A stretch of 64,000 nucleotides of DNA from Thermodesulfatator indicus DSM 15286 (GTDB lineage: Bacteria > Desulfobacterota > Thermodesulfobacteria > Thermodesulfobacteriales > Thermodesulfatatoraceae): NCBI RefSeq assembly GCF_000217795.1, contig NC_015681.1, forward strand, positions 248,001 through 312,000, written 5' to 3'. This document shows positions 1-64,000 of this stretch, one piece after another. The notes beneath the pieces were generated by a model. The model made no database searches, had not been told where the DNA came from, and worked only from the letters and a program-made list of their open reading frames with translations. The first letter of the stretch is position 1, and each line of letters begins with the position of its first letter. The position numbers were made by a program, and so were the translations under genes.

Positions 1-183
1 TGGCCACTGCTAAAACAGCCTAAAAAGGTGAAAATGAAAAAATAAAGTGATTAATCTAACAATTTGCATAAGCCCCCTTCAATTTAATTAATCATTTCAT
101 TCACCGAAACTAGCATAAAGAAAAAAAGGGGAGCAAGAGTCAGAAAAATAGGAATTTACCCATTTAGAAGTTTTTATCGGCTT

Positions 184-1011
184 TTATAGCATCAGAGAAT
201 CGTCATCCAGCATTTTTTCCATTGTTTTTTGACTTCTTCTAAGACGTTCAATAGAAATAGCCAATTTGACAATCTCGTCTCGGGAATTTTCTTCAGCCAG
301 GCCTTTTACTCCGAGATCAACATCAAGGTTGCCAAGGCTCATCTCATGTACTTTTTGGGTCAATTCAGAAAGGGGTTTAATCAACTCAAAACGAACTAAA
401 ACATAAAGAATAAGAGTGACTAACAGAAAGACTGCTGGTGCGTATAAGGACATAGATTGTCCCAGCAAAGTCCAGAGATTTTGATCATAAAACTTGATAG
501 ATATAGCCCCCGCAGCCTCACCTAAACGAAGAGAAGGGGCTCCTTTATTCGCTTGGTGACAGGAAACACAGGCTTTAGAAACAAGAACAGGTTTTTTATA
601 AACAAACACACCATCTTTTAAAGACCAGGTTTCACTGGAAGGGGGAACAGATTTAAAGTCTAAGTTGATTTTAGCTTTAGGATCATTAATTAGTTTGGAC
701 ACAAAATACATAAATTCCGGATCGTGTATTCGATAAAGATCTACTTGGGAACCATTAGGAGTAATACCATAAACCGTAGCTACAGCCTTTAAATCTTTTT
801 TATCAGCAACCCAAAGACCTTTTAGCTCAGACGAAGCAGAAATAAGTGAATTGATCATATTAGCCATCACTCGCGAACTCATGAGAAGTTCTGTCTTTTG
901 TAAACGGGTTAAGTTGTAATAAAGGCCAGCTGCTCCGAAGACAAAAACCATTATAAAAAAGAGCGCTACTTTATCAGCCAAGCTAAAACGCCTATCTTTG
1001 CGCATTATCAT
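184..1011 (-). CDS. Membrane sensor with heme-binding DUF3365-like domain and HAMP
   Basis: The 275-residue protein has a transmembrane helix at about residues 14-33, an extracytoplasmic domain of about 150 residues, a second helix near 185-208 and a HAMP-like segment to about 260. The outer domain carries a CxxCH c-type heme motif (C148, C151, H152) in the setting typical of DUF3365/Tll0287-like sensor domains. No kinase, cyclase or methyl-accepting domain follows the HAMP, so the output must act through a partner. It is the last gene of a three-gene unit, and its ATG overlaps the preceding stop by 4 bases. The domain call rests on the heme motif and helix-HAMP layout; a redox or gas-sensing role is inferred. 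Confidence 0.75.
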   Translation of the reverse strand: MIMRKDRRFSLADKVALFFIMVFVFGAAGLYYNLTRLQKTELLMSSRVMANMINSLISASSELKGLWVADKKDLKAVATVYGITPNGSQVDLYRIHDPEFMYFVSKLINDPKAKINLDFKSVPPSSETWSLKDGVFVYKKPVLVSKACVSCHQANKGAPSLRLGEAAGAISIKFYDQNLWTLLGQSMSLYAPAVFLLVTLILYVLVRFELIKPLSELTQKVHEMSLGNLDVDLGVKGLAEENSRDEIVKLAISIERLRRSQKTMEKMLDDDSLML

Positions 1012-1610
1012 TGCAACCTCCAGTTGCGAACAAGATCTTTGGTTTTATTAATGGCCTGCTGGGCCAAGTGACTTTCATCTATTTGTTCTTGAAGCGCTTT
1101 CAAAAACAAAGAAACATTAGCTAGGGGCAACCCTTTGTCTGTAGCTTCGGCTTTTTGGAGAGATTTCTTTACGATTAATTTGGCGGCTGGCCCGTAATGC
1201 TTGGCAAGGAGTTTGACTATTTCGTTGAAAAGAACAAGAGGAACAAGCTCCTGAACTTTGGGCGTCTGCTGCTTGTTAGCAAGCTTTTCAAGCTTAAGAC
1301 TTAAGGCGTTTAATGCTACACTGACCAGGGGCCCAGGAGTTGGCGTTTTAAGCACTAAAAGAACCTGATAATCTTTCACATTCTTGACCACTACTGAACC
1401 GGCTTCAAAAAGGGCCACTAGTTCCTGAGATGAAGAATCCTTTTTTTGGTCCAAAGCAGCAAAAATTTCCTCAAAAGATTGGAATAGTACGTCTTGAATC
1501 TCTGAGGAAAAAAATTCTGGCAAATAACTAAATACAGGCTGGCCTTCACGACTTACCAGTATGGCATTAACTTCGTCTAATTTGACCAGGCTGGTTAGCA
1601 AGTTCTTCAC
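1008..1610 (-). CDS. Roadblock/LC7-like protein of unknown function
   Basis: A soluble 200-residue protein without signal peptide or membrane segment. The first ~100 residues (a 'VNAILVSREGQPVFSYL' opening, then helix, then strands ending 'VVVKNVKDYQVLLVL') resemble the Roadblock/LC7 fold used by GTPase-regulating and polarity proteins. The C-terminal ~75 residues are helical with no motif I recognise. The gene overlaps both neighbours by 4 bases, so it is translationally coupled between the DUF4388-like protein and the heme sensor. The coupling suggests a cytoplasmic signalling part for the sensor, but the biochemical role is unknown. Confidence 0.55.
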   Translation of the reverse strand: MKNLLTSLVKLDEVNAILVSREGQPVFSYLPEFFSSEIQDVLFQSFEEIFAALDQKKDSSSQELVALFEAGSVVVKNVKDYQVLLVLKTPTPGPLVSVALNALSLKLEKLANKQQTPKVQELVPLVLFNEIVKLLAKHYGPAAKLIVKKSLQKAEATDKGLPLANVSLFLKALQEQIDESHLAQQAINKTKDLVRNWRLQ

Positions 1611-2395
1611 TGGACTAACTCCTTACGCAACTCAATAAGTTTTTTGCTCCACCACAGGAGACCTTTTTTAAACGGAACCTTCAAAGCGATAATGTTTTCA
1701 TCGAGAGAGACAGCGCCAATAAGCTTGTTTTTTTTGGCTAGAGCAAATCCAGACAGTTCTCCTAAGCTTAGAAGGTTTCCTATTTCCTGAAGATGGAAAA
1801 CAGCATAAGAAACAATTCCAGCGAGTTCTTCACTTTTGCTTTCACCTCGCTCTTCTATTACTTCACCTTGTTTATCAAGCAAAATAAGATTATCTGCTTC
1901 GGAAAACTTTTTACTTACTCGCTCAAGCAAAGATGGTTTTAATTCTTCTCTTTCGGTAACTTCAGGAGGGTCAAACTCTAAGGCTTTTTCAAACAGATCC
2001 TCGTTAAAGAAAGTTTCTTTAAAAGAGGCTTCATCTTCCTGGCGAAGGGCTTCAAGCAAAAGGGCCTGAACCGGGCCAATTAAGTTTCCCTCCTCAGGCC
2101 ACCTAATAGGCAGCCTCACTTCAAAACGGCCGTCTTTGAGAGAGATGAGCTTGCGCAAGGCCGAAAGCCCTTCTTCATATTGGCTCCCGGCTATTTCTAC
2201 ATGAAAGAGATTTTCTCCTTCAAGAAAAACCCGCCCCACCCCATCTGGAAGATGTATCAACACTAATAAACGTTCCCCACGACCCGCTAAGAGCTGTAAG
2301 ACATCTCCAAGAGAAATGGTTTTTAACTGCCCTTGCATTATAGGAGGGCCGCTTAACTCTACGACCTTTTCTTTTTTGCGTTGCGGTTGGCCCAT
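1607..2395 (-). CDS. DUF4388 (PATAN-like) protein with Roadblock-like C-terminus
   Basis: The 262-residue protein starts with a DUF4388-like domain at about residues 18-105. Its hallmark is the opening 'MQGQLKTISLGDVLQLL', then a strand pattern, then 'ALRKLISLKDGRFEV'. The last ~110 residues ('NLILLDKQGEVIEE...') look like another Roadblock/LC7 domain. Such proteins occur with two-component and small-GTPase signalling in delta-type bacteria. It is the first gene of the sensor unit and has a good ribosome site (AGGAGG) 5 bases before its ATG. It overlaps the next gene by 4 bases. Molecular function is not known. Confidence 0.6.
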   Translation of the reverse strand: MGQPQRKKEKVVELSGPPIMQGQLKTISLGDVLQLLAGRGERLLVLIHLPDGVGRVFLEGENLFHVEIAGSQYEEGLSALRKLISLKDGRFEVRLPIRWPEEGNLIGPVQALLLEALRQEDEASFKETFFNEDLFEKALEFDPPEVTEREELKPSLLERVSKKFSEADNLILLDKQGEVIEERGESKSEELAGIVSYAVFHLQEIGNLLSLGELSGFALAKKNKLIGAVSLDENIIALKVPFKKGLLWWSKKLIELRKELVQ

Positions 2396-2451
2396 AAGGA
2401 CCTCCTGAAAAGTCTCTTTTACTAATTTTTCGGCTAAAAAAGGGGAAAGGT

Positions 2452-4599
2452 TTAATTTGGAGACTTTAGTTTTTCTACTAATTCAAAAGTGATGTGACGG
2501 CGGGAAACATTTACTTCTTTTACTTTTACGCGCACCAGGTCTCCCAGTTGAAAGACTTTTCCGGTGCGTCGGCCCACTAAACGATGATTTTTTTCGTCAA
2601 GCACGTAGTAATCGTCAGCAAGGTCCACCAAGCGCACCACTCCTGAGACATAAATCTCAAAAAGATCTACAAAAAAGCCAAAGGCCGTAACACTTGAGAT
2701 CACCCCGTCAAAAACTTCACCAATGCGGTGCTTCATAAGCATTACTTTCACCCGGTCAAGGGCCTCGCGCTCAGCCTCCATGGCCGTGCGTTCTCTATCA
2801 GAAAGGTGTTTGCCCATTTCTTCAAGCTTCTGAAGCTTATAAGGTGGCTTTTTCTTTTTAAGTGCCGCCTTTAAGGCCCGGTGAACAACCAAATCAGGGT
2901 AACGCCTGATAGGCGAGGTGAAATGGCAGTAACACTCAGAAGCCAAACCGAAATGGCCAATGTTTTCAGGTGAATACTTGGCTTGTTTGAGAGAGCGTAA
3001 AAGAAGGGTACTTACCAGATAAGCATAAGGTTTTCCTTCAGCCATTTCTATGACCATCTGGAGCCAGGAAGGCTCAGGCTCGCGGGGAAGTTTAAGTTCA
3101 AGGCCTAAAGTTGCGGCAAAATCTACGAACTCTTTAAGTTTCTCAAGATCTGGTGGCTCGTGAACCCGATATAATATCGGATACCCTTTTTCAGTCAAAT
3201 ATTCAGCTACAGCCTCATTGGCCGCAATCATAAATTCTTCAATGATAAAGTGGGCGAAATGCCTTTCACGACGGACTATGTCTTCAGGCTGGCCCTGAGC
3301 ATCAAGGATTACTTCCGGCTCTGGCAGGTCAAAGTCAATGCTTCCGCGGGCCAGGCGTTTTCGCCTTAAAAGACGGCAAAGCTCAGCGGCATTCTCAAGC
3401 ATTCCCAAAAAACGCTTGTACTTACGCCTGACTTTAGGATCTTTCTTTTCAACAATGTCTCGCACAATGTTATAGGTAAAACGCTGGTGGCTTTTTATGA
3501 CTGCTTCGTAAAACTTCATCTGGCGGCGATTGCCCTCTTTATCAAAATCTATCACCGCCACCATGGCCAGGCGGTCCACCTCGGGGTTCAAACTACAAAG
3601 GTTGTTGGAAAGTTTTTCAGGAAACATGGGGACCACTGTGCCCGGGAAATAAACACTTGTGCCCCGCTCGTAAGCCTCTTTATCAAGGGCAGTGTTTGGC
3701 CTTACGTAATGGGCCACATCAGCAATGGCTACGTAAAGACGCCAGCCCTTGGGCAACTTGCGGACATAAACGGCGTCGTCAAAGTCTTTAGCCGTCTCCC
3801 CGTCAATGGTAACAAAAAGAAGTTTACGAAAATCTTTGCGGCCGGCTTTATCTTCCTCGCGCACTTCATCGGGAATTTCTTTTAATTCTTTCTTTACCGC
3901 TCGGCTGAAACGAAAAGGAAGTTCATATTTATAAATAACGGCTTTAATTTGGGTAGAGAGGTCTTCTGGGTCTCCAAGAACCGCGATTATGCGGCCTTCG
4001 GGAATCTTGCGCCCGGGGCTAAAATCAATAATTTCCGCCACCACCATATCGCCATCTTCAGCTCCTTTGGTAGCGTCTGGCGGGATAAGGATTTCAAAAG
4101 GAAAGCGGTCATCCTCGGGAATTACCGTAGAGACCCGCTTCCCGCGGTAGAAAAAGCCAACGATATATTTTTTAGCCCGCTCAAGAATTCTTATAACCGT
4201 GCCTTCGGGACGCTTGCGCTGGGAAACTTCCACCCGCACTACAACCTTATCGCCGTTTATAGCCCCTTTAAGGCGGCTTGGCGGCACATAAACCATAGGT
4301 TTTTTAGGGTCTTCTGGCTCAACCAGGCCGTAGCCGTCAGGGTGAATCTTGATTTTGCCAGGTACAAGTTGCATCTGCTCTGGGAGCCCGTAACGCTTGC
4401 CTTTTATGTGAACGAGCTTGCCTTCTTTGGTAAGCCTCTTTACCAGAGTGCGAAATGCTTTGCGGTCAGAGGTGGGAATATTCAAGATGTGATAAAGTTC
4501 GCGCAAAAGAACCGGGCGTCCAGCTTTTTTCATGGCCGCCACTATTTCTTTTTCCGTCGGAAGCCCTTGACGGGGAGATTTTTTCTTCTTTTTAGCCAT
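2452..4599 (-). CDS. rnr: Ribonuclease R (RNB-family 3'-5' exoribonuclease)
   Basis: The 715-residue protein has an N-terminal winged-helix segment (about 13-75), cold-shock-like OB domains, a central RNB catalytic domain containing 'TIDGETAKDFDDAV' with the metal-binding aspartates, and a C-terminal S1 domain ('VFDGVISSVTAFGFFVDL'). The order and length fit RNase R rather than RNase II. It degrades structured RNA processively in the cytoplasm. Its ATG overlaps the stop of the preceding secreted-protein gene by one base, as last gene of the rtcB-HIT-secreted protein-rnr group. This group joins RNA ligation/repair and RNA decay functions. Confidence 0.95.
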   Translation of the reverse strand: MAKKKKKSPRQGLPTEKEIVAAMKKAGRPVLLRELYHILNIPTSDRKAFRTLVKRLTKEGKLVHIKGKRYGLPEQMQLVPGKIKIHPDGYGLVEPEDPKKPMVYVPPSRLKGAINGDKVVVRVEVSQRKRPEGTVIRILERAKKYIVGFFYRGKRVSTVIPEDDRFPFEILIPPDATKGAEDGDMVVAEIIDFSPGRKIPEGRIIAVLGDPEDLSTQIKAVIYKYELPFRFSRAVKKELKEIPDEVREEDKAGRKDFRKLLFVTIDGETAKDFDDAVYVRKLPKGWRLYVAIADVAHYVRPNTALDKEAYERGTSVYFPGTVVPMFPEKLSNNLCSLNPEVDRLAMVAVIDFDKEGNRRQMKFYEAVIKSHQRFTYNIVRDIVEKKDPKVRRKYKRFLGMLENAAELCRLLRRKRLARGSIDFDLPEPEVILDAQGQPEDIVRRERHFAHFIIEEFMIAANEAVAEYLTEKGYPILYRVHEPPDLEKLKEFVDFAATLGLELKLPREPEPSWLQMVIEMAEGKPYAYLVSTLLLRSLKQAKYSPENIGHFGLASECYCHFTSPIRRYPDLVVHRALKAALKKKKPPYKLQKLEEMGKHLSDRERTAMEAEREALDRVKVMLMKHRIGEVFDGVISSVTAFGFFVDLFEIYVSGVVRLVDLADDYYVLDEKNHRLVGRRTGKVFQLGDLVRVKVKEVNVSRRHITFELVEKLKSPN

Positions 4600-4973
4600 T
4601 AATTTAACCTGTTAAGTTCATCTGAAGTTATTACCCTTATAATTACTCTTTTACCCTTGGCGTTGGGACGCACCTCTTGAAACATCCAGCCTGTTATATC
4701 TTTTAAAAACACATGACGTCTGAAACCATCTGTAGGCGTATAAACAAGGAAAACTCCTGCCACTTTTCCGTCTCGGTCAAGCACAATGTCCACTCTTTCA
4801 AGGTAATTAATGCTTCCTGGGCCAAAATTGGTGAAAATATAGCCAAGGGTAGTAGGCGGCCTTTCAGGGGCAAAGAAGTAAGCCGCGTATAGTTCTTTCT
4901 CTTGTTGAGAAATAACTATCGCCTGCGCAACACTAGCCCAAAACAAAAAAAATAAAAATAAAAGTAAGCGCAT
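4599..4973 (-). CDS. Small secreted or periplasmic protein, unknown function
   Basis: I chose the ATG at 4973 because it begins directly with a signal peptide: two charged residues, a Leu/Phe-rich core and a likely cleavage after 'SVAQA'. An earlier in-frame start at 5000 would add nine residues before the signal and overlap the HIT gene further. The mature part is about 106 residues with alternating strands, a GPGSINYLERVDI stretch and no cysteines or catalytic motif I recognise. The gene overlaps the end of neither enzyme extensively and sits between HIT and rnr, so it is probably cotranscribed. Its function cannot be told from the sequence. Confidence 0.65.
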   Translation of the reverse strand: MRLLLFLFFLFWASVAQAIVISQQEKELYAAYFFAPERPPTTLGYIFTNFGPGSINYLERVDIVLDRDGKVAGVFLVYTPTDGFRRHVFLKDITGWMFQEVRPNAKGKRVIIRVITSDELNRLN

Positions 4974-4983
4974 TTGGTCTCCC

Positions 4984-5313
4984 CTACTTCCAACCACCAA
5001 CCAAGTGTAGATGCAGATGAAATATTATTTGGCCACCGCCTTTTTCTACATTAAAAAAGAGCTTATACCCACTTTCTGCTGTACCGAGCTCTTTAGCTAG
5101 GTTTTTGGCCACCATTATCATCTCGGCTACCAAAGGGGCGTCTTCTTCGGTAAGGTCATTGATGCTTCGTATGTGCTTTTTGGGGACAATGAGAATGTGA
5201 ATAGGAGCCTGGGGATTTATGTCTTTAAACGCCACTATACGTTCGCCCTTATAAACAAAATCTGCCGGTATTTCGTTATTGATAATCTTACAAAAGATGC
5301 ACTCTTCAGCCAT
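4984..5313 (-). CDS. HIT-family nucleotide hydrolase
   Basis: The 109-residue protein matches the HIT family along its whole length. It has an N-terminal 'CIFCKIINNEIPA' zinc/start motif, the middle 'IPHKHI'-like 'VPKKHI' segment, and the histidine triad HLHLHLVGG at the C-terminus. Members hydrolyse adenosine phosphoramidates and related mononucleotides. The start has an AGGTGGC-like ribosome site. It lies 23 bases downstream of rtcB and overlaps nothing essential, consistent with the same transcript. The exact substrate cannot be predicted. Confidence 0.92.
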   Translation of the reverse strand: MAEECIFCKIINNEIPADFVYKGERIVAFKDINPQAPIHILIVPKKHIRSINDLTEEDAPLVAEMIMVAKNLAKELGTAESGYKLFFNVEKGGGQIIFHLHLHLVGGWK

Positions 5314-5336
5314 AAGCCACCTCCTATTTTAGACTT

Positions 5337-6767
5337 TTATCCCTTAATACAACCCATGGGCAAAAGTTTAACTACCTTGCGGGCAAGGCCAGCCCGGTGA
5401 GCTGCCTCCACCACTTCTATCACGTCTTTATACGCCTCTGGGGCCTCTTCCACAAGCCCTCTTTTTGATTTTGCACGCACAATTATGCCTCTCTTGCGGA
5501 GCTCAGCAATAATCTTGTCTGCCCGCCAGCGCTTTAACGCTTGATGCCGGCTCATGGTGCGCCCTGCTCCGTGACAGGCCGAACCAAAGGCCTTTTCCTC
5601 ACCTTCTTTCGTACCAACCAATATGTAAGAAGCCGTCCCCATACTTCCACCAATTATTACCGGCTGGCCTACGTGGCGATATCTTTCTGGAAGCTCGCGC
5701 CTGCCCGGCCCCCAGGCGCGCGTTGCTCCTTTACGGTGCACGTAAAGCTTTTTCATTTTGCCGTTCACTTCGTGCTCTTCTATCTTGCAGGTGTTGTGGC
5801 TTACATCGTAGATAAGACTAATTCTTGCTTGAGGCAAGACCTCCGCAAAAACTTCACGCACTAGATGGGTAATAACTTGGCGGTTAGCCAGGGCACAATT
5901 CACTCCACAGGCCATGGCCCGGTAATATTGCTCACCTTCAGGAGACCTTATAGGCGCGCACACAAGCTCCCTTTCTTTTATGGGAATCCCGTATTTTTTA
6001 GAGGCCTTGGCCAACACTTTTAGATAATCAGTAGCAATTTGATGGCCAAGGGCGCGAGAACCACAATGAATAGAAACCACTACATCTCCTAATTCAAGGC
6101 CAAAGGCCTCGGCAGCTTCTGGGTGATATATTTCCGCTACGTATTGTATTTCAAGATAGTGATTGCCAGAGCCCAAAGTTCCCACCTGGCGGTGCTGCCT
6201 TTTTTTGGCTTCAATAGAAACACACTTGGGGTCTGCCCCTGGGAGACAACCCTTTTCTTCAATGTATTCAAGGTCTTCAGGAAAGCCATAACCTTTAGCC
6301 ACGGCCCAACGGGCCCCGCCTACTAGAACTTCGTCAAGCTGGCTTACCGAGAGTTTGATTTTGCCCTCGGAACCTACGCCAGCCGGGATAGTATGAAAAA
6401 GCTCGTCAATTAACTCTTCAAGGACAGGTTCTACCTCTTCGCGTTTAAGGCCAGTGCGTAAAGAGCGCACTCCGCAGGATATGTCATACCCTACTCCGCC
6501 TACGGAAATAATGCCTTCATCGTCAGGATCAAAAGCGGCCACTCCGCCAATGGGAAAACCGTAGCCCCAATGGGCATCTGGCATGGCAATAGAGGCCCTC
6601 ACTATTCCAGGAAGGCAAGCTACATTGGTTACCTGTTCGCGGACTTTTTCATCCATCTCTTCTATCAGCTTTTTGCTGGCAAAAATACGGCCTGGTACCC
6701 TCATAGAACCTTTTTGGGGAATTTCCCACTCATATTCGCTAATCTTGACTAAAGATTTGAGTTCCAT
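5337..6767 (-). CDS. rtcB: RNA-splicing ligase RtcB
   Basis: The 476-residue protein has the RtcB signatures: 'PDAHWGYGFPIGGVAAFD', 'GGVGYDISCGVRSL' with the metal-binding cysteine, 'GNHYLEIQ', 'IHCGSRALGHQI', and the C-terminal guanylylation region 'GRTMSR' followed by the terminal 'PMGCIKG'. RtcB joins 2',3'-cyclic phosphate (or 3'-phosphate) and 5'-OH RNA ends using GTP and Mn2+. No archease gene is adjacent. It is the first gene of a minus-strand group ending in rnr. A plausible promoter lies just upstream at 6802-6830. Confidence 0.96.
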   Translation of the reverse strand: MELKSLVKISEYEWEIPQKGSMRVPGRIFASKKLIEEMDEKVREQVTNVACLPGIVRASIAMPDAHWGYGFPIGGVAAFDPDDEGIISVGGVGYDISCGVRSLRTGLKREEVEPVLEELIDELFHTIPAGVGSEGKIKLSVSQLDEVLVGGARWAVAKGYGFPEDLEYIEEKGCLPGADPKCVSIEAKKRQHRQVGTLGSGNHYLEIQYVAEIYHPEAAEAFGLELGDVVVSIHCGSRALGHQIATDYLKVLAKASKKYGIPIKERELVCAPIRSPEGEQYYRAMACGVNCALANRQVITHLVREVFAEVLPQARISLIYDVSHNTCKIEEHEVNGKMKKLYVHRKGATRAWGPGRRELPERYRHVGQPVIIGGSMGTASYILVGTKEGEEKAFGSACHGAGRTMSRHQALKRWRADKIIAELRKRGIIVRAKSKRGLVEEAPEAYKDVIEVVEAAHRAGLARKVVKLLPMGCIKG

Positions 6768-6801
6768 AGCGGCCTCCCTTGTAATTCTGTCCTCAAATTA
6801 G

Positions 6802-6830
6802 ATGATAAGAGTTAGACTGATGAAATACAA
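6802..6830 (-). promoter_or_regulatory. Putative sigma-70 promoter of rtcB
   Basis: Read on the minus strand the bases give TTGTAT, 17 bases, TATCAT. The -10 lies about 35 bases before the rtcB ATG. The -35 is weak, so this is a fair but unproven assignment. Confidence 0.45.
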
Positions 6831-6934
6831 GTAATTTCCCTTTTCAGAGAAGTTATCCGCGATTAAAGTTTTTTAAGAGATAACTCTTTGGCAAATTTTT
6901 CGCCCGATAGCAATAGGAAATAAGCGACAGTTGT

Positions 6935-7085
6935 GGTTATTGCGAACTACGAATTGGCGAAGCCTTCCCTGTCCCGAGCGCTAGCGAAGGGATCCCTGCC
7001 GCCAGCAGCCGAAGCAACTCTCTCGCGAGGCGCCAATGGCGCCGTAGCAATCTCTGTCGAAGCAAATTTCGAGAAATTCGTCTTC
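6935..7085. repeat. Degenerate dispersed intergenic repeat, copy A
   Basis: This GC-rich patch lies in an AT-rich 395-base gap between rtcB and the broken transporter. It opens with GGTTATTGCGA and contains GAAGC/GCAATCTC-like pieces, plus a GGCGCC-AAT-GGCGCC hairpin at 7029-7043. Similar text recurs at 13134, 29345 and 38874. It resembles the 'GTCATTGCGAGG...GAAGCAATCTC' class of dispersed repeats seen in many bacterial genomes. Edges are approximate. I see no gene in the rest of this gap. Confidence 0.55.
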
Positions 7086-7162
7086 TGGTAAGACAGTTAT
7101 CCAAAAACTGGCTTATATAAAATAGGCAAGTAGCTTACAATATAGCTAGCCTGGAAATAATA

Positions 7163-8550
7163 ATGAACAACAATTTAAACAAAATACTAAGCTTAGAAAA
7201 AAGATAAATACAAATTTAACGCCTAAATGTATTATCTCGCTGATTACTGCTCCGATTTTGGCCGTACTGATTTATTGGTTGACCATACCTCAAGGCCATC
7301 TTATTGCAGGAGCCCTGGCAGTCACTGTTTTCGCGGCCGTACTATGGTTTACAGAGGCAATACCTTTACCTGTCACAGCGTTATTGATTCCTGTAGGGTT
7401 GGCCACACTCGGTGTATTTAAAACCAAAGAGGCTTTCCAATCATTTGGTAGCCCGGTTTTGTTCTTGGTCTTGGGTGGCTATGCGCTGGCAGTAGCGGTT
7501 GAAGCAAATGGAGTAGATCGCTGGTTAGCACAAAAAATACTAGGTTTGGCAGGAAGTAAGGTAATTGGCTTGTTGGTCGCTTTAATGGTATCTTCGGCCT
7601 TGCTTTCAACGCTTATTTCTAACACTGCAACCACGGCTTTGTTGTTGCCGGTGGTGCTCGGGATTCTCAGCCGTCAAAAAAACTACGATGAAAAATTACC
7701 CCCATTATTAATGCTTGCAGTTGCCTATGGTGCAAATATCGGAGGAGTAGCGACTTTAACAGGTACTGCCCCTAATGCCATTGCTGCAGAGCTACTAAAT
7801 ATAAACTTTTTGGAGTGGTTAAGTTACGGTTTACCTGTAAGTATAAGTATGTTGATTTTGGCCATTCCCATACTCTGGTGGACATATCGTCCTAAACAAA
7901 AAAACAATCAACATTCAATTAGGCGAAAAAGTCTTAGTGAATAAGAAAGGAAAGCACACCCTCGGTGTTGTTGGTGGTTATTTGGCCCTATTATAGGAAA
8001 AATGTTACAGTTGCCAGCATTTTTGTTTAGCTCTGCTTCAGTAGCCATCTATGCCATAGTATTGTTAATATTGACCTGTAGTGCGAACTGGAAAACCCTA
8101 GAAAAAGGAGTTCATTGGGGTGTATTAATACTTTTAGGAGGAGGGTTAAGCCTAAGTCGTGGGCTTACAGAGTCTGGGGCCGCAGATTGGCTTGCTAAAA
8201 TGTTAAGTGCAAGCGTAAGTGACTTGCCCATGTTTGTCATAATGTTAGTACTTGTTAGTATTGGTGTCTTTACTACAGAGCTTATTTCAAATACGGCGGT
8301 AACGGCCAAGCTTGCCCCTATTCTTATGGGGGTTGCGTTGCAGCTTGGAGTATCACCAGATAGTCTGGTTGTGCCTGTAGCTATATCAACTTCCATGGCA
8401 TTTATGTTACCTGTTGCCACTCCTCCTAATGCTTTAGTGCATTCCAGTGGGGTAGTAACTCAACGGGAAATGATACGTGTTGGTTTGCGCCTAAATTTTG
8501 CGGCAATAATTGTTATTACTTTACTTTTCCATTTTGGAATTACCAAATGA
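7163..8550 (+). pseudogene. DASS/SLC13-family anion:sodium symporter, frameshifted
   Basis: Two open pieces in the same frame, 7258-7944 and 8002-8550, together encode a DASS-type membrane transporter with the repeated Ser-Asn-Thr motifs 'LISNTATTALLLP' and 'LISNTAVTAKLAP', plus 'LLGGGLSL' and 'ATPPNALVHSSG'. The reading frame is broken. A natural ATG at 7163 (MNNNLNKILSLEK) is out of frame with the rest, the switch falling in the A6 run at 7197-7202. The loop after 7900 makes sense only in the +1 frame from the A7 run at 7898-7904, and the frame returns near 7960-7980. Correcting one lost, one gained and one lost base gives about 462 residues, the normal family length. Substrates of the family are sulfate or di/tricarboxylates. 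Decay or sequencing errors in homopolymers are both possible. Confidence 0.8.
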
Positions 8551-8727
8551 TTTGGCTTCTAACCCTATTTCCGCTCAAAAAGCAATTTAAATCATATGTT
8601 TTTAAACAGGAGCTCAGAGGCAGAGTCCTAATTCTTAACCAGAGATTAGAATTTTAAAGTCATCTTTTGTAGTTTTAAGTCTTTCAGTAAGAAAATTTTT
8701 TCTTTAAAAATTTTTCAAGAAAAATTC

Positions 8728-8755
8728 TTGACACTTAAAAGACATCCGCTATCTT
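8728..8755 (+). promoter_or_regulatory. Putative sigma-70 promoter facing a hairpin, with no gene between
   Basis: A perfect TTGACA at 8728-8733 is followed after 16 bases by TATCTT (8750-8755). A start near 8762 would give a transcript of about 50 bases ending at the strong hairpin at 8779-8806. No coding region of note lies between. Confidence 0.5.
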
Positions 8756-8761
8756 TATAAA

Positions 8762-8812
8762 TGGCTCTTGGGCCATGGAAGCCCTTGGGATTCGTCCCAA
8801 GGGCTTTTTTAT
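8762..8812 (+). ncRNA. Candidate short RNA ending in a strong terminator
   Basis: The stretch runs from the inferred start of the 8728 promoter to the U-tract of a perfect 12-bp hairpin. An alternative small hairpin (GGGC 8770-8773 with GCCC 8781-8784) would compete with the terminator stem, as in an attenuator. No plus-strand gene follows, so if transcribed it would be a stand-alone small RNA. This is inferred from promoter and terminator signals only; no known RNA family is recognised. Confidence 0.3.
8779..8811 (+). terminator. Rho-independent terminator with UUCG loop
   Basis: AAGCCCTTGGGA (8779-8790), loop TTCG, TCCCAAGGGCTT (8795-8806), followed by a T-rich tract to 8817. The stem is 12 bp without mismatch. 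It could end the broken transporter transcript or the short RNA candidate. Confidence 0.85.
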
Positions 8813-8860
8813 TTTTTGACAAAAGAAAATGATGGGGGATGGTGTCTGGTTTTTGTTAGT

Positions 8861-8933
8861 CCAGCGGGCCGGCCTTTCAAAAAATCTCGCCCGCCCCTCC
8901 CGCAGAGATTTAGGCGGCCCGCTGGTTTTTTTT
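8861..8933. terminator. Nested hairpin, probable bidirectional terminator beside def
   Basis: An outer 11-bp stem (8861-8871 with 8915-8925) is followed on the plus strand by eight T, the last two overlapping the def stop codon. Inside it a 7-bp stem (8882-8888 with 8905-8911) is followed on the minus strand by a short T run, so it could end def. The rest of the 381-base gap shows only the promoter and hairpin listed separately. Confidence 0.6.
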
Positions 8934-9435
8934 ATTTAGGACGGTGTTTTTTCCACCAGCGCTTGAAGAGATTCTTTTTAAGTGGTGAAAGATAATCTAT
9001 ATAAAGCCTTCCGTTTAAGTGGTCCAATTCGTGTTGAATTGCCTTGGCTCCAAGGCCTTCAAGTTCCATTTCAAAAGGATTGCCTTCTCTATCTAAGGCT
9101 TTTACTAATACTTTTGCTTTGCGCTTGACCTTAGCACTATAACCGGGAATACTTAAACAGCCCTCTTCTTCTACAATCTCACCTTCAGCTTCAACTATCT
9201 CTGGATTAATGAAAACTAAAAGTTCAGGAGAACCTTCCCGTTGTTTTAGGTCAAGCACAAAAAGACGTTTAAGCTCCCCTACCTGATTAGCTGCCAAACC
9301 AAGGCCTTTGGCCTCATACATGGTTTCGGCCATATCATCTATCAGGGATTGGAGCTCACCGTCTATTTCAGACACAGGCTTCGCCGTCTCCCTTAAAACC
9401 GGATCACCTAGTATTCTTATTTTTCTTTTGCTCAT
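8932..9435 (-). CDS. def: Peptide deformylase
   Basis: The 167-residue enzyme has all three deformylase motifs: GLAANQVG, EEGCLSIPG (metal-binding Cys) and QHELDHLNG (two metal-binding His and catalytic Glu). It removes the formyl group from the N-terminal methionine of new proteins in the cytoplasm. The ATG is poorly provided with a ribosome site. It lies 29 bases after livM and may be cotranscribed with the transporter genes. There is no fmt gene next to it, which is the usual neighbour. Confidence 0.96.
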   Translation of the reverse strand: MSKRKIRILGDPVLRETAKPVSEIDGELQSLIDDMAETMYEAKGLGLAANQVGELKRLFVLDLKQREGSPELLVFINPEIVEAEGEIVEEEGCLSIPGYSAKVKRKAKVLVKALDREGNPFEMELEGLGAKAIQHELDHLNGRLYIDYLSPLKKNLFKRWWKKHRPK

Positions 9436-9464
9436 AGCTAAACTCTACCAAAAAGATAGAAATT

Positions 9465-10415
9465 TTAAACCCTATTTAGCTGTTTTTTAAATGAACTTAC
9501 CAATTTTCCTAAACCTTTAAACAAACCTTCAGGCAAAAATATCATAATTAATACCAAAATGGCACCAAAAACCAAGACATCATAATCTTCAAAAACAGTA
9601 AGAACTTCAGGAAGAATAGTAAGTACTACTGCTCCTAAAAGAGCTCCCCAAAGGCTAGCCACCCCACCGATAACCACCATAGTGACAAACTTTACCGAGT
9701 GAAGAAAAGTAAAGCTTGTGGGAGCAATGAACATGGCAAAGTGAGCGTAAAGACTTCCAGCCAGCCCCGCTAGCGCTGCCGAAAGAAGAAAAACCACTAA
9801 CTTTAGCCGGTTGGTATCGTAACCTAAAGAGACCGTGGCGGCTTCGCTGTCGTGAATAGCAAGAAGGCTCCTACCAAAAGGAGAATGAGCCAAATGCAAG
9901 GCTCCAAGCAAGGCCAGCCATAAAACCCCACCAAAAATAAAATAATATTCACGGCTTTCCATAAAGGTCTTGCCAAAAATTTCTAAAGGAGGAATTCCCA
10001 CTAGCCCAGATGGACCGCCAGTTAGAGAGATAAGTTCCTTAAAAATTATGTAAACAATCACGCCAAAACCGAGCGTAGCCATAGCCAAGTAATGGCCTTT
10101 AAGCCTTAGAGCAGGAAGCCCAATAATTAAGGCGGCTACCAATGTTACTAGCTGAGCCATTCCTAAAGCTGGCAAGCAGCTCCAACCAAATTTGGTGGTC
10201 AAAATTCCTGAAGTATAAGCTCCCAAGCCGTAAAAGGCTGCGTGCCCTAAAGAAACCTGGCCGGCGTATCCCATTAACAAAGAAAGGCCGATAACAATGA
10301 GGCCTTTTAAGAAAAGAATGTTCAACACATTGAAGTAATAATCATTCTGGTTTAAAAAACCCACCACGAGAATAGTCAGGGCAAAAATAATCAGGGCCAG
10401 GTATTGCTTTCTCAT
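9465..10415 (-). CDS. livM: Branched-chain amino acid type ABC transporter permease LivM
   Basis: The 316-residue hydrophobic protein has about nine predicted membrane segments and the LivM family hallmarks 'GYAGQVSLGHAAFYGLGAY', 'LTGGPSGLVGIP' and the cytoplasmic loop 'SPFGRSLLAIHDSEAATVSLGYD' near the middle. It would form one half of the membrane channel with LivH. Its ATG overlaps the livH stop by 4 bases. Amino acid specificity is not certain, because these permeases also serve urea, amides and aromatic acids. The ATPase genes livG and livF, normally directly downstream, are absent; def follows instead. Confidence 0.92.
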   Translation of the reverse strand: MRKQYLALIIFALTILVVGFLNQNDYYFNVLNILFLKGLIVIGLSLLMGYAGQVSLGHAAFYGLGAYTSGILTTKFGWSCLPALGMAQLVTLVAALIIGLPALRLKGHYLAMATLGFGVIVYIIFKELISLTGGPSGLVGIPPLEIFGKTFMESREYYFIFGGVLWLALLGALHLAHSPFGRSLLAIHDSEAATVSLGYDTNRLKLVVFLLSAALAGLAGSLYAHFAMFIAPTSFTFLHSVKFVTMVVIGGVASLWGALLGAVVLTILPEVLTVFEDYDVLVFGAILVLIMIFLPEGLFKGLGKLVSSFKKQLNRV

Positions 10416-11284
10416 AGTTTTTTGACCGCCCCTTTACCAAAAAGGCCTTCAGGTTTTAGTAACAACACCAGAATAAGAATCACAAAGGCCGCGGCGTCTT
10501 TATAGGCTGAAGAAATAAAACCTGCGGCAAAAGATTCTAAAAGGCCAAGAACAAAACCTCCTATTACTGCGCCAAGCCCTGAAGTAAGCCCCCCTAAAAC
10601 AGCCGCACTAAAGCCTTTCAAGCCCAAAAGGGTTCCCATGTCATAGGTGGCAAAAGTTATAGGAGAAATAACTACTCCGGCCACCGCCGAGGTAGCAGCA
10701 CTTAAAGCAAAGGCCAGCAAAACCAGAGGTTCTACTTTAACTCCGATAAGCCTTGCCGCCAAACGGTTAGCCGCAGCGGCCCTCATGGCCTTTCCCACCA
10801 AAGTTTTTCTAAAGAAAATTTCAATTAAAAGTACACAAATCAAGGTAGCACAAACAATTAAAATCTTTTGGGGAATAATAGTTGCGCCTAACAATTTAAT
10901 TGGTTTATCACCTAAGAAACTGGGGACGGATAAAGGATCCTTACCCCAAACAAACATGGCAACGCCTTTTATCAAAATAGAAAGTCCAATAGTAATGATA
11001 ATTAGAGTTATATGGCTGGCCTGGCGGGCAGGATAAATAGCTAATCTTTCAATGATTATACCCACAAGAGAAGTAAGCCCAACAGAAAGTAAAAAAGCAA
11101 GAGGAATAGGTAGCCTTAAAGAACAAAAGGTAGCCATAAACATGGCCCCAAGCATTACAAACTCGCCCTGAGCAAAGTTTATCACTTCGGTGGCGTTATA
11201 AATAATGGTAAAACCAAGGGCAATTAAGGCATAAATTGCCCCGTTAGTTAGGCCAGAAAGGATAAATTGTATTAATTCACTCAT
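10412..11284 (-). CDS. livH: Branched-chain amino acid type ABC transporter permease LivH
   Basis: The 290-residue integral membrane protein has the LivH signature opening 'LSGLTNGAIYALIALGFTIIYNATEVINFAQGEF' in outline (family-typical helix then NFAQG loop), and the late loop 'AVLGGLTSGLGAVIGGF'. It pairs with LivM. A ribosome site GGAAGATCCAG-like weak sequence precedes the ATG. A hairpin (11291-11309 region) and the livK terminator lie between it and the binding-protein gene, so livH-livM may be expressed at a lower level than livK. Confidence 0.92.
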   Translation of the reverse strand: MSELIQFILSGLTNGAIYALIALGFTIIYNATEVINFAQGEFVMLGAMFMATFCSLRLPIPLAFLLSVGLTSLVGIIIERLAIYPARQASHITLIIITIGLSILIKGVAMFVWGKDPLSVPSFLGDKPIKLLGATIIPQKILIVCATLICVLLIEIFFRKTLVGKAMRAAAANRLAARLIGVKVEPLVLLAFALSAATSAVAGVVISPITFATYDMGTLLGLKGFSAAVLGGLTSGLGAVIGGFVLGLLESFAAGFISSAYKDAAAFVILILVLLLKPEGLFGKGAVKKL

Positions 11285-11365
11285 CTGGATCTTCCGCTAA
11301 AAACGGAAGTGACTTTATTACGAGGATCTAAAATTAGCAACCCTTCGTGGCAGAAGTCATAAAAG

Positions 11366-11396
11366 AAAAAGGGGGAGCTTGTCCCCCTTTTTTACA
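11366..11396. terminator. Terminator between livK and livH, usable on both strands
   Basis: AAAAAGGGGGA (11366-11376), five-base loop, TCCCCCTTTTT (11382-11392). On the minus strand it follows livK by about 7 bases and ends in a T run. It probably acts as a partial terminator, setting the ratio of binding protein to permease. Confidence 0.8.
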
Positions 11397-11398
11397 AT

Positions 11399-12538
11399 CT
11401 ATTTCATGAGCTGCCAGTCGCCGTTTTGAATACGAATGAGAACAAAAGCGGTTTTTTCATCAAGGCCATTATGGTCGGTGAGAGACATATTGAAAACTCC
11501 ATGGATCCCTACAATACCTCTGGTATTTTCGAGGGCCTCACGAATTTTTGCTCGATCAGCTCCGGCCTTTTCAAGGGCAGCTTTCAAAAGCAAGAAGGCG
11601 TCATAGGCGTGCCCACCAAAAGCCGAAGGCTCTTTGCCGAAACGGGCCTTGTACTTGGCAATGTAGTCCAAAAGAAGCTTTTTCTGCGGGTCATCATCGG
11701 GAAGCTGATCAGCCACGAGAATCTTTCCGGCCGGAAGAATGATCCCTTCAGCGGCATCACCGGCTAGCTCTATAAATTTTTTAGAGGCCACCCCATGGCT
11801 CATAAAAAGCTGCTGTTTCATACCGAGCTGCTTCATGTTTTTGGCTACAATAGCAGGCCCGGGGTTGGTTCCCCAGCAGATAACAGCATCGGGGTTTTTA
11901 GCCCTTATACGGGTAAGTTGTGGAGTCATGTCTGAATCTTTAGGACCGTAAAGCTCATCAGCTACGATTTCAATCCCGTAATTTTTGGCAAGGGACTTGA
12001 GCTCTTCCCTTCCACTTTGTCCGAAACCATTTGAAACCGTAATAATAGCCACTTTTTTAAGGCCATTTGCCTGGCAATATTCATAAATTTTTTTAACGGC
12101 CAGACGATCACTTTGGGCCGTCTTAAAAACCCAGGGCTTTACCGGTTCTACTATTTTTATACCTGCCGCACAGGAAATAAGCGGAACTTTATAGCGCTCA
12201 ACAAAAGGAATTACAGCCAGGGTGGTACCTGTCCGGCTGGGACCAATTATGGCGAGAACTTTATCCTGAACTATGAGCTTGGTAACTTTTTTAACCGTGT
12301 TGGTCTCTTCGCCTTCGGTATCATAAACCACTAATTTTACAGGATGGCCATTAATTCCACCGGCTTTGTTTATTTCATCTACAAGCATAACCAGGGTATT
12401 ACGTTCAGGTTCTCCAATAAAAGAAGTAGGCCCTGTAATAGAAAAGAGGGCTCCTATTTTGTAGGGCTTTGCTGCCCAAACGCTGGTGCTAGCCATCAAG
12501 AAAAAAGCTAAAACCACTGCTACCATAAACTTTTTCAT
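11399..12538 (-). CDS. Periplasmic binding protein of a branched-chain amino acid type ABC transporter
   Basis: I take the ATG at 12538, which has GGAGG five bases upstream; an upstream in-frame TTG would lie inside that ribosome site. The 379-residue product starts with a signal peptide (MKKFMVAVVLAFFLMASTSVWA) and continues as a Peripla_BP_6/LivK-like type I fold: 'YKIGALFSITGPTSFIGEPE', 'INGHPVKLVVYDTEG', 'VLAIIGPSRTGTT', 'YDAFLLLKAALEKAG'. It captures the substrate outside the membrane for LivHM. A promoter lies at 12576-12604 and a terminator follows the gene. Substrate is not determinable from sequence. Confidence 0.92.
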   Translation of the reverse strand: MKKFMVAVVLAFFLMASTSVWAAKPYKIGALFSITGPTSFIGEPERNTLVMLVDEINKAGGINGHPVKLVVYDTEGEETNTVKKVTKLIVQDKVLAIIGPSRTGTTLAVIPFVERYKVPLISCAAGIKIVEPVKPWVFKTAQSDRLAVKKIYEYCQANGLKKVAIITVSNGFGQSGREELKSLAKNYGIEIVADELYGPKDSDMTPQLTRIRAKNPDAVICWGTNPGPAIVAKNMKQLGMKQQLFMSHGVASKKFIELAGDAAEGIILPAGKILVADQLPDDDPQKKLLLDYIAKYKARFGKEPSAFGGHAYDAFLLLKAALEKAGADRAKIREALENTRGIVGIHGVFNMSLTDHNGLDEKTAFVLIRIQNGDWQLMK

Positions 12539-12575
12539 ACGCTCCTCCCTCAATTTTGTGGATTAAATTTTGGAC

Positions 12576-12604
12576 ATAATAGCCAAAATTTTTTATTTTT
12601 TCAA
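12576..12604 (-). promoter_or_regulatory. Putative sigma-70 promoter of the liv binding-protein gene
   Basis: On the minus strand TTGAAA, 17 bases, TATTAT, about 38 bases before the ATG at 12538. Both boxes are close to consensus and spacing is ideal. Confidence 0.65.
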
Positions 12605-12616
12605 AAAGAAACAGCG

Positions 12617-13078
12617 ATGATTAAAATTTTTGTTCATCCTCATAGAATAGCTATTGGCGAGCTTGGCCATTTCAGGACTAAGGAAGAACTTATCTGCTGG
12701 CTAGCAGCTTATAAGGACAAACTTCCGAGCGCTAGCGAGATTATTAAACCCAAGTTTTATTTATTTCTAAATTTTGATGACGTAAGAAGCGAACAAGAGG
12801 CTATTAATTTTGGCCTCACGCCTTTTGACGAACTTATGGCCGAGCTTGCTGCTGAAACCTTGTTAGAAGCTTTAAGGGCTGGCTGCCAAAAGTTTATTTT
12901 TTCATGCGACGCCGGGGTTAGCCGTTCAGCTGGTATGGCCGAAGGGTTCGGCCTCTTTCTTCAAAAACTAGGCAAACCTTTTCAAATGGTTTCCTCCCGT
13001 CAAACCAGCCCAAATTTGCTGGTCAAAGAAAAGCTCTTTGAGAGCCTCAAAAAACTTTATTTTGGCGTGGCCACATAG
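12617..13078 (+). CDS. Small cysteine phosphatase-like protein
   Basis: The 153-residue protein contains CDAGVSRSAGMAEG at about residues 98-111, which fits the CX5R(S/T) phosphate-binding loop of protein tyrosine/dual-specificity phosphatases. The preceding 'FLNFDDVRSEQEAINFGLTPFDELMAEL' is in the place of the family's general-acid region, with an Asp available. It is shorter than most characterised enzymes but covers the core. It is transcribed away from the liv operon and stands alone; degenerate repeat DNA follows. Substrate (phosphoprotein or other phosphoester) is unknown. Confidence 0.7.
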   Translation: MIKIFVHPHRIAIGELGHFRTKEELICWLAAYKDKLPSASEIIKPKFYLFLNFDDVRSEQEAINFGLTPFDELMAELAAETLLEALRAGCQKFIFSCDAGVSRSAGMAEGFGLFLQKLGKPFQMVSSRQTSPNLLVKEKLFESLKKLYFGVAT

Positions 13079-13133
13079 GCTATTGTAAAACCACAGGAGC
13101 TTTTATAAAAACACCTATCGGTCTTTTATTTTC

Positions 13134-13235
13134 AGTCACGGCCAGCCCTTCCCTGTCACTGCGCGCCATAGCCACAATTGTCTCTGCTAGGAGCCGTTCC
13201 CATCCCGTCACTGCGAGCCCGTAAGGGCGAAAACT
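13134..13235. repeat. Degenerate dispersed intergenic repeat, copy B
   Basis: This patch contains CTTCCCTGTCACTGCGCGCC and GTCACTGCGAGCCCGTAAGGGCGAA, clear relatives of the repeat text at 6935, 29345 and 38874. It fills the gap between the phosphatase-like gene and the leuB-like gene. A small open frame here (13080-13262, minus) is most likely meaningless. Confidence 0.6.
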
Positions 13236-13344
13236 TGAGCGAAAATACAAAATTAACGCCAATAATATCTTCCATTTAAAACCTTGAAGAATTTTTCTAA
13301 TGTTACTAAAAAAGACTATTCAAGATAAAAGGAGGAGGAGTGTT

Positions 13345-14427
13345 ATGGCTGAAGAAAAAGTTTATAAAATTGCGGTAATCCCTGGTGACGGAACCGGCCC
13401 AGAGGTTATTCGCGAGGGAGTTAAAGTCCTTGATGCCGCCGCTGAAAGATTTGGCTTCAAACTTTCCTACAATTATTTTGACTGGGGTGGTGAACGCTAC
13501 CTCAAAACCGGTGAAACCATTCCTGAAGGGGGAATTGACGAGCTTCGCAAGCACAACGCCATTTATTTAGGCGCCATCGGCCATCCTGATGTTACCCCAG
13601 GTATCCTTGAAAAGGAAATACTTCTGCGTATCCGCTTTGAGCTTGACCAGTATATCAACCTTCGTCCAGTAAAATTATATCCTGGAGTGTGGACTCCGAT
13701 AAAAGATAAAGGCCCTGAAGATATAGATTTCGTAGTAGTGCGTGAAAACACCGAAGGATTTTATGCTGGAGGTGGAGGTTTTTTGCGTAAAGGTACCCCC
13801 CACGAAATAGCTGTTCAAGAATCCATCAATACCCGTTACGGCATAGAGCGCTGTATTCGCTATGCCTTTGAGTATTGCCGCAAACGCAACAAAAAGAAAA
13901 CTTTGACCATGGTAGGAAAAACCAACGTTCTTACTTACGCCTGGAATTTATGGGAAAGAACGTTTCACGAAGTAGCCAAAGATTACCCAGACATAAAAAC
14001 TGACTACGCCCACGTGGATGCCACCTGCATGTGGTTTGTTAAAAACCCCGAGTGGTTTGATGTCATTGTCACTGACAACATGTTTGGTGACATCATCACC
14101 GACCTTGGCGCCATGATCCAGGGTGGAATGGGCATTGCCGCCGGTGGTAATATTAACCCTGAAGGTGTTTCCATGTTTGAACCCATTGGCGGTTCAGCTC
14201 CAAAATACACTGGTAAGAATGTAATTAATCCTTTAGCCGCCATTTGCGCCGGTATGATGATGCTTGAACACCTTGGCGAAGAAGAAGCTGCCCGCGCTAT
14301 AGAAAACGCTGTTATCAAAGTCTGCCGTGACCACTTAAAGAGCCTTTCCGCTGGCAAAATGGGATACTCTACCACTGAAGTAGGCGATCTGGTCGCCAAT
14401 TATACTAAAGAAGGAGTAGAGCTTTAA
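13345..14427 (+). CDS. leuB: Isocitrate/isopropylmalate dehydrogenase family enzyme, probably 3-isopropylmalate dehydrogenase
   Basis: I use the ATG at 13345, preceded by GGAGGAGGAG; a start at 13300 lacks a ribosome site. The 360-residue protein has the family's 'IPGDGTGPEVI' opening, 'LRPVKLYPGV', the substrate-binding 'RENTEGFYAG', the catalytic Tyr/Lys regions and the metal-binding 'VTDNMFGDIITDLGA' with 'GGSAPKYTGK'. It oxidatively decarboxylates a 2-hydroxy-3-carboxylate with NAD(P)+. Isopropylmalate (leucine synthesis) is the likeliest substrate, but isocitrate, homoisocitrate or tartrate relatives cannot be excluded. There are no leuCD genes here. It overlaps the ThiC-family gene by one base (TAATG). 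Confidence 0.8.
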   Translation: MAEEKVYKIAVIPGDGTGPEVIREGVKVLDAAAERFGFKLSYNYFDWGGERYLKTGETIPEGGIDELRKHNAIYLGAIGHPDVTPGILEKEILLRIRFELDQYINLRPVKLYPGVWTPIKDKGPEDIDFVVVRENTEGFYAGGGGFLRKGTPHEIAVQESINTRYGIERCIRYAFEYCRKRNKKKTLTMVGKTNVLTYAWNLWERTFHEVAKDYPDIKTDYAHVDATCMWFVKNPEWFDVIVTDNMFGDIITDLGAMIQGGMGIAAGGNINPEGVSMFEPIGGSAPKYTGKNVINPLAAICAGMMMLEHLGEEEAARAIENAVIKVCRDHLKSLSAGKMGYSTTEVGDLVANYTKEGVEL

Positions 14428-15734
14428 TGACCGAGCTAGAATTGGCCAGAGCCGGGCAAATAAGCCCGGCCGTAAAAGATATAGCTTCAGCCGAAGGTAT
14501 TGACCCTGAACTTTTACGCCAAAAAGTGGCCACCGGTGAAGTGATCATCATCAAGGCCCGCCAGAGCGGTAAAGCCGTTGGCGTGGGAAGCATTTTAAGA
14601 ACTAAAGTTAACGCCTCCATAGGCACTTCAAGTCTTGTATGTGACCTTGAATTTGAAAAAAGAAAGGCCCTTCTGGCTGAAAAAGCCGGCGCTGACACCC
14701 TGATGGAGCTTTCTGCCGCTGGCGATATGGATAAAATCCGCCGCGAAATCATAAACACTGTATCACTGCCAGTAGGAAATGTTCCTCTTTATCAGGCCTT
14801 TTGCGAAACCATTCGCCATTATCAAGACCCGGCCAAATTAGACCCGGAATACCTGTTTGACTTAATTGAAAAACAATGCGCCGACGGCATTGCCTTTATG
14901 GCCATTCACTGTGGTATAAACCTTTTCACCATGGAGCGCCTGGAAAAACAGGGCTATCGCTACGGTGGCCTGGTCTCAAAAGGCGGAAGTCTTATGGCCC
15001 AGTGGATGGTCAAAAATAAGCGCGAAAACCCCCTTTACGAACAGTTTGACCGTCTTATTAGCATTTTAAAAAAGTACGACACGGTACTTTCTTTGGGAAA
15101 TGGTCTGAGAGCCGGTGCCATTCATGATTCTCTTGACCGGGCACAGATAGCCGAGCTCCTAATAAATTGCGAACTTGCAGAGCTAGCCCGCGATGCCGGT
15201 TGCCAGGTAATGGTAGAAGGCCCTGGACACGTGCCTCTAGATGAAATTGAGACTTCGGTGCTACTTGCCAAAAAGATGTCTGGCGGCGCCCCTTATTATA
15301 TGCTTGGGCCGCTTCCTTCAGACGTGGGCGCTCCTTTTGATCACATAACTGCGGCCATTGGGGCGGCTATTTCCGCCAAAGCCGGAGCAGACCTTATTTG
15401 TTATGTTACGCCAGCGGAACACTTATCTCTTCCCAATGAAGAAGATGTAGTTATCGGGGTTAAAGCGGCAAGACTTGCGGTTCATGTTGGAGATGTCGTC
15501 AAAAGGAGAGGAATTGCTGATCTTAAAGATAAACAAGCAAGTAAAGACCGCCGTGACCTTAAATGGAATAAGGTTTTTGAAAGCTTGCTTTTTCCAGAAG
15601 ACGCCAAGCGCCTTGTAGAAGAAAGAAAGTCAGTGCAAACCAGGCGCTGCTCTATGTGTGGTGACCTTTGCGCCTTGGAGCAGGCGGAAGTAGTTTTTAA
15701 GGATTACCTGAAAAAAGACAAATTAAATGACTAA
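14427..15734 (+). CDS. ThiC-family radical SAM enzyme (HMP-P synthase or 5-hydroxybenzimidazole synthase)
   Basis: The 435-residue protein aligns by eye with ThiC: 'VNASIGTSS', 'GADTLMELSAAGD', 'MVEGPGHVPLDEIE', 'CYVTPAEHLSLP', and a C-terminal cluster-binding CSMCGDLC. It would convert 5-aminoimidazole ribotide using a 4Fe-4S cluster and SAM. Several conserved places differ from the usual ThiC text as I know it: IHCGI instead of IHAGI, VSKGGS instead of VSRGGS, and SDVGAPFDH instead of TDIAPGYDH. ThiC paralogues BzaA/B/F, which make the lower ligand of cobamides in anaerobes, are a serious alternative. No thiamine riboswitch or other thi gene lies upstream; the gene is coupled to the dehydrogenase before it. 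Confidence 0.85.
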   Translation: MTELELARAGQISPAVKDIASAEGIDPELLRQKVATGEVIIIKARQSGKAVGVGSILRTKVNASIGTSSLVCDLEFEKRKALLAEKAGADTLMELSAAGDMDKIRREIINTVSLPVGNVPLYQAFCETIRHYQDPAKLDPEYLFDLIEKQCADGIAFMAIHCGINLFTMERLEKQGYRYGGLVSKGGSLMAQWMVKNKRENPLYEQFDRLISILKKYDTVLSLGNGLRAGAIHDSLDRAQIAELLINCELAELARDAGCQVMVEGPGHVPLDEIETSVLLAKKMSGGAPYYMLGPLPSDVGAPFDHITAAIGAAISAKAGADLICYVTPAEHLSLPNEEDVVIGVKAARLAVHVGDVVKRRGIADLKDKQASKDRRDLKWNKVFESLLFPEDAKRLVEERKSVQTRRCSMCGDLCALEQAEVVFKDYLKKDKLND

Positions 15735-15744
15735 AGTGAGCTAA

Positions 15745-17361
15745 ATGAATTATAAAGAATGGCTTGATTTAATTCCTGAGCAGATAGTAAAACGCGGCGA
15801 AAAGTTAAAAGATCACATCACAGACCTTATTCTAAAAGAAGACAAAATACTGGCGCAGGTCAAAGGAAATTATCAGCCTTATTACCGGGTGGAAGTCAAG
15901 TTTAAAGAAGAAGAGATAGAGAGCTGGGAGTGTGATTGCCCCTATGACGGCGAGGTCTGTAAGCACGTGGTGGCGGCAGTTCTTAAAGCCTTTGAACCTG
16001 AGTCTAAAAAGGGCACAAAAAGGAAGGGCAAAATAGAAAGCGCCCTTGAGATAGTTGAAAAGCTCTCCGAAGACGAACTCAGATCTTTACTGAAAGAGCT
16101 AGCCTATGAGGATATGGCGGTAAGGAATATGCTTCTGGCTCGCTTTCCGCACTATGTCTCCTCAGGGCCATTTAGCCTTGAGTCAATCTATCGTGACATC
16201 GTAAACAAACTTATCCAGGGCTACAAAAAACAGGGCTTTATCGGCTACTACGAATGTATGGACCTGGCGAGAAATCTATCCGACTTGTTACGCACCGGTG
16301 AAAACTTCGTTCAGCAAGGAAAGCTTGAGCCAGCTTTTAGCATCGCTAAGGCGGTTTTACAGGGCTTGACGAGAGCCATGAACAGCATGGATGACTCATA
16401 CGGCTCAACCGGCGTGGTTTTAGCTGAAGCATTTGGACTGCTGGTTAATATTTACCGGGCAGGGAAGGAAGATGTCTTTGACTTCCTTTTAGGAGAAATC
16501 AAAAAGAAGGCCTATCGGGATTTTGACCTTCACTATGACATCGCCGAGGCCCTGGTTGAAATGGCAGACTCTCCTAAAAAGGCGAAAAAAATTCTAAAAC
16601 TTATTGAAAAGCTTAAATACGGACACGAACTTAAAGCCACACTGCTGGCGAAATTCTTCCCTGAAGAATACGAAAAGTTCGTTTGGGACGAAAAAAACAT
16701 TTTAAAAGTCTGGGAGCTACACCTCGAAAAATTACAAGAAGAAAACAGACTGGATGAAGCTTTGCGCTACTTAGACCATGTGCTTTCACACCATGAGCTT
16801 TCTACTTACCGCAAGCTAGATGTGCTTGAGATTAAAGCCGAGATTCTTGAAGCCCTTGGTCGGTTAAAAGAAGCGCTTGTCCTTTACCGCAAGCTTTTTG
16901 ATAACACCCTGGAAAGCCGTTTTCTCCCGAAAATAAAAGAGTTTGCCTCGGATGAAGAATGGGCCGAAGTTAGCCAGCTTGCCAGAGAAAAATTAAAAGG
17001 CCTAGAATTTTTAGAGTTTCTCTTGGAAGAAAAAGATTTTGAAGCGGCACTTGAGCTTTTAAAAAGTGGAAAGGTTACGCCCTCTGATGCTTATTCTCTT
17101 AAAGACTTATTTGAACTTAGCCAGGAATTTCCCGAAAACTTGCGAAAAGAGGCCTTTTTAACGGTACTTTCTTCATCTTTGTCCGTTATAAAAGAGGCCT
17201 CCTCCCGCGACAAATACCGGGCTTACTTAAAAGCCTTAAAGCCCTATCTAAAAACTGAATACAAAGAGCAGGTAAAGAATTTTATTCTCAAGCTTAAAAA
17301 GCTTTTCCCTCAACGCCGCGCCCTCCACGACGAAATAGACAAAGTTTTGAAGAAGGTGTGA
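15745..17361 (+). CDS. SWIM zinc-finger protein with helical repeat region
   Basis: The 538-residue protein has a SWIM-type zinc finger at about residues 62-84: CDCPYDGEVCKH (CxC...CxH). The rest, from about 95 on, is almost wholly helical and rich in Glu, Leu and Lys, in a TPR-like pattern ('LDEALRYLDHVL', 'EALGRLKEALVLYRKLF'). SWIM fingers bind DNA or proteins; in bacteria such proteins often accompany SWI/SNF helicases, but none is present here. It follows the ThiC-family gene by 10 bases, so it is probably cotranscribed. No function is assigned. Confidence 0.75.
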   Translation: MNYKEWLDLIPEQIVKRGEKLKDHITDLILKEDKILAQVKGNYQPYYRVEVKFKEEEIESWECDCPYDGEVCKHVVAAVLKAFEPESKKGTKRKGKIESALEIVEKLSEDELRSLLKELAYEDMAVRNMLLARFPHYVSSGPFSLESIYRDIVNKLIQGYKKQGFIGYYECMDLARNLSDLLRTGENFVQQGKLEPAFSIAKAVLQGLTRAMNSMDDSYGSTGVVLAEAFGLLVNIYRAGKEDVFDFLLGEIKKKAYRDFDLHYDIAEALVEMADSPKKAKKILKLIEKLKYGHELKATLLAKFFPEEYEKFVWDEKNILKVWELHLEKLQEENRLDEALRYLDHVLSHHELSTYRKLDVLEIKAEILEALGRLKEALVLYRKLFDNTLESRFLPKIKEFASDEEWAEVSQLAREKLKGLEFLEFLLEEKDFEAALELLKSGKVTPSDAYSLKDLFELSQEFPENLRKEAFLTVLSSSLSVIKEASSRDKYRAYLKALKPYLKTEYKEQVKNFILKLKKLFPQRRALHDEIDKVLKKV

Positions 17362-17370
17362 GGAAAATTT

Positions 17371-18906
17371 TTATACTTTCTCCCACTCAAAGCCAACGAT
17401 GTTACGTTCCCTATAGCTAAATTCAACACCTATGAGGTAAATCTCTTCACACCGGGCGGCATATTTTTCGTGGTAGTGCCGGGTTTTAAGTTGCTCTAAC
17501 GCCCTGCCCTTTCCTTCAAACTCCACCACTTTGAATTCAAATAAATAGCAGCGGCCGTTAAACTTGACGGCCATGTCAAGACGGCCGTGGCTGGTAGCGT
17601 CCTCTACCTTTACCTCCAGCCCTAAGGCGGCAAAGTAAGCGTAAAAAATACTGGCGTAAAAACCCTCATAACGGTGAAGCTCCGTTTTACGGTACCAGTC
17701 GTGCGGTATGGAGGCAAAAAAGGCCTGAAAGGCCTCCCTGAGGCCTTCAAGGTCGTTTTTCTCAAGCGCCTCATAAACACGGTCTAGGTTTTTCTCCTTT
17801 TCAATGAGGTCAATGAAGGTATTCAAAAGATAATTATTAAAGCTTACTTTGACTTCAAGATTAGGCCAGCCTAGACAGTATTTAAGCATTACCCTCCGCT
17901 TTTTTACTTCTTTTATGGTGAGATAGCCTGTCTGAAAAAGAAGGCTCTCGGGATAAATTCTATCCACATCAAAGCTTTCAATAATTTCATCACCGAGCTC
18001 AAAGTTTTCAAAAGTTGGCACACAAAGACGCTTTTCAAGAATGAGTTTTATGAGAAAACTCGGCGTGCCGGTCTCAAACCAGTAAGGCCGAAAGATCTTT
18101 TCCCGCAGGAAAAGCAAAATGTCAAACGGGTTGTAAACAGGCTCGCCAAGCCAGGAGTAGCCGTTATACCAGCGGCGGACTTCGTCCAGGTCAACGCCTT
18201 CAAGGCGGTCGGCAAAAACAGTTTCAAATTCCTTTTGTGTATAGCCGCAAATGGTGGCAAATGCCGGCGAGATGGTTATGTCTTCAAGGTTGTTAAGACC
18301 AGAGAAAAGAGAGACCTTGCTAAATTTGGTAACACCGGTGATGAAGACGAATTTAAGATACGGGTCAGCGTCTTTTAAGACTGAGTAAAAATTTTTAAGT
18401 TCCTCACGTATTTCAATGGCTATTTCTATTTTGTCTATGTTGTCAAGAATGGGTTTGTCGTATTCGTCAATTAGAACTACTACCTTCTGGCCGTATTTTT
18501 TATAAAGTTTTTTTATTAGTTCAAAAAAACGCCTGTTTGGTATCTCTTCCGTTAAAGTAATTTGTTCTTCTTCGTAATGTTCCCGCAATATTGATTCAAA
18601 AGTTTTAAGAAGAATCTCTTTTTCTCTGATTACACCGCTTCCGAATGAAATGTAAATAACCGGGTATTTTACCGACCAGTCCCAGTTATTCTCTAAATAA
18701 AGGGAGTGGAAAAGTTCTCTTCTACCGAGAAAGGCCTGGCGCAAGGTGTCCAGGAAAAGAGATTTTCCAAAACGCCGCGGACGAGAAAGAAAAAAATATT
18801 TTCCTTCGTCAACGAGCTTCTTTACAAAAGATGTTTTATCTACGTAGTAATAATTTTCCGTGCGTATCTCGACAAAACTTTGAATCCCTACCGGAAGTTT
18901 CTTCAT
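17371..18906 (-). CDS. AAA-ATPase-like/PD-(D/E)XK nuclease-like protein
   Basis: The 511-residue protein matches the family that combines an AAA-ATPase-like N-terminal domain and a PD-(D/E)XK-like C-terminus (PF09820 with PF08011). Seen are 'VDKTSFVKKLVDEGKYFFLSRPRRFGKS' in outline (Walker A RPRRFGKS), Walker B 'VVVLIDEYDKP', and near the C-terminus 'GRLDMAV...YLFEFKVVE' with the nuclease-type Asp and Glu-x-Lys. The family is often multicopy and spread by transfer, and its activity is not established. It lies 14 bases downstream of carB on the same strand and converges with the SWIM gene. Confidence 0.85.
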   Translation of the reverse strand: MKKLPVGIQSFVEIRTENYYYVDKTSFVKKLVDEGKYFFLSRPRRFGKSLFLDTLRQAFLGRRELFHSLYLENNWDWSVKYPVIYISFGSGVIREKEILLKTFESILREHYEEEQITLTEEIPNRRFFELIKKLYKKYGQKVVVLIDEYDKPILDNIDKIEIAIEIREELKNFYSVLKDADPYLKFVFITGVTKFSKVSLFSGLNNLEDITISPAFATICGYTQKEFETVFADRLEGVDLDEVRRWYNGYSWLGEPVYNPFDILLFLREKIFRPYWFETGTPSFLIKLILEKRLCVPTFENFELGDEIIESFDVDRIYPESLLFQTGYLTIKEVKKRRVMLKYCLGWPNLEVKVSFNNYLLNTFIDLIEKEKNLDRVYEALEKNDLEGLREAFQAFFASIPHDWYRKTELHRYEGFYASIFYAYFAALGLEVKVEDATSHGRLDMAVKFNGRCYLFEFKVVEFEGKGRALEQLKTRHYHEKYAARCEEIYLIGVEFSYRERNIVGFEWEKV

Positions 18907-18920
18907 AAATTAAATTATAC

Positions 18921-21900
18921 CTACTTCCTAGCGTAAAAGCACTCGGGCAGGTGGCGGTAGTAATCCTGGAGCGCCCTTACCTCAAGGCGCGACTCTTTTA
19001 AGCGCCTTATGGCCTCAACCATGGCCTTGGCACAGGAAAGCGTGGTAGCGTAAGGTACATCTAGTTCCATGGCGTAACGCCTGATAAGGTAGGCATCCTC
19101 CCGGCTTTCTTTGCCGTAAGCCGTGTTAATCACCAGGGCAAATTCGCCATTTTTTAACTTATCAAGGGCATTGGGGCGGACTTTTTCAGAAATCTTAGGA
19201 ATTACCTCTACCTCAAGGCCGGCTTCCCTTAATACCGCCGCCGTACCCCGTGTAGCCACGATTTTAAAACCGAGTTCCGCGAGAGCCTTGGCAATAGGCA
19301 CTACCAGCGGCTGATCAGGGTCTTTTACGGAAATAAAAACCGTTCCTTCAAGGGGAAGGTTCATACCGGCCGCCAGTTGAGCCTTGGCATAAGCCATACC
19401 AAAATCAAAGTCTATACCCATAACCTCACCGGTTGACTTCATCTCCGGGCCAAGCATTACGTCAACCCCGGGGAAACGCCTGAAAGGAAACACCGCTTCT
19501 TTAACCGAAATGTGTTTGGGTTCAATCTCTTTAGTAAAACCGATTTCTTTTAGGCTTTTACCCATCATCACCCAGGTGGCCAGACGCGCCAGCGGCACCC
19601 CGATGGCCTTGGAAACAAAAGGAATGGTCCGCGAGGCCCGTGGATTTACCTCTAACACAAAAAGCTCGTTATCTTTTATGGCGAACTGAATATTCATAAG
19701 CCCGATGACATTAAGCTCTCTGGCCAGGGCTTTAGTGGCGGCCTTAATATCTTCAAGGATATTTCGCGGAATAGAAATAGGCGGAAGTACACAGGCCGAG
19801 TCTCCAGAATGAATACCTGCTTCTTCAATGTGTTCCATGATACCGCCTACCACTGTAATTTCGCCATCAGAAATGGCGTCAACATCCACCTCAATGGCGT
19901 GCTCTAAAAACTTGTCTATCAAAACCGGATGTTCCGGATTTACTTTAGCAGCGGTGGCCATGTAATTTTTGAGGCTTTCTTCGTCCCAGACGATTTGCAT
20001 GGCGCGGCCACCAAGCACATAAGAGGGCCTAACCAGCACGGGATAGCCGATTTTTCTGGCAATCTCAACGGCCTCTTCAATGGTAAACGCTGTGCCGGCC
20101 GGTGGTTTTTTAAGACCAAGCTTATCAAGCAACTCTGTAAAACGCTCACGATCTTCTGCCCGGTCAATGCTATCAGGTGAAGTACCAAGGATTTTTACTC
20201 CGGCCTTCTCTAACGGCACCGCGAGATTAAGAGGGGTTTGCCCGCCAAACTGGACTATCACTCCCTCAGAATTCTCCTGCTCGTAAATATGAAGCACGTC
20301 TTCAAGGGTAAGGGGTTCAAAGTAAAGACGGTCAGAGGTGTCGTAGTCTGTTGAGACGGTCTCAGGGTTTGAGTTAACCATGATGGATTCAATTCCGAGT
20401 TCGCGCAAGCCAAAAGAGGCGTGCACGCAGCAGTAATCAAACTCAATGCCCTGGCCGATACGGTTAGGCCCACCGCCAAGGATCATAACTTTTTGCTTTT
20501 TAGAGGTACGGGCTTCGTTCTCCACTTCGTAACTTGAGTAATAATAAGGGGTATAGGCCTCAAACTCAGCAGCACAAGTATCAACCAGCTTGTAAACCGG
20601 CCTGATACCGACCTCTTTACGGCGTTTAGCCACTTCTTCTTCGGTTTTTCCGGTGAGAAAGGCAATCTGTTTATCGGAAAAGCCAAAACGCTTTACTTCA
20701 AATATTTTTTCCGGCTCAAAAAGACTGTCGCCCGCTTCTTTGACTTCGTCTTCTTTTTCGATTATGGCCCGCATCTGCTCAAGAAACCAGGGGTCGATGT
20801 GGGTGAGTTCGTAAATTTCCTGAGTGGAAAAACCGGCCTTATAAGCTTCTCTTATGTAGAAAATACGCTCACTGTTAGGAATTCTAAGTTTTTCAACGAT
20901 AAGTTTATGAGGGACAGTTTCGCCGCGGTCCGAAGGGGATTTACCATCAGCCCCAAGGCCAGCCCGGCCTATTTCCAGGCCGCGAATGGCCTTTTGCAAG
21001 GCCTCTTTGAAAGTGCGGCCAATGGCCATGGTCTCACCAACGGACTTCATGGAAGTAGTAAGTTCGTCAGGGGTCTCGGGAAATTTTTCAAAGGTAAACC
21101 GCGGGAACTTAACCACCACGTAGTCAATGGTGGGCTCAAAAGAGGCCATGGTCTCCCGGGTTATGTCATTAGGGATCTCATCAAGGGTGTAACCAATGGC
21201 CAGTTTGGCCGCTATCTTGGCTATAGGAAAGCCCGTGGCTTTACTGGCCAGCGCTGAGGAGCGAGAAACCCTGGGGTTCATTTCAATGACGACCATATCT
21301 CCGTTTTCAGGGTTAATGGCGAACTGGACGTTTGAACCTCCAGTCTCAACGCCTATCTCTCGCATTATAGCGATGGCGGCGTTTCGCATCCGTTGGTATT
21401 CGCGGTCGGTAAGGGTTTGTGAAGGAGCCACGGTGATAGAATCGCCGGTGTGCACGCCCATGGGGTCAAAGTTTTCGATGGTGCAGATGATAACCACGTT
21501 GTCATTTTTATCGCGCATCACCTCAAGTTCGTATTCTTTCCAGCCAAGAACGCTTTCTTCTATCATCACTTGATGGATAAGCGAAAGCTCAAGGCCGCGG
21601 GTGGCAATTTCTTCTAGTTCTTCCCGGTTATAGGCCACGCCACCACCGGTGCCTCCCAGAGTAAAGGCCGGCCTAACGATGACGGGATAGCCTATTTTTT
21701 CGGCCGCGCGCAAAGCATCTTTTACGGTGGTAACAATTTCGCTGCGAGGTACTTTAAGGCCTATGTTTTTCATGGCCTCGCGAAAGGCCTCCCGGTCTTC
21801 GGCCTTGCGAATCACTTCGGCCGAAGCGGCAATCATCTCTACGCCGTATTTTTCAAGCACGCCGCGGCGAGCCACTTCAAAGGCGGTGTTAAGGGCCGTC

Positions 21901-22178
21901 TGCCCGCCAAGGGTGGGGAGAAGGGCATCTGGCCGCTCTTCTTTTATGATTTCTGCCACCACTTCAGGGGTAATGGGTTCAACATAAGTGCGGTGGGCGG
22001 TTTCTGGATCAGTCATAATAGTGGCTGGGTTTGAATTGACGAGGACTATCTCGTAACCCTCTTCTTTTAGGGCTTTACAGGCCTGGGTGCCGGAATAGTC
22101 AAACTCACAGGCCTGACCGATAACTATCGGGCCTGAGCCGATTATCAAAATCTTTTTAATGTCTTCCCTTTTGGGCAT
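18921..22178 (-). CDS. carB: Carbamoyl-phosphate synthase large subunit
   Basis: The 1085-residue protein shows the duplicated carbamoyl-phosphate synthase plan. Two ATP-grasp halves each start with a Gly-rich site ('[19 protein letters not shown]' and '[17 protein letters not shown]') and are followed by a C-terminal MGS allosteric domain from about residue 945 ('[25 protein letters not shown]'). It makes carbamoyl phosphate for pyrimidines and arginine with ammonia from CarA. carA is not in the window. The ATG follows the ppiD-like gene by 8 bases and has AGGAGG before it. Confidence 0.97.
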
Positions 22179-22186
22179 AAATCCTC

Positions 22187-24073
22187 CTAAATTTTGGGAA
22201 GTTCATGGTAAAGTTTTATCTCCGCCTTTTCACGCAGGTTTTTATACCAATCATTAAAGGCCTCTTCTCGCTTTTGTCTGGTAAGCAAATCTTGCAAAAG
22301 TTTTTTCTCTTCCTCAAACTTTGTCATATCCGCTGGTTTTATTTCCAGAAGTTTTACCAGATAAATGGCATCGCCTGTGAGAACCGGAGTGTCCAGCCAT
22401 TGACCGGGATTGGCGAGGGTCTTGGCCTCCCTAAGCACTTGTGGTGGAACACCCAGTATTTCAGTATCTTCACGTGTAAAGAATTCACTCTCTTTAAAGG
22501 TAAGGCCGTATTTTTTAAAGACCTTTTGATAATTACCTTTCTTGGCTTCTTCTAAAATATGTTTGGCCTTTTCCGCACATAACTCCTGGGCCTTTTCATG
22601 TTTTAGATCACGAACTACTTTGTCTTTAATCTTTTCTAAAGGCGGAATTCTTGGTGGTTCTTTCTTAGTCAGTTTAAAAATTAAAATACCTTCTGGCACT
22701 TCCATTATAGGCCCAAGTTCCCCTTCGCTAAGCTTAAGAGCGGCAGAAATAACATCATTCGTAATATGGTTATCTGGAGGCGGAGAATCAGGGCTAAAAA
22801 GAGGAGTAGTAACTAGCGTTTTATTCTCTTTTTGAGCCCAAGGTTTTAAACCTCCCACCAAAACTATTTTGTCGTAAATCTTTTCGGCCCTATCCCAGGC
22901 GTAAGACTTTAACTTTGTTTCAATTAATTTTTTCCGAATCTCTTCTTTAACTTCCTCAAAAGATTTAGTTTTAGCAGGCTTAATCTTTTCTATAAGAAAG
23001 ATGTGATAACCAGACGGAGTTCGTAAAGGGCCTATAATCTCTCCTTCTTTGGCCGTAAAAATTACTTCTCTAAGATTTTGGGAAATTTCGTTAGCTTTAA
23101 CCCATCCTAACTCTCCACCTTTATCTTTAGTATGAGGATCATCAGAATATTTAGCCGCGACTTTAGCAAAATCTTTAGGGGCTTTAATTTTAGCTCTGAT
23201 TTCTTGAGCACGTTTTAAAAAGTCTTCTTCACTTTCTCCTTTCTTCCTAGCTATAAAAATGTGTCTAAGTTTACGTTCTTCAGGAAGAGTATATTCTTTT
23301 TTATGGGCTTCGTAATAATTTTTTAAATCTTTATCAGTAATTTTTATTTCTTTTTCTAAACTTTTAAAAGGTAAAAAGTAATAAGTTAAAGCTATTTTAA
23401 GTTTTGTTTTATATCTTTCCTTGTTAGCTTCATAGTAAGACTTTATTTCTTTTTCATTTATTTTTACTTCTTTTTCACAGGTAGATATAGGCAGTTTTGC
23501 CCAAAGTATTTTTAGTTTTTCATTTTGAAAAATATACCATTCTTTAGTTTCCTCTGAAGTAGCAACAATTGGTGTTAGTAAGAGACTCTTAATTTTAGCT
23601 TCTATAAATTCAGATTTTATCAAGTCTTCGAATTCTTTAGGTGTAAGACGCAATTCCCGCAATACTAGCTGATATTTCCGTGGATCAAAGCGACCGTTTG
23701 TTTGGAAGGTGGGAATCTGTGAAATAGCAATTTGTAGTTCTTTGGTGGTTACGGTGATACCCATTTCTTTAGCTACTTGGAACATCAGTTTACGTCGCAC
23801 AAGATCTTCAAACACCTGGGCAGGCAACTGCAACTTTTTTAAAAGCTCATCATTTAACTGGGGGCCAAAAAGACTGCGTAACTGGTTGAGCCGCTGGTTA
23901 TAAAGGACTTGAAACTCTGTAAAGGTTATAGGTTGGCCATTTACTTCAGCCAAAATGTTTTTTTGGCCGGTACGAAACGTTCCTACTCCCCAAAAAATAA
24001 AAACGATAATAATAGCTCCCAAGATAATTTTTACCAGCCAAGAACCTGCACGCTGTCTAAAAAAATCGAGCAT
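22187..24073 (-). CDS. PpiD/SurA-type membrane-anchored peptidyl-prolyl isomerase
   Basis: The 628-residue length matches PpiD. A single membrane helix at about residues 14-34 ('[18 protein letters not shown]') is followed by a SurA-N-like helical domain, a parvulin rotamase domain at about 262-362 ('[12 protein letters not shown]...[20 protein letters not shown]...[10 protein letters not shown]') and a second related C-terminal part. It would help fold exported proteins at the outer face of the inner membrane. It lies 47 bases after nagZ on the same strand and 8 bases before carB. Confidence 0.88.
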
Positions 24074-24120
24074 ATTTTCCTCCCCTAATCTCCAGCTTAA
24101 AAGGCTTTAACATTTAACCT

Positions 24121-25080
24121 CTAACTAGGCAAGAACGAGTTTAAAACCTTGTTTTGCCGCCCCAAAGACTCGGCAATTAATTCTTTTAACGAATAGCTAT
24201 GTTCTGCCTCTTTAATAAAATTTTCAATAACTATAACTGATTGCCAAAAATCCTCACAAAGGAGTAATAAGTCATGTCCAGAAATAAAAGCCCTAAGAAC
24301 CCTTTCTTCAAAAGAAGAGATAGCCGCTCCTTTCATGTAAAGATCATCTGTTAAAACAAGCCCGCGAAAATCTAACTCTCTGCGTAACATATTTATTATT
24401 TTTGGAGAAAAAGTGGCCGGCTTATCATCAATGTTTTTGACGACCAAATGAGTAGTCATCACCGCGGGCACGCCAGCTTCGAAGGCTTTAACAAAAGGAT
24501 AAAGATCATCTTTAGTAACTTCTGGTTTTTCAGGAAGACTGTGGTGGGGATCAAGATCAACACCTCCCAAGCCGGGAAAATGTTTGGCACAACAAAGAAG
24601 ACCTTCTTCAATAAAAGTTTTTATGTAAATAGTTCCGAGTTCAGCCACAAGGGAGCTTTCTTTGTCAAAAGAGCGTTCGCGAATAAAAGAAGGGGCTTTA
24701 TCATCAGCCAGATCGAGCACCGGAGCAAGATTGAAATTAAAGCCCAGTTCCTTTAGATTTTGAGCACAAAGTTTAGCGGTGTTTCTCACCTCCTCGGCAG
24801 GTTTTTCTCTCTGGGCTAGCGCATATAGAGAAGGCAATTGCGGAAAAAGCGGAGGCAAAAGCCTTACTACAGGCCCGCCTTCTTGGTCAACAGCCCTTAA
24901 ACCCAGGCCTGTTTTTTCATTAAGTTTTGTCAAAAGACTTTCTATTTGCTCTTTAGAAACAAGATTCCGTTTAAAAAAAATAAAATGGGAAAGCTTTAAA
25001 GCTTTGATGGCTTCCAGTTCTTCGGCACTCAGAGAATCTCCTTCAAGGCCAACGATAAAAAGTTTACCTATTTTTTGCAT
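24121..25080 (-). CDS. nagZ: Beta-N-acetylhexosaminidase, glycoside hydrolase family 3
   Basis: I prefer the ATG at 25080 (MQKIGKLFIVGLEG); the longer frame from 25113 would overlap the kinase gene more. The 319-residue product has the NagZ plan: 'LRAVDQEGGPVVRL', 'NFNLAPVLDL', 'CAKHFPGLGGVDLDPHHSLP' with the His of the catalytic dyad, and 'GLVLTDDLYMKGA' with the nucleophile Asp. It removes GlcNAc from peptidoglycan fragments in wall recycling. No signal peptide is seen, so it is cytoplasmic. It overlaps the end of the histidine-kinase gene by about 17 bases. Confidence 0.9.
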   Translation of the reverse strand: MQKIGKLFIVGLEGDSLSAEELEAIKALKLSHFIFFKRNLVSKEQIESLLTKLNEKTGLGLRAVDQEGGPVVRLLPPLFPQLPSLYALAQREKPAEEVRNTAKLCAQNLKELGFNFNLAPVLDLADDKAPSFIRERSFDKESSLVAELGTIYIKTFIEEGLLCCAKHFPGLGGVDLDPHHSLPEKPEVTKDDLYPFVKAFEAGVPAVMTTHLVVKNIDDKPATFSPKIINMLRRELDFRGLVLTDDLYMKGAAISSFEERVLRAFISGHDLLLLCEDFWQSVIVIENFIKEAEHSYSLKELIAESLGRQNKVLNSFLPS

Positions 25081-26959
25081 TTTTAGTGGATTTTGTCGGC
25101 AGAAGTTTATCAATCACAGCAAAAAGTTCATCAAAAGTAAAAGGTTTTTTTAGAAAAGCGTCAAACTCCTTAACTTTTTGGGCTTCAAGGGAATAACCAC
25201 TCATAAGAATTGTTTTTGTTTTGGGGGTATAAGACTTGATAAAAGGAAGAACTTCTTTAGCTCCCATGCCCCCAGGAATAGTCAAATCAAGGATGGCCAA
25301 GTCAAAATTTTGAGCCTTTATTTTTTGGATAACCTCTTGGGCGTCTTTGGCTTCTTCCACCTGAAAGCCACTCATTTCAAGGACTTCTTTTAGTGTTTCC
25401 CTGATAACTTCTTCGTCGTCAAAAATGAGTACTCGTCCTTTACCTTTAAAAATTTCTTTCTGGACCAGATTATACGAAGTAGGTTTTTCTTCTTTTGAGG
25501 CTGGAAGATAAATTTTAAAAGTGGCCCCTTTCCCTTTTTGAGAAGTTACTTCGATATGCCCCCCATGTTTTTTAATGATAGAATGGCAAATAGCTAACCC
25601 CAGGCCGCTTCCGTCTTTTTTAGTAGTGAAATAAGGATCAAAAATTTTGGAGAGATGTTTTTTAGGAATCCCCATTCCTTCGTCTCTGAAAATAATCTCT
25701 ACATAATCTCCCGGTTTTAAAGGCCCTTTAGGCTCCTTAAGTTTTAAATTGCTGGCCTTAATCCAGAGCCTTCCACCTGAAGGCATGGCCTGTTTGGCGT
25801 TTATGACAATGTTGCTCACCACCTGACCGAATTGAACAGTATCGATATTAACCAGAAATAAATCATCGGGAATAGAGATCTCCCAGCTGACATTTGAACC
25901 CCGCAAACAGAAAGAAACCGTATCTTCAATCATTTCTTTGATAGAAGCTACTCGTTTTATTGGAGAGCCACCTTCAGCAAAATTCAAAAGTTGCTTGGTA
26001 AGCCCCTGGGCCCTAAAACACACACTTTCCATTTGTTTAAAGAGCTTTTCCTCTTTCTCAGTAAGGTGCTTTTTCAAACGCAGGCGCAAAAGGGAAATGT
26101 TTCCCAAAATGGCTGTCAGAATATTATTAAAATCATGGGCAATACCGCCAGCCAGAAGAGAAATTGATTCAAGCTTAGAAATTCTGAGTATTTCTTGCTG
26201 GGCCCGTTTTTGCTGAGTGATATCCATAAGGATATGTAAGGCGTGCTGGCTTCCGTCAGGATATATCAAAGGGGTAGCCACTACGTAATACCATTTGTCC
26301 TCCTCAGGAATATGAATATCTTTTTTAACTGAACGCCCTTCTAAAACTTCTTTGAGACTACACCAAGGACAGGGTTCTTTTAAACCAAATATTTCTTCGT
26401 AGCATAGTTCCCCAGAAACAGGATGGCCTATTTGCTTTTCCAATTTTTTGTTAACAAAAGCTAGGCGAAAATCTGGGGTAACTGTATAAAGAAGACCATC
26501 AAAGGCCTGTAAAATGGCCTTATATTCACTTAAAGTATCTGCCAGATTTCGTGAATAATTTTTGATTTCTGTAATATCAATAGTGGTAGCAATACAATAG
26601 ATTTGGTTATCTTTTTCAAAAGTGGCCACTGAAACTTCAAACCACTTTTCCTGACCTTCAGAAGTTAAGATTTTTATCTCGTATTGAGGAGGAGTTTTTT
26701 CTCCTCTAAGTCTTGCAAGTGTTCTTTCTTTAACTGTTTCCCGATAATCTGGATGCACTAGCTCCCAGACTTTTTTGTTTTTAAGTTCAGAAAGTTTCCA
26801 GCCGGTTATTTTTTCAAAGGCGGGATTCACATAAATGAATTCTTCGCGATACAGATAAATACCCACACTTGCTGATTCTAAAAAAACACGTAGTACTTCT
26901 ATTGCTTCGTGGGTATCAAATAATTGAGAAATTTCGCTCAAACTTTTACAATTTGACAT
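25064..26959 (-). CDS. Hybrid PAS-PAS sensor histidine kinase with C-terminal receiver
   Basis: The 631-residue soluble protein has two PAS domains (about 20-130 and 145-250), a HisKA helix with 'LLAGGIAHDFNNILTAILGN' (phosphoacceptor His in the AHDFNN motif), an HATPase_c domain ('VVSNIVINAKQAM', 'GSGLGLAICHSIIKKHGG') and a C-terminal receiver ('RVLIFDDEEVIRETL', 'LAILDLTIPGG' with the phosphorylatable Asp). It has no membrane segment, so it senses an internal signal. It is the first gene of its minus-strand run and overlaps nagZ. No separate response regulator or HPt gene is adjacent. Confidence 0.93.
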   Translation of the reverse strand: MSNCKSLSEISQLFDTHEAIEVLRVFLESASVGIYLYREEFIYVNPAFEKITGWKLSELKNKKVWELVHPDYRETVKERTLARLRGEKTPPQYEIKILTSEGQEKWFEVSVATFEKDNQIYCIATTIDITEIKNYSRNLADTLSEYKAILQAFDGLLYTVTPDFRLAFVNKKLEKQIGHPVSGELCYEEIFGLKEPCPWCSLKEVLEGRSVKKDIHIPEEDKWYYVVATPLIYPDGSQHALHILMDITQQKRAQQEILRISKLESISLLAGGIAHDFNNILTAILGNISLLRLRLKKHLTEKEEKLFKQMESVCFRAQGLTKQLLNFAEGGSPIKRVASIKEMIEDTVSFCLRGSNVSWEISIPDDLFLVNIDTVQFGQVVSNIVINAKQAMPSGGRLWIKASNLKLKEPKGPLKPGDYVEIIFRDEGMGIPKKHLSKIFDPYFTTKKDGSGLGLAICHSIIKKHGGHIEVTSQKGKGATFKIYLPASKEEKPTSYNLVQKEIFKGKGRVLIFDDEEVIRETLKEVLEMSGFQVEEAKDAQEVIQKIKAQNFDLAILDLTIPGGMGAKEVLPFIKSYTPKTKTILMSGYSLEAQKVKEFDAFLKKPFTFDELFAVIDKLLPTKSTKNAKNR

Positions 26960-27106
26960 CTAGGTCTAAACTATAACTTAAAATCTATACTATTAAACTG
27001 AAATTTTATTAGATAAGTTTGAGATTTCTGTAAAACCTTTAAAAAATTGGCTTTGATATGTTACTTTGCCGATAGCTCATCAAGATTTTACAAGCCGAGG
27101 AGCAAA

Positions 27107-27841
27107 ATGAAGTTTTTAAAAACTTGCGAAATCATTATAAGAAATTTCTTCTTTGGCCTCTATCTTCTAATAACCGTCCCTACGCTGGGTACTATAATTA
27201 TTCTCCTTTCCGTTACCCCCTGGGAACGAATAATTCCCAGGATTCAACATTTCTGGCTTAGCAACATGGTGCGCATTGCGGGCGTTAAACTTGAAGTAAG
27301 AGGGCTTGAGCATATCAAGCCAGATCAAAATTACGTCTTTGCCGCCAACCACCAGAGCCAGTTTGATATTCCTGTAATAGGCACCGTATTGCCGCACCGC
27401 ATTTCCTGGCTGGCCAAAAAAAGCCTTTTCAAGATACCCTTTTTTGGCTGGGGGTTGGCCGCGGCTGGCTGTGTACCTATTGACCGGGAAAACCCACGCA
27501 AAGGCCTGGAAAGCCTTATGAAAGCTGTAGAAAAAATCAAAAAAGGCTTTTCTGTGCTTATCTTCCCTGAAGGAACCAGAAGCCCTGACGGTAAACTTCA
27601 GGAGTTTAAGGTAGGCGGGTTTATTCTGGCCATAAAAAGCGGCTTACCCCTTGTCCCCATAGCCGTGTGTGGCACACGCCATGTTATGCCTAAAGGAAAA
27701 CTTTATGTTAAACCAGGGCTTGTAAGGGTAAAAATATTCCCTCCTATTCCTACTCAAGGCCTTACTTTAAGAGACAAACATAAATTGGCCGAACTCGTTA
27801 AACTCCGCCTAGAAGACGGCTTAAAATCAGGCTGCCGTTAA
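27107..27841 (+). CDS. plsC: 1-acyl-sn-glycerol-3-phosphate acyltransferase
   Basis: The ATG at 27107 follows GAGGAG by 5 bases and is preferred over a longer frame from 27047. The 244-residue protein has a membrane helix near residues 15-40 and the PlsC blocks: NHQSQFD (HX4D catalytic motif), 'FFGWGLAAAGCVPIDR', FPEGTRSPDG and 'GLPLVPIAVCG'. It adds the second acyl chain to make phosphatidic acid. Its end overlaps the end of the convergent ddl gene by 15 bases. Confidence 0.93.
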   Translation: MKFLKTCEIIIRNFFFGLYLLITVPTLGTIIILLSVTPWERIIPRIQHFWLSNMVRIAGVKLEVRGLEHIKPDQNYVFAANHQSQFDIPVIGTVLPHRISWLAKKSLFKIPFFGWGLAAAGCVPIDRENPRKGLESLMKAVEKIKKGFSVLIFPEGTRSPDGKLQEFKVGGFILAIKSGLPLVPIAVCGTRHVMPKGKLYVKPGLVRVKIFPPIPTQGLTLRDKHKLAELVKLRLEDGLKSGCR

Positions 27842-28732
27842 TGCTAAGTCAAGAAGCTTTTGCACTAAATCCTCAAAAGGATACCCGGCCACTTTAGCCG
27901 CCAAAGGCAAAAGGCTTGTTTCGGTCATACCAGGAATGGTATTGGTCTCAAGAACATAAAGCCTCTCTCCTACTAAGATAAAATCTGTACGGCTGTAATG
28001 CCTGAGTCTTAAAGCCTGGTGAGCAGCAAGGGCCGCCCTCTGTGCTTCTCTGGCTATTTCTTCCGGGATAGGAGCCGGGCAGAGCTCCTGCGTAACACCT
28101 GGGGTATATTTGGCCTGGTAATCAAAAAAGGTATGCCCTTCTCCAGGTATAATTTCAACTACCGGCAGAGCTTCTTCTCCAAGAATACCCACGGTAAGCT
28201 CACGACCTTCCAGATACTCTTCAACCAAGACTCTCTCTTCCAAAGCAAAAGCCGCTTCTAGGGCAGAGTCTAATTCATCGGGAGTTCTGACTATGGAGAT
28301 CCCCACACTTGAACCTTGCGAGACCGGCTTAACTACTAACGGAAAAAAATTTATCTGGGGCAAGGGTTTGTTTTTTTCTAAAACCAGACCTTTGGGCACC
28401 AGAAGGCCTGCCTCTTGGTAAAGGATTTTACTAAGGGCTTTATCCATAGCCAGGGCGCTTCCCAAAACCCCTGCCCCTTGGTAAGAAAGCCCAAGCGAAT
28501 CGAGAAAACCCTGAATAGTTCCGTCTTCACCTCCAGGGCCGTGAAGCACAAGAAAAGCCACGTTATAATTTTTAGTTTCCTGGGCTAACAAGGGAAGGTC
28601 TTTGGCCGGGTCAAAAATTTTAAATTGATGCCCTAATTTTTTTAAGGCCGCGGCCACGGCCTGGCCACCTTTTAAAGAAACTTCTCTTTCAGCCGATTTT
28701 CCACCGCAAAGAAGGGCTACTTTAAGCATCAT
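27827..28732 (-). CDS. ddl: D-alanine--D-alanine ligase
   Basis: The 301-residue ATP-grasp enzyme starts 'VALLCGGKSAEREVSLKGG', has 'LHGPGGEDGTIQGFLD', 'VKPVSQGSSVGISIV', 'EEYLEGRELTVGIL' and ends with the metal site 'YVLETNTIPGMTETSLLP'. It makes the D-Ala-D-Ala dipeptide for peptidoglycan. It overlaps the HD-domain gene by 11 bases and forms the end of the mpl-nfi-ispD-ldh-HD-ddl series. Confidence 0.96.
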   Translation of the reverse strand: MMLKVALLCGGKSAEREVSLKGGQAVAAALKKLGHQFKIFDPAKDLPLLAQETKNYNVAFLVLHGPGGEDGTIQGFLDSLGLSYQGAGVLGSALAMDKALSKILYQEAGLLVPKGLVLEKNKPLPQINFFPLVVKPVSQGSSVGISIVRTPDELDSALEAAFALEERVLVEEYLEGRELTVGILGEEALPVVEIIPGEGHTFFDYQAKYTPGVTQELCPAPIPEEIAREAQRAALAAHQALRLRHYSRTDFILVGERLYVLETNTIPGMTETSLLPLAAKVAGYPFEDLVQKLLDLALTAA

Positions 28733-29279
28733 TTAGTTCCTCAAGTCTCTCTGGATTAAAGGGCAATTTTTTGAAAAGTCTTCTTTCAAGAAGCTTACAA
28801 AGTGATTCCATATGTTCAATTTTTATAAGAGAATGTACCGTTTTACCATAACGCACTTTTAAATCTCTAAAACGCTCTTTTAGGGAAACGATCTCAGTGT
28901 GTTTTACTCTTTTATCCGCGTAAAAAACCACTTCTTCTTCACGAATAGGCGCACCTGGAGGCCCAGGTTTTAAAAACACATGCTGCCCAACAATCCTTGC
29001 CACTTCAGGATAGCCTAATTGTTCAAGAAGTTTTTGCCCTGAAAGGGCATGATCTTCTCCGCTTTTTAGCGAAAGATGCTTGGTAACATCATGAAGAAGG
29101 GCTGCGGCCTCAATTAAAGCTAAATCAAGATCTTCATCCACTCTGTTTAGCTCTCGGGCTAAATAAAGCGCCACTTTGGTAACCACCTCACAGTGTTTGA
29201 CAATATGAGGGGGAACCTGATTTTCGCCAAGAATTTCATAGCATCTTTCGCGATTGGGTATCCTTAAAGCGTCCGCCAT
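28722..29279 (-). CDS. HD-domain phosphohydrolase
   Basis: The 185-residue protein carries an HD-type metal hydrolase domain. The first His is at 'HIVKHCEVV', then comes 'ALLHDVTKHL' (the HD pair) and a later 'GEDHALSGQKLLEQLGYPEVARIVGQH'. Relatives hydrolyse nucleotides or act on tRNA ends or cyclic nucleotides, and the substrate is not evident. It is translationally linked to ddl by an 11-base overlap and is separated from the dehydrogenase gene upstream by 181 bases of mainly repeat DNA. Confidence 0.85.
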   Translation of the reverse strand: MADALRIPNRERCYEILGENQVPPHIVKHCEVVTKVALYLARELNRVDEDLDLALIEAAALLHDVTKHLSLKSGEDHALSGQKLLEQLGYPEVARIVGQHVFLKPGPPGAPIREEEVVFYADKRVKHTEIVSLKERFRDLKVRYGKTVHSLIKIEHMESLCKLLERRLFKKLPFNPERLEELNDA

Positions 29280-29344
29280 TTCTTATTAATCCGAACGTTT
29301 TTTATCATCACAGGCATAATCGGCCACGGAAATAACCCTATTAA

Positions 29345-29444
29345 GTCACTGTGAGGCCTCGTTAGAGGCCGAAACAGTCCTTGCCCTGAGCGCAGCAAAG
29401 GGATCTCCGAGATCGCCACGGCGACTGCGTCGCCTCGCGATGAC
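29345..29444. repeat. Degenerate dispersed intergenic repeat with inverted ends, copy C
   Basis: The element opens GTCACTGTGAGG (29345-29356) and closes CCTCGCGATGAC (29433-29444); these ends are inverted repeats of each other at 9 of 12 bases. Inside is GGCCTCGTTAGAGGCC (hairpin) and a GATCTCCGAGATC palindrome. This gives the clearest view of the element's borders among the four copies in the window. Confidence 0.65.
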
Positions 29445-29460
29445 AGAGAGAAGGCTAAAC

Positions 29461-31126
<1,666 letters not shown>

Positions 31127-31735
31127 GCAACCTCTGGGTCAATAGATGGGCCTTACGCAACGGCTCTGGAATACGATAACCAGAAAGACTGGCCTTGACC
31201 ACCTTTAAGGCACTTTCAAGATCAATTAAATGCCCGGGAGATACAAAAACCGGCTTAACTCCTTTTCGCGTGCGTAAAACAACACCCTTAACCTGGCCAT
31301 TTATAAAAATGGGACAAAAGGCACCAGGCTTGTCCTCGGGAAGCTCAAACTCACCTATTAAAGGTTTTTTGGCTACGCCAATCGTTGGTATGTTAAGTTC
31401 GAGCCCTAAATGTGAAGCTAACCCCAAACCCCTGGGATGTAAAATACCCTGCCCATCAACTAGCAAAACTTCTGGTTTTATCTTCAATTTGGCAAAGGCC
31501 TTTTTCAAAACCGGTACTTCTCTGAAGGAAAGAAAACCTGGAATGTAAGGAAAAGTTACTTTTTCCACCGCGTAGGTCTCTTCTATCACTTTTCCTTTTT
31601 CAAGATCATAAACTACTACAGCTCCAATAGCATAACCTGGCTCAATGTAAGAGACATCAGCTCCGCCTATTAAGCGCGGCAAGTGCGAAAGGGGAGCTAG
31701 TTTTATTTGCCGGGCTAGATTCTTTTGTAATGTTT

Positions 31736-33151
31736 TCAGGTCATCAAGTTTTCCTGGCAAAACTTTACCAACTCTTCAGGAATATTGGCCAAAGCGGCGT
31801 TTGACATGAAAAGAACAATATCACCAGGGCTTATCTCTTCTTTTAAGGCCTTCAAAAGCTCCGGATAATCGGCAATAACAGAGGCTGATGCCCCTAAAGA
31901 GGTAATTTCCTGAGCTAATTCTTTGAGGTTAAGCCTGTCCTCAGGCGGAACTTTTTCTATGTCAGCAGGCACCTTAATAAAAACCACGTCAGCTATTGAA
32001 AAAGCTATGGCATAATCTTTTTGAAAGATCTTGCGGCGACTGGTATTAGTGCGTGGTTCAAAAACGGCTATGAGTCTTCGGCCAGGCCAAGTTTCTTTTA
32101 CCGCTTTAGTAGTGGCCGAAACCGCCGTTGGATGGTGGGCAAAGTCGTCAATAATGGTTACCGGTTCCTCTAACAAAATCTCCTGGCGCCGTTTGGTGCC
32201 GGGAAAATCAGCAAAGGTATTTTTTAAATTTTCTCTCCGAAAGCCAAGTCCTAAAAGCAATCCATAAACCCCTAAGGCATTTAAAGCGTTATGTTCACCA
32301 ATCAAGGGAAGAAAAAATTTGTCTTCTTGTTGGTTAAAAGAAAAAGTTAGCCACTGCCCGGGAGGGGTTGAGGTAGGTTCTCTCTTAATTAGCTTTAGGT
32401 CTCCCTTTTTACCATAGGAAATTTTTGGCCCAGAAAAAAGAGCCGCAAGTTCCGAGGCACCCTCATCATCTGCCGCATAACTCAAAAATCCATTAGAGGG
32501 AATAACCGAAAGGAAATATCTAAAGCTTTCTTTTAAAGCAGAAAAATCAGGATAAATGTCAGCGTGGTCAAATTCAACGCTAGTTAAAATGGCCCCATAG
32601 GGCGCATAGTGGATAAACTTCGGCCGTTTATCAAAAAAAGCGCTGTCATATTCATCACCTTCAAGAACAGCAAAACGGCCTTGAGTGTAATTGAAGTTAC
32701 GGAGGATATCTCGCCTTAGCCCTCCAATAAAATAAGTTGGGGCCTCACCGAGTTTTTCCAACACATAGGCTAATAGGGCCGAAGTAGTTGTCTTTCCGTG
32801 GGTTCCCGCTACGACCAGGCTTTTTTTTCGAGCAATAAAATAACCGTAAAGAGCTTCTGGAAGCGAAAGATAAAGAATTTTATTTTCAAGTACAAACTGG
32901 ACTTCAGGGTTATCAACCCGGGCCACATTGCCTATAATAACCAGGTCTGGATCAAAATTTTTAATATTGGCCGGATTGAAACCTTGAAAGTAGGTAATAC
33001 CCAGTTCGTTTAAAAGATCACTCATAGGGGGATAAACGGGGCCTTTTTCTGAACCAGAAACTTTAGCCCCAGCCTTTTTAAAAAGGCCCGCTAGGGCTCC
33101 CATCCCTACTCCACCAATTCCAATAAAATAAACTTTTTCAGGAAATTTCAT
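31736..33151 (-). CDS. mpl: UDP-N-acetylmuramate:L-Ala-gamma-D-Glu-meso-DAP ligase
   Basis: The 471-residue Mur-ligase family protein has 'VYFIGIGGVGMGALAGLFKKAG', the Mpl-type 'VYPPMSDLLNELGI', P-loop 'VAGTHGKTTTSALLAYVLE', 'VLEGDEYDSAFFDKRPKFIHYAPYGAILTSVEFDHADIYPD' in outline and 'IIDDFAHHPTAV'. The PPMS segment and the EGDEYD...D...RPKF block favour Mpl over MurC. It reattaches recycled tripeptide to UDP-MurNAc, so it fits with nagZ in a wall-recycling capability. The ribosome site is weak (TTTAGG). An inverted repeat lies directly upstream at 33165-33212. Confidence 0.9.
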   Translation of the reverse strand: MKFPEKVYFIGIGGVGMGALAGLFKKAGAKVSGSEKGPVYPPMSDLLNELGITYFQGFNPANIKNFDPDLVIIGNVARVDNPEVQFVLENKILYLSLPEALYGYFIARKKSLVVAGTHGKTTTSALLAYVLEKLGEAPTYFIGGLRRDILRNFNYTQGRFAVLEGDEYDSAFFDKRPKFIHYAPYGAILTSVEFDHADIYPDFSALKESFRYFLSVIPSNGFLSYAADDEGASELAALFSGPKISYGKKGDLKLIKREPTSTPPGQWLTFSFNQQEDKFFLPLIGEHNALNALGVYGLLLGLGFRRENLKNTFADFPGTKRRQEILLEEPVTIIDDFAHHPTAVSATTKAVKETWPGRRLIAVFEPRTNTSRRKIFQKDYAIAFSIADVVFIKVPADIEKVPPEDRLNLKELAQEITSLGASASVIADYPELLKALKEEISPGDIVLFMSNAALANIPEELVKFCQENLMT

Positions 33152-33164
33152 GCCTAAACTTTAT

Positions 33165-33212
33165 GGGGACAGGCAAAATTTGGCAAGTCTGTTCGCAGAA
33201 TTTGCCTGTCCC
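33165..33212. repeat. Imperfect inverted repeat upstream of mpl
   Basis: GGGACAGGCAAAATT (33166-33180) and AATTTGCCTGTCCC (33199-33212) are inverted copies apart from one extra A. The spacer is about 18 bases. The GGGGACAGGC wording resembles REP-type palindromes associated with Y1 transposases in deltaproteobacteria, which is a resemblance from memory. It separates mpl from the tRNA-Pro promoter. Confidence 0.6.
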
Positions 33213-33229
33213 TAAATTCATTTTTCAGG

Positions 33230-33258
33230 TTGCCAAGGTTATCTTTAGAGGATAAATT
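33230..33258 (+). promoter_or_regulatory. Putative promoter of tRNA-Pro
   Basis: TTGCCA (33230-33235), 17 bases, TAAATT (33253-33258); a start near 33265 lies about 7 bases before the mature tRNA. Spacing is ideal and the boxes are near consensus. Confidence 0.6.
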
Positions 33259-33271
33259 TTAAGAAGTTTTT

Positions 33272-33348
33272 CGGGGAGTGGCGCAGCCTGGCAGCGCACC
33301 TGCCTTGGGAGCAGGGGGTCGGCGGTTCAAATCCGTCCTCCCCGACCA
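33272..33348 (+). tRNA. tRNA-Pro (anticodon TGG)
   Basis: 77 bases including encoded CCA. The acceptor CGGGGAG pairs with CTCCCCG, the anticodon stem CCTGC/GCAGG encloses CTTGGGA with anticodon TGG, and the T arm GGCGGTTCAAATCCGTC is regular. The sequence follows bacterial proline tRNA closely. The gene stands alone, with its own promoter, and the AsmA-like gene starts 21 bases downstream. Confidence 0.95.
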
Positions 33349-33368
33349 TTCTCTAAAAAGTATTCCCT

Positions 33369-36300
33369 ATGAAAAAGCGACTTAAAACCTTAGCGCTCAT
33401 TCTGAGCATCACCACTTTTGTTTTACTGATACTTTTGGCTTTTATCGTAGTTTTTCTCCCTTATCTGGTAAATCTCGAAGTGATTCGATCCCAGATAGCC
33501 AATAAGCTCTCTAAACAATTACACGCCAAAGTTTACTTAAAAGAAGTCAGAATTCGCCTAATACCTAGGCCTACAATCAAAACCAAAGAACTTGAAATAG
33601 AACACCAAAAATATTCATTTTACCTAAAAGAAGGGGATCTCATTCTCAAACTGGTTCCTCTTTTTCATAAAAGAATAGAAGTCGAAAAATGTCTCCTTAG
33701 CCAGCCAGTTTTTGTTAAGAAAAAAGGAAAAGGGCCACCTCCTGTAATTTCACCCCAAAAAATTTTTAAAATTACAGGAGAACTCTTACCCAAAATTCCT
33801 ACCCTCACTGTCCAGATAAAACAAGGGGCCATTATATTTAGCTCAGCTAACCAAAAGGAAATCCTTTTTGATAAAATAGACGCTACCCTTTCTCTTCAGC
33901 CAGACTTTTTAGAATTTGAAGGCAAGGCTCTAAATCCGGCTTTAAAAAATTTAACGTTTTCTCTACGACTCTGGCCAAAGGAAGAATTAGCCGAAGGTTT
34001 ACTTAGAGTAAAACATTTAGACTTGTCGCTTTTCCCTCTTTTAAATTCATATAGCTCTATAACACGTCTAAAAACCGATATAAATTTGGATTTATCTTAT
34101 CGTTACGAAAATCAAAAATGGTTATTGGGATTCACGGCCTCAGCTCCTTGCTTTCTTAAAGAAGAACCTAATAACTTAATTTTTGATTGCGCCGCCCTGG
34201 TTGGCCAAGCCACTTATGGCTCTTCTGGTCTAAAAATAGAAATAAAAGACCTTGCCATGAAAAATCCCGCCCTATTTGCCTCGGGGTATTTTTTGCACGA
34301 AAACAAAAAAGCTGCTTTTGACTTCCACATCCGAGAAGGAGATTGGGGAGCTATCAGAAAAAGGCTTTTACTGCTTCTACCTGAAAACCGAGGCCTTAAA
34401 ACTCTTTGCGAAATCGTAATAGACGGTAAGGCTAAAGATATTCACCTAAAAAGTGAAGCCCCAAACCTAAAGACCCTTTTCCATCTAGACAATTTTTCTT
34501 ATGAAGGGACAGCTGAAAATGGTGTCATTCGAGTTCCTACCCTTAATTTGAGACTGGAAAATGTATCTGGCTGGGCTTCTTTAAAAAAGGCAATTCTTAA
34601 AGTAAAAAAAGGAGAAGGAGATTACCAGCAAACCCATCTTTCTAATGTTTCTTTAGAACTTAATTTAAGAAAATTAAAAGACAAAACATCGCCGCTCATT
34701 TTTGAAGCAGATTTCAAAACAAATTTCAACGACCTTAGAAAAATATTAGGCGCCTTGCCCTTACCGGCTAAAATAAACGAAGAGTTAAACAACTTAAATG
34801 GTACCGGAAAACTTTTCGGTCAAGTAAAAATCGGCGGCCTTTTAAAAAAGCCCATTGTTTCCTTTTCTTTTACGCCTGCTAATCTCTCATTGAAATATGC
34901 TCACTTTCCTTTACCAGCAGTTTTAAATGACGGGCTGGTCACTTATAAAGCCCATACCCTATCCGTAAAGGGAATAGAAATCTCATTCCCTAAAAGTAAG
35001 ATTTTTACTTCTTTTTCGTTAAATATTTCTAAAAAACCTTATTTTTTTACTTTATCTGAGGCTAGAGGAACAATTTTTATACCTGAACTCAAAAAAATAT
35101 TACATAGTTATCCCAAAGGAGAGGAAATACTAAATCGCTATCCTTTTGACGGCGAGTGGATAGACTTAATTTACGCCAGCTACAAAGGCCTTTTAGAAGA
35201 AAAATCACTTGTCCAAAACTTTTCTCTTAAAGCTCAAACAACAAACTTCAAAATATCGATGACCTATTTACCTGGACCCCTTTTCTTTAAAAGAGCCACG
35301 GTGATTTATGACAAATATAGCCTTGCTTTTGAAAATTCAGAAGCAAATCTTCTTGATGCTCATTTTTTGGGAGCAGGAGAAATAGATTTTAAGCCTTTAA
35401 GCTTATACCTAAGAGGTGAAGGGCAAAGTGGAAAAGATTTCATTTCTTGGATTTATAAAAAAGGAAAAATTCCTGATAAATTCTTTCCTGTAACGCCTAT
35501 TAAAGCAAGTTCCCTAAAATTTAAAATGGCTCTTCCAAAAATTACTTTTAACGGACAATTAATAAACCATAAAAACGTTAAGGCCTCTTTTAATTTTGAA
35601 AAAGATAAAAACTATTGGAAAATCAAATCTATAATTTATCCCAGTGCTTCGTCTCCAATTAATATCCAAATAGAAAAAAATTATATGTGGAACATAGCTT
35701 TTAACGGGCATTTAACCCAAGATCAGATAAAACAGTTTTTCTTAAAAAATCCCTTTGTATTAAAAAAAATTTCCGGCGATTTTACCGCTAAAATCAATGC
35801 AAAAGAGTTAACTCGTAGTCAATTTACGGGAACCTTAAAGGTAAGCGGGTTTAAATGGCCAACTAAGCCTAATATCTGGATAGAAGAACTCGATGTCAAA
35901 GCTCGTAAGAAAAATGTAAAAATAAAACATCTGGAAGCAGATATCGGCGATACTACTATCGAAGCCAAAGGTAATTTATATTTTGACCCTAATTTTATAA
36001 ACTTTGAAGGTAAAGTTTACTCTCCTTTCATTGTCCTTGACGATATTCTTTCTCTAAGAAAAAGAAATTCAAACAAAAATTCTAAAATTAAATTAGTAGG
36101 AACAGTAGATTTTGAAGTAGACTCGTTAGTTTACAAAAATTTTGAACTATCTCTCGTAACAGGAACTCTGTTTTATTATCCTGAAAAAATCCGTGTGGTA
36201 GTAAATCAAGCCAATTTATGTGGCATAAAATTCTGGGGAGACTATGAAAAGTCTTTAAAAGCACGAAAGTTAAAAGTTTTCTTCAAACGTCAAAATGGAG

Positions 36301-36917
36301 AACTGGCCAAAACATTATTTTGTCTTTTCCATCAGAAAAAATTTGAAGGCCCTTATAATCTCAAAGGAAATCTCTTAACTAGCGGTCATAAAGCCTTATT
36401 TGAGAAAAGTAGTGGTGAAATAAATTTTATCTCTAAAAAGGGAAGGATACATCAGTTTGGTCTTCTATCTAAGCTTCTAGCATTTTTAAGCCCTATAGAT
36501 ATATTTCAGGGAAATCTGCCCAATTTAGGAGAAGAAGGCTTGACCTACAATTTGTTAAAACTGGATGGTCGCTTTCAAAAAAAATATTTAGAGATTGAAA
36601 ATCTCGAATTAAATGCCCCGGGGTTTCGTTTCTTCGCTACTGGAAAGATAGACATCTTGAATAAAAAAATAAACCTTACCGCTTTAGTCTCTCCCTTCAA
36701 AACTGTTGACACCGTAGTAAGCAATGTCCCATTAGTAGGCTGGGTGTTAACTGGGAAGTCAAAAATGATCGTAGGGGTACCGATTCGTATAAGTGGAAAA
36801 CTTGAAGACCCTAGCATTATTCCCCTTGACCCTACTACCCTTGGATCTCACTTTTTAGGTATCGTAGGAAGAACATTTAAATTGCCATTTAAAATACTAT
36901 TTCCGGGTAAAAAATAG
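33369..36917 (+). CDS. AsmA-family outer-membrane-biogenesis-like protein
   Basis: A large 1182-residue protein with an N-terminal membrane helix (about residues 9-33) followed by an AsmA-type opening 'YLVNLEVIRSQIANKLSKQLHAKVYLKEVRIRLIPRPTIKTKELEIEH' in outline. The long beta-rich region and a C-terminal AsmA-like part ('LELNAPGFRFFATGKIDILNKKINL', 'LVGWVLTGKSKMIVGVPIRISGKLEDP') suggest a bridge-like lipid-transport protein anchored in the inner membrane and facing the periplasm. Family members (AsmA, YhdP, TamB) help lipid transport to the outer membrane. The substrate and partners are not known here. It ends 2 bases before the LigD-like gene. Confidence 0.85.
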   Translation: MKKRLKTLALILSITTFVLLILLAFIVVFLPYLVNLEVIRSQIANKLSKQLHAKVYLKEVRIRLIPRPTIKTKELEIEHQKYSFYLKEGDLILKLVPLFHKRIEVEKCLLSQPVFVKKKGKGPPPVISPQKIFKITGELLPKIPTLTVQIKQGAIIFSSANQKEILFDKIDATLSLQPDFLEFEGKALNPALKNLTFSLRLWPKEELAEGLLRVKHLDLSLFPLLNSYSSITRLKTDINLDLSYRYENQKWLLGFTASAPCFLKEEPNNLIFDCAALVGQATYGSSGLKIEIKDLAMKNPALFASGYFLHENKKAAFDFHIREGDWGAIRKRLLLLLPENRGLKTLCEIVIDGKAKDIHLKSEAPNLKTLFHLDNFSYEGTAENGVIRVPTLNLRLENVSGWASLKKAILKVKKGEGDYQQTHLSNVSLELNLRKLKDKTSPLIFEADFKTNFNDLRKILGALPLPAKINEELNNLNGTGKLFGQVKIGGLLKKPIVSFSFTPANLSLKYAHFPLPAVLNDGLVTYKAHTLSVKGIEISFPKSKIFTSFSLNISKKPYFFTLSEARGTIFIPELKKILHSYPKGEEILNRYPFDGEWIDLIYASYKGLLEEKSLVQNFSLKAQTTNFKISMTYLPGPLFFKRATVIYDKYSLAFENSEANLLDAHFLGAGEIDFKPLSLYLRGEGQSGKDFISWIYKKGKIPDKFFPVTPIKASSLKFKMALPKITFNGQLINHKNVKASFNFEKDKNYWKIKSIIYPSASSPINIQIEKNYMWNIAFNGHLTQDQIKQFFLKNPFVLKKISGDFTAKINAKELTRSQFTGTLKVSGFKWPTKPNIWIEELDVKARKKNVKIKHLEADIGDTTIEAKGNLYFDPNFINFEGKVYSPFIVLDDILSLRKRNSNKNSKIKLVGTVDFEVDSLVYKNFELSLVTGTLFYYPEKIRVVVNQANLCGIKFWGDYEKSLKARKLKVFFKRQNGELAKTLFCLFHQKKFEGPYNLKGNLLTSGHKALFEKSSGEINFISKKGRIHQFGLLSKLLAFLSPIDIFQGNLPNLGEEGLTYNLLKLDGRFQKKYLEIENLELNAPGFRFFATGKIDILNKKINLTALVSPFKTVDTVVSNVPLVGWVLTGKSKMIVGVPIRISGKLEDPSIIPLDPTTLGSHFLGIVGRTFKLPFKILFPGKK

Positions 36918-36919
36918 CT

Positions 36920-37288
36920 ATGCCTCGCTTTTCGGTACAGGAACACCATGCCAGCCATCTACATTGGGACCTGCGTCTTGAAAAAGACGGAGTCCTTAAA
37001 TCTTGGGCTATACCCAAAGGCCCTCCCCTTGAACCAGGTGTAAGACGGCTTGCCATTCAAACAGAAGATCATCCCCTTGATTACATTTATTTTGAAGGCA
37101 TAATCCCGCCAGGATATTACGGAGCAGGCGTAGTAAAGCTTTGGGATAAAGGCGAATATGACATTGAAAAATGGGAAGACGAAAAAATTGTGGTCAATTT
37201 TCACGGCGAAAAATTAAAAGGCCGCTACACCCTTCTTCGTTTACGAGACAAAAATTGGCTTATATTTAAAAATAAAAGACAAGATTAA
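36920..37288 (+). CDS. Stand-alone DNA ligase D-type 3'-phosphoesterase domain protein
   Basis: The 122-residue protein is a LigD phosphoesterase (PE) domain on its own: 'FSVQEHHASHLHWDLRLEKDG' in outline (His and Asp of the metal site), 'LKSWAIPKGPPLEPG', 'VRRLAIQTEDHPLDYIYFEGIIPPGYYGAG' and a terminal 'YTLLRLRDKNWLIFKNKR'. The domain resects 3' ribonucleotides and 3' phosphates at DNA ends. No ligase or polymerase domain and no Ku gene is present in the window, so it may act as a separate end-cleaning enzyme. It starts 2 bases after the AsmA-like gene. Confidence 0.9.
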   Translation: MPRFSVQEHHASHLHWDLRLEKDGVLKSWAIPKGPPLEPGVRRLAIQTEDHPLDYIYFEGIIPPGYYGAGVVKLWDKGEYDIEKWEDEKIVVNFHGEKLKGRYTLLRLRDKNWLIFKNKRQD

Positions 37289-38049
37289 GATTTAGAAAGC
37301 AAAGAATTTTCCGTCTTTTGAGGGATTATCCCCTTAATTTTACCTGCTATTTCTAAAATGGCTTTAGCGGCTTTTGTCTCCCGATTATAAGCTAGTAAAG
37401 GTTTTTGGAGACGAATACTTTGCGTGAGGGCAGGATCTTTAGGTATAGAGCCTAAAAACAAAGGGTTGGCCCCCAAATAATGATCAATAACCTTTTTAAG
37501 GTGTAGAAAATATTGTTCTCCTTCCTGTTGAGAAGCCTGATTAGCCACCAATAAAAAGTTTTTTTGACCGTAATCTCGAAAAAGGACCTTTATAAGGGCA
37601 TAGGCATCGGTAATAGAAGTAGGTTCAGGGGTAAAAACCACTATAGTATAGCTAGCCAGACAATTAAACCAGAGAACTGCCGGAGAAATGCCAGCTCCAG
37701 TATCAAAAAGTAATAAATCATAGCTAGAAGAAAGCTCATGAAACCCTAATTCCAGAATACCTTTCATATCCGAATCAGGTTGTACTAACTCCACTACCCC
37801 AGAAGCTGCCGGAAGGACATGGAAACCGTATCCCCCTTCCACTACAGCCTCTTTAAGGGAACGGCCTTCTAGGAGGACATGCTTTACAGTAACTTTAGGC
37901 GCCAGAGAAAGCATTATGTCTACGTTAGCCAGACCAAGATCAGCATCCACCAACAAAACTTTATATTCTGGACTCAACGCCAGAGCCAGATTAACAGCCA
38001 GAGAAGTCTTACCTACTCCTCCTTTACCGCTTGTTATACTAATCATCAT
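37285..38049 (-). CDS. MinD/FlhG-like ParA-family ATPase
   Basis: The 254-residue protein has the deviant Walker A 'ITSGKGGVGKTS' and 'LLVDADLGLANVDIML' with the FlhG/MinD-typical DADLGLANVD. It also has a switch region 'LLLFDTGAGISPAVLWF' and 'VVFTPEPTSITDAYALIKVLF', which is the form seen in FlhG/FleN and MinD-like positioning ATPases. The DADLGLANVD wording favours FlhG. No flagellar or min genes are next to it; it shares an 11-base overlap with the diguanylate cyclase upstream. Role in polar placement or flagellar number is possible but unproven. Confidence 0.85.
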   Translation of the reverse strand: MMISITSGKGGVGKTSLAVNLALALSPEYKVLLVDADLGLANVDIMLSLAPKVTVKHVLLEGRSLKEAVVEGGYGFHVLPAASGVVELVQPDSDMKGILELGFHELSSSYDLLLFDTGAGISPAVLWFNCLASYTIVVFTPEPTSITDAYALIKVLFRDYGQKNFLLVANQASQQEGEQYFLHLKKVIDHYLGANPLFLGSIPKDPALTQSIRLQKPLLAYNRETKAAKAILEIAGKIKGIIPQKTENSLLSKS

Positions 38050-38743
38050 ATTGCCACACTCCTTTTAAAGCTTCCCTTTCTTCGTAGGTGATACCATCCT
38101 GTTCGGTAGAAAGAATTTGCTCTTCTTGGTCAGTCACGATACAGTTACGTCCAGCTTCTTTGGCCTGATAAAGAAGCTTATCAACTTTGGCCAAAAATTC
38201 TTCGGCAGAAAGCCCTGAAAGAGGTCTGTAAGTTCCTACTCCCATACTAGCCGTTATATGGAAAGGTTTATCTTTAGGGCCAAAGAGGGCCTCGTTTATA
38301 CTGCGTTTAAGACGTTTGGCTACCGCAAAAGCCCCCTCACTCCCTGTAGTTGGGAGAATAACAGCAAATTCCTCACCACCATAACGAGCCGGGATATCTA
38401 TTTTGCGGATATTCTTCTTTATTATTTCGGCGACTTTTCTAAGTACTTCGTCACCGACAAGATGGCCATATTGGTCATTTACCTTTTTAAAGTGATCAAG
38501 ATCCATAAGAATTAACGAGAAAACACTTCTATCTCGCTTGGCCTTCTCAACATTAATTTCCAGCTCTTTTTCAAAAAAACGACGATTATAAAGACCCGTC
38601 AAAAAATCAATAGAAGCCTGGGCATGGAGTTCCTCACAGAGACTACACAGCTCTTTTATCATCTGGTTGGTTTTGGGGTCTATTTTGTGGCCGTTTTGGG
38701 CCAAAAATTCCTTTATTTGTTTTAAACGTCCTTCTATATCCAT
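38039..38743 (-). CDS. GGDEF diguanylate cyclase
   Basis: The 234-residue protein is a cytoplasmic diguanylate cyclase. A helical N-terminus of about 50 residues leads into the GGDEF domain with 'FLTGLYNRRFFEKEL', 'LILMDLDHFKKVNDQYGH' (metal Asp) and the active-site 'ARYGGEEFAVILP'. An RKID inhibitory site lies five residues before GGEEF, so product inhibition by c-di-GMP is likely. It is translated just ahead of the MinD/FlhG-like gene, which overlaps it. No sensory domain is recognisable. Confidence 0.93.
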   Translation of the reverse strand: MDIEGRLKQIKEFLAQNGHKIDPKTNQMIKELCSLCEELHAQASIDFLTGLYNRRFFEKELEINVEKAKRDRSVFSLILMDLDHFKKVNDQYGHLVGDEVLRKVAEIIKKNIRKIDIPARYGGEEFAVILPTTGSEGAFAVAKRLKRSINEALFGPKDKPFHITASMGVGTYRPLSGLSAEEFLAKVDKLLYQAKEAGRNCIVTDQEEQILSTEQDGITYEEREALKGVWQYDD

Positions 38744-38873
38744 AAATGCCTCTAAAAATTTTTCGGAAAGCGGGTAAAAAACTAAAATAAAAATTAATTA
38801 TTAGCTACTTTTTGAGGAAAAATCTAAAAGTAGAAGCGTATTTATTTGAGACCTTTGCAAAAACTCTAAAAAA

Positions 38874-39080
38874 ACAGAGATTGCTTCGGCTGCTAACGCA
38901 CCATACAATGACTCGTTTCCGGTCTTACGGTGAGCCTTTACCTCCGTTGTCATTGCAAGCACTTACCATATTTGTTACGGTGAGGAGCCGTAGGCGACGA
39001 AGCAGTCTCTGCGCCAATAGCTATCTGCCATCGGCCATCAGCCATTTAGTCGCTGCGACCCCGTACGGACGAAGCAGTCT
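38874..39080. repeat. Degenerate dispersed intergenic repeat, copy D, with heptad run
   Basis: This fills the middle of a 525-base gap. It contains AGATTGCTTCGGCTGC, GTCATTGCAAGC, GGAGCCGTAGGCGACGAAGCAGTCTC and GCTGCGACCCCGTACGGACGAAGCAGTC, all pieces of the same element as copies A-C. At 39020-39047 a 7-base unit repeats four times (GCTATCT, GCCATCG, GCCATCA, GCCATTT). The remainder of the gap holds only the rpoC terminator. Confidence 0.6.
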
Positions 39081-39219
39081 TTCAATACAAAGTTCTTTAC
39101 TTTGACTTTCTTTTACTCTCACGGGATTTACAAAAATAAAGCTTTTTAAGGTTTATGCTTATAGCTTTTAAAACTCTAAGCCCGGGGAAGATAAATTTGA
39201 ACTCGGGGCTATTGAACAA

Positions 39220-39245
39220 AAAAGGCGGCCTAAAGGCCGCCTTTT
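39220..39245 (-). terminator. Terminator after rpoC
   Basis: AAAAGGCGGCC (39220-39230), four-base loop, GGCCGCCTTTT (39235-39245), a perfect 11-bp stem. On the minus strand it lies about 24 bases beyond the rpoC stop and runs into a T-rich tract (complement of the A run at 39218-39223). Confidence 0.85.
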
Positions 39246-39268
39246 AAAGCTAGTCTCAAATTACATAG

Positions 39269-42200
39269 TTAAGCAGTCAATTCAGATAGACCAGAAGGCG
39301 ATTTTTTGGCTCTTTGTTCTTCTTTCATGTCGTAATAAACACGACCGGTTCCCGCAGGAATTAAGCGTCCAATAATGATATTTTCCTTCAAGCCCCGTAG
39401 ATAATCCACCTTGCCGGCCAGAGAGGCTTCGGTAAGCACCTTGGTGGTTTCCTGGAAAGAAGCTGCCGCGAGAAAGCTTTCCACCGCCAGCGAGGCCTTG
39501 GTAATTCCTAAAATCAAAGGCTCAGCTACAGCCGGACGCCCTCCCATAGCCAGCACACGTTCGTTTTCTTCCTGGAAGCGGGTCTTATCCACCAGCTCAC
39601 CCAGCATGAAGTTGGTATCACCTACTTCGCGAATCTTAACCTTCTTGAGCATCTGGCGCACAATAACTTCAAAGTGCTTGTCATTAATGCGCACACCCTG
39701 AAGACGATAAACTTCCTGAATCTCTTCTACCAGAAAGCGCGCGAGCCCCTTTACGCCTTTAACTCGCAAAATATCGTGCGGGTTAGGAGAACCTTCAATC
39801 AAGGGCTCACCTGCCCTAACATAATCCCCCTCGTGAACGGCAATGTGCTTGCCTTTAGGGATTAAGTATTCTTTAGGATCACCTACTTCAGGCTGGATGA
39901 TAAGCTTTCTTTTACCTTTAATTTCCTTATCAAAATGGACTATACCGTCAATTTCACTGATAATGGCAAATTCTTTAGGTTTGCGGGCTTCAAAAAGCTC
40001 CGCCACTCTTGGCAGACCACCGGTAATATCTTTAGTCTTGGTGGTCTCACGAGGGATCTTAGCGATAATATCTCCGGCCTTAACCTCATCGCCCTCGTTA
40101 ACCGTAAGAATGGCACCTACAGGCAGAAGATAACGAGCATGACCCTTGCCAGGAATTTTAACGGTGCGCCCGCGTTCGTCTTTAATAGAGATACGTGGGC
40201 GATAGTCCGTATGTTTGTATTCCCTCACTATGATACTTACCTTACCGGTAATCGGGTCAGTCCTTTCGTCAACAGTAACACCTTCTATGATGTCTCCAAA
40301 CTTAACTCGCCCGGAAACTTCCGTAATAATGGGAATAGTAAAGGGATCCCATTCAACTAGAAGGTCTCCGGGATTTACCTTCTGGCCTTCTTCTACAAGA
40401 ATGCGAGCTCCATAAACCACCGGATAACGCTCTTTTTCGCGGCCGTCAGGAGTTATGATAGCAATCTCGCCCTGACGATTCATAGCCACCAGATAGCCCC
40501 TGTCAGTCCTAACTGTACGCAAATTGATAAACTTAACTATACCCTGGCTTTGAGCCCGGTGTTCCGACTGCTCAGCTGCCCGACTAGCCGTACCACCAAT
40601 GTGGAAAGTACGCATGGTAAGCTGGGTTCCCGGCTCACCAATTGACTGCGCCGCTATAACACCTACCGCTTCACCTATTTCCACTAAACGACCAGTTGCA
40701 AGATCTCGGCCATAACACTTGGCACACACACCATATTTGCTCTGGCAGGTAAGCACTGAACGAATGGTTACTTTTTCAATACCTGCCTCTCGGAGTTTTT
40801 CCGCAGCTTTTTCGTCGATCTCTTCATTGGCACGAATAAGTATTTCACCGGTAACAGGATCTTCTACATCTTCCAGAGCCACACGGCCAAGCACACGATC
40901 CCACACGGGCTCCATAATTTCACCACCTTCAATCAGGTGGCCCACTTCAATACCGTCAATGGTGTGACAGTCTTCTTCAGTAATGGTGCAATCTTGCGCC
41001 ACATCCACCAGACGACGAGTAAGATAACCAGCGTTAGCCGTCTTAAGAGCCGTGTCTGCTAAACCTTTGCGCGCACCGTGAGTGGAAATAAAGTATTCAA
41101 GCACCGAAAGACCTTCACGGAAGTTGGATTTAATAGGCGTTTCAATAATCTCACCAGTAGGCTTGGCCATCAAACCACGCATACCAGCCAGCTGGCGAAT
41201 CTGGTCTTTAGAACCACGAGCACCAGAGTAAGCCATGATGTAAAGAGGGTTTCCACTAGGCCCTTTTTTCTTTTTCTTCCCGTCCGGGCTGACATACTCT
41301 TTAGTTTCCATTTCTTTAATCATTTCTTCGGTAACCTGCTCTGTTACCGTAGCCCAGACGTCAACTACCTTGTTGTATCTTTCACCATCGGTGATAAGAC
41401 CTTCCTGGTACTGTTCCCAGATTTCGCGGACTTTTTTCTCGGCCTCTTCAAGGAGCTGCTGCTTTTTAGCCGGAATCTGCATATTGTCTAAGCAAATAGA
41501 AAGGGCCGCTTTGGTGGCGAAGTAATAACCCATATCTTTCATTTTGTCGGCAAAGATAACTGTCTTTTTAGCCCCAGCCCGACGATAGGAAAGGTCAATT
41601 AATTGCTGCAAGGCCTTTTTAGCCAAAGGCTTGTTGTATTCTTCAAACTTGATTTCCTCAGGCACAATGGTGGAAAAAAGTACCCGCCCCACGGTGGTCT
41701 CTACCAGCTTGCCGTCCATGCGCACTTTGACTTTGGCCTGAAGATCAACCTCACCTTCTTCATAAGCAAGAATAGCCTCTTCTCTGTTGGCAAAAATACG
41801 GCCTTCTCCCCTAGCAAAAGGCCGTTCCTGAGTGATGTAAAAGATCCCAAGTACCATGTCCTGAGTGGGATAAACCACCGGAATACCACTTGCCGGAAGC
41901 AAAATGTTATTGGTGGAAAGGAGAAGCACCCGGCATTCAGTTTGGGCTTCAACGGAAAGAGGCAGATGAACGGCCATCTGGTCACCGTCAAAGTCAGCGT
42001 TATAAGCCACACACACCAGTGGATGAAGCTGTATGGCCTTAGAGTCGATAAGAATGGGCTCAAAGGCCTGAATACCAAGGCGGTGAAGAGTTGGAGCACG
42101 GTTTAGCATAATCGGATGTTCTTTTACGATTTCGTCAAGGGCATCCCAGACCAGGGGATCTTCTTTTTCCACCATCTTTTTAGCACTTTTAATGGTGGTT

Positions 42201-43381
42201 ACGTGACCATTTTTCTCAAGCCAGTTATAGATAAAAGGCTTAAAAAGCTCTAAGGCCATCTTTTTAGGAAGCCCACACTGGTGCATCCTGAGCTCAGGCC
42301 CCACCACAATAACCGAACGCCCAGAGTAGTCCACCCGTTTACCAAGGAGGTTCTGCCGGAAACGGCCCTGCTTACCTTTGAGCATATCAGAAAGACTCTT
42401 AAGCGGCCTGCGATTTGGCCCTGTAACAGGCCGTCCACGGCGGCCGTTGTCAAATAAAGTGTCCACCGCTTCCTGGAGCATGCGCATCTCATTGCGCACA
42501 ATGATGTCAGGAGCATCAAGGTCCATCAAGCGTTTGAGCCGATTATTGCGGTTGATAACCCGTCGATAAAGATCGTTCAAATCAGAGGTGGCGAAACGTC
42601 CGCCTTCAAGGGGCACAAGTGGCCTCAAATCCGGTGGGATTACAGGGATAACATCAAGTATCATCCATTCAGGTTTATTCCCAGACTCTTTAAGGGCTTC
42701 CACGATACGCAGACGTTTACCAAGCTTTTTGCGTTTAGCCTCACTGCGGGTCTTGGCCATCTCTTCCCGCAACTCTTTGGAAAGTTCCTCCAGGTTGAGA
42801 TTCTGAAGTATAGTCTTTATAGCCTCAGCTCCAATGCCAATTTTGAACTTCGGCCCATGAGCCTGAAGAAGATTCTGATACTCTTCTTCATTTAAAACTT
42901 TGCCTACCGGAACCTCTGGAATTTCGCTTTCCGTAACCACAAAGCTTTCAAAATAAAGAACGCGCTCAAGTTCTTTTAAGGTCATATCAAGAAGGGCCCC
43001 GATTTTGCTAGGAATACTCCGAAGATACCAAATATGGGCCACCGGGGCTGCAAGACTTATATGCCCCATGCGTTCACGGCGCACTTTGCTTTGAATCACT
43101 TCAACACCACACTTTTCACAAATAACACCGCGGTGTTTCATGCGTTTATATTTTCCGCAGAGACACTCGTAGTCCTTAACAGGACCAAATATTTTGGCAC
43201 AGAAAAGCCCGTCTCTTTCTGGTTTTAAAGTACGGTAGTTAATGGTTTCAGGTTTCTTGACTTCTCCGTGACTCCATTCAAGAATCTTTTCTGGAGAAGC
43301 AAGCCCAAGCCTTATCGCTTTGATATTCATGGGATCTTTTGGCTTGGAAAAATAGGAAAGGAGATCTTCCATATCTCTCAC
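39269..43381 (-). CDS. rpoC: RNA polymerase beta' subunit
   Basis: The 1370-residue protein has the N-terminal zinc site '[23 protein letters not shown]', the catalytic '[16 protein letters not shown]' with three Asp, the trigger-loop region, and the second zinc site '[52 protein letters not shown]' in outline. It is separate from rpoB, with a 52-base spacer that holds a perfect hairpin. It is the last gene of the rplKAJL-rpoBC series and ends with a terminator. Length is usual for the group. Confidence 0.99.
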
Positions 43382-43399
43382 CCCTTAAAAAATTTTTTA

Positions 43400-43424
43400 G
43401 GTAGGTCCCTAAAAGGGACCTACC
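43400..43424 (-). other. Perfect hairpin between rpoB and rpoC
   Basis: GGTAGGTCCCT (43400-43410), loop AAA, AGGGACCTACC (43414-43424): 11 bp with no mismatch, in the 52-base spacer between rpoB and rpoC. Only a short T tract follows on the minus strand, so it is either a weak terminator or an RNA-processing/stability hairpin. Confidence 0.75.
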
Positions 43425-43433
43425 GGTGATTCG

Positions 43434-46400
43434 TTATTCTTCTTCAATCATCTCTACGTCAAGGCAAAGACCCTGGAGTTCTTTAACCAATACTTTGAAG
43501 CTTTCAGGAAGACCTGCTTCAAGGAAATTATTCCCTTTAACAATGCGCTCATACATACGGGTACGGCCAGTTACATCGTCACTTTTAACGGTAAGGAACT
43601 CCTGAAGGGCATAAGCTGCTCCGTAAGCCTCCATGGCCCAGACTTCCATCTCACCGAGACGCTGCCCACCAAACTGGGCCTTTCCACCAAGCGGCTGCTG
43701 GGTAATAAGGGAGTAAGGCCCGGTAGAACGAGCATGAATCTTGTCTTCCACCAGGTGATGAAGCTTTAGCATATACATATAACCCACTGTCACCGGCTCG
43801 CGGAAAGGTTCTCCTGACATACCATCGTAAAGCACTGTCTGACCAGTTTCAGAAAGGCCAGCTAGCTTAAGGAGCTTTTTGATTTGTGGCTCTTTAGCGC
43901 CATCAAATACTGGCGTAGCTACCGCCAAACCATCTTCAAAGGTAGCAGCAAAACGCAAGATGTCTTCATCGGTCTTATCTCTAAGAAACTCTTCAAGCTC
44001 TTCTGGCCCGAAAATTTCCGCCAGAAATTGCTTTACTGCTTCTACCTGATAGGCTTTAGCTAATTCGGCTATCTTTTTACCAACTTCCTTAGAAGCCCAG
44101 CCGAGATGTGTTTCAAGGATCTGCCCAATATTCATACGAGAAGGCACTCCCAGTGGAGAAAGTACCATGTCTACTGGAGTACCATCAGGGAGATAGGGCA
44201 TATCCTCAATGGGTACCACCTTGGAAACCACACCTTTGTTTCCGTGACGACCAGCCATTTTATCTCCTGGCTGAAGCTTGCGCTTCATAGCCACATAAAC
44301 TTTTACCACTTTAAGAACTCCAGGAGGCAACTCATCTCCCTTCTTCATACGATTGATGCGTTCTTCGATCTGTTTTCTAATTTGTGCTTCTTTGGCTTCG
44401 TAATCACGCAAAATATCTTCTACAACCGGATCCTTCTTACGGCCGCCAGCCAATTCACGGATCTTCATAAAAGGAACCTTGGCCAGAACTTCAGGTGTAA
44501 TAGGCTCCCCTTTCTCTATAACTACCTCGCCTCTGACTTCTATAGTAGCCGCCGCCGTCTTTCCAGTGAGATGGCGCTCAAGACGCTTCAAAATACTCCG
44601 ACGTAACACTTCTAAAAATTCTTCCTGATCTTTAAGAAGCCTTGCAATTTCACGGTCTTCTATTTCTTTGGCCCGAGCGTCTTTTTCAAGGCCTTTGCGC
44701 GTAAAGACTTTGGCGTCTATCACGATTCCTTCAATGCCAGGAGGCACCCTTAAAGAAGTGTCTTTTACATCACTTGCCTTTTCACCAAAAATGGCCCTGA
44801 GAAGCTTTTCTTCAGGTGAAAGCTGGGTCTCCCCCTTAGGAGTTACTTTACCAACCAGAATATCTCCTGGCTTTACATAGGCACCAACCTTAACAATACC
44901 GCTGGCATCAAGGCGTTCTAAGGCCTCTTCTCCTACGTTTGGAATATCACGGGTAATTTCTTCACGCCCAAGCTTAGTCTCCCGAGCGATACACTCAAAT
45001 TCTTCTATATGAATAGAGGTAAAAACATCGTCACGTACCAGCCGTTCAGAAATAACAATGGAGTCTTCAAAGTTATAACCACGCCAGGGCATGAAAGCCA
45101 CCAGGATGTTTTTCCCTAGAGCAATTTCACCCTGGCTGGTAGAAGGACCGTCAACCAAGACCTGGCCTTTTTTTATCCTCTGACCAGGTTGCACCACTGG
45201 CTTCTGAGTAAAGGTGGTATTTTGATTAGACTTGCGCCACTTAATAAGCTTATAGATCTTTACTTCTGGGATATCCCCGTTTTCAGTTTCGTAACGTACC
45301 ACTAAACGAGTAGCATCAAGATCTTCAACCACACCGTCAGCCTCAGCAATAATGGTAAACCCGGAGTCACGCGCCACGTACTTTTCCATGCCGGTGCCTA
45401 CCAGCGGAGCCTCGGTGCGAATTAATGGCACTGCCTGACGCTGCATGTTAGACCCCATGAGCGCACGGTTAGCGTCATCATGCTCAAGAAACGGGATCAA
45501 AGAAGAAGAAACACTGACTACCTGAACCGGCGTAAGATCAATGTAATTCACCGTTTCTTTGGGAGCCATTATGAAATCACCAGCCTTACGTGCCGGGACA
45601 AGCTCCTGGATAATATTTCCATCTTTGTCTATTTCTATAGTGGCCTGAGCGATAATGTTATCTCCCTCATCAAGGGCACTCATATAGACAACTTCGTTGG
45701 TTACCTTGCCATTTAGCACCTTGCGATACGGGGTCTCTATAAAGCCATAGCGATTTATCTTAGCATAGGTAGTAAGAGAGACGATAAGTCCGATATTAGG
45801 ACCTTCTGGTGTCTCAATAGGACAAATACGGCCGTAATGGGTATGATGAACGTCTCGTACTTCAAAACCAGCCCGCTCTCTGGTAAGTCCACCAGGACCT
45901 AAGGCCGAAAGACGACGCTTGTGCGTCATCATGGAAAGTGGATTGGTCTGATCCATAAACTGAGAAAGCTGGCCTTGCCCGAAAAATTCTCTTAAAGCAG
46001 AGGTGACCGGTTTGGGGTTTATAAGATCATTAGGCATAAGGGCTTCTACATCCTGCAAAGTCATGCGCTCACGAATAGCCCGCTCCATACGCACTAAACC
46101 TACCCGCATCTGATTCTCAACAAGCTCTCCCACCGAACGCACCCGACGATTACCAAGATGGTCAATATCATCTACCGGGCCTTCAATTTCTTTAAGATAA
46201 ATAAGATGCTTTAAAGTGGCTAAAATATCTTCTTTAGTAAGCACACGAACATTTATGGGAATATCAAGTCCCAAACGTTTGTTCATTTTATAACGGCCAA
46301 CTTCTGAAAGGTCATACGTACTTGGATCGAAAAAGAGTGACTGGAAATAAGCTCTAGCTACTTCAAGGTTGGCCGGACTTGAAGGACGAAGACGGCGGTA

Positions 46401-47525
46401 AATCTCTATCAAGGCCTCTTCCTGCGTGTGAGCTTTGTCTAAAGTAAGGGTATCGCGTAAACAAGGTGTATGACGGTGAAGACTCATATAAAGACACTCT
46501 ATCTCTTCAATGCCGGCTTCTCGCAATCTCTCAAGGGTTTCTTTATCAACTACCGCATTGCAAGAAATAATAACTTCGCCGGTGTTAGGGTCTATTACGT
46601 CTCTAGCCACCACCTTACCCAAGAATTCTTCCTCAGGTACAGGAATGGTCTCTAGACCGGCCTCTTGAATGCGTTTTAAAGCCGCCTTGGTAATCTTGCG
46701 TCCTTTCTTTAAAATGACTTCCCCTGTCTCAGGATGATAAATATCGAGAAGGGCCTTTTGCCCAAGCAATGTCTCAGGATTTACTATCTTTTCGATGCTA
46801 TTGGGCTTAATAATGTATTTTTCGATTGGATAAAAAGTAGTAAGTATTTCTTCAGTAGATAATCCAAGAGCCTTTAAAAAGGTTGTTACCGGAAAGCGAC
46901 GACGGCGATCTATGCGAACATAAAGATAATCACGGTGGTCAAACTCAAAATCAAGCCAGGAACCACGAGTGGGAATAACCCTTGCCGAATAAAGTACTTT
47001 ACCACTGGCATGAGTTTTTCCCTTGTCATGATCAAAAAATATACCCGGAGAGCGCTGAAGTTGGTTAACTACTACTCTTTCCGTACCATTAATGATAAAA
47101 AGCCCATCTTCCGTCATTAAAGGTACAGTGCCAAAATAGATTTCCTGCTCTTTGATATCGCGAATACTTTTGTCACCTGTATCAGGATCTATGTCATAAG
47201 TAAGCAAGCGCACCCTAAGCCGCATGGGAGCTTCATAGGTAAGCCCCTTTTCACGGCATTCATCAGGTGTATATTTGGGAGGTAAAATAGAATAATCTAC
47301 GAATTCAAGTTCACAGGTACCAGTGTAATCTACAATTGGAAAAACGCTTTTTAATGCCCCTTGAATACCACTTTCTTCTCTGGCTTCTGGAGCTACATCA
47401 GCTTGCAAAAAACGCTTGTAAGATTCTTTTTGAATGGCTATAAGATAGGGCACATCAAGGATAGGCTTAACACGACCAAAATTTTTACGTACACGGCCGG
47501 GAATAATGCTAAGATCTTCTGACAT
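43434..47525 (-). CDS. rpoB: RNA polymerase beta subunit
   Basis: The 1363-residue protein shows the RpoB blocks: '[65 protein letters not shown]' in outline (rifampicin region; the Gln/Asp/His/Ser positions look wild type), '[13 protein letters not shown]' and '[30 protein letters not shown]' near the C-terminus. It forms the catalytic core with RpoC. It follows rplL by about 98 bases, including a hairpin, and is preceded by GGGAGG. Confidence 0.99.
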
Positions 47526-47564
47526 AGGCTTTCGCCTCCCTTAAGAAATGATAAAACGCAAGAT

Positions 47565-47595
47565 GGGACCTTCCTCCTAACCGAGGACAGGTCCC
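47565..47595 (-). other. Hairpin between rplL and rpoB
   Basis: GGGACCT-TCCTC pairs with GAGGA-C-AGGTCCC, giving a 12-bp stem with one bulged C and a 6-base loop. It lies in the rplL-rpoB spacer, the place where enterobacteria have an RNase III site and partial terminator. It shares the GGGACCT core with the rpoB-rpoC hairpin. Confidence 0.65.
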
Positions 47596-47622
47596 TCTTT
47601 TAGCTATAAAAATACCTATTTT

Positions 47623-48012
47623 TTACTTAATTTCAACCTTTGCGCCAGCTTCCTCAAGACGTTTTTTGAGCTCTTCAGCCTCTTCTTTGGACACACCTTC
47701 TTTAACAGGCTTAGGTGCACTTTCAACCAGTTCTTTGGCTTCTTTAAGTCCAAGACCGGTGATAGCTCGAACTTCTTTAATAACCTGAATCTTGTTACCG
47801 GTAACTCCTGCAAGAATTACGTCAAATTCAGTCTTTTCTTCGGCTGGGGCTGCCTCGGCACCAGGAGCCGCACCAGGAGCCGCAGCCACTGCTGCTACCG
47901 GAGCCGCAGCAGACACACCAAACTTATCTTCAAGTTCTTTAATAAACTCTGCCAACTCCAAAACAGTCATATTACTGATAAATTCAATTACTTCTTCTTT
48001 TGTTACTGCCAT
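47623..48012 (-). CDS. rplL: Ribosomal protein L7/L12
   Basis: The 129-residue protein has the N-terminal dimerisation helices ('[31 protein letters not shown]'), an Ala/Pro-rich hinge ('[16 protein letters not shown]') and the C-terminal factor-binding domain '[27 protein letters not shown]'. It forms the ribosomal stalk with L10. It follows rplJ by 26 bases and has AGGAGG before the ATG. The gene is conserved in length and sequence. Confidence 0.98.
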
Positions 48013-48038
48013 TTTACATTCCTCCTTATTTCTAAAAT

Positions 48039-48569
48039 TTAAGCCGCTTCTTCAGCCTTCTTTTCTTTAATGGCATTAAGGGCAAACAAGAAATTACGTG
48101 GCACCGCCGCCATAAGCTGTACAAACTGAGCCATAGGCGCTTGTAAGAGCCCAAGAAGCTGGGCCATAAGTACCTCGCGCGGTGGCACCTTGGCCAGCGC
48201 TTCAAGAGAAGCTGCCTCTAATGGCTTGCCACCAAGAACCCCTCCGCGATTAATCAAACTTTCGTGTTCCTTGGCAAACTCTACCAGAACTTTGGCCACT
48301 TCTACTGGGTCTTCGTAACAAATGGCTACTCCAGTAGGACCTTCAATAAATTCCTGCAAAGGCTCAGCAGGAGTCCCGCTGCTGGCCCTTCTCAATAGGG
48401 TATTTTTGACCACCTGATAACGTGCACCCTTTTCACGTAACTTTTTGCGAAGTTCATTGCTTTCTTCGGCAGTCATAGCACGGAAGGTGGTCACAAATAC
48501 GGCAGGAACTTCTTCAAATTCTTTACGTAGCTTTTGAACTATTTCTTCTTTCTGTTTTCTAGTAAGCAA
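48039..48569 (-). CDS. rplJ: Ribosomal protein L10
   Basis: I place the start at the TTG at 48569, preceded by a GGGGGGAG ribosome site 6 bases away. This gives 176 residues beginning L(M)-L-T-R-K-Q-K-E-E, close to the usual L10 opening. A longer frame from an ATG at 48596 would start inside a perfect hairpin and has no ribosome site. The protein shows '[24 protein letters not shown]' in outline and the helix that binds L7/L12 at the C-terminus. It represses its own operon by binding the leader listed next. Confidence 0.93.
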
Positions 48570-48586
48570 TACTCTCTCCCCCCTTT

Positions 48587-48746
48587 CCTTTGACATTTAA
48601 ATGTCAAAGGCAGAGGCCACCCATGGTCTAGGTAGGCCGGATCTGTTGATCCGATTAAACACCCTGGGTGTACCTACTGTCTTTGACTGGCCTTTCGGCC
48701 CGCGACCTCCCGGGGGACTCTACCGGGAAATCACAAAAATTAAAGG
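48587..48746 (-). promoter_or_regulatory. L10 leader (autoregulatory mRNA region)
   Basis: Between rplA and rplJ lies a 150-base untranslated stretch rich in pairing: CCCGGTAG...CTCCCCCGGG, GGGCCGAAAGGCC, and GACAGTAGGTACACCC...GGGTGT...CCTACC, matching the L10 leader plan in which L10 with L7/L12 binds its mRNA. It ends in a perfect 10-bp hairpin CCTTTGACAT-TTAA-ATGTCAAAGG (48587-48610), which stands just before the ribosome site. The family assignment is by position and structure. Confidence 0.75.
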
Positions 48747-49463
48747 CTAGTCGCGCCCATACTTTTCAAGAAGGTCTTTTACTGCTGCAGGGTCTATTTT
48801 AATACCAGGACCCATAGTAGTAGAAAGGGTAATATTTTTTATATATTGCCCTTTAGCGCCAGAAGGTTTGGCCTTAATTATAGCATCAAAAAACGCTGCC
48901 AGATTTTCAAGAATCTTCTGAGGACCGAAAGAAACCTTACCTACCGGCGCATGAACCACTCCAGCTCTATCAACTTTAAAATCAACCTTTCCTGACTTAA
49001 TCTCTTTAACTGCTTTAGCCACATCCCAGGTAACCGTCCCCGTTTTGGCGCTAGGCATCAAACCACGTGGACCAAGAATTTTACCAATACGGCCTACAAG
49101 CGGCATCATATCAGGAGTAGCTACAGCCTTATCAAAATCAAGCCAACCTTCCTGAACTTTCTTAACCAGGTCTTCAGCCCCTACATAATCTGCACCCGCA
49201 GCCTCAGCTTCTTTGGCCTTATCTCCCTTGGCAAAAACTGCTACACGCTGGGTTTTACCTGTACCGTGAGGCAAAACCACTGAACCACGGACCATCTGAT
49301 CGGCATGGCGAGGGTCAACCCCTAAAACCACTGCTACATCAACACTTTCATCAAACTTGGCATAAGCATTTTCAAGGGCTAATTTAACCGCTTCTTCAAA
49401 GTCATATCTTTTAGAACGGTCTATTTTTGCCAAAGCATTTGCATACTTTTTTCCGCGTGCCAT
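48747..49463 (-). CDS. rplA: Ribosomal protein L1
   Basis: The 238-residue protein follows the L1 family: '[40 protein letters not shown]' in outline, '[33 protein letters not shown]' and the terminal '[13 protein letters not shown]'. It binds 23S rRNA at the L1 stalk. In other bacteria it represses the rplKA transcript. It follows rplK by 3 bases and is followed by the L10 leader. Confidence 0.98.
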
Positions 49464-49466
49464 AAT

Positions 49467-49895
49467 TTACCCCTCTACAATTTCTATTCCCATACTACGC
49501 GCTGTACCTTCTATGGTACGCATAGCTGCTTCTAAGTCTGCCGCCTGAAGGTCTGGCATTTTTATCTTGGCTATTTCTTCAACCTGCTTTTTAGTCACCT
49601 GGCCGACCTTTTCTCTCTTCGGATCAGAAGCACCTTTTTCAATACCAGCTGCTTTTTTAAGCAAGACCGAAGCTGGTGGTGTCTTCAAAATAAAGGTAAA
49701 AGAACGATCAGCATATACCGTAATAACCGCCGGTATAATCATTCCTTCCTGGCCTTTAGTCTTAGCGTTAAAGGCCTTACAAAATTCCATTATGTTTACA
49801 CCGTGCTGACCAAGCGCAGGCCCTACAGGAGGGGAAGGGTTTGCCTGACCAGCTGGAAGCTGAAGCTTAATAACCGCTATTACTTTTTTGGCCAT
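49467..49895 (-). CDS. rplK: Ribosomal protein L11
   Basis: The 142-residue protein has the Pro-rich N-terminal opening '[35 protein letters not shown]' in outline and the rRNA-binding C-terminus '[19 protein letters not shown]'. It binds the GTPase-associated 23S rRNA and is needed for the stringent response. It follows nusG by 16 bases. Confidence 0.98.
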
Positions 49896-49911
49896 ACTAC
49901 ATCACCCCGAA

Positions 49912-50439
49912 CTAAATTTTCTGTACGTGGGCAAATTCTAACTCAACTGGAGTTTCTCGCCCAAAAATACTAACTAAAACTTTAACCTTACCTTTATCAG
50001 GCTTAACTTCTGTTACCACACCGTGAAAGTTTGCAAAAGGCCCCTGGGTAACACGTACGCGATCACCCTCTTGAAACTGATACCTCGGCTTAGGTTTAAT
50101 CTCAGCAACCTTAAGACGTTCAATAATCTTTTTGGCCTCTTCCTCACGCAAGGGCAGAGGTTTTTCTCCACCCATAAATCCTACCACTTTGTCAATCTTT
50201 TTAATGACTTCAAAAACTTGATCCTCAGGCTCTGCCTTTATAAGCACATAGCCCGGATAAAAGCGTCTAGCCACAGGGCCAGACTCTAGGCCAATAATCT
50301 CAATAATTTTTTCAGGCGGCACTACAATCTCTGAAATTTTATCGCTTAGACCAGCCGCCTCAAGAGCTTCTCTTAACTTTTGCCCTATTTCCCTTTCAAA
50401 ACCCGCATATACGTAAACGACAAACCATTGCTGTGCCAT
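49912..50439 (-). CDS. nusG: Transcription elongation and antitermination factor NusG
   Basis: The 175-residue protein has the NGN domain ('WFVVYVYAGFEREIGQKLREAL', 'PGYVLIKAEPEDQVFEVIKKIDKVVGFMGGEKPLPL') and a C-terminal KOW domain ('GDRVRVTQGPFANFHGVVTEVKPDKGKVKVLVSIFGRETPVELEF'), each in outline. It contacts RNA polymerase and Rho or S10. It lies one base downstream of secE, the standard bacterial arrangement. Confidence 0.97.
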   Translation of the reverse strand: MAQQWFVVYVYAGFEREIGQKLREALEAAGLSDKISEIVVPPEKIIEIIGLESGPVARRFYPGYVLIKAEPEDQVFEVIKKIDKVVGFMGGEKPLPLREEEAKKIIERLKVAEIKPKPRYQFQEGDRVRVTQGPFANFHGVVTEVKPDKGKVKVLVSIFGRETPVELEFAHVQKI

Positions 50440-50440
50440 C

Positions 50441-50734
50441 TTAGTAAACCAACCATTGAACTAATTTAGAAAGAACCATATCTACAATGCCCAAATAAAA
50501 AGACACAAACAACGTAAAACTAACAACGGCTGTAGTAGTGGCCAAAGTTTCTTTACGAGTAGGCCAGGTAATTTTTTTAAACTCTACCTTAACTTCCACA
50601 AAAAAGTTCTTGGCTCTATGAATAAAGTTCTCCTCACGTTGCAGAGGAACCACCTTAGCCTCGCCCTTGTCAGACGAAGCTCCAGATCCAGACACAGATG
50701 CCATCCGTTGTTTCCGAGTCCTTCTTTTGGCCAT
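50441..50734 (-). CDS. secE: Preprotein translocase subunit SecE
   Basis: The 97-residue protein has a basic, low-complexity N-terminal extension of about 35 residues, then the SecE core: an amphipathic helix 'FFVEVKVEFKKITWPTRKETLATT' in outline and one membrane helix near residues 70-92. It clamps SecY in the inner membrane. It sits between tRNA-Trp and nusG as in most bacteria. The Lys/Arg/Ser-rich extension is not conserved. Confidence 0.95.
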   Translation of the reverse strand: MAKRRTRKQRMASVSGSGASSDKGEAKVVPLQREENFIHRAKNFFVEVKVEFKKITWPTRKETLATTTAVVSFTLFVSFYLGIVDMVLSKLVQWLVY

Positions 50735-50757
50735 CTCTTTCTCCCAAACAAGAAAAA

Positions 50758-50834
50758 TGGCAGGCCAGGAGGGATTCGAACCCCCAACCCCCGGATTTGG
50801 AGTCCGGTGCTCTAGCCGTTCGAGCTACTGGCCT
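50758..50834 (-). tRNA. tRNA-Trp (anticodon CCA)
   Basis: 77 bases with encoded CCA. The acceptor AGGCCAG pairs with CTGGCCT, and the anticodon loop CTCCAAA in stem CCGGA/TCCGG gives anticodon CCA. It lies between rpmG and secE, the usual place of this tRNA. Confidence 0.95.
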
Positions 50835-50837
50835 GCA

Positions 50838-51008
50838 CTATTTAGCTTTAACTTCCCTGTGAATCGTGTGTTTACGATCCCAAGGACAATATTTTTTTAA
50901 TTCAAGTTTATCCGGTGTATTCCTGCGATTTTTAGTAGTTGTATAGTTACGCCTCTTACAAACCGTACACTGCAAATGAATAGTAATCCGAACGTCTGAT
51001 TTTGCCAT
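50838..51008 (-). CDS. rpmG: Ribosomal protein L33
   Basis: A 56-residue protein translated from ATG at 51008: [20 protein letters not shown]... to ...HREVKAK. It has the first CxxC (C14, C17) and the family's '[22 protein letters not shown]' core in outline. The second cysteine pair is incomplete: the usual CPxC is CPWD here, so one cysteine has become Asp. It lies 11 bases after tuf and 3 bases before tRNA-Trp, as expected. It is too short to stand out as an open frame but is clearly real. Confidence 0.95.
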
Positions 51009-51019
51009 AACCTATCACC

Positions 51020-52219
<1,200 letters not shown>

Positions 52220-52282
52220 TTCCTCTCCTCCTCAAGAAGTTCGATGTTTACTTTTTGATCAAGTTGATCAAGCCAAAATAAA

Positions 52283-52358
<76 letters not shown>

Positions 52359-52369
52359 TCAATAAAAAA

Positions 52370-52445
52370 TGGAGCGGGAAACGGGACTCGAACCCGCAAC
52401 CCTCAGCTTGGAAGGCTGATGCTCTACCAATTGAGCTATTCCCGC
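52370..52445 (-). tRNA. tRNA-Gly (anticodon TCC)
   Basis: 76 bases with encoded CCA. The acceptor GCGGGAA pairs with TTCCCGC, and the loop CTTCCAA in stem TCAGC/GCTGA gives anticodon TCC. It lies between tRNA-Tyr and tRNA-Thr. Confidence 0.95.
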
Positions 52446-52461
52446 TCCCAATTTTCTAAAT

Positions 52462-52546
52462 TGGTGGAGAGGGGAGGATTCGAACCTCCGAAGGCTACGC
52501 CATCGGGTTTACAGCCCGACCCCTTTGGCCACTCGGGAACCTCTCC
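52462..52546 (-). tRNA. tRNA-Tyr (anticodon GTA)
   Basis: 85 bases with encoded CCA and the long variable arm of bacterial tyrosine tRNA. The acceptor GGAGAGG pairs with CCTCTCC, and the anticodon stem CGGGC/ACCCG region encloses CTGTAAA, anticodon GTA. First gene of the tuf cluster. Confidence 0.95.
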
Positions 52547-52552
52547 ACAAAA

Positions 52553-52583
52553 ACGGCAGGCCAAGTATGCCCTGACCTGCCGT
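52553..52583 (-). terminator. Hairpin after qmoC, at the start of the tRNA-Tyr transcript
   Basis: On the minus strand ACGGCAGG (52583-52576), a 15-base loop, CCTGCCGT (52560-52553), then a five-T run overlapping its end. It follows qmoC and fits a terminator. It lies directly downstream of the tRNA promoter at 52590-52617. Confidence 0.65.
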
Positions 52584-52589
52584 AACCGA

Positions 52590-52617
52590 AATATAACAAT
52601 AGTTAAATTAATGTCAA
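52590..52617 (-). promoter_or_regulatory. Strong putative promoter of the tRNA-Tyr/Gly/Thr-tuf cluster
   Basis: Minus strand TTGACA (52617-52612), 16 bases, TATATT (52595-52590). The predicted start near 52583 follows a CGG-rich discriminator, which is usual for growth-rate-controlled stable RNA promoters. It begins 4 bases after the qmoC stop. Confidence 0.8.
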
Positions 52618-52620
52618 GAA

Positions 52621-53895
52621 CTAAGCTTCTTTCTTTTCAGAAGATTCCTCGGCCTGGATGGCCTCTGTTTCTACAGGCTCTTCTTGAGCTTTAGGCTGAG
52701 AAAGCGCAGCGGTAGCGGCGGCCATTTTGGTTCTCACTCCAGCCATATAATGATCAAAAACCATAACCGTAGTCCTGTAAAGAAGGTGAGCAAACTTAGA
52801 ATAAGGGAGTCCTAAAAATAGGACAAAGATGCAGGCTAAATGTGCTACGTAAACAAAGTAGGCAATTTTAAGATCAAAGATACGAAGATATTGAGCCGCA
52901 AGACCAGTAATGCCGACAAAAAGAACTAAATAAAGAAAAAACCAGTCACTATAGGAACTGCGCATTATACCTTCAGCCTCTTTGGCCTTACGGTTCTGGA
53001 TCAAAAGAATGGCTCCATAAATTAAAATGAAACCACCAAGATTTCCAAGAATTTTTATGGGATTCCAAAGAGGCCATGGGGTGTGGAAAATCTCGTTTCC
53101 AGTAATTGTTCCCACAATATCGGCAAAGAAAAACACCACCATGGTAACAAAGAAAAGAATAATAAAGGCCCAAAGAACTAAACGGTGACCACTATATCTT
53201 GGCAAATTAGCTACACACTTCTTGAAACGCTCGTGATTAAGAATTTCTTTAAAAACAGGGATTACATGGTCTTTTATTAATTCCCAGGTGGTTGCCCGAT
53301 AAGCAACAGGGATATTGGCTCCTTCATTTAATTGACGCCAGAGATTACTTATTCCTCGCCAAGCAATTATCGCGGCAAAACCAGCTACAGGTAAAAAGAT
53401 AGCGTCAACCGCTAACACCGGTAAAAAACCGTGAAATAGCCCATGAGAGAAACGCACCGGTGATTCAAGCTCTGGTAACCCCTGATGAACAATTAAAAGC
53501 ATAGCAAAAATAACCGCTAAAGCAAAACCAAAAAGCAAAACGGTCCCTGCTAGGCTATTGTAAAGAGACCAGAGAAACTTAGGCTCAGCCAACTCCCTTA
53601 TAGCCATGGCCCTTATAGCTGAAAGAACATCCCCTGGCCTTGCCCCACGAGGACAATATGCCGTGCAGTCACTACACTGGTGACAGAGCCAGATAGCTGG
53701 ATCCTTGGCCACTCTGTCCGCCATTCCCCACTGGGCCAGAATCATCTGCTTTCGCGGAAAAGGCACATCCTCTGTGGAAAGAGGACACACCACCGCACAG
53801 GTGGCACACTGGTAACAACGCTTTACCGTATCACCACCTGAGGCAATAACACCTTCAACAAACTTTAAATCCGGTTCGACATAATGATGAGACAT
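52621..53895 (-). CDS. qmoC: Quinone-interacting membrane-bound oxidoreductase subunit QmoC
   Basis: The 424-residue protein joins an HdrC-like N-terminus with two 4Fe-4S motifs ('CYQCATCAVVCP' and 'CHQCSDCTAYCPRG') to an HdrE/NarI-like membrane part with about six helices. It takes electrons from menaquinol and passes them through QmoAB to APS reductase. The C-terminal tail is Ala/Glu-rich. It follows qmoB by 12 bases and is the last gene of the operon. The combination with QmoA and QmoB makes the identity secure. Confidence 0.95.
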   Translation of the reverse strand: MSHHYVEPDLKFVEGVIASGGDTVKRCYQCATCAVVCPLSTEDVPFPRKQMILAQWGMADRVAKDPAIWLCHQCSDCTAYCPRGARPGDVLSAIRAMAIRELAEPKFLWSLYNSLAGTVLLFGFALAVIFAMLLIVHQGLPELESPVRFSHGLFHGFLPVLAVDAIFLPVAGFAAIIAWRGISNLWRQLNEGANIPVAYRATTWELIKDHVIPVFKEILNHERFKKCVANLPRYSGHRLVLWAFIILFFVTMVVFFFADIVGTITGNEIFHTPWPLWNPIKILGNLGGFILIYGAILLIQNRKAKEAEGIMRSSYSDWFFLYLVLFVGITGLAAQYLRIFDLKIAYFVYVAHLACIFVLFLGLPYSKFAHLLYRTTVMVFDHYMAGVRTKMAAATAALSQPKAQEEPVETEAIQAEESSEKKEA

Positions 53896-53907
53896 ATCTC
53901 TACCTCC

Positions 53908-56124
53908 TTACCAACCTTTAAAGGGGCTTTCTCCCACAGCTTCAAGTGCTTCTTGAAATTCCTGAAGCAGTTTAGGCAATTCTTCGTATTCGTCAATAGA
54001 TACCGTTTTAATTACCACTCGTTCGGGTTCAAGGGCTAACTGCTGTAAGGTTTCAGCTACGTTTTCCATACGACGATTAGCAAGCTCACTACCTTTAATA
54101 AAGTGACATTGATAATTTTCACCATATTTACAACCAAGCATAAGTACTCCGTCCCAACCTCCACTCATAGCATCTCTAATCCAGGCCACATTCACTGCCC
54201 CTAGGCATCGAACCGGAATAAAGCGTATAGAAAGTGGAACATTTTTACGATGATAAGCGGCCATATCAAGGGCTGGCAGGGCATCATTCTCACAGATAAA
54301 AGCCACGACTCTATACTGACCATATTCGGGCTCAGGCATCTCACAGGCCTTAAGCATGGAGCTACCCATGTCAATATTGTAGTCCTTGAAATTAATGACC
54401 CTTTCGGGACAGGCGCCAAAACAGGTTCCACAACGCCTACAACGCGTAGGATTAGGCATCGGGGTGCCTTCAGGATCGTCATCAAGGGCCCCAAAAGGAC
54501 ATTCTTCGGTACAACGTTTACACTGGGTACAACGCTTAAAATTAAACTCCGGATAAGCAAAATCCCAGGTACGCGGATGGACAGCATGCCCCATTTCTAC
54601 CGCCTTCAAACACTGAATAGCCTTTAGAGCCGCTCCAGCCGCATCTTCCATGGCCTGAGCTGTAGCCATAGGCTGATGCACACAACCAGCCGCATAAATT
54701 CCGGTCCGTCTGGTTTCATAAGGGAAGCATATATAGTTTGAATCCGCATAGCCGCTAAATAGTTCAAGTTCAGGGAAACCAGGACCCTGACGGTATTCAA
54801 GAGGGATAATAGGATCATCAGCCGTAGTGGGGACCATACCCGTGGCCAAGACGACCAAATCAACAGGTACAGCCATATCATCACCCAACAAAGTTTCTCC
54901 TACTTCTACCACCAAACGGCCGTCATCAGCCTGGGCAAGCCCCTTAAATTCAGCCTTGGTCAAAAAGACACCAGGATCGTCCTGAAGGGCCAAATAAAAG
55001 TTTTCGTAAATCCCCATAGTGCGCATATCTTTGTAGAAGATATACGCTTTAGCCTCGCTATCCATTTCCCGCAAAAGTTTGGCCTGTTTTAATGAAGCGA
55101 GACAACACACTCCTGAACAGTATGGAAGATGATTTTCATCACGCTGACCAGCACACTGAATAAAAGCAACACTTTTAACCGGAGAACCATCAGACGGACG
55201 TTTAAGCTCGCCCTTGGCAAGCATCTCTTCAAACTGAATATTAGTTACTACATCGGGATACTTCCCATATCCATAAGGCTCTTCAAGTTTTGTAGCGTCA
55301 TAGGGCTTCCAACCTGTAGCCACTACAATAGCCCCAATGTCAACAGTTTCTTCGTTGCCACCCGCATTATAAGTAACTTTAAAGGCCCCAGGAGCTCCAG
55401 CAATCTTTTCTACCGTAGCTCCGGTTACCACTTGAATTTTGTCATTAGCTTGAACATCTTCTATAAGCTTTTTAACCACAGGATCAACAAGATTTTTGTA
55501 AGGATGGCCAGGTTCAAGCTGCTTTTTCATCTTAGCCACAAAACCACCAAGCTCATTTTCCTTCTCTACCAGTAAGGCCTCGTAACCAGCCTTGGCTACT
55601 TCCAAAGCCGCCGTAAGACCAGCTACACCACCACCCATAACTAATATCTTCTTACAAATTTCCCCTTCAAGTTTATAAGGCTCAGGCGGGGCGATCTTTT
55701 GAGCCTTAACTACACCCATACGAACATAATCTTTAGCCAGAGCCATAAGTTCATCTTTAAAGGACACCCCTTCAGCAAACTCAATCTGGCTTTCATCTTC
55801 GGGCATTTCTTGACCTTCTTCAAGTTTAGGCCAACGAGACCAAACTACCTCTTCACGTAAGCTAACTCGCACTACCGGCAATTTTTTGCCAAAATCAAAT
55901 ACGTCGTAATTTACCCTAGATGAACAGGCACAAATTACCACGCTATCAAGCTCATTTTCCTGAATAGCTTTTTTTATAGCTTCTACCCCTTCTTTACCAC
56001 AAAGAAAGGGCATAGAAGCACAATAAGCACAGCCCTGTTCATTGGCTGCCGCTTCAAGATCTCCAATTTCCAAACGATCGCCAATATTACAGGAGGTGCA
56101 AATAAAAACTCCTACTTTTTCCAT
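53908..56124 (-). CDS. qmoB: QmoB subunit (HdrA/MvhD-like flavoprotein)
   Basis: The 738-residue protein has an N-terminal HdrA-like segment, a flavin-binding 'ILVMGGGVAGLTAALEVAKAG', HdrA-typical 'CAGQRDENHLPYCSGVCCLASLKQA' in outline, a two-cluster ferredoxin domain ('CTQCKRCTEECPFG' and 'CRRCGTCFGACP') and an MvhD-like C-terminus. It forms the cytoplasmic electron path from QmoC to QmoA and AprAB. It lies 4 bases after qmoA and 12 before qmoC. Confidence 0.95.
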   Translation of the reverse strand: MEKVGVFICTSCNIGDRLEIGDLEAAANEQGCAYCASMPFLCGKEGVEAIKKAIQENELDSVVICACSSRVNYDVFDFGKKLPVVRVSLREEVVWSRWPKLEEGQEMPEDESQIEFAEGVSFKDELMALAKDYVRMGVVKAQKIAPPEPYKLEGEICKKILVMGGGVAGLTAALEVAKAGYEALLVEKENELGGFVAKMKKQLEPGHPYKNLVDPVVKKLIEDVQANDKIQVVTGATVEKIAGAPGAFKVTYNAGGNEETVDIGAIVVATGWKPYDATKLEEPYGYGKYPDVVTNIQFEEMLAKGELKRPSDGSPVKSVAFIQCAGQRDENHLPYCSGVCCLASLKQAKLLREMDSEAKAYIFYKDMRTMGIYENFYLALQDDPGVFLTKAEFKGLAQADDGRLVVEVGETLLGDDMAVPVDLVVLATGMVPTTADDPIIPLEYRQGPGFPELELFSGYADSNYICFPYETRRTGIYAAGCVHQPMATAQAMEDAAGAALKAIQCLKAVEMGHAVHPRTWDFAYPEFNFKRCTQCKRCTEECPFGALDDDPEGTPMPNPTRCRRCGTCFGACPERVINFKDYNIDMGSSMLKACEMPEPEYGQYRVVAFICENDALPALDMAAYHRKNVPLSIRFIPVRCLGAVNVAWIRDAMSGGWDGVLMLGCKYGENYQCHFIKGSELANRRMENVAETLQQLALEPERVVIKTVSIDEYEELPKLLQEFQEALEAVGESPFKGW

Positions 56125-56128
56125 TGAT

Positions 56129-57382
56129 TTACCCCCTTACCAAAGTTTGAATAGCTTTTAAAGCCGCAGCAGTTGCGGTTTCATTCGAAGACATAACATC
56201 TAGAGGCAACCTAGCACAGCCACAGGCATACATGCCTTTAGCTTCACTAGGAATGACAAAACCATTTTCGTCCATCTCCAAGATCTGAGGCACTTCCTCA
56301 CCAGCTAAGCTCGGCTGCATACCGGTAGCTAGAACTACCATATTCACCTGCTTCTGGATCTTTTTCCCGGAAAGAGTATCTTCAGCCACTACTATCAGGT
56401 CACCATTTTCGGCTTGCTGAATATCAGCAACTTTTCCTTTAATAAATTCGATATTGGCTTCTTCTTTAGCCCTGTTTAGGAACTTTTCATAACGGCCAGG
56501 AGTTCTAATATCAATGTAAAAGAAGTAAACTTTTCCTTCAGGATTTTGCTCAGCAAAATAAATACTGTGCTTAAGAGAAGCCAAGCAACAAATATACGAA
56601 CAATAAGGCAAGTGGTTCTCATCTCTTGAGCCAGCACACTGTACAAAAGCTATACTTTGCGGAACCTGCTGATCTGAAGGCCGGACAATCTTTCCGCCCG
56701 TAGGCCCATTGGGAGCGGCTAACCTTTCCATCTGCATATTGGTAATTACATTTTCAAAACCAGGCTGGCCGTACTTCAGATTATCAAGCTTTTTAGCGTC
56801 ATAAGGCTTCCAGCCAGTAGCCCAGATGATAGCCCCTACTTCTAGAGTTATAGTCTGAGGCTGCATATCAGGATCTATAGCATTATACTTGCAAGCTTCT
56901 TTAATTCTTTCTAAATCGCCATCAGCTAAAGCTGACTTGTCCAGAACGTAACGGGCGGGAAAAGCATGCTCATGGGGTAAATAAATGGCCTTAGTTTTTC
57001 CCAGTCCAAAATTAAAAGTGTCTTCCCGCTCCCCTTCACATACCTTTTCACATTCACCGCAACAGGTGCAGTTTTCATTTACATAACGAGGTGCGATTTC
57101 AACGGTTACTTTATAGTTTCCCGGTGCACCCTGAATGTCTTTTATGGTTGCCATAGTGTAAAAATTAATGCGTGGATTCTCTTTGATCCGGCGATAGTTG
57201 ATTTCCAAACCGCAAGTCGGAGGACAAAGTTTAGGAAAATAATAGCGAAGCTGATTAACTCGACCACCTAAAAAGGGTTCCTTTTCAATAAGAATTACGT
57301 CATATTCCATTTCGGCTGCCTCAACGGCAGCAGTAACACCACTTATTCCCCCGCCTACTACGAGGATCTTCCCCTCTCCCAT
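56129..57382 (-). CDS. qmoA: QmoA subunit (HdrA-like flavoprotein)
   Basis: The 417-residue FAD protein starts 'ILVVGGGISGVTAAVEAAEM', has an HdrA-like core including a 4Fe-4S motif 'CTCCGECEKVCEGE' and 'QCAGSRDENHLPYCSYICCLASLKHS' in outline. It belongs to the cytoplasmic part of the Qmo complex that delivers electrons to APS reductase. The gene follows aprA with a strong terminator between (57463-57503). A CCTTTTAAAAGG palindrome lies about 45 bases upstream. Its ribosome site GGAGG is strong. Confidence 0.95.
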   Translation of the reverse strand: MGEGKILVVGGGISGVTAAVEAAEMEYDVILIEKEPFLGGRVNQLRYYFPKLCPPTCGLEINYRRIKENPRINFYTMATIKDIQGAPGNYKVTVEIAPRYVNENCTCCGECEKVCEGEREDTFNFGLGKTKAIYLPHEHAFPARYVLDKSALADGDLERIKEACKYNAIDPDMQPQTITLEVGAIIWATGWKPYDAKKLDNLKYGQPGFENVITNMQMERLAAPNGPTGGKIVRPSDQQVPQSIAFVQCAGSRDENHLPYCSYICCLASLKHSIYFAEQNPEGKVYFFYIDIRTPGRYEKFLNRAKEEANIEFIKGKVADIQQAENGDLIVVAEDTLSGKKIQKQVNMVVLATGMQPSLAGEEVPQILEMDENGFVIPSEAKGMYACGCARLPLDVMSSNETATAAALKAIQTLVRG

Positions 57383-57458
57383 ATACGCCTCCTTACAGAA
57401 ATTTCCTTACCCAGAACTCAAATCCCTTTTAAAAGGAATCTCAGATCTGAATAAGGTT

Positions 57459-57503
57459 AAAAAAAACTCCAGGCACCGCCTATTAGGCAGCACCTGGAGT
57501 TTT
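57459..57503 (-). terminator. Terminator or attenuator between aprA and qmoA
   Basis: AAAACTCCAGG (57463-57473) pairs with CCTGGAGTTTT (57493-57503); inside is a further GCCT/AGGC pair. On the minus strand it follows the aprA stop by about 21 bases and is succeeded by a T8 run. A strong hairpin of this kind lets aprBA be expressed more than qmoABC. Confidence 0.85.
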
Positions 57504-57523
57504 ATATTAGCGCAAATCAAGCA

Positions 57524-59524
57524 TTACGGTCCAAGAGGATCAGGAATAATCTGGACATAAGGGAATTTCTCCATTTCCCACTCGCCAGTTTCAGGGTTGT
57601 AGCGAGAAAGGGTGAAGCAGCGCCATTCAGCATCGTTGAGCTCAGGGAAGTCTGCACGATAGTAGTAACCAGGATAGCGAGTTTCTTCTCTAAAGAGAAC
57701 GTGGCGGAGATGAAGCTCAGCCGTCCAGACACGGTGAATGTTTTCCCAGGCTCTCATGAGCTCGTGGAGATCCCGAGCTGCTGCCTTTTCCATATCTTCC
57801 TTGAGCATGGTCAAAAGTTCAAGGCCGCGTTCAAGCATGACCTTATTCGTCTGATAGAAAGTAGCGATACCAGCGACATATTCGTCCATAAGTTTCATAA
57901 GACGAGCCTGGATCTGTTTAGGCAAGAGGAAATTCGGGTTAACTTCATAGGAAGTAGAAGCCTCTTTATTTTCTTCAAAGCGATACCAAGGTGCATAAAT
58001 CTCTTTCTTGAGAGCTTCAGGATCTTCCTTAGGAGTAGGCACATAGTCTTTATTGTCAAGACAGAACTTAACCATAGCCTTAGCCGCAATACGGCCCTCA
58101 GCATGAGCACCAGAAGAGAACTTGTGACCACAAGCGCCCACGGTGTCACCAGCGCAGAACATGCCTTTAACCGTGGTCATACGGTTATAAAGACCAATTT
58201 CTTTCCAGGGTTCTTTATACTGATCAGGCACCCAATCTTCGTCAGGACCGCAGCACCAAGCACCAGCACAACCAGCGTGAGAACCAAGGAAGTAAGGCTC
58301 AGTAGGCATAATTTCGGAAGGTACCTTTTCAGGTTCGATGTTCAAGCAAGCCCAAAGACCCGCCTGAGTTACACACATGTCAAGGAAGTCTTCCCAGGCT
58401 TCGGCTTCGAGCTTCTTGAATTCCTTCTTGTCCATGGTCTTCATGGCTTCCTGAAGAGCCCACTCAGTATGGATGTAGATAGGACCACGACCTTCTTTCA
58501 TCTCAATGAGCATGGCGTGGTTACGCAAGCAGGTTCCGATAACGGAAGCTTCACTGTAAGGCTTAAACTTTTCAAGTTCACCCTTGTGCTTGGCGATATA
58601 ATCTTCACCAAAAGCGTTGGTAGCACGGGCTTTAAAAAGCAAGAACCAAGCACCAACCGGACCATAACCATCTTTAAAACGAGCAGGCACAAAGCGGTTT
58701 TCCATGAGTACAAGCTTGGCACCGCTCATGGCACACATGGCGTAAGCTGAACCAGGGTTCCAAACCGGATACCAAGCACGACCCTGACCTTCAGCCACAG
58801 AACGAGGACGGAAGATGTTAACCGCACCACCAGTAGCCAAGAGGGTGGCCTTAGCTTTAATGATGTAGAGCTTGTTTTCACGAACAGAAAAGCCTACACC
58901 ACCACAGCAACGGTTGGGTTCATTAGCGTCCATCAAAGGACGGACTATAAATACACGTTCAAGGATTTCGCCATTTTCACCAAGCTGCTCCATGGCGTTT
59001 TTAGCCGCTTCCGCTACGATGCACTTATAAGATTCACCGTTAATCATGATCTGCCAGCGACCAGAGCGAACTGGCTTGGCCCCAGATTTAAGGGTCATAC
59101 CCTTGGCCTTGGCCTGAGCACCGTCAAGAATCTTACCATCATCGGTACGCTTCCAGACGGGAAGACCCCATTCTTCAAAAGCAATAACACTATCATCAAC
59201 GTGGCGACCTACGTCAAAAGAAAGATCTTCACGGATGATACCCATCAAGTCACAACGGACCATGCGGACATAGTCATCAGGCTTGTTTTCGCCAATGTAA
59301 GTATTAATAGCCGAAAGACCCATGGCTACCGCACCAGAACGCTCAAGCGCGGCCTTGTCAACCAAAGTTACCTTGAGCCCAGCAGGCTTAGCCCAACGAA
59401 CAGCCTCTACAGCGGCACCGCAACAGGCCATACCACCGCCCACCAAAAGAATATCGGTTTCTTTTTCTACAATCTCAGGCTCAGCACAAGGAAGCCCAGG
59501 ATTATAAGACCAAATCTTAGCCAT
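57524..59524 (-). CDS. aprA: Adenylylsulfate (APS) reductase alpha subunit
   Basis: The 666-residue flavoprotein has the FAD-binding opening 'ILLVGGGMACCGAAVEAVRWAKP' in outline and the AprA blocks 'MGLSAINTYIGENKPDDYVRMVRCDLMGI', 'GACGHKFSSGAHAEGRIAAKAMV' and C-terminal 'DEYVAGIATFYQTNKVMLERGLELLTML'. The active site reduces APS to sulfite and AMP in the cytoplasm. It follows aprB by 39 bases and ends in a strong hairpin before qmoA. Codon choice is noticeably regular, fitting a highly expressed gene. Confidence 0.98.
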   Translation of the reverse strand: MAKIWSYNPGLPCAEPEIVEKETDILLVGGGMACCGAAVEAVRWAKPAGLKVTLVDKAALERSGAVAMGLSAINTYIGENKPDDYVRMVRCDLMGIIREDLSFDVGRHVDDSVIAFEEWGLPVWKRTDDGKILDGAQAKAKGMTLKSGAKPVRSGRWQIMINGESYKCIVAEAAKNAMEQLGENGEILERVFIVRPLMDANEPNRCCGGVGFSVRENKLYIIKAKATLLATGGAVNIFRPRSVAEGQGRAWYPVWNPGSAYAMCAMSGAKLVLMENRFVPARFKDGYGPVGAWFLLFKARATNAFGEDYIAKHKGELEKFKPYSEASVIGTCLRNHAMLIEMKEGRGPIYIHTEWALQEAMKTMDKKEFKKLEAEAWEDFLDMCVTQAGLWACLNIEPEKVPSEIMPTEPYFLGSHAGCAGAWCCGPDEDWVPDQYKEPWKEIGLYNRMTTVKGMFCAGDTVGACGHKFSSGAHAEGRIAAKAMVKFCLDNKDYVPTPKEDPEALKKEIYAPWYRFEENKEASTSYEVNPNFLLPKQIQARLMKLMDEYVAGIATFYQTNKVMLERGLELLTMLKEDMEKAAARDLHELMRAWENIHRVWTAELHLRHVLFREETRYPGYYYRADFPELNDAEWRCFTLSRYNPETGEWEMEKFPYVQIIPDPLGP

Positions 59525-59563
59525 AATTTACCTCCTTATCTTAAAAATTTTTATTTTCGTTAA

Positions 59564-60016
59564 TTATTTCCAAGCTACTGCTTCAGGCACAGCCGGAGTT
59601 ACATTATCAGCCACCTCGGTGAAAAGACGGTTATCACCAATAGCAGAAAGATCAGGATCAGGTTTACCAAGAGTGGGATCAGCTTCACCTTCGGGTGTAG
59701 TACGAATCGGGAACTTAAAGCGCTTTACTACACCATTACGGAACTTAATGGTCCACATAATGTCAGTAGTACCACGCATAGGCTGACAAGTTCCGCCAAG
59801 GGGAGCAAAGTCAGCATAGTGACGGACCATAATCGCACCTTGAGGACAAATCTTCACACAAGAATAACATTCCCAACACTGATCAGGTTCCTGGTTGTAG
59901 GCCTTCATGGCTTCAGTGTCAAGGATCATCAGGTCGTTCGGACAGATGTACATGCAAGCTGTCTTTTCGCCGCCCTTACATCCGTCACACTTCTCGGGGT
60001 TTACATAGCTCGGCAT
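59564..60016 (-). CDS. aprB: APS reductase beta subunit
   Basis: The 150-residue ferredoxin-type protein has two 4Fe-4S motifs, 'CDGCKGGEKTACMYICP' and 'CWECYSCVKICPQGA', and the long AprB tail that wraps AprA. It passes electrons from Qmo to the AprA flavin. The ATG has AGGAGG 6 bases upstream. It is the first gene of the operon, and its leader of about 110 bases holds a TGAACGTTCA dyad and possibly a short ORF. Confidence 0.98.
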   Translation of the reverse strand: MPSYVNPEKCDGCKGGEKTACMYICPNDLMILDTEAMKAYNQEPDQCWECYSCVKICPQGAIMVRHYADFAPLGGTCQPMRGTTDIMWTIKFRNGVVKRFKFPIRTTPEGEADPTLGKPDPDLSAIGDNRLFTEVADNVTPAVPEAVAWK

Positions 60017-60079
60017 ACTCCTACCTCCTTATTTATTTTTATGCTTTAAACAGAACATTAAGCTGAATTGAACTTTTTT

Positions 60080-60099
60080 AAATGAACGTTCACTCATTT
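60080..60099. promoter_or_regulatory. Overlapping dyads in the aprB leader, possible repressor site
   Basis: A perfect TGAACGTTCA lies at 60083-60092, inside a wider dyad of AAATGA (60080-60085) and TCATTT (60094-60099). The dyads lie about 10-25 bases past the predicted transcription start, a place where a bound protein would block transcription. The wording resembles TetR-family operators. No regulator gene lies next to it. Confidence 0.45.
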
Positions 60100-60107
60100 C
60101 GCCATTC

Positions 60108-60136
60108 CTTATACGTTGGACGAAAAATAGTGTCAA
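60108..60136 (-). promoter_or_regulatory. Strong putative promoter of aprBA
   Basis: Minus strand TTGACA (60136-60131), 17 bases, TATAAG (60113-60108), about 95 bases before the aprB ATG. Both elements are close to consensus. It reads into a dyad at 60080-60099. Confidence 0.75.
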
Positions 60137-60294
60137 GGCAAATTTAAGAAATTAATAGCGATAAAAGAGGTTTAATTCCCATTAAATAGGGCTTTTAGGC
60201 CGTTTTTCTAAAAAATTTGTCTTATGACTTTTTTTTTTACAAAAATGTTTTAAGCTGATAATTTCATGAATATTGTTTGACATTTTTAAAACAA

Positions 60295-60888
60295 ATGAAG
60301 AATTGCTTTTATAAGCTAACTATAGGACTAATACTTGCGGGAGGAGAGGCTCGCCGTTTTGGAGGGGGCAAGTGCCAGGCCATACTCCAAGGCAAACCAT
60401 TAATACAATGGGTTTACGAATCTATAAAACCTTTTACCTTTGAGATATGGCTTTCAGTAAAAAAACAAGAAGATTTTGGTTTGACATTTACCAAGGTTAT
60501 AAAAGATCCCTTTCCAGGAGCTGGGCCAGCAGTAGCTTTAAGAGAAACTTTAAAACATGTTGCTAATAATAAAGTTTTATTGGTTACAAGCTGTGACCAG
60601 CCCTTAATCCAGAAAAAATTACTAAAAGGTTTAGTCTCTTTTTTTGATCCCCATCAATACGAAATAGCCGTCTTTATTGATGAAAAAGGAAAAATTTTAC
60701 CCTTTCCCGGTCTTTATAAGGCTTCGCTGAAAAATAAAAAAGTCAACGCCTTAAGAGATTTCTTGAAAAATACTAAGGCCCTTATAATAAAACCTGAACT
60801 CTGGCGTAAATGGGACCCAAAAGGACTAAGTTTTTATAATATAAATTACCGTAAAGATTTAGAAAGATTAGAAAAAGGTACTCCCTAA
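60295..60888 (+). CDS. MobA-like molybdenum cofactor nucleotidyltransferase
   Basis: I use the ATG at 60295, although no ribosome site is visible; a TTG at 60277 is the alternative. The 197-residue protein has the NTP-transferase opening 'GLILAGGEARRFGGGKCQAILQGKPLI' in outline, 'DPFPGAGPAVALRETL', and 'LLVTSCDQPLIQ' in the place of the usual CDxP motif. MobA attaches GMP to molybdopterin, and sulfate reducers need such cofactors for formate dehydrogenases and related enzymes. MobA versus a related sugar or CTP transferase is not certain. It is divergent from aprB. Confidence 0.7.
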   Translation: MKNCFYKLTIGLILAGGEARRFGGGKCQAILQGKPLIQWVYESIKPFTFEIWLSVKKQEDFGLTFTKVIKDPFPGAGPAVALRETLKHVANNKVLLVTSCDQPLIQKKLLKGLVSFFDPHQYEIAVFIDEKGKILPFPGLYKASLKNKKVNALRDFLKNTKALIIKPELWRKWDPKGLSFYNINYRKDLERLEKGTP

Positions 60889-60917
60889 TCCTCGGTTAAC
60901 CCTCTGATAGGTTTTAG

Positions 60918-61008
60918 GCATAGCTCTAATAGAGCCAAAAGGCTCTCGGAATCCCTCGTTTCTTTTGTTTTAGGGGATCAGGGGCAAAGCCCCCGATGAC
61001 TATGCCCC
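60918..61008. terminator. Structured convergent intergenic region
   Basis: Between the convergent mobA-like and cytochrome b genes lie AGAGCC-AAAA-GGCTCT (60931-60946) and GGGGC-AAA-GCCCC (60981-60993), both nested within GGCATAG...CTATGCC. One or both may end the two transcripts. No gene is seen in the 130 bases. Confidence 0.4.
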
Positions 61009-61018
61009 TTTGAAATAT

Positions 61019-61669
61019 TTAATGGTGATCTTTTAAATATTTACGTCCGGAAAAAATACTAGAAATAATACCTTCGTCGCCAAAAATGTCATTCCAAACT
61101 ACTAGATATATATGCACCATACAAAAGATAGCAAAAATCCAGAACAAAAAGTAATGCCATAGACGAGCTACCTGTTGATTGCCGAAAATAGCAGTACCTA
61201 TGGCGTAAATAATCCCATTTTCAGGATACATTAAATAAAGTCCTGTCAAAATCATAATTATACCGAGAAACACCATTCCCATATATGCAGTTCCAGCTAG
61301 AGGGTTGTGACCACCATGACCAACATGTTCATCGGTGAGATATAAATAGTGTTTAATGGTGATAAAAAGGCCTCTGATATTACGAGGAGTAACGGGAATA
61401 AAATCTGTAAAGCGTTCATATTTATTTCCAAAAATAAACAAGTACAGCCTCACCATAATAGCGGCAATAAAAATATAACCTGCTAGGAAATGTATATAAC
61501 GCATTTCAGCCATAATAAAGTTGGTATTGATCCCTTCCCAGACCCCCAGGACAAAAGGATCTCGGATATAGTAACCAGTAATACAAAGGGTTACGATCGA
61601 AAGGGCAAAGGCCCAGTGATATAACCTCATTAAAACGCTCCAAACTTTAACGCGTCTGTAACCGCCCAT
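61019..61669 (-). CDS. NiFe-hydrogenase b-type cytochrome subunit
   Basis: I choose the ATG at 61669, which has AGGAGG 6 bases upstream; the open frame begins earlier at 61711. The 216-residue protein has four to five membrane helices and His residues in the places expected for haem b ('LYHWAFALS', 'RYIHFLAGYIF', 'WHYFLFWIFAIFCMVHIYLV'). It links the periplasm-facing hydrogenase to the quinone pool. It follows the large subunit by about 45 bases, so small-large-cytochrome form one operon. HyaC/HydC-type naming is possible. Confidence 0.9.
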   Translation of the reverse strand: MGGYRRVKVWSVLMRLYHWAFALSIVTLCITGYYIRDPFVLGVWEGINTNFIMAEMRYIHFLAGYIFIAAIMVRLYLFIFGNKYERFTDFIPVTPRNIRGLFITIKHYLYLTDEHVGHGGHNPLAGTAYMGMVFLGIIMILTGLYLMYPENGIIYAIGTAIFGNQQVARLWHYFLFWIFAIFCMVHIYLVVWNDIFGDEGIISSIFSGRKYLKDHH

Positions 61670-61713
61670 ACTTACCTCCTTATTAAAAAGAGGCCGGAGC
61701 CCCGGCCCCAATT

Positions 61714-63414
61714 TTATAAAGCTTTGACCTTAATAAGCTCCTCTCTTTCAGGATTCAAAACATGTACGGCGCAAGCAATACAAGGATCAAAGGAATGAAT
61801 AGTCCTTAAGGCCTCAAGCGGTTTTTCTGGATCAGCCACGGGATTACCTACTAACGCCGCCTCATAGGGCCCCATACGCCCTTTATCATCACGTGGACTC
61901 ATATTCCAAGTAGAAGGAACCACACACTGGTAATTTTCTATACGTCCGTCACGAATTACCACCCAGTGAGAAAGGGTACCGCGAGGGGCTTCATGAAAGC
62001 CTACGCCTTTTATAACTCCCTTAGGAAACTTAGGCGGGACATAAACTTCCAGATCTCCGCGACCAATATTTTGGGTCAAAAGGTTAAGATGTTTGGGACC
62101 AAGCTCGGCCAGCATAGCTGCTCTTATAGCCCGTGCCAAATGTCTTCCAGGAGTGGAGTGAAAAGCCTCAAGAGGTACCGGACCACCTACCAAAGAAGAA
62201 AGTTTTTCTACAGCGTAATCTACCCATTTTTTAGTAAGCTCGTGACCCAAGGCGTAACCAACAAGCACCTGAGCCAGAGGGCCTACCTGCATAACTTCAC
62301 CTTTAAAACGCGGAGCTTTAGACCAAGAATACTTACCATCAGGCTGAAAGTCAGTGTAATGCGGAACAGTCTCTTCTTCCCAAGGATGCTTGGTCCAATC
62401 ACCTTCGTACCAGGAGTGTGCGATACACTCGGCTACGTTTTCACGGAAATAAGGATCTTTGAAGCTCTTAATCGGTTTTACGCCGGCCAGGTTACCATTG
62501 AATATAGTTCCACCAGGAAGGTCAAAGGTTTCTCCTTTAGTGTCAAGAGGAAGATCAGGCACAGCCAGATAGTTCTTAACACCAGCCCCGTATTGAAGCC
62601 AATCTTTATAAAGGGCACCTACAGCGATTACATCAGGGAGATAAACCTGATGGACAAATTTCTTTACTTCTTCAAAAAGCTTTTGGGCAAAAAGAATCCT
62701 TTCCATATTAAGGGTGGCTTCGTTATCAGGATTAATGGCTAATGCCACTCCTCCTACTACTACTGTCTGGATATGCGGACTTTTACCGCCAAAAATAGCT
62801 ACTATCTGGTTAGCTTTATATTGGTACTCAAGGGCCTCAAGATAATGAGAAACCGCCATTAAGTTTACTTCTGGCGGAAGCTTCATGGCCGGATGGCCCC
62901 AGTAGCCATTTTCAAAGGGACCAAGCTGGCCACTGGCCACAAAGGCCTTTAATTTTTCCTGCACTTCACGAAAACGATTGACATTATTTCCTGGCCAGGG
63001 AGAAATGCTTTGGGCTAAATCTGCGGCCTTTTTGGGATCTGCCTCTAGAGCAGAAACCACATCTACCCAATCAAGAGCAGATAGGTGATAGAAATGGACG
63101 ATGTGGTCGTGCAAAGAGTGGGCCGCCATGATTACATTTCGCACATACTGAGCATTGATAGGAATTTCGAGATTTAGAGCGTCTTCCACGGCCCTTACCG
63201 AAGCTAGAGCGTGAACCGTGGTACAAACTCCACAAATACGTTGGACAAAAGCCCAGGCATCTTTGGGATCTTTGCCTTTTACTATGAGTTCTATTCCACG
63301 CCACATCTGGCCAGAAGACCAGGCGTTAGTAATCTGGCCTCCATCTACTTCTATATCAATACGTAAATGGCCTTCAATTCTGGTTACGGGGTCAATGGTA
63401 ACTTTATGGGCCAT
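61714..63414 (-). CDS. NiFe-hydrogenase large subunit
   Basis: The 566-residue protein has both nickel-ligand motifs: 'RICGVCTTVHALASVRAVEDAL' near residue 60 and 'DPCIACAVH' at 543-551. Fifteen residues follow the last His and would be cut off by a maturation protease. All four nickel ligands are cysteine, so it is not a NiFeSe enzyme. The sequence fits group 1 uptake hydrogenases, which oxidise H2 outside the cytoplasmic membrane. It lies 3 bases after the small subunit and before the cytochrome b gene. Confidence 0.96.
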   Translation of the reverse strand: MAHKVTIDPVTRIEGHLRIDIEVDGGQITNAWSSGQMWRGIELIVKGKDPKDAWAFVQRICGVCTTVHALASVRAVEDALNLEIPINAQYVRNVIMAAHSLHDHIVHFYHLSALDWVDVVSALEADPKKAADLAQSISPWPGNNVNRFREVQEKLKAFVASGQLGPFENGYWGHPAMKLPPEVNLMAVSHYLEALEYQYKANQIVAIFGGKSPHIQTVVVGGVALAINPDNEATLNMERILFAQKLFEEVKKFVHQVYLPDVIAVGALYKDWLQYGAGVKNYLAVPDLPLDTKGETFDLPGGTIFNGNLAGVKPIKSFKDPYFRENVAECIAHSWYEGDWTKHPWEEETVPHYTDFQPDGKYSWSKAPRFKGEVMQVGPLAQVLVGYALGHELTKKWVDYAVEKLSSLVGGPVPLEAFHSTPGRHLARAIRAAMLAELGPKHLNLLTQNIGRGDLEVYVPPKFPKGVIKGVGFHEAPRGTLSHWVVIRDGRIENYQCVVPSTWNMSPRDDKGRMGPYEAALVGNPVADPEKPLEALRTIHSFDPCIACAVHVLNPEREELIKVKAL

Positions 63415-63417
63415 ACT

Positions 63418-64000
63418 TTATTCCTCCTCTTTTTCTTTTGTTACTACTTTTTTAACTACACCGGCCGCAGCGTGGACGGCAATACCTGCGGCAGCTGCTC
63501 CAAGGGCAAATTTACCAATACGTTCGGCCTGACCAACAATACCCATACCAGAAGGCACTTCGGTACCAGGCACATGCTCATAGAACGGAATCATGGTATC
63601 CCAGCAGTCTGGCTCTGTACAACCAATACAGCCATGACCAGCTGATACCGGCCAAACCCCAGCATCACAGAAACGGATTACCGGACAATTAGCATAGGTT
63701 ACAGGGCCTTTGCACCCGACCTTATAAAGACAATAGCCTTTCTTGTGGCCTTCATCGCCAAATTGCTCCACAAAGCGGCCTTCATCAAAGTGAGGACGGC
63801 GCTCACAATGATCATGAATTTTTCGCCCATAGGCAAATTTAGGACGCTTAAGATAATCAACCTCTGGGAGTTTATTGAAAGTAAGAATGTAAGCAATAGT
63901 GGCCAACAAATTATAACCATTTGGAGGACACCCAGGAACATTGATCAAAGGTTTGTCCTTAACTACATCAGATACTCCTACCACACCAGTAGGATTGGGC
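63418..64000 (-). CDS. NiFe-hydrogenase small subunit (5' end outside window)
   Basis: The C-terminal 194 residues are present; the gene continues beyond 64000. Visible are 'NPTGVVGVSDVVKDKPLINVPGCPPNGYN', 'HFDEGRFVEQFGDEGHKKGYCLYKVGCKGP' and 'GHGCIGCTEPDCWD' (each in outline), which supply ligands for the iron-sulfur clusters. The tail has a short hydrophobic helix ('FALGAAAAGIAVHAAAGVV') and a charged end, fitting a membrane anchor next to the cytochrome. An extra Cys stands in 'EPDCWD', where a Phe or similar is usual. Tat signal and N-terminal domain cannot be seen. Confidence 0.95.
   Translation of the reverse strand, partial: PNPTGVVGVSDVVKDKPLINVPGCPPNGYNLLATIAYILTFNKLPEVDYLKRPKFAYGRKIHDHCERRPHFDEGRFVEQFGDEGHKKGYCLYKVGCKGPVTYANCPVIRFCDAGVWPVSAGHGCIGCTEPDCWDTMIPFYEHVPGTEVPSGMGIVGQAERIGKFALGAAAAGIAVHAAAGVVKKVVTKEKEEE

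Follow-up and report, generated by a model that had tools for sequence, protein, structure and literature searches.

Introduction

What is known of how sulfate respiration is controlled at its committed steps comes mainly from Desulfovibrio, through the regulators HcpR and Rex. A further family, ArsR/SmtB, comprises metal sensors, some members of which sense sulfur species. In the papers on HcpR, sites with the CRP-type consensus TTGTGA-N6-TCACAA are found at sat and apsAB of Desulfovibrio as palindromes overlapping the -10 element, where repression is predicted, and dsrAB is absent from the regulon predicted in 2004 (PMC545781; PMC1274295). Regarding Rex, published work describes repression of sat in Desulfovibrio vulgaris (PMC7531388) and a site of the form WTGWW-N8-WWCAW (PMC5886521). 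SmtB/ArsR operators of the 12-2-12 type, exemplified by TGAACA-GA-TGTTCA, often lie near the start site (PMC8790569).

We have followed up here a preliminary description of the region upstream of aprBA in Thermodesulfatator indicus, in a window of 64 kb (the whole stretch of DNA analysed), which had suggested both an operator and a leader peptide coupling translation to aprB. As judged from sequence comparisons, the operator idea is right and has a wider reach than first proposed, and the leader-peptide idea is wrong. The element is found at the same genes as the HcpR sites and, like them, is a palindrome at the -10 region. However, it reads TGA-N8-TCA and not TGA-N6-TCA, its outer bases differ, the TTGTGA half-site is absent and, in many genomes, dsrA is included among the targets. 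Like a Rex site, it would be bound by a repressor acting on sat, but WTGWW-N8-WWCAW does not match, the element having TG-N10-CA where Rex sites have TG-N12-CA. The spacing TGA-N8-TCA thus excludes HcpR and Rex, as well as FadR, which is considered below.

The aprBA promoter and its dyad

Table 1. Features of the aprBA control region, in window coordinates
Feature	Positions	Strand	Basis
-35 hexamer TTGACA, aprBA promoter	60131..60136	-	sequence; retained in 9/9 family genomes
-10 hexamer TATAAG, 17 nt past the -35	60108..60113	-	sequence; TATAAR in 9/9 family genomes
AAGGA, suggested ribosome site, overlapping the -10	60106..60110	-	sequence; AAGAA in G007
Dyad AATGAGTG-AA-CGTTCATT, proposed operator of a dimeric regulator	60081..60098	.	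shuffles and cross-genome comparison
Inner palindrome TGAACGTTCA, inside the proposed operator	60083..60092	.	sequence
22-codon frame MSERSFKKVQFSLMFCLKHKNK, judged not to be a gene; ATG within an operator half-site	60029..60097	-	family comparison
AAGGAGG, aprB ribosome site	60024..60030	-	sequence; invariant in 9/9 family genomes
aprB, first gene of the promoter	59564..60016	-	AprB matches of family and order 78-100% identical
aprA, second gene	57524..59524	-	recognised via sequence and position

The promoter announced at 60108-60136 is indeed present (Table 1) and agrees with the consensus at 11 of 12 positions; it is, by its sequence, a near-consensus promoter of the sigma-70 type, missed by the automatic scan because a T was required as the final -10 base. 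The gene aprB starts at 60016 on the minus strand, with aprA and then qmo-like genes behind it. A mobA-like gene (60277-60888) is divergent from aprB. This arrangement of a mobA-like gene opposite aprB or sat recurs (at L058, L165-L167, L169, L181, L182, L184 and L186-L191 among others, several by eye) across the window's family, G010 and many genomes of a second class, that of G060. In G057, genes resembling moeA (twice) and fdhD precede sat. Molybdenum-cofactor genes are thus found next to those of sulfate activation.

The dyad begins nine nt past the -10 and would lie over and just after the transcription start predicted from the promoter at about 60101. Its general form is A[AC]TGA[AG]-N6-[CT]TCA[GT]T. 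Both elements of the preliminary description, AAATGA...TCATTT and the inner TGAACGTTCA, are in the sequence, the latter occurring once in the window for 0.02 expected in shuffles; what had been described as overlapping dyads is best read as one dyad of 18 bp, whose arms are symmetric, with mismatches, over 8 bp and not beyond (by inspection). When the 59 nt past the -10 were shuffled 20,000 times, a half-site score of 12/12 was obtained with a frequency of 5e-5, and a score of at least 11 with a frequency of 0.003. The dyad of the window exceeds chance.

The 22-codon frame proposed as a leader peptide is present, from the ATG at 60097 to the TAA at 60031-60029, with AAGGA 8 nt before the ATG. 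A translated peptide of this kind would couple translation to aprB, and two observations are in line with it: all 9 family genomes have a start codon at this place, GTG in G009 and ATG in the others, with AGT as the next codon, and the stop adjoins the aprB ribosome site in G000 and G001. However, the stop lies 12 nt before aprB in only 2/9 family genomes, the frame runs from 9 to 39 codons across the family with a C-terminal part that is not conserved, the sister species G007 carries a 2-nt deletion within it and another stop position, and the supposed start codon is lost outside the family, CTG taking its place in 27/39 homologous dyads. As for the AAGGA, it overlaps the -10 by 3 bases and would therefore fall outside the mRNA if the aprBA promoter is used, and none of the 9 family genomes has an SD-like sequence between the -10 and the start. 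Lacking a conserved frame, a ribosome site in the mRNA and a fixed stop, the leader peptide is rejected as extremely improbable. The ATG is there because it is part of the half-site AATGAG; by these comparisons, the short frame is a by-product of the operator and not a gene.

Conservation at aprB and sat promoters

AprB was sought in 60 relatives, and nine genomes of the window's family (G000, G001 and G003-G009) provided the region, G002 having no true aprB match. The promoter and the island RTGAGTGRNNNYTCA are retained in all nine, with the dyad 80-149 nt before aprB, and the remaining leader varies in length and sequence. In a subgroup of leaders (L005, L007, L008, L009 and L011), the sequence GCCCTCA...TGAGGGC, whose match is imperfect in L009 and L011, may form another hairpin shortly before the aprB ribosome site. 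A strict pattern scan of genome contigs returned 10 loci, seven of them aprB of the family. L058, from a metagenome-assembled genome named 'Desulfobacterales bacterium', has the promoter and the dyad at 405 nt from aprB, and its mobA-like gene is oriented as in the window. The other two matches, one at the promoter of a TetR gene (L054) and one at a short gene taken by eye for yajC (L056), are probably unrelated or due to chance. Between promoter and aprB, L058 also has a terminator-like hairpin, AAGGTGCT...AGCACCTTTTTTATT, at about 807-846, and its leader may therefore act as an attenuator or be a small RNA.

A uniform criterion was then applied, namely a promoter with at most 2 mismatches together with a dyad scoring at least 10/12, in the 520 nt preceding sat or aprB. 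The dyad could lie anywhere between a point 30 nt 5' of the -35 and another 45 nt 3' of the -10. Counted as genomes that are related within each class, and hence not as independent events, positives were 9/9 in the window's family, 1/1 for G010 (a different family of the same order), 36/37 in the G060 class (37 of its 46 genomes gave an upstream region) and 1/8 (G057) among eight other genomes of the phylum; the sister family f3, of which 28 of 29 genomes were covered, gave 0/28 at aprB or sat. The sole miss of the G060 class, G065, has a 12/12 dyad and no qualifying promoter. G041, with a 12/12 dyad 7 nt past a -10 and about 490 nt before aprB, is uncounted because its promoter fell beyond the 520-nt cut. 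The choice of half-sites was derived from loci that were later scored, and the controls are family f3, 35 other promoters (see below) and reversed patterns.

Across the 46 genomes of the G060 class, the pattern TATAWR-N0-14-VTGAGYGRNNRYTCA matched 26, one match in each, for 0/46 with the reversed control, and 25 of these 26 matches are upstream of aprB or sat. When the half-sites are relaxed to A[AC]TGA[AG], sat promoters of this class that had remained unmatched also show the motif. A left half that is invariantly TGAGYG is a search-pattern artefact, relaxed scans giving TGAATA, TGAACA and TGAAGA as well; similarly, the inequality of the halves, with TGAG on the left and TTCA (= TGAA) on the right in 37/39 dyads, is partly such an artefact. 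Over 21 chosen genomes, pairwise identity is 86% in the half-site columns, 50% in the centre and 26-33% (near chance) in the flanks. Two dyads about 27 nt apart are found in several sat promoters of the G060 class, and the aprB promoter of G057 has dyads on both sides, 53 bp apart. One match in G093 (L180) stands before nuoABC-like genes and not before sat, which carries its own dyad in this genome; the dyad concerned, AATGAGTG-AC-AGTTCATT (1501-1522), is just 5' of a promoter-like sequence and may represent chance or a member of the regulon.

The motif at dsrA and its specificity

For dsrA, up to 3 promoter mismatches were allowed and 30 upstream regions were considered, these being the loci returned for the 35/36 genomes with a match. 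In the G060 class, 15/17 dsrA upstream regions score at least 10 and many share CCGAATG-NN-[CG]ATTCATT, the best match being away from the place conserved in the others in G085 and G087. In G010, the dyad AATGAATG-GG-CGCTCATT is found 13 nt past the -10 of dsrA. No dsrA dyad was found in the window's family (0/8) or in f3 (0/4).

Specificity was assessed on the window and eight stretches chosen because they hold aprB, sat or dsrA (L268-L275). Of their 42 promoters with at most 2 mismatches, only seven are accompanied within 40 nt by a dyad of 11-12/12, and these seven are those of aprB (window, L273), sat (L268, L275) and dsrA (L269, L272, L274) and of nothing else; none of the remaining 35 exceeds a score of 8. 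A search of ten genomes of the order with ANTGARYGNNNRYTCANT returned aprB or sat promoters and, for G010, those of dsrA and of a porin-like gene, with no match for the control; a match is also located inside a gene for a TonB-type receptor (by eye) in G007. Judged by these comparisons, the element is conserved at the DNA level, and it is specific to the promoters of aprB, sat and dsrA.

Two further observations were made outside these genes. The dyad before the porin-like gene of G010, AATGAATG-GG-AATTCATT (L228, 1501-1518), may mark a further regulon member. Besides, four genomes share a dyad TGAATGAAYCTTCAYTTW close to where a gene for a YbgC-like thioesterase ends and ahead of a mutS2-like gene (genes by eye), at L084 (G009), L089 (G001), L093 (G004) and G003:C67:2788-2805.

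A probable operator rather than an RNA element

With the dyad kept in 9/9 family genomes and the same half-sites found at sat/apr and dsrA promoters elsewhere, the comparison of aprB upstream regions strongly supports the operator proposed initially, also beyond the family. Could the dyad act instead as RNA, as a stem-loop at the 5' end of the aprBA mRNA stabilising the message or regulating translation? A 7-bp stem-loop can form where the transcript of the window begins, and the outer pairs covary (C-G, A-T and G-C at positions 2/17), but a DNA palindrome would give the same pairing. Position 6/13 is mostly G-T, which RNA allows as G-U, but 14/39 dyads have a C-A mismatch at position 7/12, and the leader of the window folds no better than its shuffles (z -0.33). 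No Rfam family was found, the one weak match being far below cut-off and on the other strand of L011. The G067 dyad directly adjoins the -10, so that part of it would be missing from a transcript with its start at the usual distance; other copies are 5' of the -35 (G057 sat, G067 and G068 dsrA, one of the G057 aprB dyads) and would be untranscribed from these promoters. Such positions argue for a DNA operator and not an RNA hairpin, and a 5' stem-loop, which supposes an element inside the transcript in every copy (start sites being those predicted), is rejected as quite improbable. The freedom of dyad placement fits a protein site.

On present sequence evidence, we consider it highly probable that a putative dimeric regulator of the genes of dissimilatory sulfate reduction has its DNA operator in the dyad at 60081-60098, and its targets would, with a similarly high probability, be aprBA in the window and sat-aprBA and dsrAB in relatives. 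The absence of the dyad from f3 (0/28 genomes) and from dsrA of the window's family (0/8) was counted against this model, as were the inequality of the two halves, the arms of the window showing by inspection no symmetry past 8 bp, short of a full 12-2-12 site, and the copies 5' of the -35, a place from which activation could also occur. In the mechanism that we envisage, a dimer bound to two half-sites A[AC]TGA[AG] would block RNA polymerase until a signal releases it, candidate signals being sulfide or other sulfur species, a metal, or redox. We infer here both protein binding and repression, the latter as the simplest mechanism, favoured because dyads are over the start site and two flank the aprB promoter of G057. 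An activator site is an unlikely reading: some copies are just upstream of the -35, where activators can sit (G057 sat and aprB; G067 and G068 dsrA), but most are over or after the start region of a promoter that is already near-consensus, the usual position for a repressor.

Candidate regulators

Among regulators of the same bacteria, FadR (a TetR of the YsiA type), which would link the fatty-acid state to sulfate respiration, resembles the putative regulator of aprBA by its sites: the similar half-site TGAATG is found in dyads placed just past the -10 of its own promoter. However, these sites, TGAATG-N6-CATTCA (TGA-N12-TCA), are 4 bp wider than the aprB dyad; moreover, no fadR was found for the window's genome, and G000 and G007, neither of which gave a fadR match, both retain the aprB dyad. 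FadR was rejected on both grounds and is very improbable. The fadR loci themselves (L105-L113, window's family and G010) show their own dyad just past the -10 in several genomes. The locus of L083 (CecR/PsrA-like), the only TetR found in G000, lacks a dyad of this kind. Inspection by eye of the neighbours of the listed target genes showed no evident regulator gene.

The geometry of the dyads is closer to that of ArsR/SmtB operators, with which they share a two-base centre, a TGAA-N6-TTCA core, a position near or over the start and a presence in one or two copies; the 2-bp centre and this core are found in sites retained by the uniform criterion. There are nevertheless differences, the targets given in PMC8790569 being metal-handling genes and the arms here being, by inspection, symmetric over 8 bp only. 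From site geometry, assignment of the regulator to the ArsR/SmtB type is thus tentative. Most likely, as it appears to us, a dimeric repressor with ArsR/SmtB-like site geometry would control sulfate activation.

Conclusion

Our literature search, which covered mostly papers outside subscription, found no description of the 18-bp motif, and the motifs given in PMC545781, PMC1274295, PMC7531388, PMC5701242 and PMC5886521 differ from the 18-bp dyad. We favour, with some reserve, the reading that an undescribed regulator, perhaps a sulfur or metal sensor of the ArsR/SmtB type, coordinates sat, aprBA and dsrAB through a shared operator in several lineages. This putative regulator would constitute a switch dedicated to the pathway, acting independently of HcpR and Rex, which, among sat, aprBA and dsrAB, would have been reduced to aprBA in Thermodesulfatator and lost in the sister family. 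An operator common to sat/apr and dsr promoters in lineages other than Desulfovibrio, and largely uncultured, would point to a dedicated regulator of sulfate respiration, and the 18-bp site may serve as a ready bait to find it.
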